NCBI GenBank assembly: GCA_902596985.1
Contig: CACJWR010000011.1
Coordinates: forward strand, 1 to 51,553
Source of the DNA: an uncultured Alphaproteobacteria bacterium
GTDB taxonomy: Bacteria > Pseudomonadota > Alphaproteobacteria > Rhodobacterales > Rhodobacteraceae
Length of the DNA: 51,553 nucleotides
Direction: 5' to 3'
In this document: positions 1 to 51,553 of the stretch, one piece after another
Numbering within the stretch: the first letter of the stretch is position 1
How the letters are laid out: each line of letters opens with the position of its first letter
Position numbers and translations under genes: made by a program
The notes under the pieces: model-generated
Told to the model about the DNA's origin: nothing
The model's database searches: none
What the model saw: only the letters and a program-made list of their open reading frames with translations

Positions 1-189
1 TTTTTGTGTGGCTCCAATTTCTTCTAAAAGATCTTTTTCACTTAGAACATCTACTACCTCACTTAATATTTCTTCTGTTTGTGTTAAGTTTTTTAGCAGC
101 ATGTTTGGTTTTAGAAAATTTTCTTCTATAGAAGATAAATTCTCCATTAAGGTTTCAATCACGTAACTTTGAGCAGTTGGAAGAGACAT
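1..189 (-). CDS. Probable FlgN-type flagellar export chaperone (partial)
   Basis: This is the N-terminal 63 residues of a leftward gene that runs off the left edge of the window. It starts MSLPTAQSYV and is predicted to be almost entirely helical, with heptad-like Leu/Ile/Glu spacing, as expected of a FlgN-type chaperone for hook-associated proteins. The main support is position. It lies 28 bp downstream of flgM in a flgP-flgT-X-flgA-flgM order, and in polar flagellates flgN normally follows flgM. No strong Shine-Dalgarno sequence is visible before the ATG. FlgN sequences are poorly conserved, so the sequence itself does not prove the name. Another small helical flagellar protein is possible. 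Confidence 0.5.
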   Translation of the reverse strand, partial: MSLPTAQSYVIETLMENLSSIEENFLKPNMLLKNLTQTEEILSEVVDVLSEKDLLEEIGATQK

Positions 190-217
190 TTTAAAATCTA
201 AACTTTGGGTTAGCTCT

Positions 218-520
218 CTAAGACTCAGAATTCCAATAAGACTCGAGTAGTTTGTCAGCCAGCTTGTCGAAGTCAATAGGGTATTCACCATCTTTAATTT
301 TTTGTTTAATTCTTTCAACCGCTTCCATATTAATCGAAGGATTTTCAGCCATAACTTTCAATGCCTCTCTAGATTTACTTGTTAATACAGCATCAACCTT
401 AGATCCAGAAATGGTAGAGGGAACAGCATCGTTTGATTTCTCAGACTGCCCTTTGTTTTCTGTAATTACCCTAGAGACATCTACTCTCTGTCCAGTAATA
501 TTTTTTATTGATCCAACCAT
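218..520 (-). CDS. flgM: Anti-sigma-28 factor FlgM
   Basis: FlgM binds the flagellar sigma factor FliA and holds it inactive until it is exported through the finished hook-basal body. The 100-residue product has the usual FlgM layout. A polar, probably disordered N-terminal half is followed by a conserved C-terminal helical region with the segment SREALKVMAENPSINMEAV and then RIKQKIKDGEYPID, which matches the sigma-binding part of the family. The start is supported by AGGAG about 8 bases upstream of the ATG. It follows flgA in the leftward operon. Its target, fliA, is encoded at 7711-8415 in the divergent operon, so both halves of the checkpoint are in this window. Confidence 0.9.
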   Translation of the reverse strand: MVGSIKNITGQRVDVSRVITENKGQSEKSNDAVPSTISGSKVDAVLTSKSREALKVMAENPSINMEAVERIKQKIKDGEYPIDFDKLADKLLESYWNSES

Positions 521-553
521 TTTATTTCTCCTGACTCTCTATACGACATAAAA

Positions 554-1297
554 TTAATAAATTTTACGAAAAATTGATATTTTTTTCTCACTTTTTACAA
601 ATCCTTCAACAGTTTTATTGCTAGATATATTTTTTGCTAATATTCTATCGCCCTTTGCACCATTACTAAGTGCTATTCCTTCCATTGCAACATAAATTTC
701 ACCGATGTTATTCTCAATTATTATTCTTTGATTTTTATAAACTAGCCAGTCTGGGTTCAAATGAATGGCTTTTAAGATTGACCCCTTTTGCAAGCTTTTT
801 TTAAGGCGTTTTCCTAACACAAGTTTTAAGTCGTCAAAAGCTCCCCTTGAAAGTAATTTGTTTTTATGGGTCAAAATTAAGTCAGCCTCCTCAATTCTGT
901 CACCCTTTTGTTTTGGTTTTACTAGTATAAAGACAGCTTGCGTATTTTGTGATTTGCTCTTCTCGGAGAAATTTTGTGCTAGCTTTATCTTATCTTTTTC
1001 TGGAGACCCAGTTACCTTATTTCTGAAGCTATAGCGCCATGAATTGTTATCCGTACACGTAAGTCTAATTGTTTTCCAAGATTTATCCCTCTTAGAGATA
1101 ACAATCTTATCACTTGAACACCCAGTAAAAACTCTATTTTTCTTTATAACAGGTTGAGCACTTACCCCTTGCTCACTTAACCTTTGAATTATTAAATCAA
1201 CTAAATTTGTACCAGAGATTCTTTCCTGCGAGGATAAACTTTCAATTGTGAAGCTGCACCAAATTGCAATCAGTAGTAACACCCTTTTTATGACCAC
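554..1297 (-). CDS. flgA: Flagellar P-ring assembly chaperone FlgA
   Basis: FlgA is a periplasmic chaperone needed to assemble the FlgI P-ring. The product has an N-terminal signal peptide (hydrophobic LLLIAIWCSFTI) and a C-terminal SAF-like/FlgA domain. In that domain the segment GIALSNGAKGDRILAKNISS, followed by a short beta-strand ending FVKS, is the family signature. I chose GTG at 1297. A strong GGAGGG sits five bases before it and forms the last codons of the preceding gene, whose stop TAA abuts the start, so the two genes look translationally coupled. A TTG at 1309 would place the start codon upstream of that ribosome site. Length (247 aa) is normal for FlgA. Confidence 0.85.
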   Translation of the reverse strand: MVIKRVLLLIAIWCSFTIESLSSQERISGTNLVDLIIQRLSEQGVSAQPVIKKNRVFTGCSSDKIVISKRDKSWKTIRLTCTDNNSWRYSFRNKVTGSPEKDKIKLAQNFSEKSKSQNTQAVFILVKPKQKGDRIEEADLILTHKNKLLSRGAFDDLKLVLGKRLKKSLQKGSILKAIHLNPDWLVYKNQRIIIENNIGEIYVAMEGIALSNGAKGDRILAKNISSNKTVEGFVKSEKKISIFRKIY

Positions 1298-1298
1298 T

Positions 1299-1727
1299 TT
1301 ACCCTCCAAAATAATAAATATTATTTTGTTTATAATTTAGTTGTTCATCTAACTCGAAATCTATACCCTTCATGAGCTTCGATATTTGGTTGATACTTGG
1401 AAGATGGATGGTCTTATCCGCAATCATATAGTTTATATTCTTGTTCCTGAAGGCATGTTTATTGAGCGAAACTATAGCTAACTGAAGAAAACTCGTATTC
1501 AAACCACTGCCATCATAGTATTTTTCTATTATTAAGTTTAAACTCTCTCCAGGCAAAATTCTATGTTTGTTAAAATAATCTGGGTCTTGAGCGAACTCAT
1601 TCGATCTATCTGAAAACTCAGAGGCATTGTTGTATTGTAGAACAACAAATGGCTCAGCGCTTAGATAGTTATTAGCTATAAAAGCTTTCAAAAATAAGAA
1701 TAAGAAAAAGTAATTTTTTAGCATCAC
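1299..1727 (-). CDS. Secreted LysM/FimV-N-like protein in the flagellar operon
   Basis: This is a 142-residue product with a signal peptide (hydrophobic residues 5-17, probable cleavage after LSA near residue 24). Residues 56-111 resemble the peptidoglycan-binding LysM-like module at the N terminus of FimV/TspA proteins. They contain ILPGESLNLI, then a region ending NINYMIADKTIHLPS, which corresponds to the FimV pattern 'F..gN.N.l..g..L..P'. It starts with ATG overlapping the flgT stop by four bases, and its last codons form the ribosome site of flgA, so it is translated between FlgT and FlgA. Vibrio flgOPT loci place FlgO nearby, but this protein does not look like FlgO. A role in anchoring the H-ring/P-ring to peptidoglycan is inference only. 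Confidence 0.75.
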   Translation of the reverse strand: MMLKNYFFLFLFLKAFIANNYLSAEPFVVLQYNNASEFSDRSNEFAQDPDYFNKHRILPGESLNLIIEKYYDGSGLNTSFLQLAIVSLNKHAFRNKNINYMIADKTIHLPSINQISKLMKGIDFELDEQLNYKQNNIYYFGG

Positions 1728-2860
1728 ATACTACCTAAAAATTGAATTGATTTTCCATTTAGTTTATTCAACTCTAAAGAGCTATTTAACGGAAGTAGGA
1801 TTGATTTGTTTTCTAAAACCTGGTCTACTCTCAATATATTAAAAGGCGTTTGTTCACCTTTGGTAACTGCTAAGGCAGATAACTTTATTCCATGCCTTTT
1901 TCCTAAGGGGACTTCTATTTTTCCATTTTTTACTGCTATCATGCTATTAATCTTCCTGCATACAAGATTGTCAGTTATGTCGGCCGCGTGCTCTTTGGCT
2001 GCAACTAAAAGGGGCTCAATAATGTCGCTTTTACTGCTTTTTAATAAAAGATTAATTGTTCTCCAGGGGCCACCAGACTTAAATAGAGCTTCAATAGATT
2101 TATTCTTGGAAAACGAAAGGGAGTAGGAACTACCTTCATAAATTTCAGTGTCGAATTTTATTATAAGACTATTGTAATAAGTAAAACCAACCAATTTCTG
2201 GCGTTCGGAAATTGATATCGATGATACCGCTGCATAGTCTCCGTATCGAGTTCTATCTCTTCCTGAGGTTAGAGAAATGTAATCATAGTCGTCTTTTGTG
2301 GATATAAGCTGATCTTGATCAAGCAGTATAGTAGAGTAATCTGTAAGATTTATGTCAGGTGCAGACTTTATGGAACTCAAAACGCCATTAATCAACTCAT
2401 CAGCAAGTGAATGCACCCAATGGGGTGCGGAGGGATCGATTTCAATTTTTGGTTGATATATGGATAAGCTTTTTAACGCTTTATTATCGCAACCTTTATT
2501 CTTAAGTTGACCAACCGCAGATCTTATTTTGATAACAAAATGCGTATCTGATTTATCTTCTGAAATTATAGTGTAATCAAGTATTTGACTTGATGGTTGT
2601 ACCACTAGGTTTTCCTGGATTGATGTATCGGTATTCACTGCAGAAAACCCGTTAATCTTCGCGCCTCCATGAAGAGCAGCGAGGTAAAGTGCGTCTTCTA
2701 GTGCTCTCCGACGAGAGCTATTAATATTTTCATCATTCTGAATGATGGCTCTCCCTGTCGTTTCTATGAATCTAATGGTGTCTTCTGCGAAAGCCTTGCT
2801 TAATACAACTGAAAAAATAGCTGCAAGGGCAAAAATCATATAAAAAACAAGTAATCTCAT
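1724..2860 (-). CDS. flgT: FlgT-like flagellar H-ring protein
   Basis: FlgT builds the H-ring that surrounds the LP-ring in the Vibrio polar motor and is needed to place the T-ring and stators. The product is 378 aa, the same size as Vibrio FlgT. It has a signal peptide ending near KAFAE. The N-terminal domain starts FIETTGRAIIQ and continues through RRRALEDALYLAALHGGAKI to a QENLVVQPSSQILDY segment, the FlgT-N pattern. A middle domain follows, then a C-terminal domain with VPLGKRHGIKLSALAVTKG, which matches the FlgT-C 'LG.RHGVK.GD' motif. The gene lies between the FlgP-like lipoprotein gene and the LysM-like gene. I am confident of the family; the ring function is inferred from Vibrio. Confidence 0.8.
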   Translation of the reverse strand: MRLLVFYMIFALAAIFSVVLSKAFAEDTIRFIETTGRAIIQNDENINSSRRRALEDALYLAALHGGAKINGFSAVNTDTSIQENLVVQPSSQILDYTIISEDKSDTHFVIKIRSAVGQLKNKGCDNKALKSLSIYQPKIEIDPSAPHWVHSLADELINGVLSSIKSAPDINLTDYSTILLDQDQLISTKDDYDYISLTSGRDRTRYGDYAAVSSISISERQKLVGFTYYNSLIIKFDTEIYEGSSYSLSFSKNKSIEALFKSGGPWRTINLLLKSSKSDIIEPLLVAAKEHAADITDNLVCRKINSMIAVKNGKIEVPLGKRHGIKLSALAVTKGEQTPFNILRVDQVLENKSILLPLNSSLELNKLNGKSIQFLGSM

Positions 2861-2878
2861 TTTTACTGCTTTGTTCCT

Positions 2879-3409
2879 TTATGCCACGCTACGTGCTTGT
2901 CTTAGCAAATAGCTTAGCGTGTCCTTATCGATCTCTAATAAAACCTCATAAGTATCACTCCCGGTGGGATTAATCCTAACAGTTCTTGCTCCTCGAATTG
3001 TTCCTGAGACGATACCTCTGAACGTATCATTTTGTACCATCAAGTCGATTACAGTGGTATTACCCTCAACTTTTAAACCATGGATTTGCTCCGCGAGATC
3101 GCGCATTGCAGCCATTCTTGCGGATCTAATTGCCATTAGTCTCTTCTGGTTAGCAGAACGTCCTGGCTGTGATGAAACTACCGCATATCCCATAGCACTT
3201 ATCGTAGGTACATTTGCTACTGATGCATCTAGTACTTCGTTTATAGCAGCCAAATGCGCGGCATCTTCACCTTTATTACTTAAAACATTTAAGGTTGTCT
3301 CTGCACCTTTTTCGTCCAAGTTAGTTAGAAAACTGGACTGACAACCACTTATAATTAAAGCTAATCCAATTGATGGAATAAGCATCTTGATCTTTTTCTC
3401 TTTATTCAT
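2879..3409 (-). CDS. flgP: FlgP-like LPP20-family outer-membrane lipoprotein
   Basis: This is the first gene of the leftward flagellar operon. The 176-residue product has a lipoprotein signal peptide with lipobox ISGC (Cys at about residue 23). An LPP20/FlgP domain follows: KRLMAIRSARMAAMRDLAEQ, then GLKVEGNTTVIDL, then ISGTIRGARTVR-like and a C-terminal strand YEVLLEID. FlgP forms the basal disk in Campylobacter and belongs to the flgOPT set needed for the outer part of the Vibrio polar motor. The ATG has AAGG eight bases upstream. A sigma-54-type promoter on this strand lies 37-51 bases upstream. LPP20 lipoproteins also occur outside flagella, but the flgT neighbour makes FlgP the best call. 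Confidence 0.8.
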   Translation of the reverse strand: MNKEKKIKMLIPSIGLALIISGCQSSFLTNLDEKGAETTLNVLSNKGEDAAHLAAINEVLDASVANVPTISAMGYAVVSSQPGRSANQKRLMAIRSARMAAMRDLAEQIHGLKVEGNTTVIDLMVQNDTFRGIVSGTIRGARTVRINPTGSDTYEVLLEIDKDTLSYLLRQARSVA

Positions 3410-3445
3410 TTTATGACCTTATCTTTTAAAAGCATAACGAGTGAT

Positions 3446-3461
3446 TGCATTTTTTATGCCA
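3446..3461 (-). promoter_or_regulatory. Sigma-54 (-24/-12) promoter motif for the flgP-flgT operon
   Basis: Read leftward, the sequence is TGGCATAAAAAATGCA. The invariant GG and GC dinucleotides are separated by exactly ten bases, the diagnostic RpoN spacing. The -12 box is ATGC rather than TTGC. It lies about 40 bases before the flgP start and shares the TGGCAT -24 block with the divergent flhA motif. Confidence 0.6.
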
Positions 3462-3497
3462 TCTTAACTTTCTAACCCGTTTTGTTTTAATAAGGAA

Positions 3498-3513
3498 TGG
3501 CATGATAGTTGCT
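3498..3513 (+). promoter_or_regulatory. Sigma-54 (-24/-12) promoter motif for the flhA operon
   Basis: The sequence TGGCATGATAGTTGCT has GG (3499-3500) and GC (3511-3512) separated by ten bases and a full TTGC -12 element, an excellent match to the RpoN consensus. The predicted start of transcription near 3524 leaves a leader of about 110 bases before flhA. This implies a FlrC/FleR-type activator elsewhere in the genome. Confidence 0.75.
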
Positions 3514-3633
3514 TCTTTCTCTTATTGAGGGTCTAAAAACAACTAAAAAAGCCCCTTTAAGTAGTTTAATAAGTTAATTTTTATAAGTTATTGACACATA
3601 ATGACTTATTTTTGACAAGGAGAAGCAAGAGTC

Positions 3634-5733
3634 ATGGAATTGACAAGAAGTAGTACCTCATTGACCGGCAATCTTTCAGATATTCTTAAATCTGGTATAT
3701 TACCACTAGGTATCATTGTGCTTGTCGCTATGATGGTGTTACCACTTCCAGTCTTTTTGCTAGATGTTTTTTTTGTTTCAAACATTTTGATTTCTTTAGT
3801 GATTTTAATGGTAGCTATGCATACCTTTAGACCCCTCGATTTTTCGAGTTTTCCTAACCTTTTGTTGATAGCAACAGTGCTTAGATTAGCCTTAAACGTC
3901 GCCTCAACGAGAGTAGTATTAGGGCAAGGACATACAGGGAATGATGCTGCAGGCCAAATTATTGAAGCTTTTGGTAACTTCATCGTTTCAGGCAATTACG
4001 CAGTGGGTATTTTTGTCTTCATAATTTTAGTTATTATAAATCTAGTCGTGATAACGAAGGGAGCAGGCCGCGTTTCAGAAGTATCAGCTCGTTTCACATT
4101 AGACGCGATGCCAGGGAAACAAATGGCCATTGATGCAGATTTAAATGCAGGTGTTTTGACCGCTGAAGAGGCTACAAATAGGCGAGAGGAGATAGCACAA
4201 GAAGCCGACTTCTATGGATCAATGGACGGAGCGTCAAAATTTGTTAAGGGTGATGCAATTGCATCTATTTTAATTTTAGCCATTAATATTATCGGTGGAT
4301 TAATCATCGGAATAAGTCAATATGATTTGCCCGTATCTACAGCAGCTGAGACGTATATTCTTTTATCAATTGGGGACGGTCTTGTAGCTCAAATCCCGTC
4401 TTTACTATTAGCAATTTCGACGGCAATCATTGTAACTCGTGTTTCCTCTAAGCAGGATATGGCATCTCATATTGGTGACCAACTCAGCATATCAAGAGCC
4501 TGGATCCCGGTTTCAGCCGTATTGCTCCTAATAGGCTTTGTTCCAGGAATGCCAAATCTACTATTCATTGCATCGGCAATAGTTGCAGCAACTGCTGGGT
4601 TTCTTGCTCGCAGAGTGGAAAGAAAGAAGGAAATTAAAACAGAGGGTGAAAATGAAGATGATAAGATTCAAGAAGAAACTGATGGAGATCAACTCAGATT
4701 AGAAGATGTGACGGACTATTCACCCGTGTCTGTTCAATTAGGTTATGGCCTAGTAGAAATGGTAGATGATGATACAGGTGGCCCTCTTGTTGAACGAATT
4801 ACCGGTATAAGAAAGCAAGTGTCAAAAGCACTCGGTTTTATCATTCCTGCAGTTAGGATTCGAGATGATTTAACCCTGGCATCTAATCAGTATAGAATAA
4901 GAATAGGACAGACTATAGTTGGAGATGATGTTATTTATCCCGACAGAAAATTGGCTATTCCAGGCGATGATACAAACATTAAGTTGGATGGAATTGAGGT
5001 AAAAGATCCCTCCTTTGGAATGGATGCTACATGGATACTTCCTTCTCAGCAAAATGAAGCTGAAGAAAAAGGATACGTGGTTGTAGCTCCTGAGTCTGTA
5101 TTAGCCACGCATTTGAGCCAGATTTTTTATAAGCATTCTGGCAAGTTGATTGGTCAAGATGATGTTCAAACTCTATTAGATAATCTCTCTCAGACTGCTC
5201 CGAGTCTTGTTGAGTCACTAGTTCCTAAATTGGTTCCTCTCCATAATCTTACTGGAGTTTTAAGAGAATTACTTTCTGAGAGAGTACCTATAAGTGATCT
5301 ACGAATTATTCTCGAGTCTTTAGCTGGATTGGTGGGAAAGAATTTAAGTGTGATTGAAACAGCTGAGGCAATTAGACCTAACTTGGCAGGTCTGTTAATA
5401 CAACAGGTTGCTCCTTTGAATAAAGCTCTACCAGTTATCACTTTTAATTCTGAGCTAGAACACATGCTTATAAAGATGGCTAAACAAAACGGAGAGGAAG
5501 GTTTGGTTTTAGATAATGAATTGGCAACAAAGCTAATTTCTAATATCTCTGAGCTTAATCAGAAACTTGTTTCTGAAGGAAATACTGCGGTGCTTGTAGT
5601 TTCACCAAATATTCGAAGACAAATTTCAGGAATAATGCGGCAACACGTAGAGGATTTGATCGTCCTATCATTTACTGAATTGCCAGATAATAGAAAGGTA
5701 AATGTCGTAGCAACTATAGATGGAGGATCTTGA
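3634..5733 (+). CDS. flhA: Flagellar type III export gate protein FlhA
   Basis: FlhA is the central membrane and cytoplasmic-ring subunit of the flagellar type III secretion export gate. The 699-residue length is normal. The N-terminal half (to about residue 330) has multiple transmembrane helices. It carries the FHIPEP-family signature in LLIATVLRLALNVASTRVVL and the loop DAMPGKQMAIDADLNAG, with the conserved Asp residues involved in proton-driven export. After a charged linker near residues 335-350 comes the soluble FlhA-C domain (VQLGYGLVEMV, GIRKQVSKALGFIIPAVRIRD), which binds chaperone-substrate complexes. AAGGAG lies 11 bases before the ATG. It is the first gene of a rightward flhA-flhF-flhG-fliA operon. 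Confidence 0.97.
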   Translation: MELTRSSTSLTGNLSDILKSGILPLGIIVLVAMMVLPLPVFLLDVFFVSNILISLVILMVAMHTFRPLDFSSFPNLLLIATVLRLALNVASTRVVLGQGHTGNDAAGQIIEAFGNFIVSGNYAVGIFVFIILVIINLVVITKGAGRVSEVSARFTLDAMPGKQMAIDADLNAGVLTAEEATNRREEIAQEADFYGSMDGASKFVKGDAIASILILAINIIGGLIIGISQYDLPVSTAAETYILLSIGDGLVAQIPSLLLAISTAIIVTRVSSKQDMASHIGDQLSISRAWIPVSAVLLLIGFVPGMPNLLFIASAIVAATAGFLARRVERKKEIKTEGENEDDKIQEETDGDQLRLEDVTDYSPVSVQLGYGLVEMVDDDTGGPLVERITGIRKQVSKALGFIIPAVRIRDDLTLASNQYRIRIGQTIVGDDVIYPDRKLAIPGDDTNIKLDGIEVKDPSFGMDATWILPSQQNEAEEKGYVVVAPESVLATHLSQIFYKHSGKLIGQDDVQTLLDNLSQTAPSLVESLVPKLVPLHNLTGVLRELLSERVPISDLRIILESLAGLVGKNLSVIETAEAIRPNLAGLLIQQVAPLNKALPVITFNSELEHMLIKMAKQNGEEGLVLDNELATKLISNISELNQKLVSEGNTAVLVVSPNIRRQISGIMRQHVEDLIVLSFTELPDNRKVNVVATIDGGS

Positions 5734-5757
5734 TGAAAACTAAAATGGGAGAAAAAA

Positions 5758-6918
5758 ATGACTACATATAAGTTTCTAGCTTCTGACAGTGCTAGTGCTA
5801 TGGAGGAAGTTGTAAAGAAGCTGGGCCCAGACGCACTCATAGTATCTACTTCAAAAAGGGGAAATAAGGTAGAGATTGAAGCAACAAACGACTTTTCTAG
5901 CCAACAGAAACAAAAAGATATTAGAGATAATTTTTCTGATGTATTACATTCAAAAATAGATTTTTTGAGGGAAAAACAGCGGAATCGTATTTACAGTAGA
6001 ACATCTAATGAATTTGACGTTAGCAACTCAGGAAATAGTTTAATCAACCAAAATCAATCATCAGAAATGGTAAAGCTTCAAGAGCAAATAAAACATTTGC
6101 AAAATATGCTTTCAGGAATGGTCATCACTGATGAAAAAGGATTGAATGAAAAGACAGGAAATTCTATTTCGCTCAAACTTCGACAGTTAGAATTTACACC
6201 CGAGATAGTTTCTTCTTTGAAGCCAGCTTATGACGGATTGAATATCGATAGAGGGCTTAGTGCATTTGTGAAAGCATTTGCCAATAGATTAGCTTGTGAT
6301 GAGATTCAAGATATTTTTAAATCGCAAGTAATATTTGTTATTGGCCCGAGTGGAGCGGGAAAAACAACATTATCCGCCAAGCTTGCGGCTAGGATTATGG
6401 AAGAAAACAAACAAGTGAGACCAACATTAGTGTCAACTGAAAGTCAAGTTGTCAATAGGCGGGATGACCTAGCTTATTATTCTAAGTTGCTTAACATCCC
6501 AAAACTCAACTATCGGCTTGATAAGAATTGTAAAAATTTTACAAGTATTTGTGCGGGTCAAAAGATAGTTGATTTATCTTTAATCGCAGAAGAAAGTAAA
6601 TATTTGGTTCAAAATGTGAGAGAGCAATTGGGTGCAACAAAAGTCACGACTGTTCTCTGCCTTCCTTCGGGTAGTAGTAGACAACTACTAAGTAGTCAAA
6701 TTGATACATTTAAGGACTTTCAGCCAATCATTGCCTTTACAAAGGTTGATGAGTGTCAACTTTACGCAAGAGAGTTGTGTGTATTAGCTAATAAAAATGT
6801 TAAGCTTGGGTTTATGACTGGGTCAAAAACAATATTAAGCTCATTAGCGCTTACTGAGCCAAATGTATTGGCAACTCATTTAGATACTTATATTACTGAC
6901 GAGTTAAACGATGAGTAA
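5758..6918 (+). CDS. flhF: FlhF-like flagellar SRP-GTPase homologue, degenerate active site
   Basis: FlhF normally marks the cell pole and recruits the first flagellar ring proteins. The N terminus (YKFLASDSASAMEEVVKKLGPDALIVST) is the typical FlhF B domain. It is followed by a variable linker and an SRP-type NG region. The P-loop GPSGAGKTT (about residues 195-203) and a TKVD specificity motif (about residue 327) are present. The rest is eroded. The usual DTxRIGA segment reads STESQVV, and the DTAG/G3 motif is replaced by VDLSLI. GTP binding may remain, but hydrolysis by the known mechanism looks unlikely. GGGAG lies seven bases before the ATG. The end overlaps flhG by eight bases. At 386 aa it is shorter than many FlhF proteins. 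Confidence 0.85.
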   Translation: MTTYKFLASDSASAMEEVVKKLGPDALIVSTSKRGNKVEIEATNDFSSQQKQKDIRDNFSDVLHSKIDFLREKQRNRIYSRTSNEFDVSNSGNSLINQNQSSEMVKLQEQIKHLQNMLSGMVITDEKGLNEKTGNSISLKLRQLEFTPEIVSSLKPAYDGLNIDRGLSAFVKAFANRLACDEIQDIFKSQVIFVIGPSGAGKTTLSAKLAARIMEENKQVRPTLVSTESQVVNRRDDLAYYSKLLNIPKLNYRLDKNCKNFTSICAGQKIVDLSLIAEESKYLVQNVREQLGATKVTTVLCLPSGSSRQLLSSQIDTFKDFQPIIAFTKVDECQLYARELCVLANKNVKLGFMTGSKTILSSLALTEPNVLATHLDTYITDELNDE

Positions 6919-7690
6919 CTCTATAGCAATAGCTAGTGGAAAGGGTGGTGTTGGCAAAACCACGATTGCCGTAAATTTAGCTCTAACATTATCTCAAATG
7001 GGTTCCAAGATTTCATTAATGGATGCTGACTTTGGCTTGGCTAATGCCCATATAATGTTAGGCATCAACGCTAAAAGAACAATAAGAGATATGTTAAAGA
7101 AGGACTTGCCTGTTGAAGATGTGATTGAAACGGGTCCTAATGGTGTCAAATTTATCTCTGGAGGCAGTGGCTTAATTGATATTTTAAATGTCGAGCAAAA
7201 TTCAATGTTCCAGCTTATTAATTCAATAAACCCAATAGAGAAATACACTGACTCTTTGGTCGTTGACATACCAGCCGGCGCATCCGATCAATCTATGACC
7301 TTTGCATCCGCGGTCGATAAGCTGGTTATTGTACTAGTAGGTGAACCTACTAGTTTTATGGACGCATACACATTTATTAAGTCGGCAAATTTAGCGTATG
7401 ATATTCAAAACTTTTCGGTTGTTGTGAATATGGTTGATAATGAAAAATCAGCACAGCAAATATTTAATAAATTTCAGAACGCGGTCATTAAGTTCTTTGA
7501 TGCAAATCTAACGTTTGCTGGAGGGATTCCTAGATCTAAAAAAGTTCAAAACGCTATATTAAAAAAAGCCCCTATAGTCTTAGATAAGGAAGCTGAATTA
7601 GAGAAACTTGCTTTTCAAAGGGTAGCAAAAAATATCATTAAGGCTAGAGAAAATAAACATAATGGTATACGATTTTTCTCGAAAAGTTGA
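6911..7690 (+). CDS. flhG: FlhG/FleN MinD-type ATPase, flagellar number regulator
   Basis: FlhG (FleN, YlxH) is a MinD/ParA-family ATPase that limits flagellar number and, in gamma-proteobacteria, restrains the sigma-54 activator. The product has the deviant Walker A KGGVGKTT at residues 11-18, the switch I MDADFGLANAH and the switch II VDIPAGAS. The N terminus starts directly with the ATPase fold (MSNSIAIASGKGG). The usual FlhG extension with the DQAxxLR motif that activates FlhF hydrolysis is absent. The start cannot be moved upstream because an in-frame TAA sits two codons before the ATG. A basic tail (RENKHNGIRFFSKS) could be a remnant of the membrane-targeting helix. Confidence 0.92.
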   Translation: MSNSIAIASGKGGVGKTTIAVNLALTLSQMGSKISLMDADFGLANAHIMLGINAKRTIRDMLKKDLPVEDVIETGPNGVKFISGGSGLIDILNVEQNSMFQLINSINPIEKYTDSLVVDIPAGASDQSMTFASAVDKLVIVLVGEPTSFMDAYTFIKSANLAYDIQNFSVVVNMVDNEKSAQQIFNKFQNAVIKFFDANLTFAGGIPRSKKVQNAILKKAPIVLDKEAELEKLAFQRVAKNIIKARENKHNGIRFFSKS

Positions 7691-7710
7691 TTTTACAACC
7701 TGGAAAAAAA

Positions 7711-8415
7711 ATGAAAGCTAGTTATCCCGAACAAGAACCAAACGTAGAAGCGCTCATCGTTGATAATATGAATTTGGTTAAGAAGATAGCTTGGCATATG
7801 CATGGTAGGGTGAGGTCAGCCATAGAAATAGAAGATTTAATGCAAATTGGTTATTTCGGACTTGTTACAGCAGCACAAAAATATAGCCCAAAAGAGGGTG
7901 CCACATTCGCTAGTTATGCTGTTTTGAGAATACGCGGAGCTATAGTGGATCATTTAAGAAAGAGTTCCAATCTGTGCCGTACTACTATTCAAATGCAACA
8001 AAAACAAAAGAAAGCAGTACAGTCTCTTGTTTCTAGCTTTCAAAGGGAACCAACAACTTCAGAGATTGCGGAGAAGATGGGCCTTTCTTTAGATGAATAT
8101 AGGGATTGGGAAAAAGCATTTAATGCAAATGTCCATCAGTCTCTTGATGAAGTTTATGATGAATATTCAATGTGGTTTGTTTCAAAAGAAAGTACACCGG
8201 AAGAAAACCTAGACAGATCACAGCTCAAAGTTATACTTTCACAAGCTTTAAAGGATCTACCGTCGAAGGAAGCAATGGTAATCCAACTTTACTATGTAGA
8301 AGAACTTAATGTATACGAGATAGCTGAGATTATGGAAATAACCACTGGAAGGGTTTCTCAAATAAAAAAATCTGCGGTGGCTCTTCTGCGATCCTTTATA
8401 AAGAAATCATACTAG
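7711..8415 (+). CDS. fliA: Flagellar sigma factor FliA (sigma-28)
   Basis: FliA directs transcription of late flagellar genes and is the target of FlgM. Region 2 is clear: NLVKKIAWHMHGRV, then EDLMQIGYFGLVTAAQKY and FASYAVLRIRGAIVDHLRK. Region 3 contains EPTTSEIAEKMGLSLDEYR. Region 4 contains LPSKEAMVIQLYYVEELNVYEIA with the helix-turn-helix TGRVSQIKKSAVALLR. I place the start at ATG 7711, preceded by GGA. A TTG at 7687 overlapping the flhG stop is possible but has no ribosome site. Downstream of flhA-flhF-flhG, this completes the order common in polar flagellates. Late (class IV) genes under its control are not visible in this window. Confidence 0.93.
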   Translation: MKASYPEQEPNVEALIVDNMNLVKKIAWHMHGRVRSAIEIEDLMQIGYFGLVTAAQKYSPKEGATFASYAVLRIRGAIVDHLRKSSNLCRTTIQMQQKQKKAVQSLVSSFQREPTTSEIAEKMGLSLDEYRDWEKAFNANVHQSLDEVYDEYSMWFVSKESTPEENLDRSQLKVILSQALKDLPSKEAMVIQLYYVEELNVYEIAEIMEITTGRVSQIKKSAVALLRSFIKKSY

Positions 8416-8421
8416 ATTTAG

Positions 8422-8832
8422 ATGACTGGGGATATTCAAGAACTTCAAGCCATTCATATGTCTGTTCAAACTGCTGACTTAAATATGATAGGCTTTAATT
8501 GCGTAGAAACGATTACGTTATCTTGCGGGCTAATGAATATTGGCAGAGGTATTTGTTCTGTAACAATTAAACCCTCCAGCGGTCTTGTGCCTAAACACAA
8601 AGGGTCACTAGATATAGAGATTAATAGGCCTTATATGAGAGCAAGTATAGATCTCAGCCTCGAGTCATTTCTAAAAACAAGGGAATTATTGCTAAAGACA
8701 TCGGTAAGACCTGTTACTTTAGTTGTACTTTTGAACAAAAGCTTGAGAGTAAACCTAAAAGGCGATTTGCTCATAAACAAGGAAACAAATAGAAAAATCA
8801 ATGACATTTCATGGATACTACCGCTGAGGTAA
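8422..8832 (+). CDS. Hypothetical protein, last gene of the flhA-fliA operon
   Basis: I do not recognise the family of this 136-residue product. It has no signal peptide or transmembrane segment. Alternating hydrophobic residues (GICSVTIKPSSG, RPVTLVVLLNKSLRVNLKGDLLI) suggest a mostly beta fold, ending ISWILPLR. It begins six bases after the fliA stop and its stop lies three bases from the stop of the convergent hook/rod gene, so it is tightly packed into the flagellar region. The ORF is uninterrupted with the same codon use as its neighbours. A role linked to flagella is inferred only from position. Confidence 0.65.
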   Translation: MTGDIQELQAIHMSVQTADLNMIGFNCVETITLSCGLMNIGRGICSVTIKPSSGLVPKHKGSLDIEINRPYMRASIDLSLESFLKTRELLLKTSVRPVTLVVLLNKSLRVNLKGDLLINKETNRKINDISWILPLR

Positions 8833-8835
8833 GTG

Positions 8836-9621
8836 CTATGTATCCATCAATCGTCTAGTAACATCTGCATCAGCTTGCATCATTTTTGCGGAACCATTAA
8901 ATGCTTGCTGCGCTCTCAGTAGAAGAGTCAGCTCAGCAGTGATATCTGTGTTTGATGCTTCCAGGCTGCCAGCATTTATTTTGCCAAAACCAAAGTCTTT
9001 TCCTGCGCCAATAGTTGCTTCACCTGATTCTGGGGTAGCAGTAAAAATGTTATCACCTATAGATTTTAGTTGGGTCTCATCTGCAAACCTTGCAAGACCT
9101 ATCTGGGCGATAGTTACATAATTATTTATTCCATAGGTAGCCCTTAAAAACCCTTCCGCAGTAACCTTCACTTCAGAAAGACTTTGTTGCTTTCCCTCTT
9201 GATTTAATATTTGAAAGGGTAAACTAATATCTTGACCATTTACATCAAGATATGCAATGCCATCAGAGTTAACAAGTTTACCATCTTCTCTAACATTGAT
9301 AGCTCCGTTTCGAGTGTATGATAGCTCACCCAGTTTTTCTAAGGTATTTAGAATAAACATTCCCTGGCCATTCATTCCAAGGTCGAGAGCGTTTCCAGTC
9401 AAGATTAGGGACCCTTGGGAGTGATTTCTTCTCGGTGACTCCTGCCTAACGCCGTTTCCAACTCTGTCGGCATTTCTAACATCTGACATCTCTGTATAAA
9501 CATCAGAAAAATTTGCATTACTTCTTTTAAAACCTAACGATGATGCGTTAGCTATATTGTTAGTAATAACAGCTATCTCTTGGGAAGCGGCACTCAACCC
9601 CGATCTCACTACTGGCAACAT
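8836..9621 (-). CDS. Flagellar hook/rod protein, FlgE/FlgF/FlgG family
   Basis: The product is a 261-aa axial flagellar protein. The N terminus (SGLSAASQEIAVITNNIANASSLGFKRS) is the bacterial flagellar rod/hook motif with NNIAN and GFKRS. The middle has GNALDLGMNGQGMFIL and LSYTRNGAINV, typical of FlgE/F/G. The C-terminal helix LLLRAQQAFNGSAKMMQADADV is the matching coiled segment. Size is close to FlgF or FlgG, but the QGSLILTGNALDL region is more FlgE-like, so I do not choose between them. The start at ATG 9621 has AAAGG upstream. A start at 9657 would lie inside the probable -24/-12 promoter. The gene stands alone on the minus strand and diverges from the NHLP-like gene. Confidence 0.9.
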   Translation of the reverse strand: MLPVVRSGLSAASQEIAVITNNIANASSLGFKRSNANFSDVYTEMSDVRNADRVGNGVRQESPRRNHSQGSLILTGNALDLGMNGQGMFILNTLEKLGELSYTRNGAINVREDGKLVNSDGIAYLDVNGQDISLPFQILNQEGKQQSLSEVKVTAEGFLRATYGINNYVTIAQIGLARFADETQLKSIGDNIFTATPESGEATIGAGKDFGFGKINAGSLEASNTDITAELTLLLRAQQAFNGSAKMMQADADVTRRLMDT

Positions 9622-9645
9622 TTTTTTTCCTTTCAAAAATCTTAA

Positions 9646-9661
9646 TACAAAAATCATGCCA
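9646..9661 (-). promoter_or_regulatory. Probable sigma-54 promoter for the hook/rod gene
   Basis: Read leftward, the sequence is TGGCATGATTTTTGTA. It repeats the TGGCATGAT of the flhA promoter and has TTGT in the -12 position, with ten bases between GG and GT. GT in place of GC is a weaker -12. The predicted start near 9635 leaves just enough leader for the AAAGG ribosome site before ATG 9621. Hook and rod genes are commonly RpoN-dependent in polar flagellates. Confidence 0.45.
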
Positions 9662-9688
9662 TAAGTCGTTAATTATAATTATGTATTT

Positions 9689-9704
9689 TGGGGTTTATCT
9701 TGTT
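9689..9704 (+). promoter_or_regulatory. Weak -24/-12-like motif before the NHLP-like gene
   Basis: The sequence TGGGGTTTATCTTGTT has GG (9690-9691) and GT (9702-9703) ten bases apart, about 45 bases before the ATG at 9749. The -24 box lacks the CAT found in the three other motifs of this window, and the -12 box has GT rather than GC. It may be fortuitous in such AT-rich DNA. Confidence 0.28.
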
Positions 9705-9748
9705 AGTAAATTGATTTAATTATATTAGCGTAAAGTTCAAATTGTTTC

Positions 9749-10141
9749 ATGATGTCTGAGAAAAAATCAAAAGCTTTAGTTCCAGTTAAGAAAGTTCTTC
9801 CTCCTGCTGTTAGAGGAGCAAAAGATACTAATAAACCATTTGAGCTAGTTAATGGTAACCTTAAGCTAACGTCGAGAGATGAGGTTAGAAGTCTTCTACC
9901 CGATATTTTAGGTAAAGTATTAGCGCGAGTTTGGCTAGACTCAAGTTTTCATAGGGAATTCTCGCAAGATCCACAGAAAACACTAGAGATTAATGGTGTT
10001 TTTCTTCCAGAAAATATGTCTATAGAATTCCAAAAACAAAATACCGATCGGCCGAGAATAGTTGTTTTTGAGCAAAAACCAAATTCAAAGTTTAAACTTC
10101 GAGTATTTTATTTACAGTTAGTGATGATGGCAGGGAGATAG
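9749..10141 (+). CDS. NHLP / nitrile-hydratase-alpha-like small protein
   Basis: This 130-residue cytosolic protein has a basic, probably flexible N terminus. Residues 50-110 match the pattern of the nitrile hydratase alpha-like leader (NHLP) family: LARVWLDSSFHREFSQDP, then KTLEINGVFLPENMSIEF and a closing strand RIVVFEQ. In that family the consensus is a Trp-x-Asp-x-x-Phe helix, a DP turn, 'L...G..lP' and a beta-strand. The C-terminal 20 residues are basic and hydrophobic. There is no Cys anywhere and no Gly-Gly cleavage site. No YcaO, LanM or radical-SAM enzyme is nearby, so a modified-peptide precursor is not supported. The Sel1-protein gene begins at the next base, so the two are co-translated. 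True nitrile hydratase is excluded because the CxxCSC metal motif is missing. Confidence 0.7.
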   Translation: MMSEKKSKALVPVKKVLPPAVRGAKDTNKPFELVNGNLKLTSRDEVRSLLPDILGKVLARVWLDSSFHREFSQDPQKTLEINGVFLPENMSIEFQKQNTDRPRIVVFEQKPNSKFKLRVFYLQLVMMAGR

Positions 10142-10801
10142 ATGCGACATATATGTTTATACAGCTTATTGACGTTATTTTTTTTCTCTAGTTCTTTTGC
10201 TCAGATTACAGAATCAGATCGACTTTTTAAAATGGCCACAGATTTTGTGAAGGAGAAGCGATACGCTGAAGCAGTCTCAATCTTTGAAAAGTTGGCCAGA
10301 AATAATGAGCATGATGCCCAGTATAACTTGGCGTTTTTGATAAATGGTGGTAAAGGAATTACAAAAAATTACAGCGAGGCACTCTTTTGGGCATTTCTAG
10401 CCCACCTTGGAAAGATAGAAAAGGCAGAAGAGCTCACGCAGGATCTAGTAGACATAGTTCCAGAAAAGGTATTAAGGGATGTTAGAGAAAAAGTCCTAGA
10501 ACACTTATTAGTACGCTTTGCTAATAAAGATAGAGCGGTATTGACAGAATTAGGCGATTTTTATTTGCTTATCGTAGATGAGCAAGATTTTGAAAATGCT
10601 TACCTATGGTACAATGTGGCCAGCGCTATAGGAATCGAGAATTCAGGTGACATAAGGGATAAAGTTGAAAAAGAACTAGAACCTGATACCATCGTCAAAG
10701 TGCAATCGGCTTCCAGAAAGCGGTATGAAGAGTTTACTGAAAACAAAGTAATAGAAAATGAAAAGAGAATAAAAACTAAGGAACAAGACTATGAAAGTTA
10801 A
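10142..10801 (+). CDS. Secreted Sel1-repeat protein, possible MotX/MotK-like motor protein
   Basis: This 219-residue product has a signal peptide (hydrophobic residues 5-19, cleavage near SFA-Q). Two Sel1-type helical repeats are visible: EHDAQYNLAFLINGGKGITK with YSEALFWAFLAH, and LTELGDFYLLIVDEQDFE with NAYLWYNVASAIG. The C terminus is a charged helix. Sel1 proteins of this size and export route include MotX of the Vibrio T-ring. Rhizobial motors also use a Sel1-type periplasmic protein. Position next to fliL and flagellar structural genes, plus FlgT/FlgP in the same locus, makes a stator-ring role plausible, but that is inference. The start directly abuts the previous stop. Mature Cys residues are absent. 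Confidence 0.75.
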   Translation: MRHICLYSLLTLFFFSSSFAQITESDRLFKMATDFVKEKRYAEAVSIFEKLARNNEHDAQYNLAFLINGGKGITKNYSEALFWAFLAHLGKIEKAEELTQDLVDIVPEKVLRDVREKVLEHLLVRFANKDRAVLTELGDFYLLIVDEQDFENAYLWYNVASAIGIENSGDIRDKVEKELEPDTIVKVQSASRKRYEEFTENKVIENEKRIKTKEQDYES

Positions 10802-10982
10802 AGTTCACTGGGTAATTGATGGTATTGCTGAAGTTGAGGCTGACAGCTTAGAAGATGCGGAAAAATTAGTTAACGAAAGGCTTTCAGACTTTGTAGGTAG
10901 TAATCCAGATTTAGAGAAAGAAATGGGCGCAAAGGCAATTCAGGGCAAAGGTTATCTGCCTGGATCTGAAGAGGAAGCTTAA
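10791..10982 (+). CDS. Small acidic protein (63 aa), DpnD/PcfM-like
   Basis: The product begins with a beta-strand, MKVKVHWVIDGIAEVEA, followed by DSLEDAEKLVNERL. This is a strand-loop-helix pattern like the small DpnD/PcfM C-terminal module ('v.A.s.eeA...v'). It overlaps the end of the Sel1 gene by eleven bases and ends four bases inside the convergent 79-aa gene. The function is unknown. The high Glu/Asp content, coupled translation and clean ORF argue that it is real. Confidence 0.55.
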   Translation: MKVKVHWVIDGIAEVEADSLEDAEKLVNERLSDFVGSNPDLEKEMGAKAIQGKGYLPGSEEEA

Positions 10983-11218
10983 CCCACTTTAGTTGATCGC
11001 CACGTTTGAAGCCAATCCAAAGTGGAAACGTTGCCAAATTTTCGTTCTGCGTTATCGACATCAAAAGTTTTTCTATTATTGATATCATTAGCTTCATCTT
11101 TTTCTGCAGTTAAAAACATATCATAAGTGCTTCGCCTATCAGAATTATCTCTTTCTGATGGCCTTACTACATTTATATCTACCGAACTAATTATATGGTC
11201 TGTTTCCTTTATCTCCAT
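10979..11218 (-). CDS. Hypothetical protein (79 aa) downstream of fliL
   Basis: This is a small polar product with no signal peptide or membrane segment. It starts MEIKETDHIISSVDINVVRPS and ends LDWLQTWRSTKVG. An AAGG overlapping the fliL stop lies about nine bases before its ATG, so it is coupled to fliL. The family is not recognised. The fliL-linked position suggests a cytoplasmic motor-associated role, without direct evidence. Confidence 0.5.
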   Translation of the reverse strand: MEIKETDHIISSVDINVVRPSERDNSDRRSTYDMFLTAEKDEANDINNRKTFDVDNAERKFGNVSTLDWLQTWRSTKVG

Positions 11219-11229
11219 TTTTAAAAACC

Positions 11230-11868
11230 TTAAATCAATAATATTTTTGTCAGTTGAACAGTTTTTATCTCAGGTTTTGCACCAAGCTTTACCAATTCAT
11301 CATTAATTGTTTTAAGAATCTCTAGCCTTAGTGCCTCTTTGCCTTGATTTGTATCGAGTTGTGCCTTTGTTTTTGTTCTCATTAAAGCTAAAATAACTGA
11401 CCTTAAAGCTGGTTCAAAACTCTTGAAGCTTTCAAAAAATGCTTCAGCATTCAATTTTCCCATAAATATTGAAACGGCTAATTCGATTGTTAATATGCCA
11501 GAATCATTTTTTAGGTCCGTTGCTAAAGCTCCTGTAAAAGAATGATAATAATGTTGAGGCCCTATGAACGGAATTTCTGAACCCTGTTGGATTTCCTCAT
11601 TGGTTTTTTTAGCTGACTCAATTTCTTTATCAGAATTGCCCTCCGAGGTCTCTTCTTCATCGTTATCATTCATTAGAGCCATAATTTCTTCCCTAGAGAG
11701 AGGTGGCTGCACCAAAGAGTTGTGCATTACAATAAAAATTACAAAAACGACAGCAGCTGGTAGAATATAAAGAGCTAACAATTTCCATGGTATTGTCAGT
11801 TTTTTTCTTTTTTTTGGCTTGGGGGCCTCTTCTGTCTTAGTTTCAGTATTTTCTAAATCGTTTTCCAT
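11230..11868 (-). CDS. fliL: Flagellar basal-body protein FliL
   Basis: FliL is a single-pass inner-membrane protein that rings the stator units and increases their stability. The product has a Lys-rich cytoplasmic N terminus and one transmembrane helix at residues 31-50 (LLALYILPAAVVFVIFIVMH). A long acidic linker (about 60-100) follows, then the SPFH-like FliL domain. Its end, ALRLEILKTINDELVKLGAK followed by TVQLTKILLI, matches the FliL family ending. I use ATG 11868; a TTG two codons upstream is possible. The acidic linker is longer than in enteric FliL but is common in alphaproteobacteria. No fliM follows. Instead a 79-aa gene is coupled to its stop. Confidence 0.85.
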   Translation of the reverse strand: MENDLENTETKTEEAPKPKKRKKLTIPWKLLALYILPAAVVFVIFIVMHNSLVQPPLSREEIMALMNDNDEEETSEGNSDKEIESAKKTNEEIQQGSEIPFIGPQHYYHSFTGALATDLKNDSGILTIELAVSIFMGKLNAEAFFESFKSFEPALRSVILALMRTKTKAQLDTNQGKEALRLEILKTINDELVKLGAKPEIKTVQLTKILLI

Positions 11869-11998
11869 GTGCAAAACGTACTCTTTTGTTTAATGATCTG
11901 CCAAAAATAAACGACTGTTATAAAAAAAAGTTTATTTCCTAAATAATCAGAGAATTCGTCGTTGTATAAATTGTGTAAAGAAACGTTGAGTAAAATTT

Positions 11999-12310
11999 AT
12001 GAAAAAAAATAGCAACAAAATAGCTAGAAATACTAACGAGTTGGCTTCAGGAGATCACGTAAACAGAGACATTGAAATATTCAAAAGTAGAGTTGCTAAC
12101 GCAGTCTTAGACTATATGGAAGCGCAAAGTGACTCAGATCTTATAGAATGTTTGGAAAAAGCTAGCATTTTCTTAACTAATATCTCACTACAAATGGAAA
12201 ATGTTTTTGATAACCAAAAACAGTCCTTCAAAGATCAAAATGATGTATTCGATATCGGTGATGATCTTTTTTCAATACACAAACAAGCAACATCTACTAC
12301 CATTCACTAG
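11999..12310 (+). CDS. Hypothetical helical protein (103 aa) diverging from fliL
   Basis: This is an uninterrupted small ORF encoding a mainly helical, soluble protein (NRDIEIFKSRVANAVLDYMEA, then SDLIECLEKASIFLTNISLQMENVF). There is no signal peptide. It is transcribed away from fliL across a 130-base AT-rich gap. I do not recognise the family. Its size and helical pattern would suit a flagellar chaperone or regulator, but nothing in the sequence proves this. Confidence 0.5.
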   Translation: MKKNSNKIARNTNELASGDHVNRDIEIFKSRVANAVLDYMEAQSDSDLIECLEKASIFLTNISLQMENVFDNQKQSFKDQNDVFDIGDDLFSIHKQATSTTIH

Positions 12311-12489
12311 TATTATCCAATTGCTTCTTTCGTACATTTTTTCAAAAAAGTGTTTTCTTTGGATAGTAGAGCTTTTTAGCGAATAAATCTTGTAGCAATT
12401 TTGCAACAAGTTGTAGAAGTCAAAAAAGTTTCTAATAAAATTTTGCCTAAGTCGTAAACGTCTATGGGTAAGTTGAAGGAGAGTATCTT
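12311..12489. other. Intergenic stretch with two inverted repeats
   Basis: There is no gene here. An AT-rich dyad, ACATTTTTTCAAAAAAGTGT (12334-12353), followed by TTTCTTT could be a weak terminator for the 103-aa gene. A second dyad, 12389-12410 (CTTGT and ACAAG arms, one internal mismatch), has no U-run after it. GGAG lies just before the next ATG. Confidence 0.4.
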
Positions 12490-12885
12490 ATGCGTATATT
12501 AGTATTAATTGTTTTTGGTTTAATTTTGACTGCATGTCAGGGAACCAATCCTTACGGATTAACTACAGCCTCGATTGGCGAAAGCGTAATTTCGTCAGCT
12601 ACAGGTCAGGCAGGCACCGGAGTAACGCCTGTTAAAGGCATCAAATATGTTTCATTACATCCAGACAGACTTTTACGCGACGAAAGAAGCTGTGCTGAGA
12701 TTATAAAACTGTCATATGCCTCCAATATAAATTATTCTGAAGCAATAATAGGTCTCAGAAATAGGGCTCTTTTGGTGGGAGGAAATGCCATTTCTATTAT
12801 TGGATGGGCAGAAAGTGCAACCTCATCAGGATTAGTTGGTAAAATCTATCTCTGCAAGAAAAAGCCGTTCCACATTCATTATTAA
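12490..12885 (+). CDS. DUF4156/RcsF-like lipoprotein
   Basis: This 131-residue lipoprotein has a signal peptide and lipobox LTAC (Cys 16). After a flexible Gly/Ser/Thr linker, the C-terminal part has a Cys in RSCAEIIKLS, then ALRNRALLVGGNAISIIGW-type sequence and a closing VGKIYLCKKK. This resembles the DUF4156/RcsF pattern, in which a short alpha/beta domain contains 'A...GaN.i' and two Cys that form a disulfide. The start has GGAGAG upstream. It is monocistronic, ending in a strong terminator. The role is unknown; envelope stress sensing as in RcsF is only one possibility. Confidence 0.65.
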   Translation: MRILVLIVFGLILTACQGTNPYGLTTASIGESVISSATGQAGTGVTPVKGIKYVSLHPDRLLRDERSCAEIIKLSYASNINYSEAIIGLRNRALLVGGNAISIIGWAESATSSGLVGKIYLCKKKPFHIHY

Positions 12886-12892
12886 AAATAAT

Positions 12893-12940
12893 AGCGGTCT
12901 TGTGTCGGAAATTGCACAAAACCGCTTTTATTTTATTTTT
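12893..12940 (+). terminator. Rho-independent terminator after the lipoprotein gene
   Basis: The arms AGCGGTCTTGTG (12893-12904) and CACAAAACCGCT (12915-12926) form a near-perfect twelve-base stem, followed by TTTTATTTTATTTTT-like sequence. The left flank is also T-rich when read leftward, so it may serve the convergent sbmA-type gene as well. Confidence 0.85.
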
Positions 12941-13003
12941 AGGTAGCCCTAAATTCCACCTCTTTGTATTTTCATCTTATAGAAAAATGTAATTTAGTTT
13001 GCC

Positions 13004-13993
13004 TTAATTGGAGCTTATTGGGTCGGTCACTTTAATTTGACTTTCGAACTCTCTCAGTCGTTTATAAACACTTAAGAGTTCGATAATAGTTGGCCATGCT
13101 TTCAGTAAGTACTGCATTGAACCCTCAACTCTTCCAAATGCTCTAATTATTTGTTGCATTACCCCTAACGTAACAACTCCTGCCACAATGGCTGGCGCAA
13201 GAAATACGTAGGCACTTAATACGTTTGCTTGCAAATATGCAATTCTGCCTACATTAAAATATAGGTAGCGCAGATATGATTTAAAATGAATTCCTCTTAC
13301 ACCGTCAAATAGTTCCTCTATTGTCTTTGGCCTTACGGTTTCGTCATCTTCTGCGATAACTAATATTTTTCTATAAGCCGCTTCTTTTTTTTGTAAGTCA
13401 TATTCAACGCCTACCAGTCTGAGTAACCAACCTAAAGCAATTAAGAACAAAGTTCCCCCTACCGACCAAACAATTGCCCCAGTAATTAATCCGTATTGCC
13501 AATCGCCAAAAAAGAATATTGGTATACCAACTGACAGTCCAAATAAGATTGGAATAAACTGAACAAGCACCATGATACTTTCGATGAAACTTGTACCAAG
13601 TCCTTCCATTATTCTTGAAAACTTAATTGTGTCTTCTTGTACACGCTGAGCGGCACCCTCAATAGTACGTGCCTGGTCATATACTGAATGATACCATTCT
13701 ACCATAGCAGTACGCCATCTGAACAAAAAATGTGCTGTAAAAAAACTCACTGCAACTGCAATAGCTACGTATATGCCTGCTAGATATATAAAACTAAACA
13801 AGCTAACCCAATACTCTTCTATAGTTACAGCATTGGGTGTCGCTAAGGCTTTCTGAATCATATCATAGAATTCGCCAAACCATTCATTGATCTTAACATC
13901 AATCTCTACTTGGATCCAAAGTGATGATAAAATTAATGCAGACCCTAACCAAGCCCACAAAGCCCATTTTCTTGTTGTGAAAAATCTAAACAC
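13004..13993 (-). CDS. SbmA/BacA-family peptide transporter, short form
   Basis: SbmA/BacA proteins are proton-driven inner-membrane importers of peptides such as microcins and proline-rich antimicrobial peptides. They affect lipid A and symbiosis in alphaproteobacteria. Diagnostic segments are WIQVEIDVKINEWFGEFYDM, FLFRWRTAMVEWY, TIEGAAQRVQEDTIKF, KKEAAYRKILVIAEDDE and AFGRVEGSMQYLLKAWPTII. The product is 329 aa, against about 406-420 for SbmA/BacA. Roughly the first 75 residues (the outermost membrane segments) are missing and are not encoded upstream. I accept GTG 13993, with AAAGG six bases before it. There is no ATPase domain. It is convergent with the lipoprotein gene and appears to stand alone. 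Confidence 0.88.
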   Translation of the reverse strand: MFRFFTTRKWALWAWLGSALILSSLWIQVEIDVKINEWFGEFYDMIQKALATPNAVTIEEYWVSLFSFIYLAGIYVAIAVAVSFFTAHFLFRWRTAMVEWYHSVYDQARTIEGAAQRVQEDTIKFSRIMEGLGTSFIESIMVLVQFIPILFGLSVGIPIFFFGDWQYGLITGAIVWSVGGTLFLIALGWLLRLVGVEYDLQKKEAAYRKILVIAEDDETVRPKTIEELFDGVRGIHFKSYLRYLYFNVGRIAYLQANVLSAYVFLAPAIVAGVVTLGVMQQIIRAFGRVEGSMQYLLKAWPTIIELLSVYKRLREFESQIKVTDPISSN

Positions 13994-14044
13994 GAAAAAC
14001 CTTTCTTTTATTGTTATCGATTAACTAGTAAATTTAAATGCTTA

Positions 14045-14302
14045 TCATATTTGTTGATACTTTTTTATTGAAAAGAATTGTGCATCACCATCCCGATTAT
14101 TTTTTTTTATCTCTTTTAGTAAATAATTATTATTTGAACAGAAATGCTTTAGGTCTATTTCTGCCATTGGATCATCAGTGATAATAAGTGCCTCACGATT
14201 TTTTTTAAGCAAATAAATGTTTTTTTGAACTTTTAACAAAGGTAGTGGACACCGTAGTCCCGTAGTATTGATAACAAGTGAATACTTTTTCTGGCTTTTC
14301 AT
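14045..14302 (-). CDS. TusA-family sulfurtransferase
   Basis: TusA-type proteins carry persulfide sulfur on a conserved Cys. The product has the family signature LRCPLPLLKVQ, with the CPxP motif near residue 19 of this start, and the second conserved strand ALIITDDPMAEIDL. The ATG at 14302 has AGG upstream; a GTG at 14320 would bury that site. It diverges from fdhD with only a 24-base gap. In E. coli, sulfur passes through IscS to FdhD for formate dehydrogenase maturation. Neighbourhood suggests this TusA-like protein feeds sulfur to molybdoenzyme maturation or tRNA thiolation; this is inference. Confidence 0.88.
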   Translation of the reverse strand: MKSQKKYSLVINTTGLRCPLPLLKVQKNIYLLKKNREALIITDDPMAEIDLKHFCSNNNYLLKEIKKNNRDGDAQFFSIKKYQQI

Positions 14303-14326
14303 AAATGACCTAGATAACACAATTTG

Positions 14327-15184
14327 ATGGACAATTTTGTAGAGATAAACAAGTATTCATATATGGACAAATATCAAAAGAAAGTCAATTTTTTAACGCC
14401 GGAGGAAAATATTCCTAAGTTAGTTTCAAAGGTTAGAGTTTTTAATGAAGAGAATAAGGTAAAATACATTAATTTAATCGATGAAAAAATATTAACCATT
14501 TATCTTAATTCTCAGGAAGTACTTACAGCCTTAACAGTATGTGATTACCCCGAATATTTGGCTGTTGGTTTTTTGTTTAATCAAAATATAATTAGTTCAA
14601 AAGCCGAAATCAAAGAAGTTGAATTTAACGAGGAGCTTTCAGCTGTTGTTGTCAGAACATACAAACAAACTTTCTTTGAGGCTCAAAATGTCAAGAAAAT
14701 AAAAACATCTGGCTGTGCGATGGGAACAGTGTTCGGAGATATGTATAATAAGATCAAACCAATCCCTAAACAAAACTTAAAAAAATATTCAATTAATGAT
14801 ATCAGAGCCTTAGTAAAAGAAATTATAGGCCTGCCCAGTTTATATCTGGAGGCTGGCGCGATCCATGGAAGTGTGCTTTGTGAAAGAGACCGAATTTTAG
14901 TATATATGGAGGATGTTGGCAGGCATAATGCTATTGACAAAATAAGCGGGTGGATTGTGCAAGAAGAAATTGATCCAACTGATAAGATTTTATATACAAC
15001 AGGTCGACTTACATCTGAAATGGTATTAAAAGCAATAAGTATGGGGGTGCCAATATTAGTTTCGCGCTCTGGTTTTACTAAGTCTGCGGTGCATCTCGCA
15101 AGAAAGTTTAACCTCTCGATGATTGGGAGGTTCAAGGGAAAAAGATTTATGTGTGTGAGTGGGTTCGAAAGAGTTTTGCTTTAA
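14327..15184 (+). CDS. fdhD: Formate dehydrogenase accessory sulfurtransferase FdhD
   Basis: FdhD transfers sulfur to the molybdenum cofactor of formate dehydrogenase. Diagnostic segments are LTVCDYPEYLAVGFLFNQ, TSGCAMGTVFGD (near residue 127), EAGAIHGSVLC, MEDVGRHNAIDKI and TTGRLTSEMVLKAISMGVPI. The catalytic loop has only the first Cys of the E. coli CxxC. Start choice is uncertain. ATG 14327 is used, while ATG 14363 would shorten the protein by twelve residues; neither has a strong ribosome site. It heads a rightward molybdenum-cofactor operon with mobA, mobB and moeA. No formate dehydrogenase structural gene is in the window. Confidence 0.93.
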   Translation: MDNFVEINKYSYMDKYQKKVNFLTPEENIPKLVSKVRVFNEENKVKYINLIDEKILTIYLNSQEVLTALTVCDYPEYLAVGFLFNQNIISSKAEIKEVEFNEELSAVVVRTYKQTFFEAQNVKKIKTSGCAMGTVFGDMYNKIKPIPKQNLKKYSINDIRALVKEIIGLPSLYLEAGAIHGSVLCERDRILVYMEDVGRHNAIDKISGWIVQEEIDPTDKILYTTGRLTSEMVLKAISMGVPILVSRSGFTKSAVHLARKFNLSMIGRFKGKRFMCVSGFERVLL

Positions 15185-15207
15185 CATTAAGAAATAAGGT
15201 TACCGTT

Positions 15208-15834
15208 ATGTGCGATCTTAATCTTCCTAGCGTTATTTTAGCAGGAGGGCGTTCACAAAGAATGAAGCGCAAAGACAAATCGTTTCTCGAAGTGGGTGAT
15301 AAAACACTGTTAGATATGACTATAGAAAGGCTTCAGTTACAGTCTCGCAGAGTGGCGATAAATACTAATTCACACTCATTGAAATATAAAAGATACGGTG
15401 TGCCAATACTTCATGATCAATTGGGGGGGTTCTACGGTCCTTTGGCAGGAATATTAACTGCCATGAAGTGGGCAGGAGATATAGGTTATGAAAAGGTTAT
15501 TACTGTTGCTGTTGACACACCATTATTCCCAAAAAACTTGTTAAAAGAACTATACAAAAAGATGGAAGAGAGTAATTCAGACATTGTTTTCGCAGCATCA
15601 TTAAGAGACCATAAGCAAAGGAAGTATTTGCATCCAGTTTTTGGTTTATGGAAAACATATCTTCACGATGATCTAAGAAGGGAGTTAGAAAGAGGCGTTA
15701 GAAAGGTCACATTTTGGAGTGAAAAACATAAAACTTCTAGCGTTTGTTTTACAAACGATTTGATAGACCCATTCTTTAATATTAATACGCCTGACGATAT
15801 TACAATTTTTAAGGAGTATCTTATAAAAAAATGA
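15208..15834 (+). CDS. mobA: Molybdenum cofactor guanylyltransferase MobA
   Basis: MobA attaches GMP from GTP to molybdopterin, giving the bis-MGD cofactor of DMSO-reductase-family enzymes. The N terminus VILAGGRSQRMKRKDKSFLE is the nucleotidyltransferase signature LAGGxxxRMGxxKxxL. Other conserved pieces are GGFYGPLAGILTAM and AVDTPLFPKNLL. I set the start at ATG 15208 (AAGG upstream), not at an earlier ATG that would overlap fdhD by about 30 bases. The end overlaps mobB by four bases (ATGA). Confidence 0.93.
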   Translation: MCDLNLPSVILAGGRSQRMKRKDKSFLEVGDKTLLDMTIERLQLQSRRVAINTNSHSLKYKRYGVPILHDQLGGFYGPLAGILTAMKWAGDIGYEKVITVAVDTPLFPKNLLKELYKKMEESNSDIVFAASLRDHKQRKYLHPVFGLWKTYLHDDLRRELERGVRKVTFWSEKHKTSSVCFTNDLIDPFFNINTPDDITIFKEYLIKK

Positions 15835-16331
15835 AAATTATAGGAGTAGTTGGTTGGAAAAATACAGGAAAAACAACTTTGATTGAAAAATTGATAAAGG
15901 AATTTAACCTAAGAAATTTGACGGTATCTACAATTAAGCATTCCCACCACAATGTTTCATTAGATCGGCAGGGTACAGACTCCTTCAGGCACTTTAATGC
16001 AGGTGCAAAAGAGACAATACTCGCGTCCGATGCAAAATGGATAAAATTTTCTAAAACAAATTCTGAGCACGAAACTGGTCTTGATTATCTTATTAAACAG
16101 ATGATTCCAGTTGATATAGTTTTAGTGGAAGGGTTCAAAGTGAGTGATCACAGAAAAGTTGAAGTTGTTGATAATATTAGTGAGAAAAAACCACTGTATG
16201 AAACTGACAAAACAATATGTGGATTGATATTTAATCAACATAAAATCGAAAATACAGTATTACCACAATTTGAAAGAAACAATATTGAGAAGATCTGTGA
16301 CTTCATAGTAAAAACTTTGGAAGGTGAATAA
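15831..16331 (+). CDS. mobB: Molybdopterin-guanine dinucleotide adapter MobB
   Basis: MobB is a P-loop GTPase that assists MobA. The product (166 aa) begins IIGVVGWKNTGKTTLIEKL, with Walker A GWKNTGKTT. It contains the family's TIKHSHHNVSLDRQGTDSFR-type segment with GTDS, and the DIVLVEGFK Walker B-like segment followed by KVEVV. It is encoded between mobA (four-base overlap) and moeA (three-base gap) in one operon. Confidence 0.93.
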   Translation: MKIIGVVGWKNTGKTTLIEKLIKEFNLRNLTVSTIKHSHHNVSLDRQGTDSFRHFNAGAKETILASDAKWIKFSKTNSEHETGLDYLIKQMIPVDIVLVEGFKVSDHRKVEVVDNISEKKPLYETDKTICGLIFNQHKIENTVLPQFERNNIEKICDFIVKTLEGE

Positions 16332-16334
16332 AAA

Positions 16335-17561
16335 GTGAGTTCCCAAAATTTTCAATTAACTTCCCTAAGTAAGTTGTTTTTGAACCTAAAGACTGAGTTG
16401 AAAGCCATTTCAGGGGAAACTAGAGTTAGTGTGGATAATTGCATCAATAGAATATTGTCAAAAGATATTTTTGCTAAATTTGACAATCCACCTTTTGATA
16501 ACTCAGCAATAGATGGTTTTGCCTTAAATGAAGACACTACAGCAACTATTGACAACTTCTCACTTTTAGAGGGCTTGGTGAAACCAGGTTGTAAAGCTAC
16601 TGGTACCCTACAAAAAAACGAGGGAATTAAGATTTTAACAGGCGCGCCTATACCCGCCGGAACAACCAGAATTATTTTTAAGGAGAATACGAAAGAAAAA
16701 GATCAAAAGATTTATTTTGTCCAGAATGATGTTAAAGAAAATAATATCAGATTGCAGGGAGAGGATTTTAAAAAAGGCGATCTTTTATTTAAAAAAGGTG
16801 ACCAAATAAGAATAACAGATATAGCTGCGCTAATTGGCTCGGGAAATTCGTCTGTACCAATAGTCAAACCTCTAAAAGTTGGACTAATAACCACCGGAAA
16901 TGAGCTCAAGTCTAACTTAGAAAAGCAAAGTAGTAGTAGCTTTATATTTGATACAAATTTCGTTCCATTAAATAGGGTGTTAAAAAGTTGGGGTCATTCT
17001 GTAGTAAGTATAGGTTCGGTGGGAGATAACTTAGATCTAATGAGAGATAAGATCCATGATAATTTGGAGCATGTTGATGTTTTTGTGACAACAGGTGGTG
17101 TTTCAACAGGAAAAGAAGATTTTGTTGCGCAATTTCTTAATAGAGAGGCGCAAGTAATTAATTGGAGGATTGCGATTAAACCTGGAAGGCCTTTTATTTG
17201 TGCAAAGTTAGGAAATAAGTATGTATTTGGATTACCAGGAAACCCAGTGGCGGCATTTATTTGCGCACTTATTATATTACGTCCTTCCCTTGGTAGACTT
17301 GGGGGAGAAAAATCTTGGTTTAACCCTTTCTCTTTTAAAACAAAGGCAAATTTTGTGAAGCATAAGAGGTCAGGCAGATCAGAGTTTTTGAGAGCTAAGC
17401 TTAATCAAGACGATGGGTTCGTTTCAATTTATCCATTTGAGGGATCTGGTAGACTTTCCAGTCTATTGTGGTCAAACGGCATCATTAAGCTTAATGATTG
17501 TGAACAAAACATAGAAAAGGGAGACCTTGTAGACTTTATTCCGTATCAATCATTCTTTTAA
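16335..17561 (+). CDS. moeA: Molybdopterin molybdenumtransferase MoeA
   Basis: MoeA inserts molybdate into adenylylated molybdopterin. The 408-aa product has conserved PPFDNSAIDGFAL, the LTGAPIPAGTTRII segment, GLITTGNELK, TTGGVSTGKEDF (molybdopterin-binding) and the closing FGLPGNPVAA. GTG at 16335 follows AAGGTGA. It is the last gene of the fdhD-mobA-mobB-moeA operon, and its stop overlaps that of the convergent apbC gene by four bases, leaving no space for a terminator. Confidence 0.95.
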   Translation: MSSQNFQLTSLSKLFLNLKTELKAISGETRVSVDNCINRILSKDIFAKFDNPPFDNSAIDGFALNEDTTATIDNFSLLEGLVKPGCKATGTLQKNEGIKILTGAPIPAGTTRIIFKENTKEKDQKIYFVQNDVKENNIRLQGEDFKKGDLLFKKGDQIRITDIAALIGSGNSSVPIVKPLKVGLITTGNELKSNLEKQSSSSFIFDTNFVPLNRVLKSWGHSVVSIGSVGDNLDLMRDKIHDNLEHVDVFVTTGGVSTGKEDFVAQFLNREAQVINWRIAIKPGRPFICAKLGNKYVFGLPGNPVAAFICALIILRPSLGRLGGEKSWFNPFSFKTKANFVKHKRSGRSEFLRAKLNQDDGFVSIYPFEGSGRLSSLLWSNGIIKLNDCEQNIEKGDLVDFIPYQSFF

Positions 17562-18610
17562 ACGTTATTTAATTGCTTTAAAATATTCTTAACAATCACA
17601 CCGAATAGTTCCTTGCCTTCAGGACTGTGTAAAACATAAGGCGTTCCATTATCCGCGCATTGCATTATGTCTTTTGAAAGGGGTATACTTCCTAAATGGG
17701 CTAGATTTTCGCTGTTGGTAACTTTTTTTACGCCACCGCTACTAAATATATTATGCTTCTCTCCACAGTTTGAACATTCAAAATATGACATGTTCTCAAT
17801 TAAACCTAGGATTTTAGTATTTGTCTTATTATAGAGGGCAATTGCTTTTTTTGCATCGATCAAAGAAATATCTTGGGGAGTCGATACTATAATCGCTCCA
17901 GATACTAATACCTTTTGTGCCAGAGTAATATGTATATCCCCAGTTCCAGGGGGTAGATCGACTATGAAATAATCTTGATTATCCCACGCAACATCAAGAA
18001 GCAATTGTTGTATCCCCTTCATTAGCATAGGCCCTCGCCAGACTATGGCCTCATGCTCTGGGAATAACATTCCCATGGACATCATACTCAAATTGCCTAT
18101 TTTCTTTGGGCTAATTTTTTTGTTTTTTATTTCGACCTTTGAGTTATTTAGTCCCAACATTTTTGGCTGACTCGGCCCATAGATGTCTGCATCCATTAGG
18201 CCCACTTTAAACCCCATCTCTGCTATTTGTGCAGCTATATTACTTGATATGGTGGATTTTCCTACACCTCCCTTACCCGAGGCAACAAATAATATTTTTC
18301 CTAGGTGAGATAAGTCAAATTTATTCAAAAACTGTTGATTTTTTAAAGGGATATTTTGTTTTAGGTTGGGAGTTATGTGCCTAGTGTAAATTACAGAGCA
18401 ACTTTTAATTTTATTGTCTTTTTCAATCATAGATTTCCATAGATTCGTTAACTTTTCTGTATCGCTCGTAAATTCTGAGTTTACAATTATTTTAACTTCC
18501 CGATTAGAGACATTTATGGATTCGATCTTTCCGGTAAGATCAAAGTTTCCAGGATTCTCAATTTTTTTGATGATATTTAGAATGTATTCTTTGTTCACGA
18601 AGTGGGACAT
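17558..18610 (-). CDS. apbC: Mrp/ApbC-type Fe-S cluster carrier P-loop ATPase
   Basis: Mrp/ApbC/NBP35 proteins bind and transfer [4Fe-4S] clusters. The N terminus (about residues 1-80) is a MIP18/DUF59-like domain. The ATPase part has the Walker A GKGGVGKSTISSNIA, then LMDADIYGPSQPKMLG, MSMGML, VWRGPMLMKGIQQLL and VDLPPGTGDIHITL. The metal-binding CSNCG, within ENMSYFECSNCG, supplies the cluster ligands. All key residues are intact. It is transcribed towards moeA. The gene just upstream on the same strand is tRNA-Cys, but a shared transcript is not certain. Confidence 0.94.
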   Translation of the reverse strand: MSHFVNKEYILNIIKKIENPGNFDLTGKIESINVSNREVKIIVNSEFTSDTEKLTNLWKSMIEKDNKIKSCSVIYTRHITPNLKQNIPLKNQQFLNKFDLSHLGKILFVASGKGGVGKSTISSNIAAQIAEMGFKVGLMDADIYGPSQPKMLGLNNSKVEIKNKKISPKKIGNLSMMSMGMLFPEHEAIVWRGPMLMKGIQQLLLDVAWDNQDYFIVDLPPGTGDIHITLAQKVLVSGAIIVSTPQDISLIDAKKAIALYNKTNTKILGLIENMSYFECSNCGEKHNIFSSGGVKKVTNSENLAHLGSIPLSKDIMQCADNGTPYVLHSPEGKELFGVIVKNILKQLNNV

Positions 18611-18644
18611 TTTAATCGGCTATACTTTCTGTAGTAATTATAAA

Positions 18645-18718
18645 TGGAGGCGACGACCGGATTTGAACCGGTGTCCACGGATTTGCAGTCCGCTGCGTAA
18701 CCACTCCGCCACGTCGCC
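18645..18718 (-). tRNA. tRNA-Cys (GCA), CCA encoded
   Basis: Read leftward, GGCGACG ... CGTCGCC forms the seven-base acceptor stem, followed by T and an encoded CCA (18645-18647). The anticodon loop CTGCAAA gives anticodon GCA. The T-arm contains GGTTCAAATCC. Length is 74 nt with CCA. Confidence 0.96.
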
Positions 18719-18832
18719 CATTTATTAGACAATACCAATATTAAATAATTTAATTCATTGCAAGAACATATAATATTATGTAAGTCTTTCTTTGTTACTT
18801 TATCTTCATAAATTATTAGTTGAGTTCATCAA

Positions 18833-19483
18833 ATGTTTGACTACAAAAAAGCACGAAAGAATATGGTGGATAACTTAATTCGGCCTGCTAATGTGACAGA
18901 TCCAAAGCTTTTGTCAGCTTTGGGAGATGTTCAACGAGATAAGTTTTTACCTAGCAACCTAGCCAGCTTGTCTTACAGTGAAACTGAGTTGCTAATACAA
19001 AATGATAGAACATCGATGAGTCCTTGGCTTCTTGCTAAAATGCTCCAATTTTTAGACCTCAACTCCCCAGATAATGTTCTAAGTCTTGCCGCGGGATACG
19101 GCTACAGTTGTGCCCTAATGTCATCGTTGGCAAATTTTGTTGTTGCTGTTGAAACACCAGACCTTGCAAAAGAAGCTCAAGCTAGATTAATTGAAAATGG
19201 GTACGATAATATTTTAGTTCGAGAGGGCAATATTAACGAAGGCGCGGAGGAAGAGGGACCCTATGACGCAATTTTAATTGAGGGTGCTGTTGAATATATA
19301 AATGAAGAAATCATAAATCAGCTTAAACTCGAGGGTAGGATCATAGCAGTATTTAAAGAAAAAATTTTAGGTCAATGCAGGCTAGGTATAAAAACAAAAT
19401 CTGGAGTGCAGTGGAGAAATCTTTTTGAAGCAAATTGTGTTTTGTTGAATGATTTTAAAATTGAAAAGGAATTTACCTTGTGA
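18833..19483 (+). CDS. Protein-L-isoaspartate O-methyltransferase-like protein
   Basis: The product is a 216-aa SAM-dependent methyltransferase of the Pcm family. It has the N-terminal RKNMVDNLIRPANVTDPKLL and RDKFLPSNLASLSYSE segments of the alphaproteobacterial Pcm-like group found upstream of tolC. The SAM motif I is altered to LSLAAGYGYSCALMSSLA (usual VLEIGTGSGY), and DAILIEGAV corresponds to motif IV. This branch may not repair isoaspartate; its partners suggest an envelope-related role, which is unproven. It is followed after 16 bases by tolC. Confidence 0.82.
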   Translation: MFDYKKARKNMVDNLIRPANVTDPKLLSALGDVQRDKFLPSNLASLSYSETELLIQNDRTSMSPWLLAKMLQFLDLNSPDNVLSLAAGYGYSCALMSSLANFVVAVETPDLAKEAQARLIENGYDNILVREGNINEGAEEEGPYDAILIEGAVEYINEEIINQLKLEGRIIAVFKEKILGQCRLGIKTKSGVQWRNLFEANCVLLNDFKIEKEFTL

Positions 19484-19499
19484 ATAGGTAGAAAATTTA

Positions 19500-20762
19500 A
19501 TGAATATTAAAACTTTTATAATATTAACTGCGGTAATCTTTTGTTTCTGCAAAGAGGCATTCACACAGAGCATAAAAGAGTCTGTACAAAGGGCATTGGA
19601 TTATAATGAGAGCTTGAAGAGCCAGAAAGTATTGCTTGATAATAGCTATCAGAATTTCTTAATTCAAAAAGGAATAATGTTACCAAGTCTTTCTTTAAGT
19701 GGCACAGGGGCTCGAGCATCTAATTTTGATACAAACCAGGATACAGATAGCTACAGCATTTCGTTGAATTCTTCATATACTTTGTTTGACTTTGGATCAC
19801 TCAAAGCAAAAAAGAGATCATCTAATTATTTGAATGAGGCTTCAAAACTTTCGTTTAAAAAGCTTGAAGATGAGCTGATACTGAGCGTAGTCAAAGTACA
19901 CTTAGAACTTTTTAAGGCGATAAAAATTGTGGATCTTTATGAAAGTAGCCTTGGGATAAGGAAGCAGCAATTCTTGGCAGCAAAGAATAGGTTTGATTTA
20001 GGAGAGGCCACAAGGTCAGACCTCCTTAGATCCAAAGCTTCAATTTCCGGCGCTGAGGCACAACTAAAAGTGGGACAAGCAAACGTCAAGAAGCTTAGAG
20101 AAAGTTATAAGACTTTGGTGGGTAAAATTTCTGATAAACCTACGCTTCCAGAAATGAAAATAAAAGAACCTTCGACATTAGAGATCAGCGTTAAAAATGG
20201 AATAGAGAATGACATTGCTTTGAAAGTTCTTACGCTTGAAGAGCAAGCGCTAAGAGCCGAATTAAGTGCTATAGAAAAATCTCAGTTACCAAATCTAAGC
20301 CTTTCTGGAAGTTTGTCTTATGGTGATAGTCAGACCTTAGGAAATAATATTGGTTCCGGGCGGATCTCTTTAACCTCTAGCCTTATTCTTTATAGTGGTG
20401 GTCAGAAAAAAGCTAGAGTTAAAATTGGCTCAAATAAACTGGTAGCAAAAGCGATTGATATTGCAGTAAGAAAAAAAACGTTGCAAAGAGATATTACAAC
20501 AAAGTGGTTGGATTTAATGGCTTTAAAGTCCTCAGTCATTGCTAAGCAAGAAGAAACCAACGCTTTGAACGAGCTGTATGAGAGCGTATTTGAAGAATGG
20601 AGGCTTGGAGGAAAGACATCGCTAGATACTGATCAAGCATATCAAAATTTCCTGAATTCTGAAGTTGAATTAGTTACAAGCACTACAGATATATTAATTG
20701 CGAAATTTGACTTGTTAGCCGAGATAGGTACTCTGAGAACTAAGCTACAGCTGCGATACTAG
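19500..20762 (+). CDS. tolC: TolC-family outer-membrane efflux channel
   Basis: This 420-aa outer-membrane factor works with inner-membrane transporters and periplasmic adaptors to export proteins and drugs. It has a signal peptide (TFIILTAVIFCFCKEAF, cleavage near TQS). Two repeated OEP halves follow, each with a long helix and beta segment: AKNRFDLGEATRSDLLRSKA in the first and EEWRLGGKTSLDTDQAYQNF in the second. The R-x-x-x-G-x-x-(T/S)-x-x-D pattern is diagnostic. AGGTAG lies before the ATG. The order pcm-like, tolC, PopZ-like, valS is conserved in alphaproteobacteria. Confidence 0.92.
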   Translation: MNIKTFIILTAVIFCFCKEAFTQSIKESVQRALDYNESLKSQKVLLDNSYQNFLIQKGIMLPSLSLSGTGARASNFDTNQDTDSYSISLNSSYTLFDFGSLKAKKRSSNYLNEASKLSFKKLEDELILSVVKVHLELFKAIKIVDLYESSLGIRKQQFLAAKNRFDLGEATRSDLLRSKASISGAEAQLKVGQANVKKLRESYKTLVGKISDKPTLPEMKIKEPSTLEISVKNGIENDIALKVLTLEEQALRAELSAIEKSQLPNLSLSGSLSYGDSQTLGNNIGSGRISLTSSLILYSGGQKKARVKIGSNKLVAKAIDIAVRKKTLQRDITTKWLDLMALKSSVIAKQEETNALNELYESVFEEWRLGGKTSLDTDQAYQNFLNSEVELVTSTTDILIAKFDLLAEIGTLRTKLQLRY

Positions 20763-20786
20763 ATTGATTGCTATGAGGAATGTTTA

Positions 20787-21251
20787 ATGGCTGAAAAAAA
20801 GACTGCAAAAAAAGAGAAAAAAGAAAATGGCACAGTCGATCTTAAAGAAATTCTTGGTGACATTAAAACTGTCGTTTCAGGGGAGAAGGAAACACTATTC
20901 AAAGTGAGTGAATATAAGACTATAAATCTTAAAAAGGAAAACTTGGTAACCGCAGGTGAAAAAAGACAATCCCCTCAATCTATTGATCTAAATGAAAAGA
21001 ACTTGGAGAGTTTAATTAGAAAAATTGTAAGAAGTGAACTTAAGAATTTTCAGTCAAATAATAAACCGGATAGTTTAAAGTCAGAAAAAAGAAAAACAAA
21101 CGTAGGAATAAAGAGCAATTCTGGCTTAAGCTTGTTAACAAAGTCCGATCTTCTTTCATTATCGAAAAAAAACAAATTAAGTTTAAGCAGTAAACATACT
21201 AAGGCAGAAATAATTAATGAGCTTAAAAAAAATAAAGTCAATGCTCCATAG
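20787..21251 (+). CDS. PopZ-like (DUF2497) polar organiser with SAP-like C-terminal tail
   Basis: PopZ assembles a polar matrix that anchors ParB and chromosome origins in alphaproteobacteria. It is typically encoded between tolC and valS, exactly as here. The 154-aa product is Lys-rich. Residues 16-33 (TVDLKEILGDIKTVVSGE) correspond to the N-terminal PopZ motif 'M.EILASIRRIISE'. Residues 72-88 (NLESLIRKIVRSELKNF) correspond to the start of the conserved C-terminal assembly helices. Residues 117-150 (LTKSDLLSLSKKNKLSLSSK, then KAEIINEL) look like a SAP/Rho-N-type helix-hairpin instead of the usual trimer-of-helices ending. Strong charge and linker-like middle fit PopZ. The start has GAGGAA upstream. 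Divergence is high, so the assignment rests partly on synteny. Confidence 0.6.
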   Translation: MAEKKTAKKEKKENGTVDLKEILGDIKTVVSGEKETLFKVSEYKTINLKKENLVTAGEKRQSPQSIDLNEKNLESLIRKIVRSELKNFQSNNKPDSLKSEKRKTNVGIKSNSGLSLLTKSDLLSLSKKNKLSLSSKHTKAEIINELKKNKVNAP

Positions 21252-21401
21252 GCCGGTATAAAGAAGTTGTACCTATAATGTCATTGAAGATTTTGATTGA
21301 TCAACATGTGCTATTAACGAACTGTTTGAAAAAAGATTCTAATTCCAAAGTCAAGCTAGCGTTTGTAGCCGAGTGCATTACTCAGTAGGATACAAGTTGA
21401 G

Positions 21402-24140
21402 ATGAACCTTCCAAATAAATTCAACCCTGAAAAGGCTGAAAAAAAAATAAATGATCGTTGGGTAGAGGCAGAAGCTTTTAGGTCAGGCAAAGATGGCGAA
21501 AAAGGCAAACCACCATTTTCTATAATGATCCCTCCACCAAATGTTACGGGCAGCTTACACATTGGCCATGCCTTTAATAATACATTACAGGATGTTTTGG
21601 TGAGATATCATAGAATGAACGGCTATGATGTTTTATGGCAACCTGGTCAGGACCATGCTGGAATTGCAACTCAAATGGTAGTTGAAAGAGAGTTAGAGAA
21701 AAAGAATAAAAGCCGACAGCAAATGGGTCGTAAAAAATTTCTTGAAGAGGTTTGGAACTGGAAAGAAAAATCTGGAAATACTATAATTGATCAGTTGAAG
21801 AGGTTAGGAGCATCCTGCGATTGGAGCAGAAATAGATTTACCATGGATCCTGAGTTCCACAAAGCTGTCATAAAAGTTTTTGTAGATTTTTACAACAGAG
21901 GGTTGATTTATAAGGGTAAAAAATTAGTAAATTGGGACCCAAAATTTCAAAGTGCCATTTCGGATCTAGAAGTTGAGCAAATAGAGGTTCGAGGGAAAAT
22001 CTGGGAATTAAAGTATTTTTTGGAAGAAGGTACATTCAATTTTGGAGTAGAAACCGATGAGAATGGAGTGGTTTTAAAAAGGATGCCTATGGATCATGTA
22101 ATTGTTGCAACAACTAGACCAGAGACACTTCTTGGAGATACTGCTGTGATTGTTAACCCTGGTGATGAGCGATACAGGGATTTGATTGGGAAATCAGTAA
22201 TATTACCATTGGTTGGAAGAAAGATCCCAGTGATAGCAGATGATTATGCGGATCCTACTAAAGGTACGGGTGCTGTGAAGATCACTCCTGCCCATGACTT
22301 TAATGATTGGGAGGTTGGTGAAAGGCATGATTTAAAAGCGATCAATATTTTTGATACTAGTGCAAATATTAAAATTAAAGATAATGAAGATTTTGCAAAT
22401 GAAATTAAGCCGTCCGTAGATATTTACCAATTAAATGGACTTGAAAGATTTGAGGCAAGAAAGAAAATCTTACGATTACTAAAAGAAAAAGGTTCTTTTG
22501 AAGCTGAGAAGGAAGACGTGCACTTTGTCCCACATGGTGATAGATCAAAAGTAGTAGTTGAGCCTTTTTTAACTACCCAGTGGTTTGTTGACTCAAAAAA
22601 AATTGTTAAAGAAGCTATTGATGTTGTAAGGAAGAATAAAATAGAAATTATCCCAGAACGAGATAAAAAAGTTTATTTCAACTGGCTCGAAAATATTGAG
22701 CCTTGGTGTATTTCCAGGCAACTGTGGTGGGGGCATCAGATACCAGTCTGGTATGATGATGAAGGAAATGAATACTGTGCAGAAAGTTTTGAAGAAGCTA
22801 AAAAATTGGCAGGACATAGCAATATATGTCAAGATCAAGATGTGCTTGATACTTGGTTTTCTTCAGGCATCTGGCCTATCGGAACGCTTGGATGGCCTGA
22901 TAAAAAAGGCTTTATGGAAAGATACTACCCCACAAGTGTTTTGGTAACGGGTTTCGATATTATTTTTTTCTGGGTAGCAAGAATGATAATGATGCAACTT
23001 GCAACCGTAAGACAAATTCCCTTCAAAAAAGTCTATGTTCATGCTTTGGTAAGAGACGAGCATGGAAAAAAAATGTCCAAATCTCTGGGTAATGTGCTTG
23101 ATCCGCTAGACCTAATTGATAAATATGGGGCTGATCCCCTCAGGTTTACCTTAACAGCTATGGCAGTTACCGGACGAGATTTAAAATTATCGGAATCAAG
23201 AATTGAGGGATATAGAAATTTCGTTACCAAGATTTGGAATGCAGCAAAATACTTGGAAATGAATGGTTGTCATTTTGATGATGAGTTTGATATTTCAAGT
23301 GTCGAGGCACCACCAAATAAATGGATAGTAGGTAAAACTCAAGATATTTTGAGCTCAGTTAATCAAAGCTATGAAAGATTTCGGTTTAACGATATCGCTA
23401 ATAACCTTTACAATCACACTTGGGGTGTTTTCTGTGATTGGTATATTGAGTTCTCTAAATCTCTTTTAAATAATGAAGATGAAAAGACTGTTCTAGAAAC
23501 ACGAAAAACATTGTCCTGGGCTTTTGTAGCGTGCTTGAAGATGCTTCATCCTGTAATGCCCTTTGTGACTGAGGAGCTTTGGGAGCATTTCAGAAAGGAT
23601 AAAGGACTCTTATCTAACGGTAATTGGCCTACAATAAGTGTTAACTCGATAGACAAAAATCAGGTTAATAAAATAGAAAATGTTATATCTTTTATTGAGG
23701 ACATAAGATCTACCAAGTCAGATTTTAATTTACTTTCAGGTGGAAAAACAGATTTATTCGTGGTTGATCTGGAAGCCAAGCAGTATAGTTATATCAAGGA
23801 GAATGAAAAAATTATTTGCAAGTTAGCCAGGCTAATAGAAATCAAGCAAGTTCAAAGAAAACCCGAAAACGCTTTGGCAATTTCAGGAGGCAAAATAGAG
23901 GCCTTTGTGTCTGTTCAATCAGATTTCAATTTAGAACTTGAAAAAGAGAGAGTAAGTGCAACGTTAAAAAAGTTAGAGAGTGACTATATAAAATTGTCAG
24001 AAAAACTAAACAATAAAAACTTTAGAGATAAAGCTCCAAAAACCGTCATTGAAAAATTTGAGTCTGATCATGAAGACCTTAAGTCAAAATTAAACAAACA
24101 GAAATCCTTGTTAAAGGGATTGGAGAAAATTAACAATTGA
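21402..24140 (+). CDS. valS: Valyl-tRNA synthetase
   Basis: The product is a class I aminoacyl-tRNA synthetase of 912 aa. It has the HIGH motif in GSLHIGHAFNNTLQD (about residue 50) and the KMSKSLGNVLDP motif. It also carries the editing domain with TTRPETLLGDTAVIVNP, the anticodon-binding domain, and the C-terminal coiled-coil of ValS (SDYIKLSEKL, PKTVIEKF). All catalytic signatures are intact. No T-box or attenuator is visible in the 150-base leader. The stop overlaps the TTG of the aminotransferase gene. Confidence 0.98.
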   Translation: MNLPNKFNPEKAEKKINDRWVEAEAFRSGKDGEKGKPPFSIMIPPPNVTGSLHIGHAFNNTLQDVLVRYHRMNGYDVLWQPGQDHAGIATQMVVERELEKKNKSRQQMGRKKFLEEVWNWKEKSGNTIIDQLKRLGASCDWSRNRFTMDPEFHKAVIKVFVDFYNRGLIYKGKKLVNWDPKFQSAISDLEVEQIEVRGKIWELKYFLEEGTFNFGVETDENGVVLKRMPMDHVIVATTRPETLLGDTAVIVNPGDERYRDLIGKSVILPLVGRKIPVIADDYADPTKGTGAVKITPAHDFNDWEVGERHDLKAINIFDTSANIKIKDNEDFANEIKPSVDIYQLNGLERFEARKKILRLLKEKGSFEAEKEDVHFVPHGDRSKVVVEPFLTTQWFVDSKKIVKEAIDVVRKNKIEIIPERDKKVYFNWLENIEPWCISRQLWWGHQIPVWYDDEGNEYCAESFEEAKKLAGHSNICQDQDVLDTWFSSGIWPIGTLGWPDKKGFMERYYPTSVLVTGFDIIFFWVARMIMMQLATVRQIPFKKVYVHALVRDEHGKKMSKSLGNVLDPLDLIDKYGADPLRFTLTAMAVTGRDLKLSESRIEGYRNFVTKIWNAAKYLEMNGCHFDDEFDISSVEAPPNKWIVGKTQDILSSVNQSYERFRFNDIANNLYNHTWGVFCDWYIEFSKSLLNNEDEKTVLETRKTLSWAFVACLKMLHPVMPFVTEELWEHFRKDKGLLSNGNWPTISVNSIDKNQVNKIENVISFIEDIRSTKSDFNLLSGGKTDLFVVDLEAKQYSYIKENEKIICKLARLIEIKQVQRKPENALAISGGKIEAFVSVQSDFNLELEKERVSATLKKLESDYIKLSEKLNNKNFRDKAPKTVIEKFESDHEDLKSKLNKQKSLLKGLEKINN

Positions 24141-25234
24141 AGCCTAAGTTTACTAAGATAGCTAATGACTTACCTGTATCGGTACCTTTCGTAGGACCAG
24201 AAAGTCAGGAGAGAGAGAATAAATTCAGTTTCGATGCTAGGATGGGCGCTAACGAGAGTGTGTTCGGTCCCTCTAAAAGAGTTATTAATGCGATAACGGC
24301 TCAAGCTGAAAATATCTGGAAATATGGAGATCCTGAGAGTTATGACCTTTTACAGACATTATCAGAGTTCTATAAGATGCCTAGAGACAGCTTTACAGTG
24401 GGGGAAGGTATTGATGGTCTTTTGGGAAATCTGGTGAGGCTTTTTATTGAACCAGGCGATAAGGTTGTTTCTTCCCTTGGTGCTTACCCAACTTTTAAAT
24501 ATCATGTGGATGGCTTTGGAGGCAATATGTCTCTTGTTCCTTACAATAATAATTATGAGGATCTTGACGCATTGCTAAGTGCCACAAAGAAAAGCAAAGC
24601 GAAAATTTTATATGTATCTAACCCAGATAATCCAATGGGAACTTTTCACTGTAAAGAAAGAATACAGGATTTAATAGATAATATACCTGAAAAAACAATA
24701 CTTTGTCTCGACGAAGCATACTCAGACTTTGTAGATGTGAATGAATTAGCTCCGATTGACATAGATCGGGAAAACGTTATCAGATTTAGAACTTTTTCTA
24801 AGGCCTATGGCTTGGCCGGGTTAAGGGTAGGCTACGGAATTGGAAACAAGAAATTGGTTGAGGCATTTAATAAAGTAAGAAATCACTTCGGAGTAAACAG
24901 ACTTGGTCAAATCGCTGCCAAAATAGCATTGGAGGATCAGGAATATTTACAGGTTGTTTTGAAAAAAGTTGACAATTCAAAAAAAGATATTGCCTCCATC
25001 TTTATGAAATTTGGGTTTAACTCATTAGTTTCAAGAACAAATTTTGTGCCGATAAATAGTGGTAGTGATGGTAACTTTGCGGCAAAGTTAATGAACAGTT
25101 TAATTCAAGAAAAGATTTTTGTCCGCATGCCAAGTGTCAAGCCTCTAAATTCGTTTATAAGAATAACCGCAGGCACAAATAACGATTTAACAGTTTTAGA
25201 TGATGCAATGAATAGGATAATTAAGAATCTTTAA
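24137..25234 (+). CDS. HisC-like PLP aminotransferase
   Basis: The product is a 365-aa class I/II aminotransferase of the histidinol-phosphate/aromatic aminotransferase group. Key segments are GANESVFGPSKRVINAI, YGDPESYDLLQTLSEF, SNPDNPMGT, CLDEAYSDF (PLP-ring Asp/Tyr) and TFSKAYGLAGLRVGYG with the Schiff-base Lys. TTG at 24137 overlaps the valS stop, with GGAG upstream. The ending RITAGTNNDL fits HisC. The exact substrate cannot be fixed because no his genes are near. It ends convergently with the next gene, with a four-base stop overlap. Confidence 0.87.
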   Translation: MKPKFTKIANDLPVSVPFVGPESQERENKFSFDARMGANESVFGPSKRVINAITAQAENIWKYGDPESYDLLQTLSEFYKMPRDSFTVGEGIDGLLGNLVRLFIEPGDKVVSSLGAYPTFKYHVDGFGGNMSLVPYNNNYEDLDALLSATKKSKAKILYVSNPDNPMGTFHCKERIQDLIDNIPEKTILCLDEAYSDFVDVNELAPIDIDRENVIRFRTFSKAYGLAGLRVGYGIGNKKLVEAFNKVRNHFGVNRLGQIAAKIALEDQEYLQVVLKKVDNSKKDIASIFMKFGFNSLVSRTNFVPINSGSDGNFAAKLMNSLIQEKIFVRMPSVKPLNSFIRITAGTNNDLTVLDDAMNRIIKNL

Positions 25235-26442
25235 CTCTCATTATTTATAGAGTTTGCTAAGTAATCAATAGCATTTTCTAGCCCCCCCTTTTTAAATGGT
25301 ATATTAGCTGCAATAAGACCCATTTCTAACGATGCTAAAACCCCAAGAAGCATGTGAGGATTAAGGTGGCCCATATGTGCAATTCTGAACGCAGAATTCC
25401 CATCAAAGTACTCTGGTCCCTCAAATCCTAATCCAATCCCCAATTCAACCCCAGTATTTTTCTCTACCCAGTTTTTAAATGGGAGAAGATCATAGTTTTT
25501 TGCGACAAGTGTGGTAACAGCGTGAGATCTATTTTCTTTATTAGGAACATTAAATTTCAACACTCCTTCTTGACTCCATATATCAACGGCTTTCCAGACT
25601 GTATTAGCTAAAATTTCATGCCTCTTGATGATGTTATCTTTACCTTCTTCGTTCATAATCTCTAGTGCTGCCTTTTGAGCAAATAGTAAGTGCGTTGGCG
25701 CAGTTCCAAAATAAATTTCATAAAAATTTGTTGGATCAAGTCTAGGACCCCAATCCCAGTAAGCTGATTTTTTTGTGACTTTTTTTGCTTGGATCTCAGC
25801 TCTCTCTCCTATCACTAGATATCCTAAGCCAGGCGGAGTCATCAGACCTTTTTGTGATGCTGTTAATAGTAGATCAACACCCCATTCATCCATTTTCATA
25901 TCATCACATCCAAAACATGCAATACTGTCTACTAATAACAAGGCTGGATGATTCAAACTTTGTTTTAATTTACTTATTTCTTCTATATTTAAAAGCATAG
26001 AAGAAGCAGTGTCTGTTTGAACAACCAAAATACCTTTGATCTTTTTATCAATATCCTCGGAAAGAGCTTTTTCGAGGTCATTGAATTCAAAAGCCCTATC
26101 CATTCCGTATTCTAAATGAACTACCTCTATCCCCAGCTTTGAAGCAATATTACCCCAGTGCTTGCCAAAAACACCATTTGAAATAGTTAGAATTTTGTCT
26201 TCTTCATTAAAGAGATTTGTTAAGGCCGCTTCCCACACCCCATGACCATTTGATATATACAGCGCTACTCTGCCTTTGCTACCAGCTAATTTAGAAATAT
26301 CGGATAATATTCTCATAGTAATCTCTTCGAGCTCGCCTCCGTAAATGTTGGGAGCAGGTCTTTGCATAGCTTGAAGTACCTTATCTGGTATTATTGATGG
26401 TCCGGGAAGAGCTCTGTGTATGCGTCCGTTAGAAACTTTCAT
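25231..26442 (-). CDS. Serine/alanine-glyoxylate aminotransferase family protein
   Basis: The product is a 403-aa class V PLP aminotransferase. Motifs include LPGPSIIPDKVLQAM, GGELEEITMRI, SNGHGVWEAALTNLF, LVDSIACFGCDDMKMDEWG and LLLTASQKGLMTPPGLG, with the PLP Lys in SQKG. The C-terminal part has FRIAHMGHLNPHMLLGVL, typical of alanine/serine-glyoxylate aminotransferases. In marine bacteria such enzymes serve glyoxylate or serine metabolism, photorespiratory-like or aminophosphonate breakdown. No other pathway genes lie beside it, so the substrate is open. It is transcribed alone, towards the HisC-like gene. Confidence 0.88.
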   Translation of the reverse strand: MKVSNGRIHRALPGPSIIPDKVLQAMQRPAPNIYGGELEEITMRILSDISKLAGSKGRVALYISNGHGVWEAALTNLFNEEDKILTISNGVFGKHWGNIASKLGIEVVHLEYGMDRAFEFNDLEKALSEDIDKKIKGILVVQTDTASSMLLNIEEISKLKQSLNHPALLLVDSIACFGCDDMKMDEWGVDLLLTASQKGLMTPPGLGYLVIGERAEIQAKKVTKKSAYWDWGPRLDPTNFYEIYFGTAPTHLLFAQKAALEIMNEEGKDNIIKRHEILANTVWKAVDIWSQEGVLKFNVPNKENRSHAVTTLVAKNYDLLPFKNWVEKNTGVELGIGLGFEGPEYFDGNSAFRIAHMGHLNPHMLLGVLASLEMGLIAANIPFKKGGLENAIDYLANSINNES

Positions 26443-26564
26443 TATTATTTCACCAATCTTGGTTGTTAATGTAACCTATAAACAAAAGTTATAGCTATTT
26501 GCAATCAAAAAGTCTTGCTGGTTTGGAAGTGTTGTAATACTAATCGCGGAAAAGGACGAACATA

Positions 26565-27269
26565 TTGTTTCACTTAAAGCAAAAATTTGAAAAGTTTGAT
26601 GAAAACTGGAGAAGTGATTTAGAAAAAACTTTCTCTTCCTCAAATAAGAAATCTGCTGAAAAACATGCTTTTTGGATAGATCATGAGTTTCTTAGGATCC
26701 TTTACCATAACAATTTTGAAATAGCTCCTGGAGTATTCAGATCTAATCAGCCCTCTGAGAAGCGGATAGTGGAATGGCAAAAAGAAAAAGGTATTCGGTC
26801 AATTATTAATTTTAGAGGAGAGTCTAATCAAGGAGCTTTTTTTATTGAAAAAAATATATGTGAGGAGGTTGGGATAAACTTGATAAATATAAGGTTGTAC
26901 TCATCTAAATTACCTGAAAAAGAAAAAATTTTTGAAATAAATGAAGTTTTTAAGAACATAAAAAAACCATTTTTGATGCACTGTAAGTCGGGATCAGATC
27001 GAGCAGGTTTAGGGTCAGCTCTTTATTTCTTACTGGTTCTAAATACACCTGTGGAAATAGCTCAAAAGCAACTTTCCTTTAAGTTTTTACACCTGGGCGG
27101 TTGGACGGCGGGCATTTTAGACTTTATGCTTATGGAATATCGGCATGCTTTCAAAAAAGACAGGATTAACTTTTTGGATTGGGTAGAGAAACGTTACCAT
27201 AGAGAAGAGATGACACAAAGGTACGGTGATTTTAGAAAAAATTCCCATTGGTTCAAAATTCCCAGATAA
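26565..27269 (+). CDS. CX5R protein-tyrosine/dual-specificity phosphatase-like protein
   Basis: The product (234 aa) has the active-site loop LMHCKSGSDRAGLG, in which Cys and Arg are five residues apart as in DSP/PTP phosphatases. An acidic region precedes it. Upstream it has APGVFRSNQPSEKRIVEW and GIRSIINFRGE, the usual beta-strand pattern of the family. TTG 26565 is chosen because AAGGA lies about nine bases upstream and no ATG fits. It is followed directly, with possible overlap, by an MsbA-like exporter, a pairing that suggests a joint role in envelope or polysaccharide metabolism. The physiological substrate is unknown. Confidence 0.82.
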   Translation: MFHLKQKFEKFDENWRSDLEKTFSSSNKKSAEKHAFWIDHEFLRILYHNNFEIAPGVFRSNQPSEKRIVEWQKEKGIRSIINFRGESNQGAFFIEKNICEEVGINLINIRLYSSKLPEKEKIFEINEVFKNIKKPFLMHCKSGSDRAGLGSALYFLLVLNTPVEIAQKQLSFKFLHLGGWTAGILDFMLMEYRHAFKKDRINFLDWVEKRYHREEMTQRYGDFRKNSHWFKIPR

Positions 27270-27279
27270 AATTATTAGT

Positions 27280-29037
27280 ATGAATATTAAAGATGATAAA
27301 AAGCCTCTTTTTAAATGGTTCTGGAGTTTATACGTAAGAGAGCATTTCGCTCTTCTATTTATAGCATTGATTTTTATGTCAATAGAAGGATCGATGTTGG
27401 GGCTGCTTTCTTATTCAATTAAATTTTTATTTGATAATGTTTTGGTTTCTAAAGATACATCGAGCATCTTATTTGTAGCAGTCGTAATCTTTTCCATTTT
27501 TTCAATTAGGGCCATAGCAGGATTCGTTCACAGGCTTTTGACAGTAAATGTTTGTCAGAAAATTATTAAAGTTATTCAGGATCGAATGGTAGCACATCTT
27601 TTAAATATGGATGTTGGGTTCCATCAAAAAAACTCACCAGGTATTCTTATGGATAGGGTAAGAGCTGACAGTAAAGCTTTATCTGAGTCAGTTGGAGAAG
27701 CATTTATGACAGTTGGAAGAGACGGATTTTCATTAATCTCTTTGCTTGCTGTTGTTTTTTTTATTGATTGGAAATGGTCGTTAATTGCCTTTCTGGGCCT
27801 TCCATTTTTAGTATTACCAATTTTGCTTCTACAAGGCTTAGTCAGATCCAGAGCAGGAGAAAATAGGGACTATGAGTCGAAAGCGAACGTACGATTGGAT
27901 GAGATATTCCATGGCATAACAGATATTAAGCTTAACCGAGCTGAGGGGCGTGAACGCAACAAATTTTTTGATATCCTTCAGCTTACGCATAAAGTAAGGC
28001 TTCGACTCGAGGCTGGCATGGCGGGTATCCCAGCCATGATTGATGTCATAGCAGCAATCGGGTTTTTAGCTGTAATGGTTTTTGGAGCTATCGATATCAC
28101 ATCAGGGTCTAAGACTATAGGAGAGTTCATGAGTTTTTTCACTGCTATGGCATTAATCTTTGAACCTCTCAGAAGATTGAGTAATGTCTCGGGTAATATT
28201 CAGGTTGCCATGGCTAGCTTAGAACGTGTATTTAAAATTTTTGAGGAAAAATCAAGAATAGTTTTTCCAAGATTGTCTAGCGTTGAAAAAAAATTTGATA
28301 AGATAGGAGTTGAGTTCGATAGTGTACACTTTTCTTATGAAGATAAAAAAGTTCTTGAAAATATAACTTTTGGGATTGAAGAGGGCACATCAAACGCGGT
28401 TGTTGGCTATTCTGGTAGCGGAAAAACAACTTTGTTTAATCTCATTACAAGGTTGATAGACCCAAGTAGTGGGCTTATAAAGCTGAACGGAATTAATATT
28501 AAAGAGCTCTGCTTAAAGGATCTGCGTTCCCTTATTTCTGTTGTACGTCAAGATGGGATGGTGTTTGACGAAACGATACTAGAAAATATTAGATTTGGAA
28601 AGCCAACAGCTTCTGACGGCGAAATCAGAGAGGCAGCTAAAATGGCTTATGTTGACGAATTTACTAATGGCTTAAAAGATGGTTTAAACACAATTGTTGG
28701 CCCAAGAGGATCAAACCTATCAGGAGGGCAACGCCAAAGAATATCTATAGCCCGTGCCTTCCTGAGAAACAGTCCCCTTCTTCTTTTAGATGAGCCAACC
28801 TCGGCTTTGGACAGTAAGTCAGAGGAGTTGATTCAAAAATCCCTTAGTAATCTTGCAAAGCATTCAACTACAATTACAATAGCACATAGATTATCTACTA
28901 TAGTTGATAGCGACAAAGTACTGGTTTTGGACAATGGAAAAATTATGGGACAGGGTAAGCATAGTAAGTTATTGCTGGAGAATTCTCTTTATTCTAATTT
29001 ATTCAAATCACAAGTAGAAAAGAAAAACGATGATTAA
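27280..29037 (+). CDS. MsbA-like ABC exporter (lipid/multidrug half-transporter)
   Basis: This is a fused membrane and ATPase half-transporter that would act as a homodimer. The N-terminal domain has about six transmembrane helices. The NBD has Walker A GYSGSGKTT, Q-loop SVVRQDG, signature LSGGQRQRISIARAFL, Walker B LLLLDEPTSALD and the H-loop AHRLSTI. The sequence FHQKNSPGILMDRV is typical of the MsbA/lipid flippase group. I chose ATG 27280. A GTG at 27226 (with AAAGG) would overlap the phosphatase gene by 44 bases and add 18 residues, and is a real alternative. The end overlaps ygfZ by eight bases. Confidence 0.9.
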   Translation: MNIKDDKKPLFKWFWSLYVREHFALLFIALIFMSIEGSMLGLLSYSIKFLFDNVLVSKDTSSILFVAVVIFSIFSIRAIAGFVHRLLTVNVCQKIIKVIQDRMVAHLLNMDVGFHQKNSPGILMDRVRADSKALSESVGEAFMTVGRDGFSLISLLAVVFFIDWKWSLIAFLGLPFLVLPILLLQGLVRSRAGENRDYESKANVRLDEIFHGITDIKLNRAEGRERNKFFDILQLTHKVRLRLEAGMAGIPAMIDVIAAIGFLAVMVFGAIDITSGSKTIGEFMSFFTAMALIFEPLRRLSNVSGNIQVAMASLERVFKIFEEKSRIVFPRLSSVEKKFDKIGVEFDSVHFSYEDKKVLENITFGIEEGTSNAVVGYSGSGKTTLFNLITRLIDPSSGLIKLNGINIKELCLKDLRSLISVVRQDGMVFDETILENIRFGKPTASDGEIREAAKMAYVDEFTNGLKDGLNTIVGPRGSNLSGGQRQRISIARAFLRNSPLLLLDEPTSALDSKSEELIQKSLSNLAKHSTTITIAHRLSTIVDSDKVLVLDNGKIMGQGKHSKLLLENSLYSNLFKSQVEKKNDD

Positions 29038-29830
29038 AACCGGTGTTACTGATTTTTTCTTTGTTGACAAGAATAGAGCCACTCTAGCCATAGAAGGAGA
29101 GGATAAAATTGATTTTCTACAAGCACTAACTACGAACAATATTGAGAAAGTATCGAAAGAGGGTATTATTTACACTGCGATTTTGTCTCCTCAAGGCAAA
29201 TATTTGTTTGATTTTTTTGTTTTTTCTTTGGGTAACAAGGAAATTTTTATCGATATCCATCAGTCTAGAGCTGAAGCATTCAAAAAATTTCTAGAATTTT
29301 ATAAACTCAATTCTGATGTGACTATTTTTGATAAAGCATGTCAGGTTGTGCTTAGCTCTGTGGCGCAAGAAACCTGTTCTTTTGCTGACCCAAGAGCAAA
29401 TACACTAGGCTGGCGTTGTTATGATTTCAAGGAGGAGTTTGCAAATGAGAGATTAGGGTTTGAGGAGTTTGAGACTAATAGAATAAAAAGCCTTATTCCA
29501 GAAACAGGGATAGAATTGATCCCTGAGAAATCATATATTTTAGAGTTGAACTTTGAAAAAATTAAAGGCGTGGACTTCAAAAAAGGTTGTTATATAGGCC
29601 AAGAAGTGACTGCACGAATGAAACATAAGGCGAAGTTAAAAAATAAACTTTATTGTGGACGTATTCCAAGCAATCCTGAAAACAAGATGGACAAAAAAAT
29701 TTATTTTAACGGCAAGGTTGTGGGAGAAATATACAGTATCTCTAATAATTACTGTTTGATTAAAATTAAGGAAGATTTCAAAGAGGAGAAATTAACTGTT
29801 TTTGGGCAACCACTAACTCTAGTGTATTGA
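29030..29830 (+). CDS. ygfZ: Folate-binding Fe-S cluster protein YgfZ
   Basis: YgfZ (related to glycine cleavage GcvT) is a folate-dependent protein that supports Fe-S cluster enzymes such as MiaB. The signature KGCYIGQEVTARMKHKAKLK with the conserved Cys is present near residues 186-205. The N terminus FLQALTTNNIEKV and YTAILSPQGKYLFDFFV match the GcvT/YgfZ fold. It overlaps the exporter gene by eight bases and ends convergently with suhB, their ends overlapping by about 12 bases. The start ATG has no strong ribosome site. Confidence 0.92.
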   Translation: MIKTGVTDFFFVDKNRATLAIEGEDKIDFLQALTTNNIEKVSKEGIIYTAILSPQGKYLFDFFVFSLGNKEIFIDIHQSRAEAFKKFLEFYKLNSDVTIFDKACQVVLSSVAQETCSFADPRANTLGWRCYDFKEEFANERLGFEEFETNRIKSLIPETGIELIPEKSYILELNFEKIKGVDFKKGCYIGQEVTARMKHKAKLKNKLYCGRIPSNPENKMDKKIYFNGKVVGEIYSISNNYCLIKIKEDFKEEKLTVFGQPLTLVY

Positions 29831-30622
29831 AGATCTAATAATTTCAGAAAATTTTTTAAAGACTGTCTCCTGATTATTTGAACAAATAATATTTCCGGTT
29901 TCTAAGGGGGAGTGATCTGTTTCTATACTTTCTAAAATCCCTCCTGCCTCTTTCACAAGAATTATTCCCGCTGCCATATCCCAGGGAGATAAGTTTTGTT
30001 CCCAAAAGCCATCAAATCTACCAGCGGCAACGTATGCTAAATCCAGAGCAGCTGCACCATTTCTTCTTATCCCTGAACAACTAGGCATAAGAGTACCAAT
30101 AGATGAAAGAGAATTTTGTAGATTATCATTTTGACCGAAAGGAATACCTGTAGAAAACAACATTTCCTGGAACGTGGTTCTATTAGATACTCTTAATCTT
30201 TGTTCATTTAACCAAGACCCCCCGCCCTTCTGAGCAGAAAACAATTCATCTTTAATAGGATCATAAATTATTCCTGCAACGATTTCCTTTTTGTGCTCCA
30301 GAGCGATAGATATAGCCCAATGAGGAATGCCATGCAAAAAATTGGTTGTTCCATCTAATGGGTCCACTATCCATCTCCTCGTAGGGTCCTCTCCATCTAT
30401 TTCCTGACTTTCTTCAGCGCACCAACCGTAACTTGGTCGCGCAAAAAGTAATTCCTCTTTGATAATCTTTTCTGCTCTTAAATCAGCTTTTGATACGAAG
30501 TCACCTGCTTTTTTTGATACAACCTGAAGTTTTTCGATTTCGTTAAAATCTCTAATAAGTGATTTAGAAGCTTTCCTAGCAGCTTTTATCATTATGTTTA
30601 AATTGGCAGTATTGTTTTGCAT
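29819..30622 (-). CDS. suhB: Inositol monophosphatase family protein SuhB
   Basis: The product is a Mg-dependent, Li-sensitive phosphatase, probably acting on inositol-1-phosphate or related substrates. In enterobacteria SuhB also joins the rRNA antitermination complex. Motifs present are WCAEESQEI, the metal site WIVDPLDGTTNFLHGIPHW and the C-terminal SPWDMAAGIILVKEAGG. I chose ATG 30622: AAAAGG lies six bases upstream, and the start MQNNTANLNIMIKAARKA aligns with family N termini. An earlier start at 30655 would overlap efp. It follows efp directly, as in other alphaproteobacteria. Confidence 0.94.
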   Translation of the reverse strand: MQNNTANLNIMIKAARKASKSLIRDFNEIEKLQVVSKKAGDFVSKADLRAEKIIKEELLFARPSYGWCAEESQEIDGEDPTRRWIVDPLDGTTNFLHGIPHWAISIALEHKKEIVAGIIYDPIKDELFSAQKGGGSWLNEQRLRVSNRTTFQEMLFSTGIPFGQNDNLQNSLSSIGTLMPSCSGIRRNGAAALDLAYVAAGRFDGFWEQNLSPWDMAAGIILVKEAGGILESIETDHSPLETGNIICSNNQETVFKKFSEIIRSSIH

Positions 30623-30641
30623 AAAACGCCTTTTGGGGTCC

Positions 30642-31205
30642 TTAAGATCTCTCAAGATATTCGCACGTTTCAGTAGAAACTATTATTGATTCCCCTTCAG
30701 CAATAAATTGAGGAACCATAATTCGCAAACCGTTATGGAGGATTGCTGGTTTAGAGCTATTTGCAGCAGTTTGTCCCTTGATTGTAGGTTCAGTTTCTTT
30801 TACAACACAGGACAATTTTTCAGGCAATGAGACGTTTAAAGCTTCATTTTCAAAAAATTCAATTTGAACTACTAATCCTTCTGTAAGAAAATTGGTGATT
30901 ACGTTTAAGGCATCTTCCTTGATGGTGATTTGTTCGAAGGTTTCATTATCCATAAATATAAAGTCTACATCACTTTTATATAAGAATTGGTAGTCCTTTT
31001 GTTCAAGTCTTACTCTCTCAATCTTATCAGCTGACCGGAACCGTTCATTTAATTTAGAGTTTGTTCTAATGTTTCTTAATTCTACCTGAGCAAAAGCGCC
31101 TCCTTTACCTGGCTTAACATGAGATGTTTTCACCGCAATCCATAAACCATTCTTATGCTCGATCACATTTCCTTTTCTTATTTCATTTCCATTTATTTTG
31201 ACCAT
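30642..31205 (-). CDS. efp: Elongation factor P
   Basis: EF-P relieves ribosome stalling at polyproline stretches. The product (187 aa) has the three beta-barrel domains. The loop HVKPGKGGAFAQ holds the Lys that is modified by EpmA in many bacteria. The closing GLRIMVPQFIAEGESIIV is the family signature. ATG 31205 is the start; sequence further upstream in the same frame runs into the tRNA-His. No EpmA or EpmB is near, so the modification system is not known from this window. Confidence 0.96.
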   Translation of the reverse strand: MVKINGNEIRKGNVIEHKNGLWIAVKTSHVKPGKGGAFAQVELRNIRTNSKLNERFRSADKIERVRLEQKDYQFLYKSDVDFIFMDNETFEQITIKEDALNVITNFLTEGLVVQIEFFENEALNVSLPEKLSCVVKETEPTIKGQTAANSSKPAILHNGLRIMVPQFIAEGESIIVSTETCEYLERS

Positions 31206-31229
31206 ATTGTGTACTTGTTTTTTCGAGAT

Positions 31230-31306
31230 TGGTACCGATGGTTGGATTCGAACCAACGACCCCTAGATCCACAATCTAGTGCTCTAACCAACTGAGCTAC
31301 ATCGGC
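31230..31306 (-). tRNA. tRNA-His (GTG), alphaproteobacterial type without G-1
   Basis: Read leftward, GCCGATG opens the acceptor stem and pairs with CATCGGT (G1-U72 wobble). A73 and an encoded CCA (31230-31232) follow. The anticodon is GTG in TTGTGGA. The base before G1 is T, so no G-1 is encoded. The combination of absent G-1 and A73 is the alphaproteobacterial form described in Caulobacter, where HisRS does not use G-1:C73. Confidence 0.96.
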
Positions 31307-31307
31307 A

Positions 31308-31334
31308 TAACTTACATCCGTAATTTGTAAGTTA
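31308..31334. repeat. Perfect inverted repeat just upstream of tRNA-His
   Basis: The arms TAACTTAC (31308-31315) and GTAAGTTA (31327-31334) are separated by eleven bases, with one base between the dyad and the tRNA 5' end. In the leftward tRNA transcript it would form a leader hairpin. It may assist 5' processing or be an operator. No U-run follows in either useful direction. Confidence 0.5.
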
Positions 31335-31466
31335 AAAAAGAACTTATTAACAGCTTTTTTTGAAAGACACAAAGTTATTTTAGAATATTATTGTGCTGGC
31401 TAGATATATATGTGTTATTCCACATTAAAGGCCTATCATTACAATAAAAACTACTAGTTTAAAAAC

Positions 31467-31495
31467 TTGTTTAAATTTTTTTTAGATTATATATG
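31467..31495 (+). promoter_or_regulatory. Sigma-70-type promoter for 6S RNA
   Basis: TTGTTT (31467-31472) and TATATG (31490-31495) are 17 bases apart. The predicted start at about 31502 coincides with the 5' edge of the 6S RNA. The spacer is very T-rich. Confidence 0.5.
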
Positions 31496-31499
31496 GTCG

Positions 31500-31660
31500 T
31501 GATTGTGAGTTCTGGCTTTCTTGTAAAAGTTTAATCCTAGTGGCCTTAAAATCTCGAAAGGGAGTTGGCTCTGTCAAGGTCGTGGCCTCTGATAACCGAT
31601 GCCCACCTGTTAATTCAGGCTCTCGAGGATAAAACAATACGGTTTTGCTGGTTCTCACCT
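31500..31660 (+). ncRNA. ssrS: 6S RNA (SsrS), sigma-70 RNA-polymerase regulator
   Basis: 6S RNA mimics an open promoter and sequesters housekeeping RNA polymerase. It is upstream of fau in many proteobacteria, as here, and the fau-ymdB-yebC order supports this. The candidate folds as a rod. The end stem is GTGAG/CTCAC (31505-31509 with 31654-31658), and GTAAAA pairs with TTTTGC. There is an internal bulge with GGCCTTAAAA (compare GCCTTAAAA in E. coli 6S). An inner arm ATCTCGA pairs with TCGAGGAT (one bulge), and CCTG/CAGG forms the hairpin within GCCCACCTGTTAATTCAGGC. The ends are estimated, not measured. Length of about 155-160 nt fits the alphaproteobacterial class. Confidence 0.72.
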
Positions 31661-31673
31661 TTTTAAAGAGGTG
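31656..31673 (+). promoter_or_regulatory. Hairpin covering the fau ribosome-binding site
   Basis: CACCTTTTTAAAGAGGTG folds into a six-base stem (31656-31661 with 31668-31673) with loop TTTAAA. The 3' arm is the GAGGTG Shine-Dalgarno for fau. The CACC arm also pairs with GTGAG in 6S RNA, so the two structures compete. Processing or folding of 6S could therefore influence fau translation. Confidence 0.5.
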
Positions 31674-31678
31674 GTTTG

Positions 31679-32263
31679 TTGTTTGAAATCGATAAAGTAC
31701 AACATAGAAAAATTGCGATTAGTAAAAGAAGGAAAGTCTATGAAGCTTTGCACCATGAGGAATATGCCAAAAGAATTACACACTTTTTCCATGAATGGAT
31801 TTCAAGTCAAAAGTCTGTTTTTGTTGTAGCTTTATATCACCCCATAAATAGCGAAATAAATCCCCTGTCGTTGATACAGTATCTTGATATCAAAAACAAA
31901 ACCGTTTGCTTGCCAATAGTTGCAAATAAAAAACAACCTTTAATATTCAAACCTTGGCGTCCAGGAGAGGAAATGGTTATTGGACATTATGGAATATCCG
32001 TGCCTGATAATGATCAGACCTTAATTCCTGATCTAATCATTTGTCCTCTTTTAGCTTACGATTCTAAGGGAATGAGGCTAGGTTATGGTGGAGGCTTCTA
32101 CGATAGAACAATAAAATATTTAAGAAGAAATAAGCGAGTAAAATATATCGGGCTTGCGTTTTCAGGGCAAAAAAGTTATCACGATCTACCATCGGAGGTT
32201 CATGATGTTCCCCTAGACGCGGTTTTAACTGAAAGAGGAATGGATTATTTCCAACAATTTTAA
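31679..32263 (+). CDS. fau: 5-formyltetrahydrofolate cyclo-ligase (Fau/YgfA)
   Basis: The enzyme converts 5-formyltetrahydrofolate to methenyl-tetrahydrofolate in an ATP-dependent step. The product (194-195 aa) has the C-terminal signature MRLGYGGGFYDRTIKYL with GGGxYD, and the earlier FKPWRPGEEM and DLIICPLLAYD segments. TTG 31679 is the favoured start because GAGG is seven bases upstream; TTG 31676 is possible. It follows the 6S RNA gene, a linkage typical of ssrS loci. Confidence 0.93.
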   Translation: MFEIDKVQHRKIAISKRRKVYEALHHEEYAKRITHFFHEWISSQKSVFVVALYHPINSEINPLSLIQYLDIKNKTVCLPIVANKKQPLIFKPWRPGEEMVIGHYGISVPDNDQTLIPDLIICPLLAYDSKGMRLGYGGGFYDRTIKYLRRNKRVKYIGLAFSGQKSYHDLPSEVHDVPLDAVLTERGMDYFQQF

Positions 32264-32280
32264 ATGAAGAAACCTAGAAC

Positions 32281-33084
32281 ATGAAAGTAGCTTTTTTTGG
32301 TGATATTGTTGGGAAAACAGGAAGGCAAAAAATAGAGAGTAGTCTTCATCAATTTGTTTCTTCTGAAAAAATTGAATTTGTTGTCGTGAATGCAGAAAAT
32401 GCAACGTCTGGAGCAGGACTATCTGCAAACCACGCAGAAGATTTGTTGAATGCTTCTGTCGATTGCATCACTCTAGGAGATCATGCCTATGACAATAAAG
32501 AAATAATACCTTTATTAGCACGCACAAAACAAATAGTTAGACCAATTAATTATTCAGATGATTGTCCTGGGCAAGGCTGGCAAATTTTTTCGGTAAATGA
32601 TAAGAAAATACTTGTGTTACAGGTTTTGGGACGGGTGTTTATGAAAAAAAAATTCTTGGACCCATTTCCGTTCTTGGAAGATATATTTTCTCAATATAAG
32701 CTTGGCCTGAATGTGGATTGTATAATTGTAGATGTACATGCAGAGGCAACCTCCGAGAAAATGGCCGTGGGCCATTTTTGTGATGGCAAAGCAAGTTTAG
32801 TAATTGGTACTCATACACATGTACCAACAGGGGACACAAGAATTTTAGAAAATGGAACGGCATTTCAGTCTGATGCAGGAATGTCTGGTGACTATAATAG
32901 TATCATTGGTATGGATAAAGCCGAACCAATGCGGAGGTTTTTGAAAAATCAAATTAGTGGAAGATTTACGCCGGCAAATGGAGAGGCCACTCTGTGCGGA
33001 GTAACGGTGGATTTGAATAAAAACGGTAAGGCAAAAAAGATAAAAGCAATTAGGATCGGTGGAGTTTTAGGGCGCTCAGCATAA
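32281..33084 (+). CDS. YmdB-type metallophosphoesterase (TIGR00282)
   Basis: The product is a 267-aa calcineurin-like phosphoesterase. Motifs are FFGDIVGKTGRQ (metal-binding GD), VVNAENATSGAGL, TLGDHAYDNKEI, DVHAEATSEK and GTHTHVPTGDTRIL with paired His ligands. The family includes B. subtilis YmdB, a cAMP phosphodiesterase affecting motility and biofilm choices. The H in GDHAYD replaces the usual Asn of GNH; some family members vary here. It lies 17 bases after fau. Confidence 0.9.
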   Translation: MKVAFFGDIVGKTGRQKIESSLHQFVSSEKIEFVVVNAENATSGAGLSANHAEDLLNASVDCITLGDHAYDNKEIIPLLARTKQIVRPINYSDDCPGQGWQIFSVNDKKILVLQVLGRVFMKKKFLDPFPFLEDIFSQYKLGLNVDCIIVDVHAEATSEKMAVGHFCDGKASLVIGTHTHVPTGDTRILENGTAFQSDAGMSGDYNSIIGMDKAEPMRRFLKNQISGRFTPANGEATLCGVTVDLNKNGKAKKIKAIRIGGVLGRSA

Positions 33085-33141
33085 TAACGAATAATACTTT
33101 TTTTTGTTGTTTTATGAAAAATTTTTGTGGTAGAAACTTAC

Positions 33142-33888
33142 ATGGCTGGTCATAGTAAATGGGCAAATATTCAGCATAGAAAAGGTCGACAAGACGCGGC
33201 CAGGTCTAAGTTGTTCTCTAAGTTGTCCAAGGAGATAACGGTTGCAGCAAAGATTGGCGATCCTGATCCAGAAAAAAACCCTAGATTACGTTTAGCAGTG
33301 AGAGAGGCAAAATCTAACTCCGTGCCAAAAGATGTTATAGATCGGGCAATTAAAAAGTCTCAAAGTTCAGATTTTGAAAATATGGATGAGATTCGATACG
33401 AAGGCTATGCCTCTGGTGGCATTGCAGTGATAGTAGAAGCATTAACTGACAACAGAAATAGAACAGCGTCTAATGTGCGTTCTTTATTTACTAAATATGG
33501 TGGGAACCTCGGTGAAAGTGGATCTGTGGGATTTCTATTTGATCAGTGTGGGTTAATCGCATTCGATCTCAAAGCACAAAGCGAAGATGAAGTCTTTGAA
33601 AAAGCAATAGATGCAGGGGCAGACGATGTTGAGTTTTATGATCAAAGGGCATTTATTTATTGTTCTACAGAAGAATTAAACACAATTGCGAACTTTATGG
33701 AGAAATGTCATTTTGAGGATATAAGCAGTAAGATAATATGGAAAGCCAAAGAACCAATTAAAATAGGTATCGAGCAATTACAAAAGGTGGCCAAATTGAT
33801 CGAAGCCTTGGAAGACGATGATGACGTGAGATCTGTCACTAGCAACTTTGAGGCTTCAGATGAAGACCTTGAGGCTCTTTCAAGTTAA
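33142..33888 (+). CDS. yebC: YebC/PmpR-family transcription/translation factor
   Basis: YebC-type proteins act as DNA-binding regulators and, as shown recently for the family, in ribosome rescue at proline-rich stretches. The N terminus [19 protein letters not shown] is diagnostic, with [13 protein letters not shown]. The start is ATG 33142; an upstream GTG at 33127 has no support in the family. Length 248 aa is standard. It is separated by about 57 bases from the phosphoesterase gene, as in other 6S/fau loci. Confidence 0.96.
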
Positions 33889-33912
33889 AAATATTATCGT
33901 GTAAGGACAATT

Positions 33913-35445
33913 ATGGAAAACATTTTACAGCAACTTGAAAAACGTAGGGAAGAGGCACGACTTGGTGGGGGAAAGAAACGAGTAAAAGCACAGCATGAGA
34001 AAGGAAAACTTACAGCTAGGGAACGCTTAGAGGTTTTGCTTGATAGGAACTCATTCGAAGAATTTGATATGTTTGTAACTCATAATTGTTATGATTTTGG
34101 TATGGAAACTCAAAAAATCCCGGGTGACGGTGTAATAACTGGGTGGGGGACGATCAACGGTAGATTGGTATATGTTTTCAGTCAAGATTTTACGGTTTTA
34201 GGTGGGTCCTTATCGGAAAGTCATGCAAAAAAGATTTGTAAGATTATGGATATGGCCGTTCAAAACAGGGCGCCAGTGATTGGATTGAATGATAGCGGTG
34301 GTGCAAGAATACAAGAGGGTGTAGCTTCTCTCGCTGGATATGCGGAGGTCTTCAAGAGAAATACTTTGGCTTCCGGTGTCGTGCCGCAGATTAGCGTAAT
34401 TATGGGGCCTTGTGCCGGTGGAGCAGTTTATTCGCCTGCTATGACTGATTTTATTTTCATGGTAAAAAATTCAAGCTATATGTTCGTCACTGGTCCAGAT
34501 GTAGTCAAAGCTGTTACAAATGAGGTGGTAACTGCAGAAGAACTTGGCGGAGCAAAGACGCATACCAGCAAATCAAGTGTTGCTGATGCGGCATATGACA
34601 ATGACATCATTGTGCTTAAACAAGTGAGAAGGTTTTTCGACTTTATTCCACTCAATAATACTGACAAGAGCCCCACTGTAGAAGTATACGACTCGATAAA
34701 CCGATCAGAAAATTCCCTGGATACATTAGTTCCTGAAAATCCCAACACACCATATGATATGAAGGAATTGATAATTAAAATAGCTGATGAAAATGACTTC
34801 TTTGAAATTCAGAAGGAATTTGCAAAGAACATTTTAGTCGGTTTCATTAGGGTCAACGGGTCAACTGTAGGGGTTGTAGCAAATCAACCTATGGTGCTAG
34901 CAGGTTGTCTTGATATAGATAGTTCTCGTAAAGCTGCCCGATTTGTTCGCTTTTGTGATGCATTTGAGATACCAATCTTAACTTTCGTAGATGTTCCAGG
35001 ATTTCTACCTGGCACCTCTCAAGAATATGGCGGTGTAATTAAGCATGGCGCTAAACTTTTATTCGCTTACGCAGAAGCTACAGTGCCTAAAGTTACTGTT
35101 ATAACAAGAAAAGCATACGGCGGAGCGTACGATGTTATGGCGTCTAAGCACCTCAGAGGTGATTTCAATTATGCTTGGCCAACTGCTGAAATTGCAGTTA
35201 TGGGGGCAAAGGGTGCTGTGGAAATAATACATAGAGCGGATCTTGGCGATAGTGGAAAGCTAGAAAATCATAGAAAAGTATATGAAGAGAGATTTGCCAA
35301 CCCTTTTGTTGCGGCTGAGAAGGGATTTATAGATGAGGTCATTATGCCAAGAAATACACGGCGTAGAATTGCGAGAGCGTTCGCCAGCCTAAGGAATAAA
35401 AAATTATCAAACCCACTGAAAAAACATGACAATATTCCACTTTAA
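33913..35445 (+). CDS. pccB: Propionyl-CoA carboxylase beta subunit
   Basis: This is the carboxyltransferase subunit that moves CO2 from biotin to propionyl-CoA, giving methylmalonyl-CoA. The 510-aa product begins like PccB ([20 protein letters not shown]). It has [53 protein letters not shown] and [17 protein letters not shown], with oxyanion-hole glycines. AAGGA precedes the ATG. It opens a rightward operon with a small gene, pccA, methylmalonyl-CoA mutase, maeB and prpE. Confidence 0.97.
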
Positions 35446-35501
35446 CGAGGTATAAGATTTTTAAGCATAAGGGATTTCCATCGGGAATAAAGCAAACAAA
35501 G

Positions 35502-35801
35502 GTGCACTTTACTATACGGCGCGAAAATAAAGTTGAGCCTGCTAAAATTTTCAGAAGAGAAAGGTATGCAGATAGACGAAAAAATGACATAATCGCTGAC
35601 ACGGTTTTTCTCTCTCATCTTTATGATTTTTTTGGTGATAAGCCATTTCTGAGAGGAAACCTTGATGCTGGAAGGATTAGCTGGTTATTCGATAGGGAGA
35701 TTAAAAGTGCAGAAAAAAACTTCAATCCCAAATCCTATGAGGCTCTTTTGGTTTTAGATGTAAAGGAAATAGAAAAAAATTTTCCTGATGTAATAGGGTA
35801 G
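35502..35801 (+). CDS. Hypothetical protein (99 aa) between pccB and pccA
   Basis: This is a small basic product (RRENKVEPAKIFRRERYADRRK) followed by a mixed acidic part ending DVKEIEKNFPDV. No domain is recognised. There is no signal peptide. The GTG start is uncertain because only a weak AAAG precedes it, and the following pccA begins nine bases after its stop. Small proteins inserted between the two subunits occur in some alphaproteobacterial pcc operons. It could be an assembly factor for the biotin enzyme, but this is inference. Confidence 0.5.
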   Translation: MHFTIRRENKVEPAKIFRRERYADRRKNDIIADTVFLSHLYDFFGDKPFLRGNLDAGRISWLFDREIKSAEKNFNPKSYEALLVLDVKEIEKNFPDVIG

Positions 35802-35810
35802 TGAATTAAA

Positions 35811-37808
35811 ATGTTTAATAAAATACTTGTCGCAAATAGAGGTGAAATTGCCTGTCGCGTAATTAAGTCAGCCCAAGGTATGGGTATAAAAGTAGTTGCT
35901 GTTTATTCAGACGCAGACCGGTATTCCCCGCATACCTTGATGGCCGATGAGGCAATATATATAGGAGAAAGTCCTGCACAAAGTTCTTATCTAGATAAAG
36001 AGAAAATTATTCCTGCTATGAAACAAACGGAAGCAGAGGCAGTTCATCCAGGCTATGGATTTCTTTCAGAAAATTCAGATTTTGCTCGAGAAGTAGAAAA
36101 AAATAATTTAGTTTTCATAGGACCACCAAGCTCAGCAATAGATTTAATGGGTGATAAAATATCGTCAAAAAAAATCGCTGAAGAATCAGGAGTATCCATC
36201 GTACCTGGGTTTCTAGGTGAAATTTCTGATGAAAATCAAGCATTAAAAATCGCAAAAGATATTGGGTTTCCAGTATTAATTAAAGCATCAGCAGGCGGTG
36301 GTGGTAAAGGTATGAGAATTATAAGTTCTGAGAGCGAATTGAAACAAGGTTTAGTTTCCTCTCAAAACGAGGCAGAAAAATCTTTCGGTGATAAAAGAGT
36401 TTTTATCGAGAAGTATATAACTAATCCTAGGCATATTGAGATCCAAGTACTAGCTGATAAGTTTGGAAATTGTATATATTTGGGGGAAAGAGAATGTTCG
36501 ATTCAAAGAAGAAATCAAAAGGTTATTGAAGAAGCCCCAAGTCCCTTCCTTGACAGCCAGCTAAGAATGAAAATGGGAGATCAAGCTGTAAGTTTGGCAA
36601 AGGCAGTAAACTACTGCTCTGCAGGAACTGTAGAGTTTATAGTGGATGGAGATAAAAATTTTTATTTCCTAGAAATGAATACACGTTTGCAAGTAGAACA
36701 CCCCGTTACAGAACTAGTAACCGGTCTAGATCTTGTAGAATTAATGATAAAAGTCGCTTATGGGGAGCGATTAAATTTAATGCAACACGAAGTAAAACTA
36801 AAGGGTTGGGCTTTCGAAAGTAGAATTTATGCAGAAGATCCTTACAGAAACTTTCTTCCCTCTACTGGAAGATTAACGAAGTTTAAACCCCCTGAAGTAT
36901 CCAATACCGAGGATAAAGTAATTAGAAATGACTGCGGTGTAATTGAAGGTGGAGAAATCAGTATTTATTATGATCCGATGATATCTAAGTTATGTTCTTG
37001 GGGAGAAACTAGGGAACGCGCTATTGACTACATGCAGGAAGCTTTGGATAATTATCAAATTGAGGGAATAGGACAAAATATACCCTTTCTACATAGCGTT
37101 TATAGGAATATTGATTTTTGCGAAGGCAATATTTCAACAGGTTTTATAGAAGAAAACTATCCTGAAGGATTTAAAGGTGAGACACTTTCTAAAGAGGAAC
37201 GCAACCAACTAGCTGCTTTAATTGCTTTTGCACAGCATACAAAAAATATGAGAGATCAAACAATTTCAGGGAGAATGAATCCTTCTGAGAAGAGTACGGT
37301 TGGTGAATATTTTATAAAGTTTGAGGATCAATGGGTTGCTGTTAAAATTCAGACAGGTGACCATGAGAATACTGTTATTGTAGATGACACGCAGTTAAAG
37401 TTTGTCACTAGTTGGAAACCGAGCGATGCCCTGATAAGCGCAAGTTTTAACAAAAAAAATATTGTCGCAAATTTAAGATTTAAGGATGAAGGAATTACTG
37501 TAGAGTACCGAGGTTTTATGGATACAGTAGTTGTATGTAATGAAACTGAAAAAGAGTTATTTAAATTTATAAAGGAGCCTGAAGCTATTGATACATCGAA
37601 ATTTCTTTTATGTCCCATGCCGGGCCTCTTAGTTTCTATGAGTGTAAAAGATGGAGATTTTATTGAGGAAGGTCAAATTTTATGTTCTGTTGAGGCAATG
37701 AAGATGGAGAATGTATTTAGAGCTGAGAAAAAAGGTAAGGTTAAAAAAGTCAATGTAGCAGCTGGTGACAGTTTGGCAGTAGATGATGTAATTATTGAGT
37801 TTGAATAA
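35811..37808 (+). CDS. pccA: Propionyl-CoA carboxylase alpha subunit (biotin carboxylase + BCCP)
   Basis: The 665-aa product carboxylates its own biotin with ATP and bicarbonate. The N-terminal biotin carboxylase domain has [19 protein letters not shown], the ATP-grasp Gly-rich [31 protein letters not shown] and [15 protein letters not shown]. The C-terminal biotinyl domain has [13 protein letters not shown], where Lys is the biotinylation site, near residue 629. The BT linker domain lies between them. All key residues are intact. It is encoded with pccB and the mutase, so propionyl-CoA can pass to methylmalonyl-CoA. Confidence 0.97.
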
Positions 37809-37816
37809 GGTATAAC

Positions 37817-39961
37817 ATGCAGCATAAAAAACTTTCGGAGTGGAAGCATTTAGCCGAAAAAGAATTAAGAGGAAAAAAGTTAGAATCCCTCAATGTTGAA
37901 ACAGCAGAGGGGATAGATATCAAACCTTTGTATACGGAGACTGATCTTGAAGGACTCGAACACTTAAATAGTATTCCAGGTAAAGAGCCGTTCATGAGAG
38001 GACCAAGGGCAACCATGTATGCTGGTAGGCCGTGGACAATAAGACAGTACGCTGGTTTTTCTACAGCTGCAGAGAGTAATAAGTTCTATAGAAAAAATCT
38101 TGCGTCTGGGCAGAAAGGGATATCGGTTGCATTCGATCTGGCTACTCACCGCGGATACGATAGTGACCATCCAAGAGTTGAAGGGGATGTGGGTAAAGCA
38201 GGTGTCGCTATTGACTCAGTAGAAGACATGAAGATCTTGTTTGAGGGTATTCCATTAGATCAAATGTCGGTCTCTATGACTATGAATGGAGCAGTTATAC
38301 CTATAATGGCAAGCTTTATCGTTGCAGGAGAGGAACAAGGGGTGCCAAGAGAAAAATTAACGGGTACCATTCAGAATGACATACTAAAAGAGTTTATGGT
38401 CCGAAATACCTATATTTACCCTCCCGAACCCTCTATGAAATTGATTGCTGATATAATAGAGTTTACGAGCAAAGAGATGCCAAAATTCAACTCTATATCA
38501 ATATCTGGCTACCATATGCAAGAAGCTGGAGCTAATTTGGTACAGGAATTGGCATTTACTTTAGCTGATGGGAAAGAATATGTACGAGCGGCCTTATCTA
38601 AAGGCTTAAATATTGATGATTTTGCTGGAAGGCTTTCATTCTTTTTTGCGATCGGTATGAATTTCTTTATGGAGGTAGCCAAACTTCGAGCTGCAAGAAT
38701 TTTATGGGCAAGGATTATTAAGGAATTTAATCCAAAAAAATCTAGTTCATTGATGCTTAGGACACATTGCCAAACCTCAGGTGTAAGCTTACAGGAACAA
38801 GACCCCTATAATAATGTGGTTAGAACTGCATATGAGGCACTAGCAGCTGTGCTGGGTGGGACTCAAAGTCTTCATACAAATGCTCTAGATGAGGCTATTG
38901 CTTTACCAACGGAGTTCTCGGCAAAAATTGCTAGAAATACTCAATTAATTCTTCAAGAAGAAACTGGAATAACAAATGTGGTTGATCCGCTAGCAGGGAG
39001 TTATTACGTGGAAACTTTAACTAACGAAATTTGTGAAAAGGCATGGGAACAGATCCAGGAAATTGAAGAATTAGGAGGTATGACTAAGGCGGTGGAGCTC
39101 GGTCTGCCTAAGCGACGAATAGAAGAATCAGCAGCAATTCGTCAGGCTAAGGTAGATAGTGGTGAGGAAGTCATTGTTGGAGTGAATAAATACGTTGGAG
39201 AGGATGAACAAAACGTAGAAGTCAGAGATGTAGATAACTTAAAAGTACGTCTTGAGCAAATTGAAAGACTAGAAAATATAAAAAGTTCTAGAGATGAAAA
39301 AAAATGTCTAGCTGCTCTTAATAATATGAAATTAGCAGCAAGAGATGGTACTGGAAACATCTTAGCATTAGCAATTGAGGCTGCTAGAGAGCGAGCCACT
39401 TTAGGAGAAATGTCATATGCTTTAGAGGAAGTTTACACTAGGTATTCAACAACAAGTGAAGTTGGTAACGGGCAATATGTTAAGTCCTTCAAAAAGAAAA
39501 AGGAGATCGAGCAGACATTAGATGTTGTGGACAGCTTTACCAGAATGGAGGGTCGAAAGCCGAAGATGCTAGTTGTCAAAATGGGGCAAGATGGTCATGA
39601 TAGAGGAGCAAAAGTAATTGCTTCAGCATTTATTGATTTTGGGTTTGATGTAAAAGTAGGCCCTTTATTTCAGACACCATCTGAGGCAGCTGAGGACGCA
39701 CTGAATGGAAAATTTGATATCATCGGTATTTCAACACAGGCGGCAGGCCATAAAACACTGGCTCCACAACTAATCGAGGAGCTAGAAAAGAAAGGTGGAC
39801 AAGATATGCTTGTAATCTGCGGCGGTGTTATTCCACATCAAGATCATAAATTTTTGAAAGACAGTGGGGTTAGTGCGATATTTGGACCTGGTACTAATAT
39901 TCCAAGAGCGGCAGATGAGATTATTCAGCTATTGTTCAATAAAAAAGGTCGCAACCACTAA
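37817..39961 (+). CDS. scpA: Methylmalonyl-CoA mutase (single-chain, B12-dependent)
   Basis: The enzyme rearranges methylmalonyl-CoA to succinyl-CoA. The 714-aa product has both domains. The (beta/alpha)8 domain includes [31 protein letters not shown] and the [19 protein letters not shown] segment. The C-terminal B12-binding domain (about residues 580-710) has [14 protein letters not shown] with the DxHxxG His, and GGVIPHQD. Length and end are as in ScpA/MCM. AAGG precedes the ATG. No epimerase or MeaB is seen here; they may be elsewhere. Confidence 0.97.
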
Positions 39962-39975
39962 TTTAAGAGGAAAAA

Positions 39976-42255
39976 TTGGCAAGGAATTCAAAAGAAAATA
40001 GTTTTAAAAAAGCTGCGCTTGATTATCATGAGTTTCCACAACCGGGGAAGTTGGAAATTAGAGCGACAAAACCTTTGGCTAATCAAAGAGATCTCTCAAG
40101 GGCATACTCTCCTGGAGTTGCCGAGGCTTGTTTGGAAATAAAGGAAGATGAAAAAACTGCCTCTAAGTATACCTCGAAAGGCAATTTAGTCGCAGTGATT
40201 TCTAACGGTACAGCCGTTTTAGGTTTAGGAAATATAGGACCTGGTGCCTCTAAACCTGTGATGGAAGGGAAAGCCGTTCTATTTAAGAAGTTTGCAAATA
40301 TCGACTGTTTTGATATCGAAGTGGATGAAGATGACCCACAAAGACTTGCTGAGATAGTAGCGTCTTTAGAGCCAACTTTTGGTGCGATAAATTTAGAAGA
40401 TATTAAAGCGCCAGACTGTTTTGAAGTTGAGAGACTTTGCAAAGAAAAGATGAAAATACCTGTTTTCCATGATGACCAACATGGAACAGCGATAGTGGTA
40501 GGTGCAGCAGCCGTCAATGCGATTGAATTCTCAAATAGGAAAATTGAAAATACTAAAATTGTTGCCGTTGGGGCAGGAGCATCTGGAATAGCTTGCTTAG
40601 AAATGTTGGTGAAATTAGGTGCAAAAAGAGAAAATATATGGCTTAGCGATAGCAAGGGTTTAATTACAAAAAATAGAAGTGAAATAAATGAAGAGAAAAA
40701 ACGGTTTTCTCAAGATAGCAATTTGTCAAAATTAGATGATGTGATTAAAGATTGCGATATGTTCTTAGGGCTTTCAGGTCCAGGTGTATTGACCAGTCAA
40801 ATGGTTCTCAAAATGAACAAGCAACCAATAATTTTTGCTCTTGCTAACCCTGATCCAGAAATCAATCCAGCTGATGCGCTAAAGGTGGTACCTGATGCGC
40901 TGATAGCTACAGGTCGATCTGATTATCCAAACCAAGTAAACAACGTTTTATGTTTTCCCTTCATTTTTAGAGGTGCTCTTGATGTTGGAGCCACACAAAT
41001 AAATGATGAAATGAAATTAGCCTGTATATATGCAATAGCGAATCTAGCTAGACAAACTTCAACCGCAGAAACTGTAGAAGCATATCAGGGAGAAATTTTA
41101 AAGTTTGGCAAAGAGTATCTTATCCCGAAACCCTTTGATCCGAGACTATTGCCGAATGTTGCAGTGGCGGTAGCAGAGGCTGCAATGAAAAGTGGCGTCG
41201 CTTCTCGTCCCTTGAAAGATGTGAAGGCTTATAAACAAAAATTGGAAGGATCAGTTTATAAATCTACCATCTTAATGAAGCCAGTCTTCGAAGCCGCAAA
41301 AACATCATCTCGAAAGATTGTTTTTGCTGAAGGAGAAGATGAGCGAACACTGAGGACTGCTTTAGCATTGTTAGAAGAAACGAACGATAAACCGATACTG
41401 ATTGGGCGACCAGAAGTAGTTGAAAATAGAATTGAGAGATATGGGTTGCCGCTAGTGTACGATAAGGATTTTGAGCTGGTAAACCCCCAAAATGATCCCA
41501 GGTTCAGAGAATATTGGCAAGCATATTTAGGAATAATGGAGAGAAAAGGCGTCACACCAGCTTTAGCCAGAGAAATTATGAGAACAAACACAACAGCTAT
41601 CGGAGCAATTATGGTAAAACGAGGCGAGGCCGACAGCTTAATTTGTGGAACTTTTGGACAATACCTATGGCATCTAAAATATATTGAGGAAATTTTATCT
41701 GGTGAGGGATTGAAGCCCGTTGGAGCATTATCAATGATGATATTAGAGTCAGATGTCTTGTTTGTAGCTGATTGTAATATCCATCCAAACCCTACCGCGG
41801 AAGAGATAGCTGAGATCGTCATTGGAGCGGCGCGACATACTAAACGTTTTGGTGTTACCCCTAAAATTGCCCTTTGTTCTCACTCTCAATTTGGAAGTTT
41901 AGATACTGACTCAGGAAGACGAATGAGAGAAGCTCTTCACATACTTGATAGCAAAAAATTAGATTTTTTATATGAGGGTGAAATGCATTCCGACTCGGCT
42001 CTTGATGAGGATTTAAGACAGAGAATCTTTAGGGGCAGCAGATTTACAGGCTCAGCAAACGTCCTAGTATTCAGTAATATAGATGCAGCGAGTGGTGTGC
42101 GTAATATTTTAAAAATGAGATCTAATGGGATTGAAGTAGGACCTATTTTAATGGGGATGGGAAATAAAGCACATATTGTTAGTCCATCAATTACCACAAG
42201 AGGACTTTTAAATATTTCTGCTTTAGCAGGAACGCCTGTTCAAATCTATGGTTAG
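39976..42255 (+). CDS. maeB: NADP-dependent malic enzyme MaeB (fused phosphotransacetylase-like domain)
   Basis: MaeB oxidatively decarboxylates malate to pyruvate. The N-terminal half (about 1-430) is the malic enzyme: RAYSPGVAEACLEI, FDIEVDEDD, VFHDDQHGTAIVV, the nucleotide-binding VAVGAGASGIACLEM and FALANPDPEI. The C-terminal half (about 430-759) is a phosphate acetyl/butyryltransferase-like domain (EGEDERTLRTALAL, FVADCNIHPNPT), which is thought to act in acetyl-CoA regulation and to lack its own PTA activity. TTG 39976 follows AGAGGA. Next to methylmalonyl-CoA mutase, it would draw TCA-cycle C4 acids from propionate into pyruvate. Confidence 0.96.
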   Translation: MARNSKENSFKKAALDYHEFPQPGKLEIRATKPLANQRDLSRAYSPGVAEACLEIKEDEKTASKYTSKGNLVAVISNGTAVLGLGNIGPGASKPVMEGKAVLFKKFANIDCFDIEVDEDDPQRLAEIVASLEPTFGAINLEDIKAPDCFEVERLCKEKMKIPVFHDDQHGTAIVVGAAAVNAIEFSNRKIENTKIVAVGAGASGIACLEMLVKLGAKRENIWLSDSKGLITKNRSEINEEKKRFSQDSNLSKLDDVIKDCDMFLGLSGPGVLTSQMVLKMNKQPIIFALANPDPEINPADALKVVPDALIATGRSDYPNQVNNVLCFPFIFRGALDVGATQINDEMKLACIYAIANLARQTSTAETVEAYQGEILKFGKEYLIPKPFDPRLLPNVAVAVAEAAMKSGVASRPLKDVKAYKQKLEGSVYKSTILMKPVFEAAKTSSRKIVFAEGEDERTLRTALALLEETNDKPILIGRPEVVENRIERYGLPLVYDKDFELVNPQNDPRFREYWQAYLGIMERKGVTPALAREIMRTNTTAIGAIMVKRGEADSLICGTFGQYLWHLKYIEEILSGEGLKPVGALSMMILESDVLFVADCNIHPNPTAEEIAEIVIGAARHTKRFGVTPKIALCSHSQFGSLDTDSGRRMREALHILDSKKLDFLYEGEMHSDSALDEDLRQRIFRGSRFTGSANVLVFSNIDAASGVRNILKMRSNGIEVGPILMGMGNKAHIVSPSITTRGLLNISALAGTPVQIYG

Positions 42256-42268
42256 CTAGGAGGATCAA

Positions 42269-44161
42269 TTGAGTTATAAAAAGGTTTATGACGAATGGAA
42301 GCAGGACCCTTCAGAATTCTGGAAAAACCAAGCAAAAGAAATTACTTGGTACAAAGCTCCTGACAAAATTTTGGATGATAGCAAAAAGCCAATTTATAAT
42401 TGGTTCACTGGTGGAGCAATAAATGCTTGCTATAATTGCGTTGACAGACACATCGAGAATGGAAAAGGGGAGGATATCGCAATCATTTATGATAGCGCTA
42501 TGTGTAAGAAAGTAAGAAAAATTTCCTATTTAGAACTTAAGCAAAACGTTGCAAAGTTAGCTGGAGTTCTAAAAGGAAAGGATATTAAAAAAGGTGACAG
42601 AGTAATTATATACATGCCAATGATCCCAGAGGCAGTAGTTGCTATGCTTGCGTGTGCTAGGCTTGGAGCCATTCATTCTGTAGTTTTCGGAGGATTTGCT
42701 TCAAGTGAGTTAGCCGTAAGGATTGATGATTGTAATGCAAAAGCGATAATTGCGGGCTCCTGTGGTTTAGAGCCTGGTAGAATTGTTCCCTATAAGCCCT
42801 TGCTTGATGAAGCAATTTCATTAGCGAAGCATAAGCCTAATTTTTGTATTATTTATCAAAGAGACGAGTTGAGAGCGGATTTGATGAAGGGCCGAGATTT
42901 TGATTGGAATGATTTAGTTTCAGAGGCTGATGAAGCTGATTGTGTTTCAGTGAGTGGAGAAGACCCCCTATATATTCTTTATACCTCTGGCACAACAGGG
43001 CAGCCCAAAGGTGTAATAAGACCTGTAGGCGGACATTTGGTAAGTCTAAATTGGACCATGAAAAACTTTTATGATGTTCATCCTGGTGAAGTTTTTTGGG
43101 CTGCTTCTGATGTAGGTTGGGTCGTAGGTCATTCCTACATAGTATATGCTCCCCTGGTAAGTGGTACTACTAGTGTTCTTTTTGAAGGGAAGCCTGTTGG
43201 AACGCCAGATGCTGGTACTTTCTGGCGAGTAATAAGTGATCACAACGTTGTGTCGCTCTTTACGGCCCCTACCGCTTTTAGGGCAATAAAGAGGGCCGAT
43301 CCAAAAGGTAATTTTCTCAAAAAGTATAGTTTAACGAGTTTAAGAACGCTATTTTTGGCTGGAGAAAGAGCAGACCCTGATACTATAAACTGGGCAAAGG
43401 ATTTGCTCCAAATACCTGTTATAGATCACTGGTGGCAAACAGAAAGTGGACACGTGATGATTGGAAATCCTTGGGGTATCGAGCAGTTGAAAATTAAAGT
43501 TGGTTCACCATCTGTACCAATCCCAGGTTTTGAGATAGATGTTCTTGATGACAGTGGTAATATTTTGCCTCCAAATCAGTTAGGATCAATAGCTATCAAG
43601 TTACCTCTTGCTCCTGGAGCTTTACCCTCGCTTTGGAAAGCTAACGACAGATTTGTTTCGGCATATTTGTCAAAATTTCCTGGATATTATGAAACAGGTG
43701 ATGCCGGGTTGAAGGACGAAGATGGGTACATGTATATAATGGCAAGAACGGATGATGTTATTAATGTTGCAGGCCACAGATTGTCAACAGGAGCAATGGA
43801 AGAAATTTTAGCTGATCACAAAGATGTTGCTGAGTGTGCAGTTGTCGGAATAAGTGACGATTTAAAGGGGCAAGTCCCACTTGGCTTGGTTTGTTTAACT
43901 GATGGGGTAAATAGACCTGAAGGCGAAGTTCAAAAAGAGCTGGTACAAATGGTTAGAGATAGGCTTGGGCCTGTTGCATTTTTTAAGCAAGCACTTATTA
44001 TAAAACGCTTGCCAAAAACACGATCTGGAAAGATTTTGCGTTCAACGGTATGCAAGATTGCCGATGGTGAAGAATTCAAAGTTCCAGCAACTATAGATGA
44101 TCCACTGATTTTAGAAGAAATTAAAGAGGCGCTTGCAAACATAGGATATCCAAGAAATTAG
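42269..44161 (+). CDS. prpE: Propionyl-CoA synthetase PrpE-type (acyl-CoA ligase)
   Basis: The product is an ANL-family acyl-CoA synthetase of 630 aa. Conserved core motifs are LYTSGTTGQPKGVIRPVGGH (AMP-binding), WWQTESGHVMIGNP, YETGDAGLKDEDGYM and RTDDVINVAGHRLSTGAMEE, with the C-terminal Lys in TRSGKILRS. GHRLSTG and HYxx-like features are shared with PrpE and acetyl-CoA synthetase. The neighbours pccB/pccA/MCM favour propionate, but acetate is likely to be accepted as well. TTG 42269 follows a perfect AGGAGG. Confidence 0.92.
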   Translation: MSYKKVYDEWKQDPSEFWKNQAKEITWYKAPDKILDDSKKPIYNWFTGGAINACYNCVDRHIENGKGEDIAIIYDSAMCKKVRKISYLELKQNVAKLAGVLKGKDIKKGDRVIIYMPMIPEAVVAMLACARLGAIHSVVFGGFASSELAVRIDDCNAKAIIAGSCGLEPGRIVPYKPLLDEAISLAKHKPNFCIIYQRDELRADLMKGRDFDWNDLVSEADEADCVSVSGEDPLYILYTSGTTGQPKGVIRPVGGHLVSLNWTMKNFYDVHPGEVFWAASDVGWVVGHSYIVYAPLVSGTTSVLFEGKPVGTPDAGTFWRVISDHNVVSLFTAPTAFRAIKRADPKGNFLKKYSLTSLRTLFLAGERADPDTINWAKDLLQIPVIDHWWQTESGHVMIGNPWGIEQLKIKVGSPSVPIPGFEIDVLDDSGNILPPNQLGSIAIKLPLAPGALPSLWKANDRFVSAYLSKFPGYYETGDAGLKDEDGYMYIMARTDDVINVAGHRLSTGAMEEILADHKDVAECAVVGISDDLKGQVPLGLVCLTDGVNRPEGEVQKELVQMVRDRLGPVAFFKQALIIKRLPKTRSGKILRSTVCKIADGEEFKVPATIDDPLILEEIKEALANIGYPRN

Positions 44162-44168
44162 AAATAAG

Positions 44169-44567
44169 ATGAAAAAAAAAAAAGCCTTACTTTTTACGAA
44201 CGCAAAAAGTGTTTTTTCTAACGCTTATGCACCTTATTCAAAGTTTAGTGTTGCAGTCAGTTTGCTCGGGATAAACTCAACTATTTATACAGGGGTAAAT
44301 GTTGAAAACGGTGCATTCCCTCAAGGGATGTGTGCAGAGGCTTCAGCAATAGGAAAAATGGTTACTGACGGATGTACTGAAATCGCTAAAATTTTAGTGT
44401 TGGCAGACACTGAGAGACCCACAACTCCTTGTGGGGGGTGTAGACAAAGACTTATGGAATTTTCAAAGGCTGACACTCCGGTATATTTATGTAATCTTGA
44501 AGGGTTTCTTGAAGAAACAACTATGGGAATACTGCTACCAGGCGCTTTTGATTTAAATAATATCTGA
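44169..44567 (+). CDS. cdd: Cytidine deaminase
   Basis: Cytidine or deoxycytidine is deaminated to uridine or deoxyuridine. The 132-aa product has the Zn site GMCAEASAIGKMV with CAE, followed by TPCGGCRQRLMEFS with PCxxC. NVENGAFPQG is the substrate loop. It follows prpE after seven bases and ends eight bases before the convergent stop of the ALDH gene. It opens the nucleoside-salvage portion of the window. Confidence 0.95.
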   Translation: MKKKKALLFTNAKSVFSNAYAPYSKFSVAVSLLGINSTIYTGVNVENGAFPQGMCAEASAIGKMVTDGCTEIAKILVLADTERPTTPCGGCRQRLMEFSKADTPVYLCNLEGFLEETTMGILLPGAFDLNNI

Positions 44568-44574
44568 TCAAATC

Positions 44575-46944
44575 TCACTCTCCATATGGTATCCAAATAT
44601 TCTTAACTTGATTCGATTTTCGTAATAGCAATTTATTGAAGCTTGCATGATAGTTAATCCAGTTAACCTTATTTCCATTTATTGACCATATTTGTTTTAA
44701 ATTTGAAACTGAGGCTCTATCAATGTTAGTTTCGTATTTTGAGTCTCCAAAATTCCATATGCCATCAACTGAGTGGTGCTCTGAAAGTGCATTAATGAGT
44801 TCATTGTGTTTTCCAGATACAATATTAATTGCTGCTCCAGGAACATCTGATGTATCGAATATTTGATACATATCTACGGCAGGCAAAGGAAAATTTTCTG
44901 AAGGAATTACTATCAAACGATTTCCTTGGCAAAGAGCCGCTCCAATAAGTGTAACAAAAGACGCCAACGGAGCATGGTCAGGACAAATGATACCCATTAC
45001 ACCAACCGGTTCATTAATCGCTATGGTATTTGCTTTTATTGGCGCTTGATGAACAACTCCGTCGAATTTGTCTGCCCATGAAGCGAAGGTAAATAATCTT
45101 TTTAATGTGGTATCAAATTCCTGTATTGGGTTTTGACATAATGATGTCGAAGAAAGCAAGCTAATAAAATAATCTCTTCTTTGAGAAAGGTTTTCCGCAA
45201 TATAGAACATTATTTGTGCTCTTGCATGGGAACTAAGCATTGTCCAATTCATTTGCTTATTGGCTGCCTCTACAGCATTCCTGATATCCTTCCGATTACC
45301 ACGTCCCACCGTCGCTATCTCTTCTCTCTGGTTATCAAATATTGCTACAGAGTGCCCACTATCTCCCCTCATTTGAGTGCCTCCAATAAACATTTTTCTA
45401 GTTTGATCTATATGGGGAATAGATTTCTTTTTTACTAAAATATTTTTCTTTAATAGTTTCGCTTCTTTTATTTGGTATCGGTCTGAATTAAATTTCAGAT
45501 ATTCATACATTCCCTCCTTTCCGCCCTCTCTGCCATAGCCACTCTCTCTGTAACCCCCGAACCCAACAGCAGCATCAAAAACGTTCGTAGAGTTTATCCA
45601 TACAACTCCCACTTTTAATTTTGGTGCAATATCCAGCGCAAGGTTAATATTCTCGCTCCAAATACTCGCCGATAGCCCGTAGCGGGAATTATTTGCGAGA
45701 GAGATTGCTTCTTCTGGAGTTCTAAATGTTGTTGAAGAAAGAACAGGACCAAATATCTCTTTCTGGAAAATCTCCATTGAAGGGGAAACATTTTTTAGTA
45801 GTGTCGGTGGATAAAAGTATCCTTTTAGATTAGAGGGTAAATCACACTGGAAGATATCTGCTCCACTTTCTACTCCCTTATCAACTAGGCCTTTAACTCT
45901 ACTCTGTTGTTCAAAGCTTACTAAAGGCCCCATGTCTATGCTTTTATCTAATGGATTACCAAATCTTAATTTTTTCATTCTTGAAAGGATTTTCTTTTCT
46001 ACCTTTGTACTGATTGTCTCATGTAATAAAAGCCTAGATCCGGCGCAGCAAACCTGTCCTTGATTAAACCAAATTGCGTCAACTAAACCTTCAACAGCAC
46101 TATCTAGATCAGCATCGTCAAATATTATAAAAGGAGATTTTCCTCCTAACTCTAAAGTCAAAGCTTTTCCACTTCCCGCCATATTTTTTTTAATTTCTTT
46201 ACCAACCTCTGTTGAGCCAGTGAAGGCTACTTTCGAAATATCCTTTTGAGTTACGAGATGTGATCCGGTTTTGCCGTCGCCGGTTACTACATTTACTACA
46301 CCTTCCGGCAACTTAATTCTTTTGCATATTTCTGCAAAATAAAGGGCTGTAAGAGAGGTTTGCTCTGCTGGTTTAAGAATAACTGAATTGCCGGCCGCAA
46401 TTGCAGGGGCAACTTTCCATGCCAACATCAGAAGTGGGAAATTCCAAGGGATAATTTGCCCACATATCCCAACCGGAGAATAGTTTTCAAACTCTTCGTC
46501 AAGTAATTGTGCCCAGCCAGCGTGATAGTAAAAGTGTCTTGCTGCGAGAGGTATGTCAATATCTCTACTTTCCCGAATTGATTTCCCATTTTCCATTGAC
46601 TCCAAAACAGAGATTGTTCGAGATTCTTTTTGAACATATCTTGCCATAGCATACAAATATTTTGATCTTTGAAAGGAGCCGATTGATTGCCATTTTTCTA
46701 AGCCTGATCTAGCAGCCTGAACAGATTTTTTAATGTCGGCAACAGTTCCCTGAGAAATTTTAGCAATTTCTTTTTTATTAAAGGGGTTAATGGTTTTGAA
46801 TAAGTTTTTTGGTTTTGTAAATCTGCCCCCAATAAAATGCCCGAATTGGCCATTATGTTCAGCTATCCACTCCAATGACTCAATGTTACTCTCAAGAGCT
46901 TCTTCGTAATCCATTTTTTTAAAAGCATTTTTAACTGTTATCAT
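44575..46944 (-). CDS. ALDH16-type two-domain aldehyde dehydrogenase
   Basis: This 789-aa protein has a complete ALDH domain (about 30-490) joined to a second, catalytically dead ALDH-like domain (about 510-780). The first has FIGGRFTKPKN, PWNFPLLMLAWKVAPAIAAG, FTGSTEVGKEI, LELGGKSPFI (general-base Glu) and GQVCCAGSRLLL with the nucleophile Cys. The second half (MFIGGTQMRGDSG, EPVGVMGIICPDHAPLASF) has no matching Cys or Glu signatures. This layout is that of ALDH16, in which the pseudo domain stabilises the dimer. Next to deoC, acetaldehyde from deoxyribose-5-phosphate cleavage is the likely substrate. The gene follows deoC with four bases between them. Confidence 0.9.
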   Translation of the reverse strand: MITVKNAFKKMDYEEALESNIESLEWIAEHNGQFGHFIGGRFTKPKNLFKTINPFNKKEIAKISQGTVADIKKSVQAARSGLEKWQSIGSFQRSKYLYAMARYVQKESRTISVLESMENGKSIRESRDIDIPLAARHFYYHAGWAQLLDEEFENYSPVGICGQIIPWNFPLLMLAWKVAPAIAAGNSVILKPAEQTSLTALYFAEICKRIKLPEGVVNVVTGDGKTGSHLVTQKDISKVAFTGSTEVGKEIKKNMAGSGKALTLELGGKSPFIIFDDADLDSAVEGLVDAIWFNQGQVCCAGSRLLLHETISTKVEKKILSRMKKLRFGNPLDKSIDMGPLVSFEQQSRVKGLVDKGVESGADIFQCDLPSNLKGYFYPPTLLKNVSPSMEIFQKEIFGPVLSSTTFRTPEEAISLANNSRYGLSASIWSENINLALDIAPKLKVGVVWINSTNVFDAAVGFGGYRESGYGREGGKEGMYEYLKFNSDRYQIKEAKLLKKNILVKKKSIPHIDQTRKMFIGGTQMRGDSGHSVAIFDNQREEIATVGRGNRKDIRNAVEAANKQMNWTMLSSHARAQIMFYIAENLSQRRDYFISLLSSTSLCQNPIQEFDTTLKRLFTFASWADKFDGVVHQAPIKANTIAINEPVGVMGIICPDHAPLASFVTLIGAALCQGNRLIVIPSENFPLPAVDMYQIFDTSDVPGAAINIVSGKHNELINALSEHHSVDGIWNFGDSKYETNIDRASVSNLKQIWSINGNKVNWINYHASFNKLLLRKSNQVKNIWIPYGE

Positions 46945-46948
46945 TTTT

Positions 46949-47941
46949 TTAAGCTATGCCATGTCTATTGAATGAAGAGTATTGACCGGTAATAAAATGC
47001 TCTATTTGTCTCTCAATATCAGAAAGTAAAGACGAAGCACCAAGTCTGAATAGGGAAGGATTTAGCCATTTTGAACCAAGTTCTTCCTTTATGAGTATCA
47101 TATGAGACAAACAAGCTTTAGTTGATGAAATTCCACCTGCGGGCTTATATCCTACTGCAAAGCCAGTAAGTTCAAAGTATTCTCTTATTGCTCTGGACAT
47201 AACTAAAGTAAATGGCAGTGTTGCATTTATGGTTTCTTTCCCTGTTGAAGTTTTGATGAAGTCCGCTCCAGCCATCATACAAACCAAAGAAGCCTTTGCG
47301 ATATTTTTTAATGTTCCTAGTTCTCCGGCAGCTAAAATAGTTTTTAAGTGAGCATTACCCGAAGCTTCTTTATATTCCGATATTTCATCGTATAGCTTTT
47401 TCCAGTTCCCGGATAAAACATGTCTTCTGGATATAACAATATCAATTTCTTGAGCACCACTTCTTACGGACTCTTTTATCTCTAAAATTTTTGTTTTTTT
47501 GGAGGAAAGTCCTGTTGGGAACCCTGTAGAAACAGCGACTACCGGAATAGTGGATCCTTTAAGATTATCTAATGCGGTTCTAATGAATTGGTGGTAAACA
47601 CATACTCCTCCTACTTTAATATCTAGATCCGCTATCCCAAGCTTCTCCAAAAGATCATTGCGTAAAGGATTCTTGGCTTTATTACAGAGTCGCATAACCC
47701 TACTCTCGGTGTCATCTCCAGATAGCGTGGTAAGATCCATGCACGTAATGGCCTTCAGAAGCCATGCGGCTTGGTTATGTTTCTTGACTGTCCGACGGTT
47801 GATTGCCGAAGCACACCTTTTTTCTACAGCACTTTTATTAATCCTCACTTCATTAATAAACTCCAGCTTAAAAGGTGATCCACTGTTTTTAACAATGACT
47901 GGATCCATTTCTCTGCTATTAAAGTTTTTATCTAGTGGCAT
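46949..47941 (-). CDS. deoC: Deoxyribose-phosphate aldolase
   Basis: DeoC splits 2-deoxyribose-5-phosphate to glyceraldehyde-3-phosphate and acetaldehyde. The 330-aa product has the Schiff-base segment GADFIKTSTGKETINATL, with the active Lys. Earlier it has MDLTTLSGDD (family usually DLT-L), SVCVYH-like GGVCVYHQF, and the C-terminal VGYKPAGGISS. It is longer at the N terminus than E. coli DeoC, as in the alphaproteobacterial and eukaryotic type. It is first in its leftward operon with the ALDH, opposite deoA across a 130-base control region. Confidence 0.94.
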   Translation of the reverse strand: MPLDKNFNSREMDPVIVKNSGSPFKLEFINEVRINKSAVEKRCASAINRRTVKKHNQAAWLLKAITCMDLTTLSGDDTESRVMRLCNKAKNPLRNDLLEKLGIADLDIKVGGVCVYHQFIRTALDNLKGSTIPVVAVSTGFPTGLSSKKTKILEIKESVRSGAQEIDIVISRRHVLSGNWKKLYDEISEYKEASGNAHLKTILAAGELGTLKNIAKASLVCMMAGADFIKTSTGKETINATLPFTLVMSRAIREYFELTGFAVGYKPAGGISSTKACLSHMILIKEELGSKWLNPSLFRLGASSLLSDIERQIEHFITGQYSSFNRHGIA

Positions 47942-47983
47942 TAGACATTATCTTTATATGGTTTTAAGAATGTTAAATATTAG

Positions 47984-47998
47984 ATCTATAAAATAGAT
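47984..47998. promoter_or_regulatory. Dyad ATCTAT-AAA-ATAGAT in the deoC/deoA control region
   Basis: A perfect palindrome, ATCTATAAAATAGAT (six-base arms, three-base spacer), lies about 43 bases upstream of deoC and 90 bases upstream of deoA. It shares its half-site with the second dyad at 48027-48048. The two could be operators for a nucleoside-responsive repressor of the LacI/DeoR type. Confidence 0.45.
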
Positions 47999-48026
47999 AG
48001 TTTAGAATAATAAAGTAATCATATAC

Positions 48027-48048
48027 AATAGATATTTAGCAATCTATT
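48027..48048. promoter_or_regulatory. Dyad AATAGAT-N8-ATCTATT upstream of deoA
   Basis: Seven-base perfect arms AATAGAT (48027-48033) and ATCTATT (48042-48048), spaced by eight bases, lie about 42 bases before the deoA start. They are the same half-site as the dyad at 47984-47998 but in the opposite order. A shared regulator for both operons is the simple explanation; AT-rich coincidence cannot be excluded. Confidence 0.42.
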
Positions 48049-48089
48049 TATTACGCAGAAAAATAAAGTGAGTGAGTGCAGCAGGCAAG

Positions 48090-49406
48090 ATGATGCTTAT
48101 TCAAAATTTAATAAAAAAGAAGAGAGATAACAAGCAATTAACTTCTGCTGAAATACAATGGTTTATACAAGCATTGTGTGACAATGGAGTTGAGCCAGCC
48201 CAAACGGGCGCGTTTTTGATGGCTTCATGGATCAATGGTTTGAGCAAACGTGAAAAAATAAATCTAACCAATTCAATGATGAATAGTGGGACGGTTTTGA
48301 AGTGGAATCTAAATGGTCCAATAGTAGATAAGCATTCCACAGGTGGAGTGGGAGATACGGTGTCTTTAATCCTCGCTCCCTTATTGGCAAGTCTGGGTTG
48401 TTTTGTTCCCATGATTTCTGGAAAAGGTTTAGGGCATACTGGAGGCACTCTAGACAAACTTTCCTCAATACCAGGGTATGAAGTAGAACAGAGTGAAGCA
48501 TCGTTTCAAAAAATTGTTTCAGAAATAGGATGTGCCATTGTGGGTCAGACCTCTGATTTAGTGCCTGCCGATAAAATTCTTTATTCTACAAGAGATGTGA
48601 CCAGTACTGTTGATTCAGTTGACTTAATCACAGCATCTATAATCTCAAAAAAATTGGCTTCTGGAATAAACAATCTAATTCTGGATGTTAAAGTTGGTAG
48701 AGGCGCACTAATGACCAATATTAGACAGGCAAAAAAATTAGCCAGAAGTTTGGTGTCTGTTTCAAATGCATCTGATTGTAAAACTAAAGCGCTTATAACA
48801 AATATGGATGATCCACTTAGCTCATCTATAGGTAACTCTCTAGAGGTAGAAACAATAGTTGAAGTTTTATTAGGTAAAAATAAAAATGAACAGGCGCTCT
48901 TAGACATAACAATAGCTTTATCTATCGAACTATATTCAATGGTTTGCTCTGAAAAAAGCCATGTAGAAATAAAACAGAAAATCTATTCACTATTCGACTC
49001 GGGTCATGTGGCAGAGCGCTTCGAAAAAATGGTATCGGCTTTAGGAGGACCAAAACACTTTTTATCAACCTATAAAGAGGTACTACCTAGAGCTGACTCC
49101 GTATTGCCAATCAAGGCAAAAAAGGAAGGGTATATAACTAAAATTAATACAAAAGCATTGGGTGATATTCTTATAAAAATGGGTGGCGGAAGGCAGAAAG
49201 CATCAGATAAACTTGACCTGTCTGTTGGATTTACAAAGGTGGCAAAAACAGGGAATAAGGTCAGTACGAAAACTGCTCTACTGTTTTTGCATATTGCAGA
49301 CAAAATCTTTACGCCTTCCTTGGAAAGCGAAATCTGTGACTGTTTTTCTATCTCGGAAAGAGAGCCAGAGCAAAGCAAGGATTTAATTTTGCAAAAAGTA
49401 AGTTAA
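48090..49406 (+). CDS. deoA: Thymidine phosphorylase
   Basis: The enzyme cleaves thymidine or deoxyuridine with phosphate to base and deoxyribose-1-phosphate. Conserved blocks are LIKKKRDNKQLTSAEIQWFI, IVDKHSTGGVGDTVSLILAP (the phosphorylase signature KHSTGG), MISGKGLGHTGGTLDKLSSI and LDVKVGRGALM. ATG 48090 is chosen because it lines up with the E. coli start (MFLAQEIIRKKRD); GTG 48072 is an alternative. The stop overlaps the deoB ATG (TAATG). Confidence 0.96.
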   Translation: MMLIQNLIKKKRDNKQLTSAEIQWFIQALCDNGVEPAQTGAFLMASWINGLSKREKINLTNSMMNSGTVLKWNLNGPIVDKHSTGGVGDTVSLILAPLLASLGCFVPMISGKGLGHTGGTLDKLSSIPGYEVEQSEASFQKIVSEIGCAIVGQTSDLVPADKILYSTRDVTSTVDSVDLITASIISKKLASGINNLILDVKVGRGALMTNIRQAKKLARSLVSVSNASDCKTKALITNMDDPLSSSIGNSLEVETIVEVLLGKNKNEQALLDITIALSIELYSMVCSEKSHVEIKQKIYSLFDSGHVAERFEKMVSALGGPKHFLSTYKEVLPRADSVLPIKAKKEGYITKINTKALGDILIKMGGGRQKASDKLDLSVGFTKVAKTGNKVSTKTALLFLHIADKIFTPSLESEICDCFSISEREPEQSKDLILQKVS

Positions 49407-50590
49407 TGGGTAAGGCTGTCTTGATTGTTTTGGACTCACTAGGCATAGGTGGTGCTCCTGATGCAAGTTTTTATAATGATGAGGGGGCCAACACATTTGG
49501 CTCTATCGCTACGGCCTGTGCAAACGGTGATGCGGATATTGGAAGAAAGGGATCATTAATGGTCCCCAACCTAGAGTCTTTAGGTATTTATAGTGCTACA
49601 AGGCTATCAACAGGTCTTACCTTTCCCAATACTAATAGCTCTATTGGATCCTATGCTGTAGCTCAAGCGCACTCGAAGGGTAAAGATACTCCTACTGGTC
49701 ATCACGAAATAGTTGGTTTCACGAATCCGGTTGGTTGGCATACCTTCTCCGAAGTTGTGCCAGTCTTCCCTGAAAAGCAGATGAAAACTCTTATACAGAA
49801 AGCTAAGTTGTCTGGTATTTTAGGAAATAAACATTCGTCTGGCGAGGAAATCATCAAAGAATTTGGGGAAAAGCACTTAAATAGCGGTTGCCCTATAGTG
49901 TATACTTCTGCTGATAGTGTTTTGCAAATAGCAGCTCATGAACATATTTTTGCCTTAGATCGGCTATACAAAACTTGCGAAATCGCAGCTGAAATCTTTG
50001 ATGAGTTGAGAGTACAGCGAATAATTGCAAGACCTTTTGTGGGGGAAAAAAAAGATAATTTCTTTCGTACCAAAAATAGAAAAGATTTCATATCACCACC
50101 ACCAATAGACACGTTATGCGACAAAGTTATAAAATCTGGAAAAAAATGTTTTGGCATAGGTAAAATTGCAGACATTTTTGGACACCGAGGAATAAGCAAA
50201 TCTATATCTGGGATGTCTGATGATAAATTATTTGATAAAATGCTAAATGTAATTAAAAAGGCAAACACTGGGGATTTAATATTCGCAAACTTTGTTGAGT
50301 TTGATACTTTATATGGTCATAGGAGAGATTTGCCTGGTTATGCAAGAGCATTGGAAAAGTTTGACAAGCAATTACCAAAGCTATTTTCAATTTTAAGTAA
50401 AGACGATTTTTTGGTTATAACAGCTGACCATGGAAATGATCCGTCATTTGTAGGAACAGATCATACGAGAGAGCAGGTTCCTGTATTAATAAAAAACAAA
50501 AAATTGGTCAATAAATGTTACGGATTAATAAATTTTTCTGATATAGGTTCACTGATAGAAAATTTCCTTAGATTAGAAGTGCACGAGTAG
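49406..50590 (+). CDS. deoB: Phosphopentomutase
   Basis: DeoB interconverts (deoxy)ribose-1- and 5-phosphate, linking deoA to deoC. The 394-aa product has the alkaline-phosphatase-like metal motifs ILDSLGIGGAPDA-like near the N terminus (Asp and Gly), KDTPTGHHEIVGF, GIGKIADIFGHRGIS, TADHGNDPSF and GTDHTREQVPVLI. All metal ligands seem intact. It overlaps deoA by one base and is followed ten bases later by add. Confidence 0.96.
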   Translation: MGKAVLIVLDSLGIGGAPDASFYNDEGANTFGSIATACANGDADIGRKGSLMVPNLESLGIYSATRLSTGLTFPNTNSSIGSYAVAQAHSKGKDTPTGHHEIVGFTNPVGWHTFSEVVPVFPEKQMKTLIQKAKLSGILGNKHSSGEEIIKEFGEKHLNSGCPIVYTSADSVLQIAAHEHIFALDRLYKTCEIAAEIFDELRVQRIIARPFVGEKKDNFFRTKNRKDFISPPPIDTLCDKVIKSGKKCFGIGKIADIFGHRGISKSISGMSDDKLFDKMLNVIKKANTGDLIFANFVEFDTLYGHRRDLPGYARALEKFDKQLPKLFSILSKDDFLVITADHGNDPSFVGTDHTREQVPVLIKNKKLVNKCYGLINFSDIGSLIENFLRLEVHE

Positions 50591-50600
50591 GTTTTAAAAT

Positions 50601-51553
50601 ATGAGCTCATTTACATCATGTAAAAAAGTTGAACTACACTTGCATTTGGAAGGAGCAGCTTCACCACATTTCGTAAGAGACATATGTAAAAGTAGTGGCA
50701 CTCAAATACCAGAAATTTTTGATAAAGCTGGAAACTATAATTGGCAGAATTTTGAACAATTCCTCACAATATATGAAATAGTAACAAACATATTCCTAGG
50801 TGAAAAAAATTTTGAGGCGCTAGTCCGCCATGTACTTGATAAGCAGGTTAAGGAAAATGTGATTTATAATGAGATTTTTTTGGGACCCCATCTATGGAGT
50901 GATAGGCCCAATTACCGATGGGAACGTTTCTTAAATATTGCCAGCAAAGTGGCCGATGAGTATGAAAAAAAATATGGTATTAATACCTATTTTATTATTG
51001 TTTGCATAAGACATCTTGGTCCTGAAAAAGCTTTAGAGGCCTCAAGGTTTGCCTCCAAGGTTAAAGATAAAAATGTGGTTGGGTTTGGAATGGCAGGAGA
51101 TGAAACAAAATTCAATACATTAGATTTTATAACAAGCTTCGACTTTGCTAAAGGCTCTGGACTGGGTACAACTACCCATGCTGGGGAAATCTGTGGAGCA
51201 AAATCTGTAGATGAAGCCATAAAACTTGGGGTAACCAGAATAGGCCATGGCGTTAGATCATGCGAAAGCGAAGAAACGATAATAAACTTATCAAAAGAGA
51301 ATATTCTACTTGAAGTATGTCCAGGTTCAAATATAGCACTTGGCTTGTATTCATCACTTGATGATCACCCAATTAACTTTCTATTGAATAAAGACATACC
51401 AGTCTCTATCTCGACAGATGATCCCCCATTCTTTTCTACAAGCTTATCAAAAGAATATCAGGATCTTCATAATGTTTTTGGTTGGGAATCTAAGATCTTT
51501 TCACAAATTAATAAGAAGTCTCTAGAGTTTGCTTTTTGTGAAGCAAAACTCAA
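50601..51553 (+). CDS. add: Adenosine deaminase (3' end outside the window)
   Basis: The reading frame is open to the right edge, giving about 317 residues. It converts (deoxy)adenosine to (deoxy)inosine. Motifs are VELHLHLEGAASP (Zn-binding HxH), TTTHAGEICGA, GVTRIGHGVRSCE and the acidic metal site VSISTDDPPFFS. The gene follows deoB in the operon and completes a set that handles pyrimidine and purine nucleosides. The C-terminal end is not visible. Confidence 0.95.
   Translation, partial: MSSFTSCKKVELHLHLEGAASPHFVRDICKSSGTQIPEIFDKAGNYNWQNFEQFLTIYEIVTNIFLGEKNFEALVRHVLDKQVKENVIYNEIFLGPHLWSDRPNYRWERFLNIASKVADEYEKKYGINTYFIIVCIRHLGPEKALEASRFASKVKDKNVVGFGMAGDETKFNTLDFITSFDFAKGSGLGTTTHAGEICGAKSVDEAIKLGVTRIGHGVRSCESEETIINLSKENILLEVCPGSNIALGLYSSLDDHPINFLLNKDIPVSISTDDPPFFSTSLSKEYQDLHNVFGWESKIFSQINKKSLEFAFCEAKL

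Follow-up and report, generated by a model that had tools for sequence, protein, structure and literature searches.

A LysM-like gene within a probable H-ring operon of a marine alphaproteobacterium: a candidate link between the outer flagellar ring and the cell wall

How bacterial swimming motors brace against torque is an open question, and it is one that the LysM-like protein described here addresses. Stators hold peptidoglycan; it is less clear whether the outer rings are anchored in the wall by a part of their own. In the Vibrio polar motor the outer H-ring contains FlgO, FlgP and FlgT. Campylobacter builds large disks in which FlgP has partners other than those considered here, the FlgP lipoprotein itself being shared with the operon described here. 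That FlgP basal disk is described in the available part of PMC13023049. The Fla1 flagellum of Rhodobacter (Cereibacter) sphaeroides, according to the main text of PMC7277832, contains both FlgT and FlgP, shows its H-ring in the electron microscope, and was likely acquired from a gammaproteobacterium. In that flagellum FlgT forms the H-ring, FlgT and FlgP each interact with FlgH, and FlgP is required for a step between rod and hook (main text of PMC7277832). The same text makes the pair already known in Rhodobacteraceae, and the earlier note on this DNA, which had found them surprising in an alphaproteobacterium, was mistaken on this point. For the polar landmark proteins FimV and HubP, the available part of PMC12918733 describes transmembrane, acidic and TPR regions; peptidoglycan binding by the LysM domains of FimV is reported for P. 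putida and P. aeruginosa (PMC12918733 and PMC5285504).

The window, by which we mean the whole stretch of 51,553 nucleotides that was analysed, comes from an uncultured member of the Rhodobacteraceae. Like Fla1, it places FlgT and FlgP in an alphaproteobacterium. On the minus strand, flgP, flgT, a 142-aa LysM-like gene, flgA and flgM form one tight run (Table 1). This is the operon that the earlier note had drawn, with correct coordinates; four of its genes are named by Pfam, and the LysM-like product matches the FimV_core model alone, below cut-off. Both ends of the LysM-like gene overlap a neighbour: its start, for which there is a second possible ATG at 1724, overlaps the stop of flgT, and flgA in its longest frame begins inside its 3' end. 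The run flgP-flgT-lysM-flgA-flgM is divergent from flhA-flhF-flhG-fliA in the window's own genus and in three other families, and clusters with a Fla1-like plan are present in its own family. Neither LysM nor FlgO is mentioned in the main text of PMC7277832. The LysM-like gene is the new part of the flgP-flgT operon; the presence of FlgP and FlgT in alphaproteobacteria is not new.

Table 1. Flagellar genes, protein motifs and promoter-like sites in the window
Feature	Positions	Strand	Evidence
flgM, anti-sigma-28 factor	218..520	-	Pfam FlgM 2.3e-12
flgA, P-ring chaperone	554..1309	-	ChapFlgA 1.7e-21 (Pfam), flgA_cterm 1.4e-24
LysM-like gene, stand-alone FimV/HubP-type, 142 aa	1299..1727	-	FimV_core match below cut-off, constant operon place, dN/dS 0.055
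Conserved C-terminal motif NIYYFGG of LysM-like protein	1302..1322	-	alignments A1, A2
LysM-like core, beta-alpha-alpha-beta	1374..1565	-	AlphaFold block pLDDT 75-86; FimV_core match 1374-1481
Conserved motif EPFVVLQY, presumed mature N-terminus of LysM-like protein	1632..1655	-	alignments A1, A2
flgT, divergent full-length FlgT (best reading), 378 aa, signal-like N-terminal helix	1724..2860	-	FlgT_N 4.6e-10
flgP, LPP20-family lipoprotein, 176 aa	2879..3409	-	Pfam LPP20 6.7e-9; PDB FlgP chain 1.2e-14
Sigma-54-like -24/-12 site TGGCATAAAAAATGC, upstream of flgP	3447..3461	-	one-mismatch match
Sigma-54-like -24/-12 site TGGCATGATAGTTGC, upstream of flhA	3498..3512	+	exact pattern
flhA, flagellar export gene, divergently transcribed	3634..5733	+	FlhA comparisons and trees

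Solved flagellar structures make the identity of FlgP clear: its best relatives in the PDB are their FlgP or lipoprotein chains (1.2e-14 for the best, the FlgP chain of 8z5n). Its lipobox cysteine, Cys23, is invariant in all 11 aligned proteins. For FlgT, the profile check proposed in the earlier note gives FlgT_N at 40.3 bits against a Pfam cut-off of 28.8; FlgT_M and FlgT_C are unrecognised by Pfam, whereas a FlgT from another class (L127) has all three domains. Sequence searches of the PDB match FlgT structures weakly, at 0.071 with the single sequence and 0.032 with a profile. In an AlphaFold model with a mean pLDDT of 68.7 and a pTM of 0.52, the two best PDB structure matches are both FlgT (8z5n, E 2.6e-18, and 3w1e, E 4.3e-18, over 391 and 399 columns), with the domain arrangement left unsure by TM-scores of only 0.30-0.33. 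The FlgP and FlgT structures matched (8z5n, 3w1e) are, we assume, of Vibrio origin. On its predicted fold, the best identification of the flgT product is as a FlgT that is divergent but full-length. The window shares FlgP and FlgT homologues and the FlgT fold with the Vibrio H-ring, and differs from it in its LysM protein and in the FlgT_M and FlgT_C regions that Pfam does not recognise. An H-ring-like structure is likely, as the earlier note had proposed for this module, given that both FlgP and FlgT are genuine, that FlgT is full-length on its predicted fold, and that the operon is flagellar.

The LysM-like protein has a signal-like N-terminal helix and no cysteine lipobox. Its EPFVVLQY motif is poorly retained in one divergent copy (genome G140), and the NIYYFGG end is shortened in the short forms of the family. 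The AlphaFold model displays the expected beta-alpha-alpha-beta topology at a whole-model mean pLDDT of 62.3. NCBIfam FimV_core matches the window protein at 8.8e-7, below the model's cut-off, and matches 10 of the 11 aligned family members; in each of the 8 LysM-bearing genomes scanned the model finds a single match, always the LysM-like gene and always below cut-off. When six members were scanned singly, five matched at 3.6e-5 or better and the sixth, from G140, at 0.066. No Pfam family, FlgO included, is found in the window protein at E <= 1, and Pfam LysM is found in 3 of the 11 family members and in neither of the two short forms. With the model as query, Foldseek returns a best E of 0.58 and LysM structures only at 1.1 or above; in a PDB search with the family profile, an unrelated SUMO chain (0.0044) comes out ahead of the LysM enzyme LytE (0.025). 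By general tools applied to sequence and model, the LysM assignment is weak. In a phylum-wide draw, the family profile matches 163 of 398 genomes at E <= 0.01; among the matches listed, most fall within open frames that range from several hundred to 1,800 aa, and we take these for FimV/HubP-like proteins.

The LysM core is of the same subtype (FimV_core) as that of the FimV/HubP landmark proteins. Unlike these, the family members are short (114-157 aa) and apparently soluble and periplasmic, with no transmembrane, acidic or TPR region, and the window protein falls short of a FimV/HubP assignment in that it is just 142 aa long and FimV_core stays below cut-off in 8/8 genomes. Our search of the open-licence literature found no description of a LysM-like protein paired with FlgT, with the flagellar motor or with the H-ring, and the protein is apparently undescribed.

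The earlier note had put the LysM protein in the place of FlgO. No flagellar-type FlgO was found in the 8 alphaproteobacterial genomes, the window's own being 75% complete, which is a difference from the Vibrio H-ring. The LysM-like protein, however, has no similarity to FlgO and occupies another position: FlgO adjoins flgP in the three outside-class stretches scanned as controls. FlgO proteins of outside-class loci score 97-150 bits for the FlgO domain PF17680. Replacement of FlgO in the strict sense was accordingly rejected, and on sequence the LysM-like protein is not a FlgO homologue. Matches to the FlgO domain are seen elsewhere in 3 of the 8 genomes, all of the own genus, at 19.9-24.6 bits in open frames of 460-650 aa, and in none of the other five; the match in the window's own genome, a 556-aa frame (L184:607-2277), reads by eye as a cyclase/TPR protein, not as a flagellar FlgO.

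The LysM-like gene keeps its place across the class. A draw of 385 genomes contained 11 that were FlgT_N-positive, and in all 11 the gene lies between flgT and flgA, ten being recognised by profile and the eleventh (G140) by reading the flgT-flgA gap. That gap holds a 117-aa LysM-like ORF, 17% identical to the window copy, which scores 22.7 bits with a profile of the A2 rows and 15.5 bits with A1, both built without G140. Within the own genus, 15 of 22 genomes, many of them incomplete, carry the gene. All clusters read from three further families have it in the gap separating flgT from flgA, and a fifth family has a divergent version. Of 325 genomes of the window's own family, 23 have FlgP. 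Five of these 23, the window's included, have the LysM-like gene, and 16 have flgT and then flgA with no LysM match (the frames are broken in one, L180); the remaining two, with flgT at or near a contig end, were left uncounted for LysM. Given these 16 genomes, a ring of this kind does not generally need the LysM protein. In Octadecabacter arcticus 238 the operon lies on plasmid pOA238_118 and includes a short, 114-aa form that matches the A2 profile at E 1e-12 and FimV_core at 4.8e-6. This short gene (L191:7114-7455) is absent from the plasmid's gene table as distributed.

Outside the class, the phylum draw yielded 42 FlgT_N-positive genomes, which we infer to be gammaproteobacteria. We examined 37 of them, as 30 small loci and 20 larger stretches (from 19 genomes, 12 of which are also among the 30); in 8 of the 20 stretches (L119, L129, L132, L133, L134, L136, L137 and L138) FlgT was placed by its Pfam match alone, our own FlgT profile being silent. 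None of these 37 of 42 genomes showed a LysM gene next to flgT, and the best match to the A2 profile there, at E 0.29 (8.1 bits), was taken as chance. FlgP was found in 29 of the 30 small loci: flgP and flgT lie on opposite strands in 25 of them and run in the same direction in the other 4. The window's gene order differs from that of most of these loci and from that of the Vibrio H-ring, and the view in the earlier note that it mirrors the Vibrio order is not upheld. Two further genomes of the phylum draw, assigned to the class or the family (G708 and G639), were rejected as FlgT carriers; their FlgT_N scores of 21.8 and 25.3 bits lie below cut-off and were taken as chance, and their stretches have no FlgP, FlgT or LysM match. 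In genome G535, flgT (L116:7501-8382) is cut short near a contig end beside an ORF that by eye resembles an IstB-like transposition ATPase.

Comparison of FlhA bears on where this flagellum came from. Window FlhA shares 46-47% identity with the best-matching FlhA in six outside-class genomes (44% with the second copy present in two of them), versus 36-38% for seven FlgT-less genomes of its own class, three of which belong to its own family. In a tree of 36 rows, the 21 FlgP/FlgT rows form one clade (100/100), which lies beside 8 outside-class rows and apart from the 7 FlgT-less rows. The 14 LysM-bearing rows all fall within a 15-row subclade (98/98) whose other member is the LysM-less L166; this tree uses a simpler model with a long-branch warning, and the place of L166 inside the subclade is poorly fixed. 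Since all 14 LysM rows sit in that subclade, one gain and at most one loss suffice. A 34-row tree made without the outside-class rows needs two LysM changes. A single gain of the LysM gene would be the simplest history. Judged by FlhA, the flagellum is of a type unlike that of the FlgT-less relatives and has probably moved laterally, sitting beside the flagella of another class that we take as gammaproteobacterial.

Between the window and its relative L018, dN/dS is 0.032 for FlgP, 0.055 for the LysM-like protein, 0.085 for FlgM, 0.120 for FlgT and 0.171 for FlgA, several more distant pairs being saturated at synonymous sites. By this comparison of codons, the LysM-like gene is under purifying selection. 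A sigma-54-like site in the flgP direction (TGGC[AC][CT]N5[AT]TGC, the [AT]TGC form having been picked after the window's site was seen) is present in 26 of 27 distinct LysM-bearing regions, 9 of 15 LysM-less ones and both of those left uncounted for LysM; in the flhA direction the corresponding numbers are 27/27, 13/15 and 2/2. In dinucleotide shuffles, 0.54 and 0.53 of the 44 regions had a site in the two directions. The count leaves out L022, L027, L066 and L164, whose stretches lack flhA or flgP; L026, where calls overlap on one strand; L181, whose called ORFs directly abut or overlap; and the repeats L057-L059. In 18 hand-picked regions the three without the flgP-direction site were all LysM-less, a contrast that is weaker over all regions. 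As 9 of the 15 LysM-less regions have the flgP-direction site, it marks the operon, not the LysM gene. The one-mismatch pattern occurs 4 times in the whole window against 5.5 expected by chance; because this is no above-chance frequency, conservation of place is the evidence for the site. Predicted co-expression of the LysM gene with flgP and flgT still holds after the promoter recount.

We consider it somewhat more probable than an even chance that this open-ocean alphaproteobacterium has a flagellum of gammaproteobacterial type (Fla1-like) whose H-ring is encoded by the operon in the window, and that the LysM protein clamps the outer ring to the wall. The operon's proteins would be made together from a sigma-54-type flagellar promoter, and the FlgP lipoprotein and FlgT would build a ring around the LP ring. 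The LysM-like protein would be secreted to the periplasm, where its FimV-type core would bind peptidoglycan and its end motifs, EPxVVLxY and an IYFFGG-like sequence, would attach to the basal body, with FlgT or FlgP as the likeliest partner, thereby clamping the outer ring to the cell wall. Peptidoglycan binding and membership of the ring are inferred from domain type, gene order and shared regulation. The protein is likely a peptidoglycan-binding adaptor of the H-ring/LP-ring, through which the ring, or the assembly of the ring, is probably tied to the wall. More tentatively, it may be a third, peptidoglycan-anchoring H-ring subunit, gained once in marine alphaproteobacterial Fla1-like flagella and taking over anchoring that other parts perform in Vibrio; we hold this to be possible, with the chances slightly against it.

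The order of the genes, with flgA directly after the LysM gene, would also suit an assembly factor that is no lasting part of the ring, one that binds peptidoglycan where the rod crosses it and either assists FlgA in positioning the P-ring or brings in a peptidoglycan hydrolase. The module already has assembly roles, in that R. sphaeroides FlgP is needed between rod and hook (main text of PMC7277832), but flgA is kept in the 16 clusters that have no LysM gene, so FlgA does not need the LysM protein there, and we regard this explanation as rather unlikely. It is more doubtful still that the protein serves as a minimal landmark to mark the pole for the flagellum, in effect a FimV/HubP reduced to its periplasmic LysM part, with the membrane and cytoplasmic parts gone. 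The FimV/HubP type of its core, the lack of any other FimV_core match in 8/8 genomes and the adjoining flhF and flhG would fit such a landmark; yet a protein this short, with no cytoplasmic part, could not bind FlhF or FlhG directly, and it is encoded with H-ring genes. Lateral movement of a flagellum unlike that of the FlgT-less relatives, together with the lack of the gene in L166 inside the LysM-bearing clade, would even allow the gene to be a passenger of the moved cluster with no flagellar role. Purifying selection, the overlap with flgT and the constant place in 11/11 class genomes make this very improbable.

Genes for a reinforced flagellar motor resembling that of Vibrio are present in some marine alphaproteobacteria. 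A ring operon with its own peptidoglycan-binding-type protein, occurring in marine plankton genomes from isolates and from single cells, allows the anchoring of outer rings to be tested directly and offers a gene marker for this motor type in marine genomes.

Other genes near these clusters deserve mention. At 9749-10141 (+) the window encodes a protein of 130 aa that weakly matches an NHLP leader-like domain (TIGR03793, 4.5e-7, below cut-off) and, adjoining it at 10142-10801 (+), a Sel1-repeat protein with a signal-like start. Similar pairs are seen by eye near flagellar genes in L166, L167, L173 and L179, and the two proteins may be motor accessory proteins. Identification of the Sel1 protein as MotX was rejected, its PDB matches being other Sel1 proteins, none of them named MotX. 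MotY_N, of the Vibrio T-ring, matched none of the 8 genomes, and control genomes were equally silent. At L018:10882-11313, after flgM and a 101-aa gene, lies a gene whose product, roughly 140 aa long, has a hydrophobic N-terminus, a coiled coil and DUF2802 just above cut-off, and ORFs of similar size occupy that place in other clusters. In genome G793, the FlgA frame (L168:7523-9097) extends to 525 aa, with four tandem N-terminal units discernible by eye.
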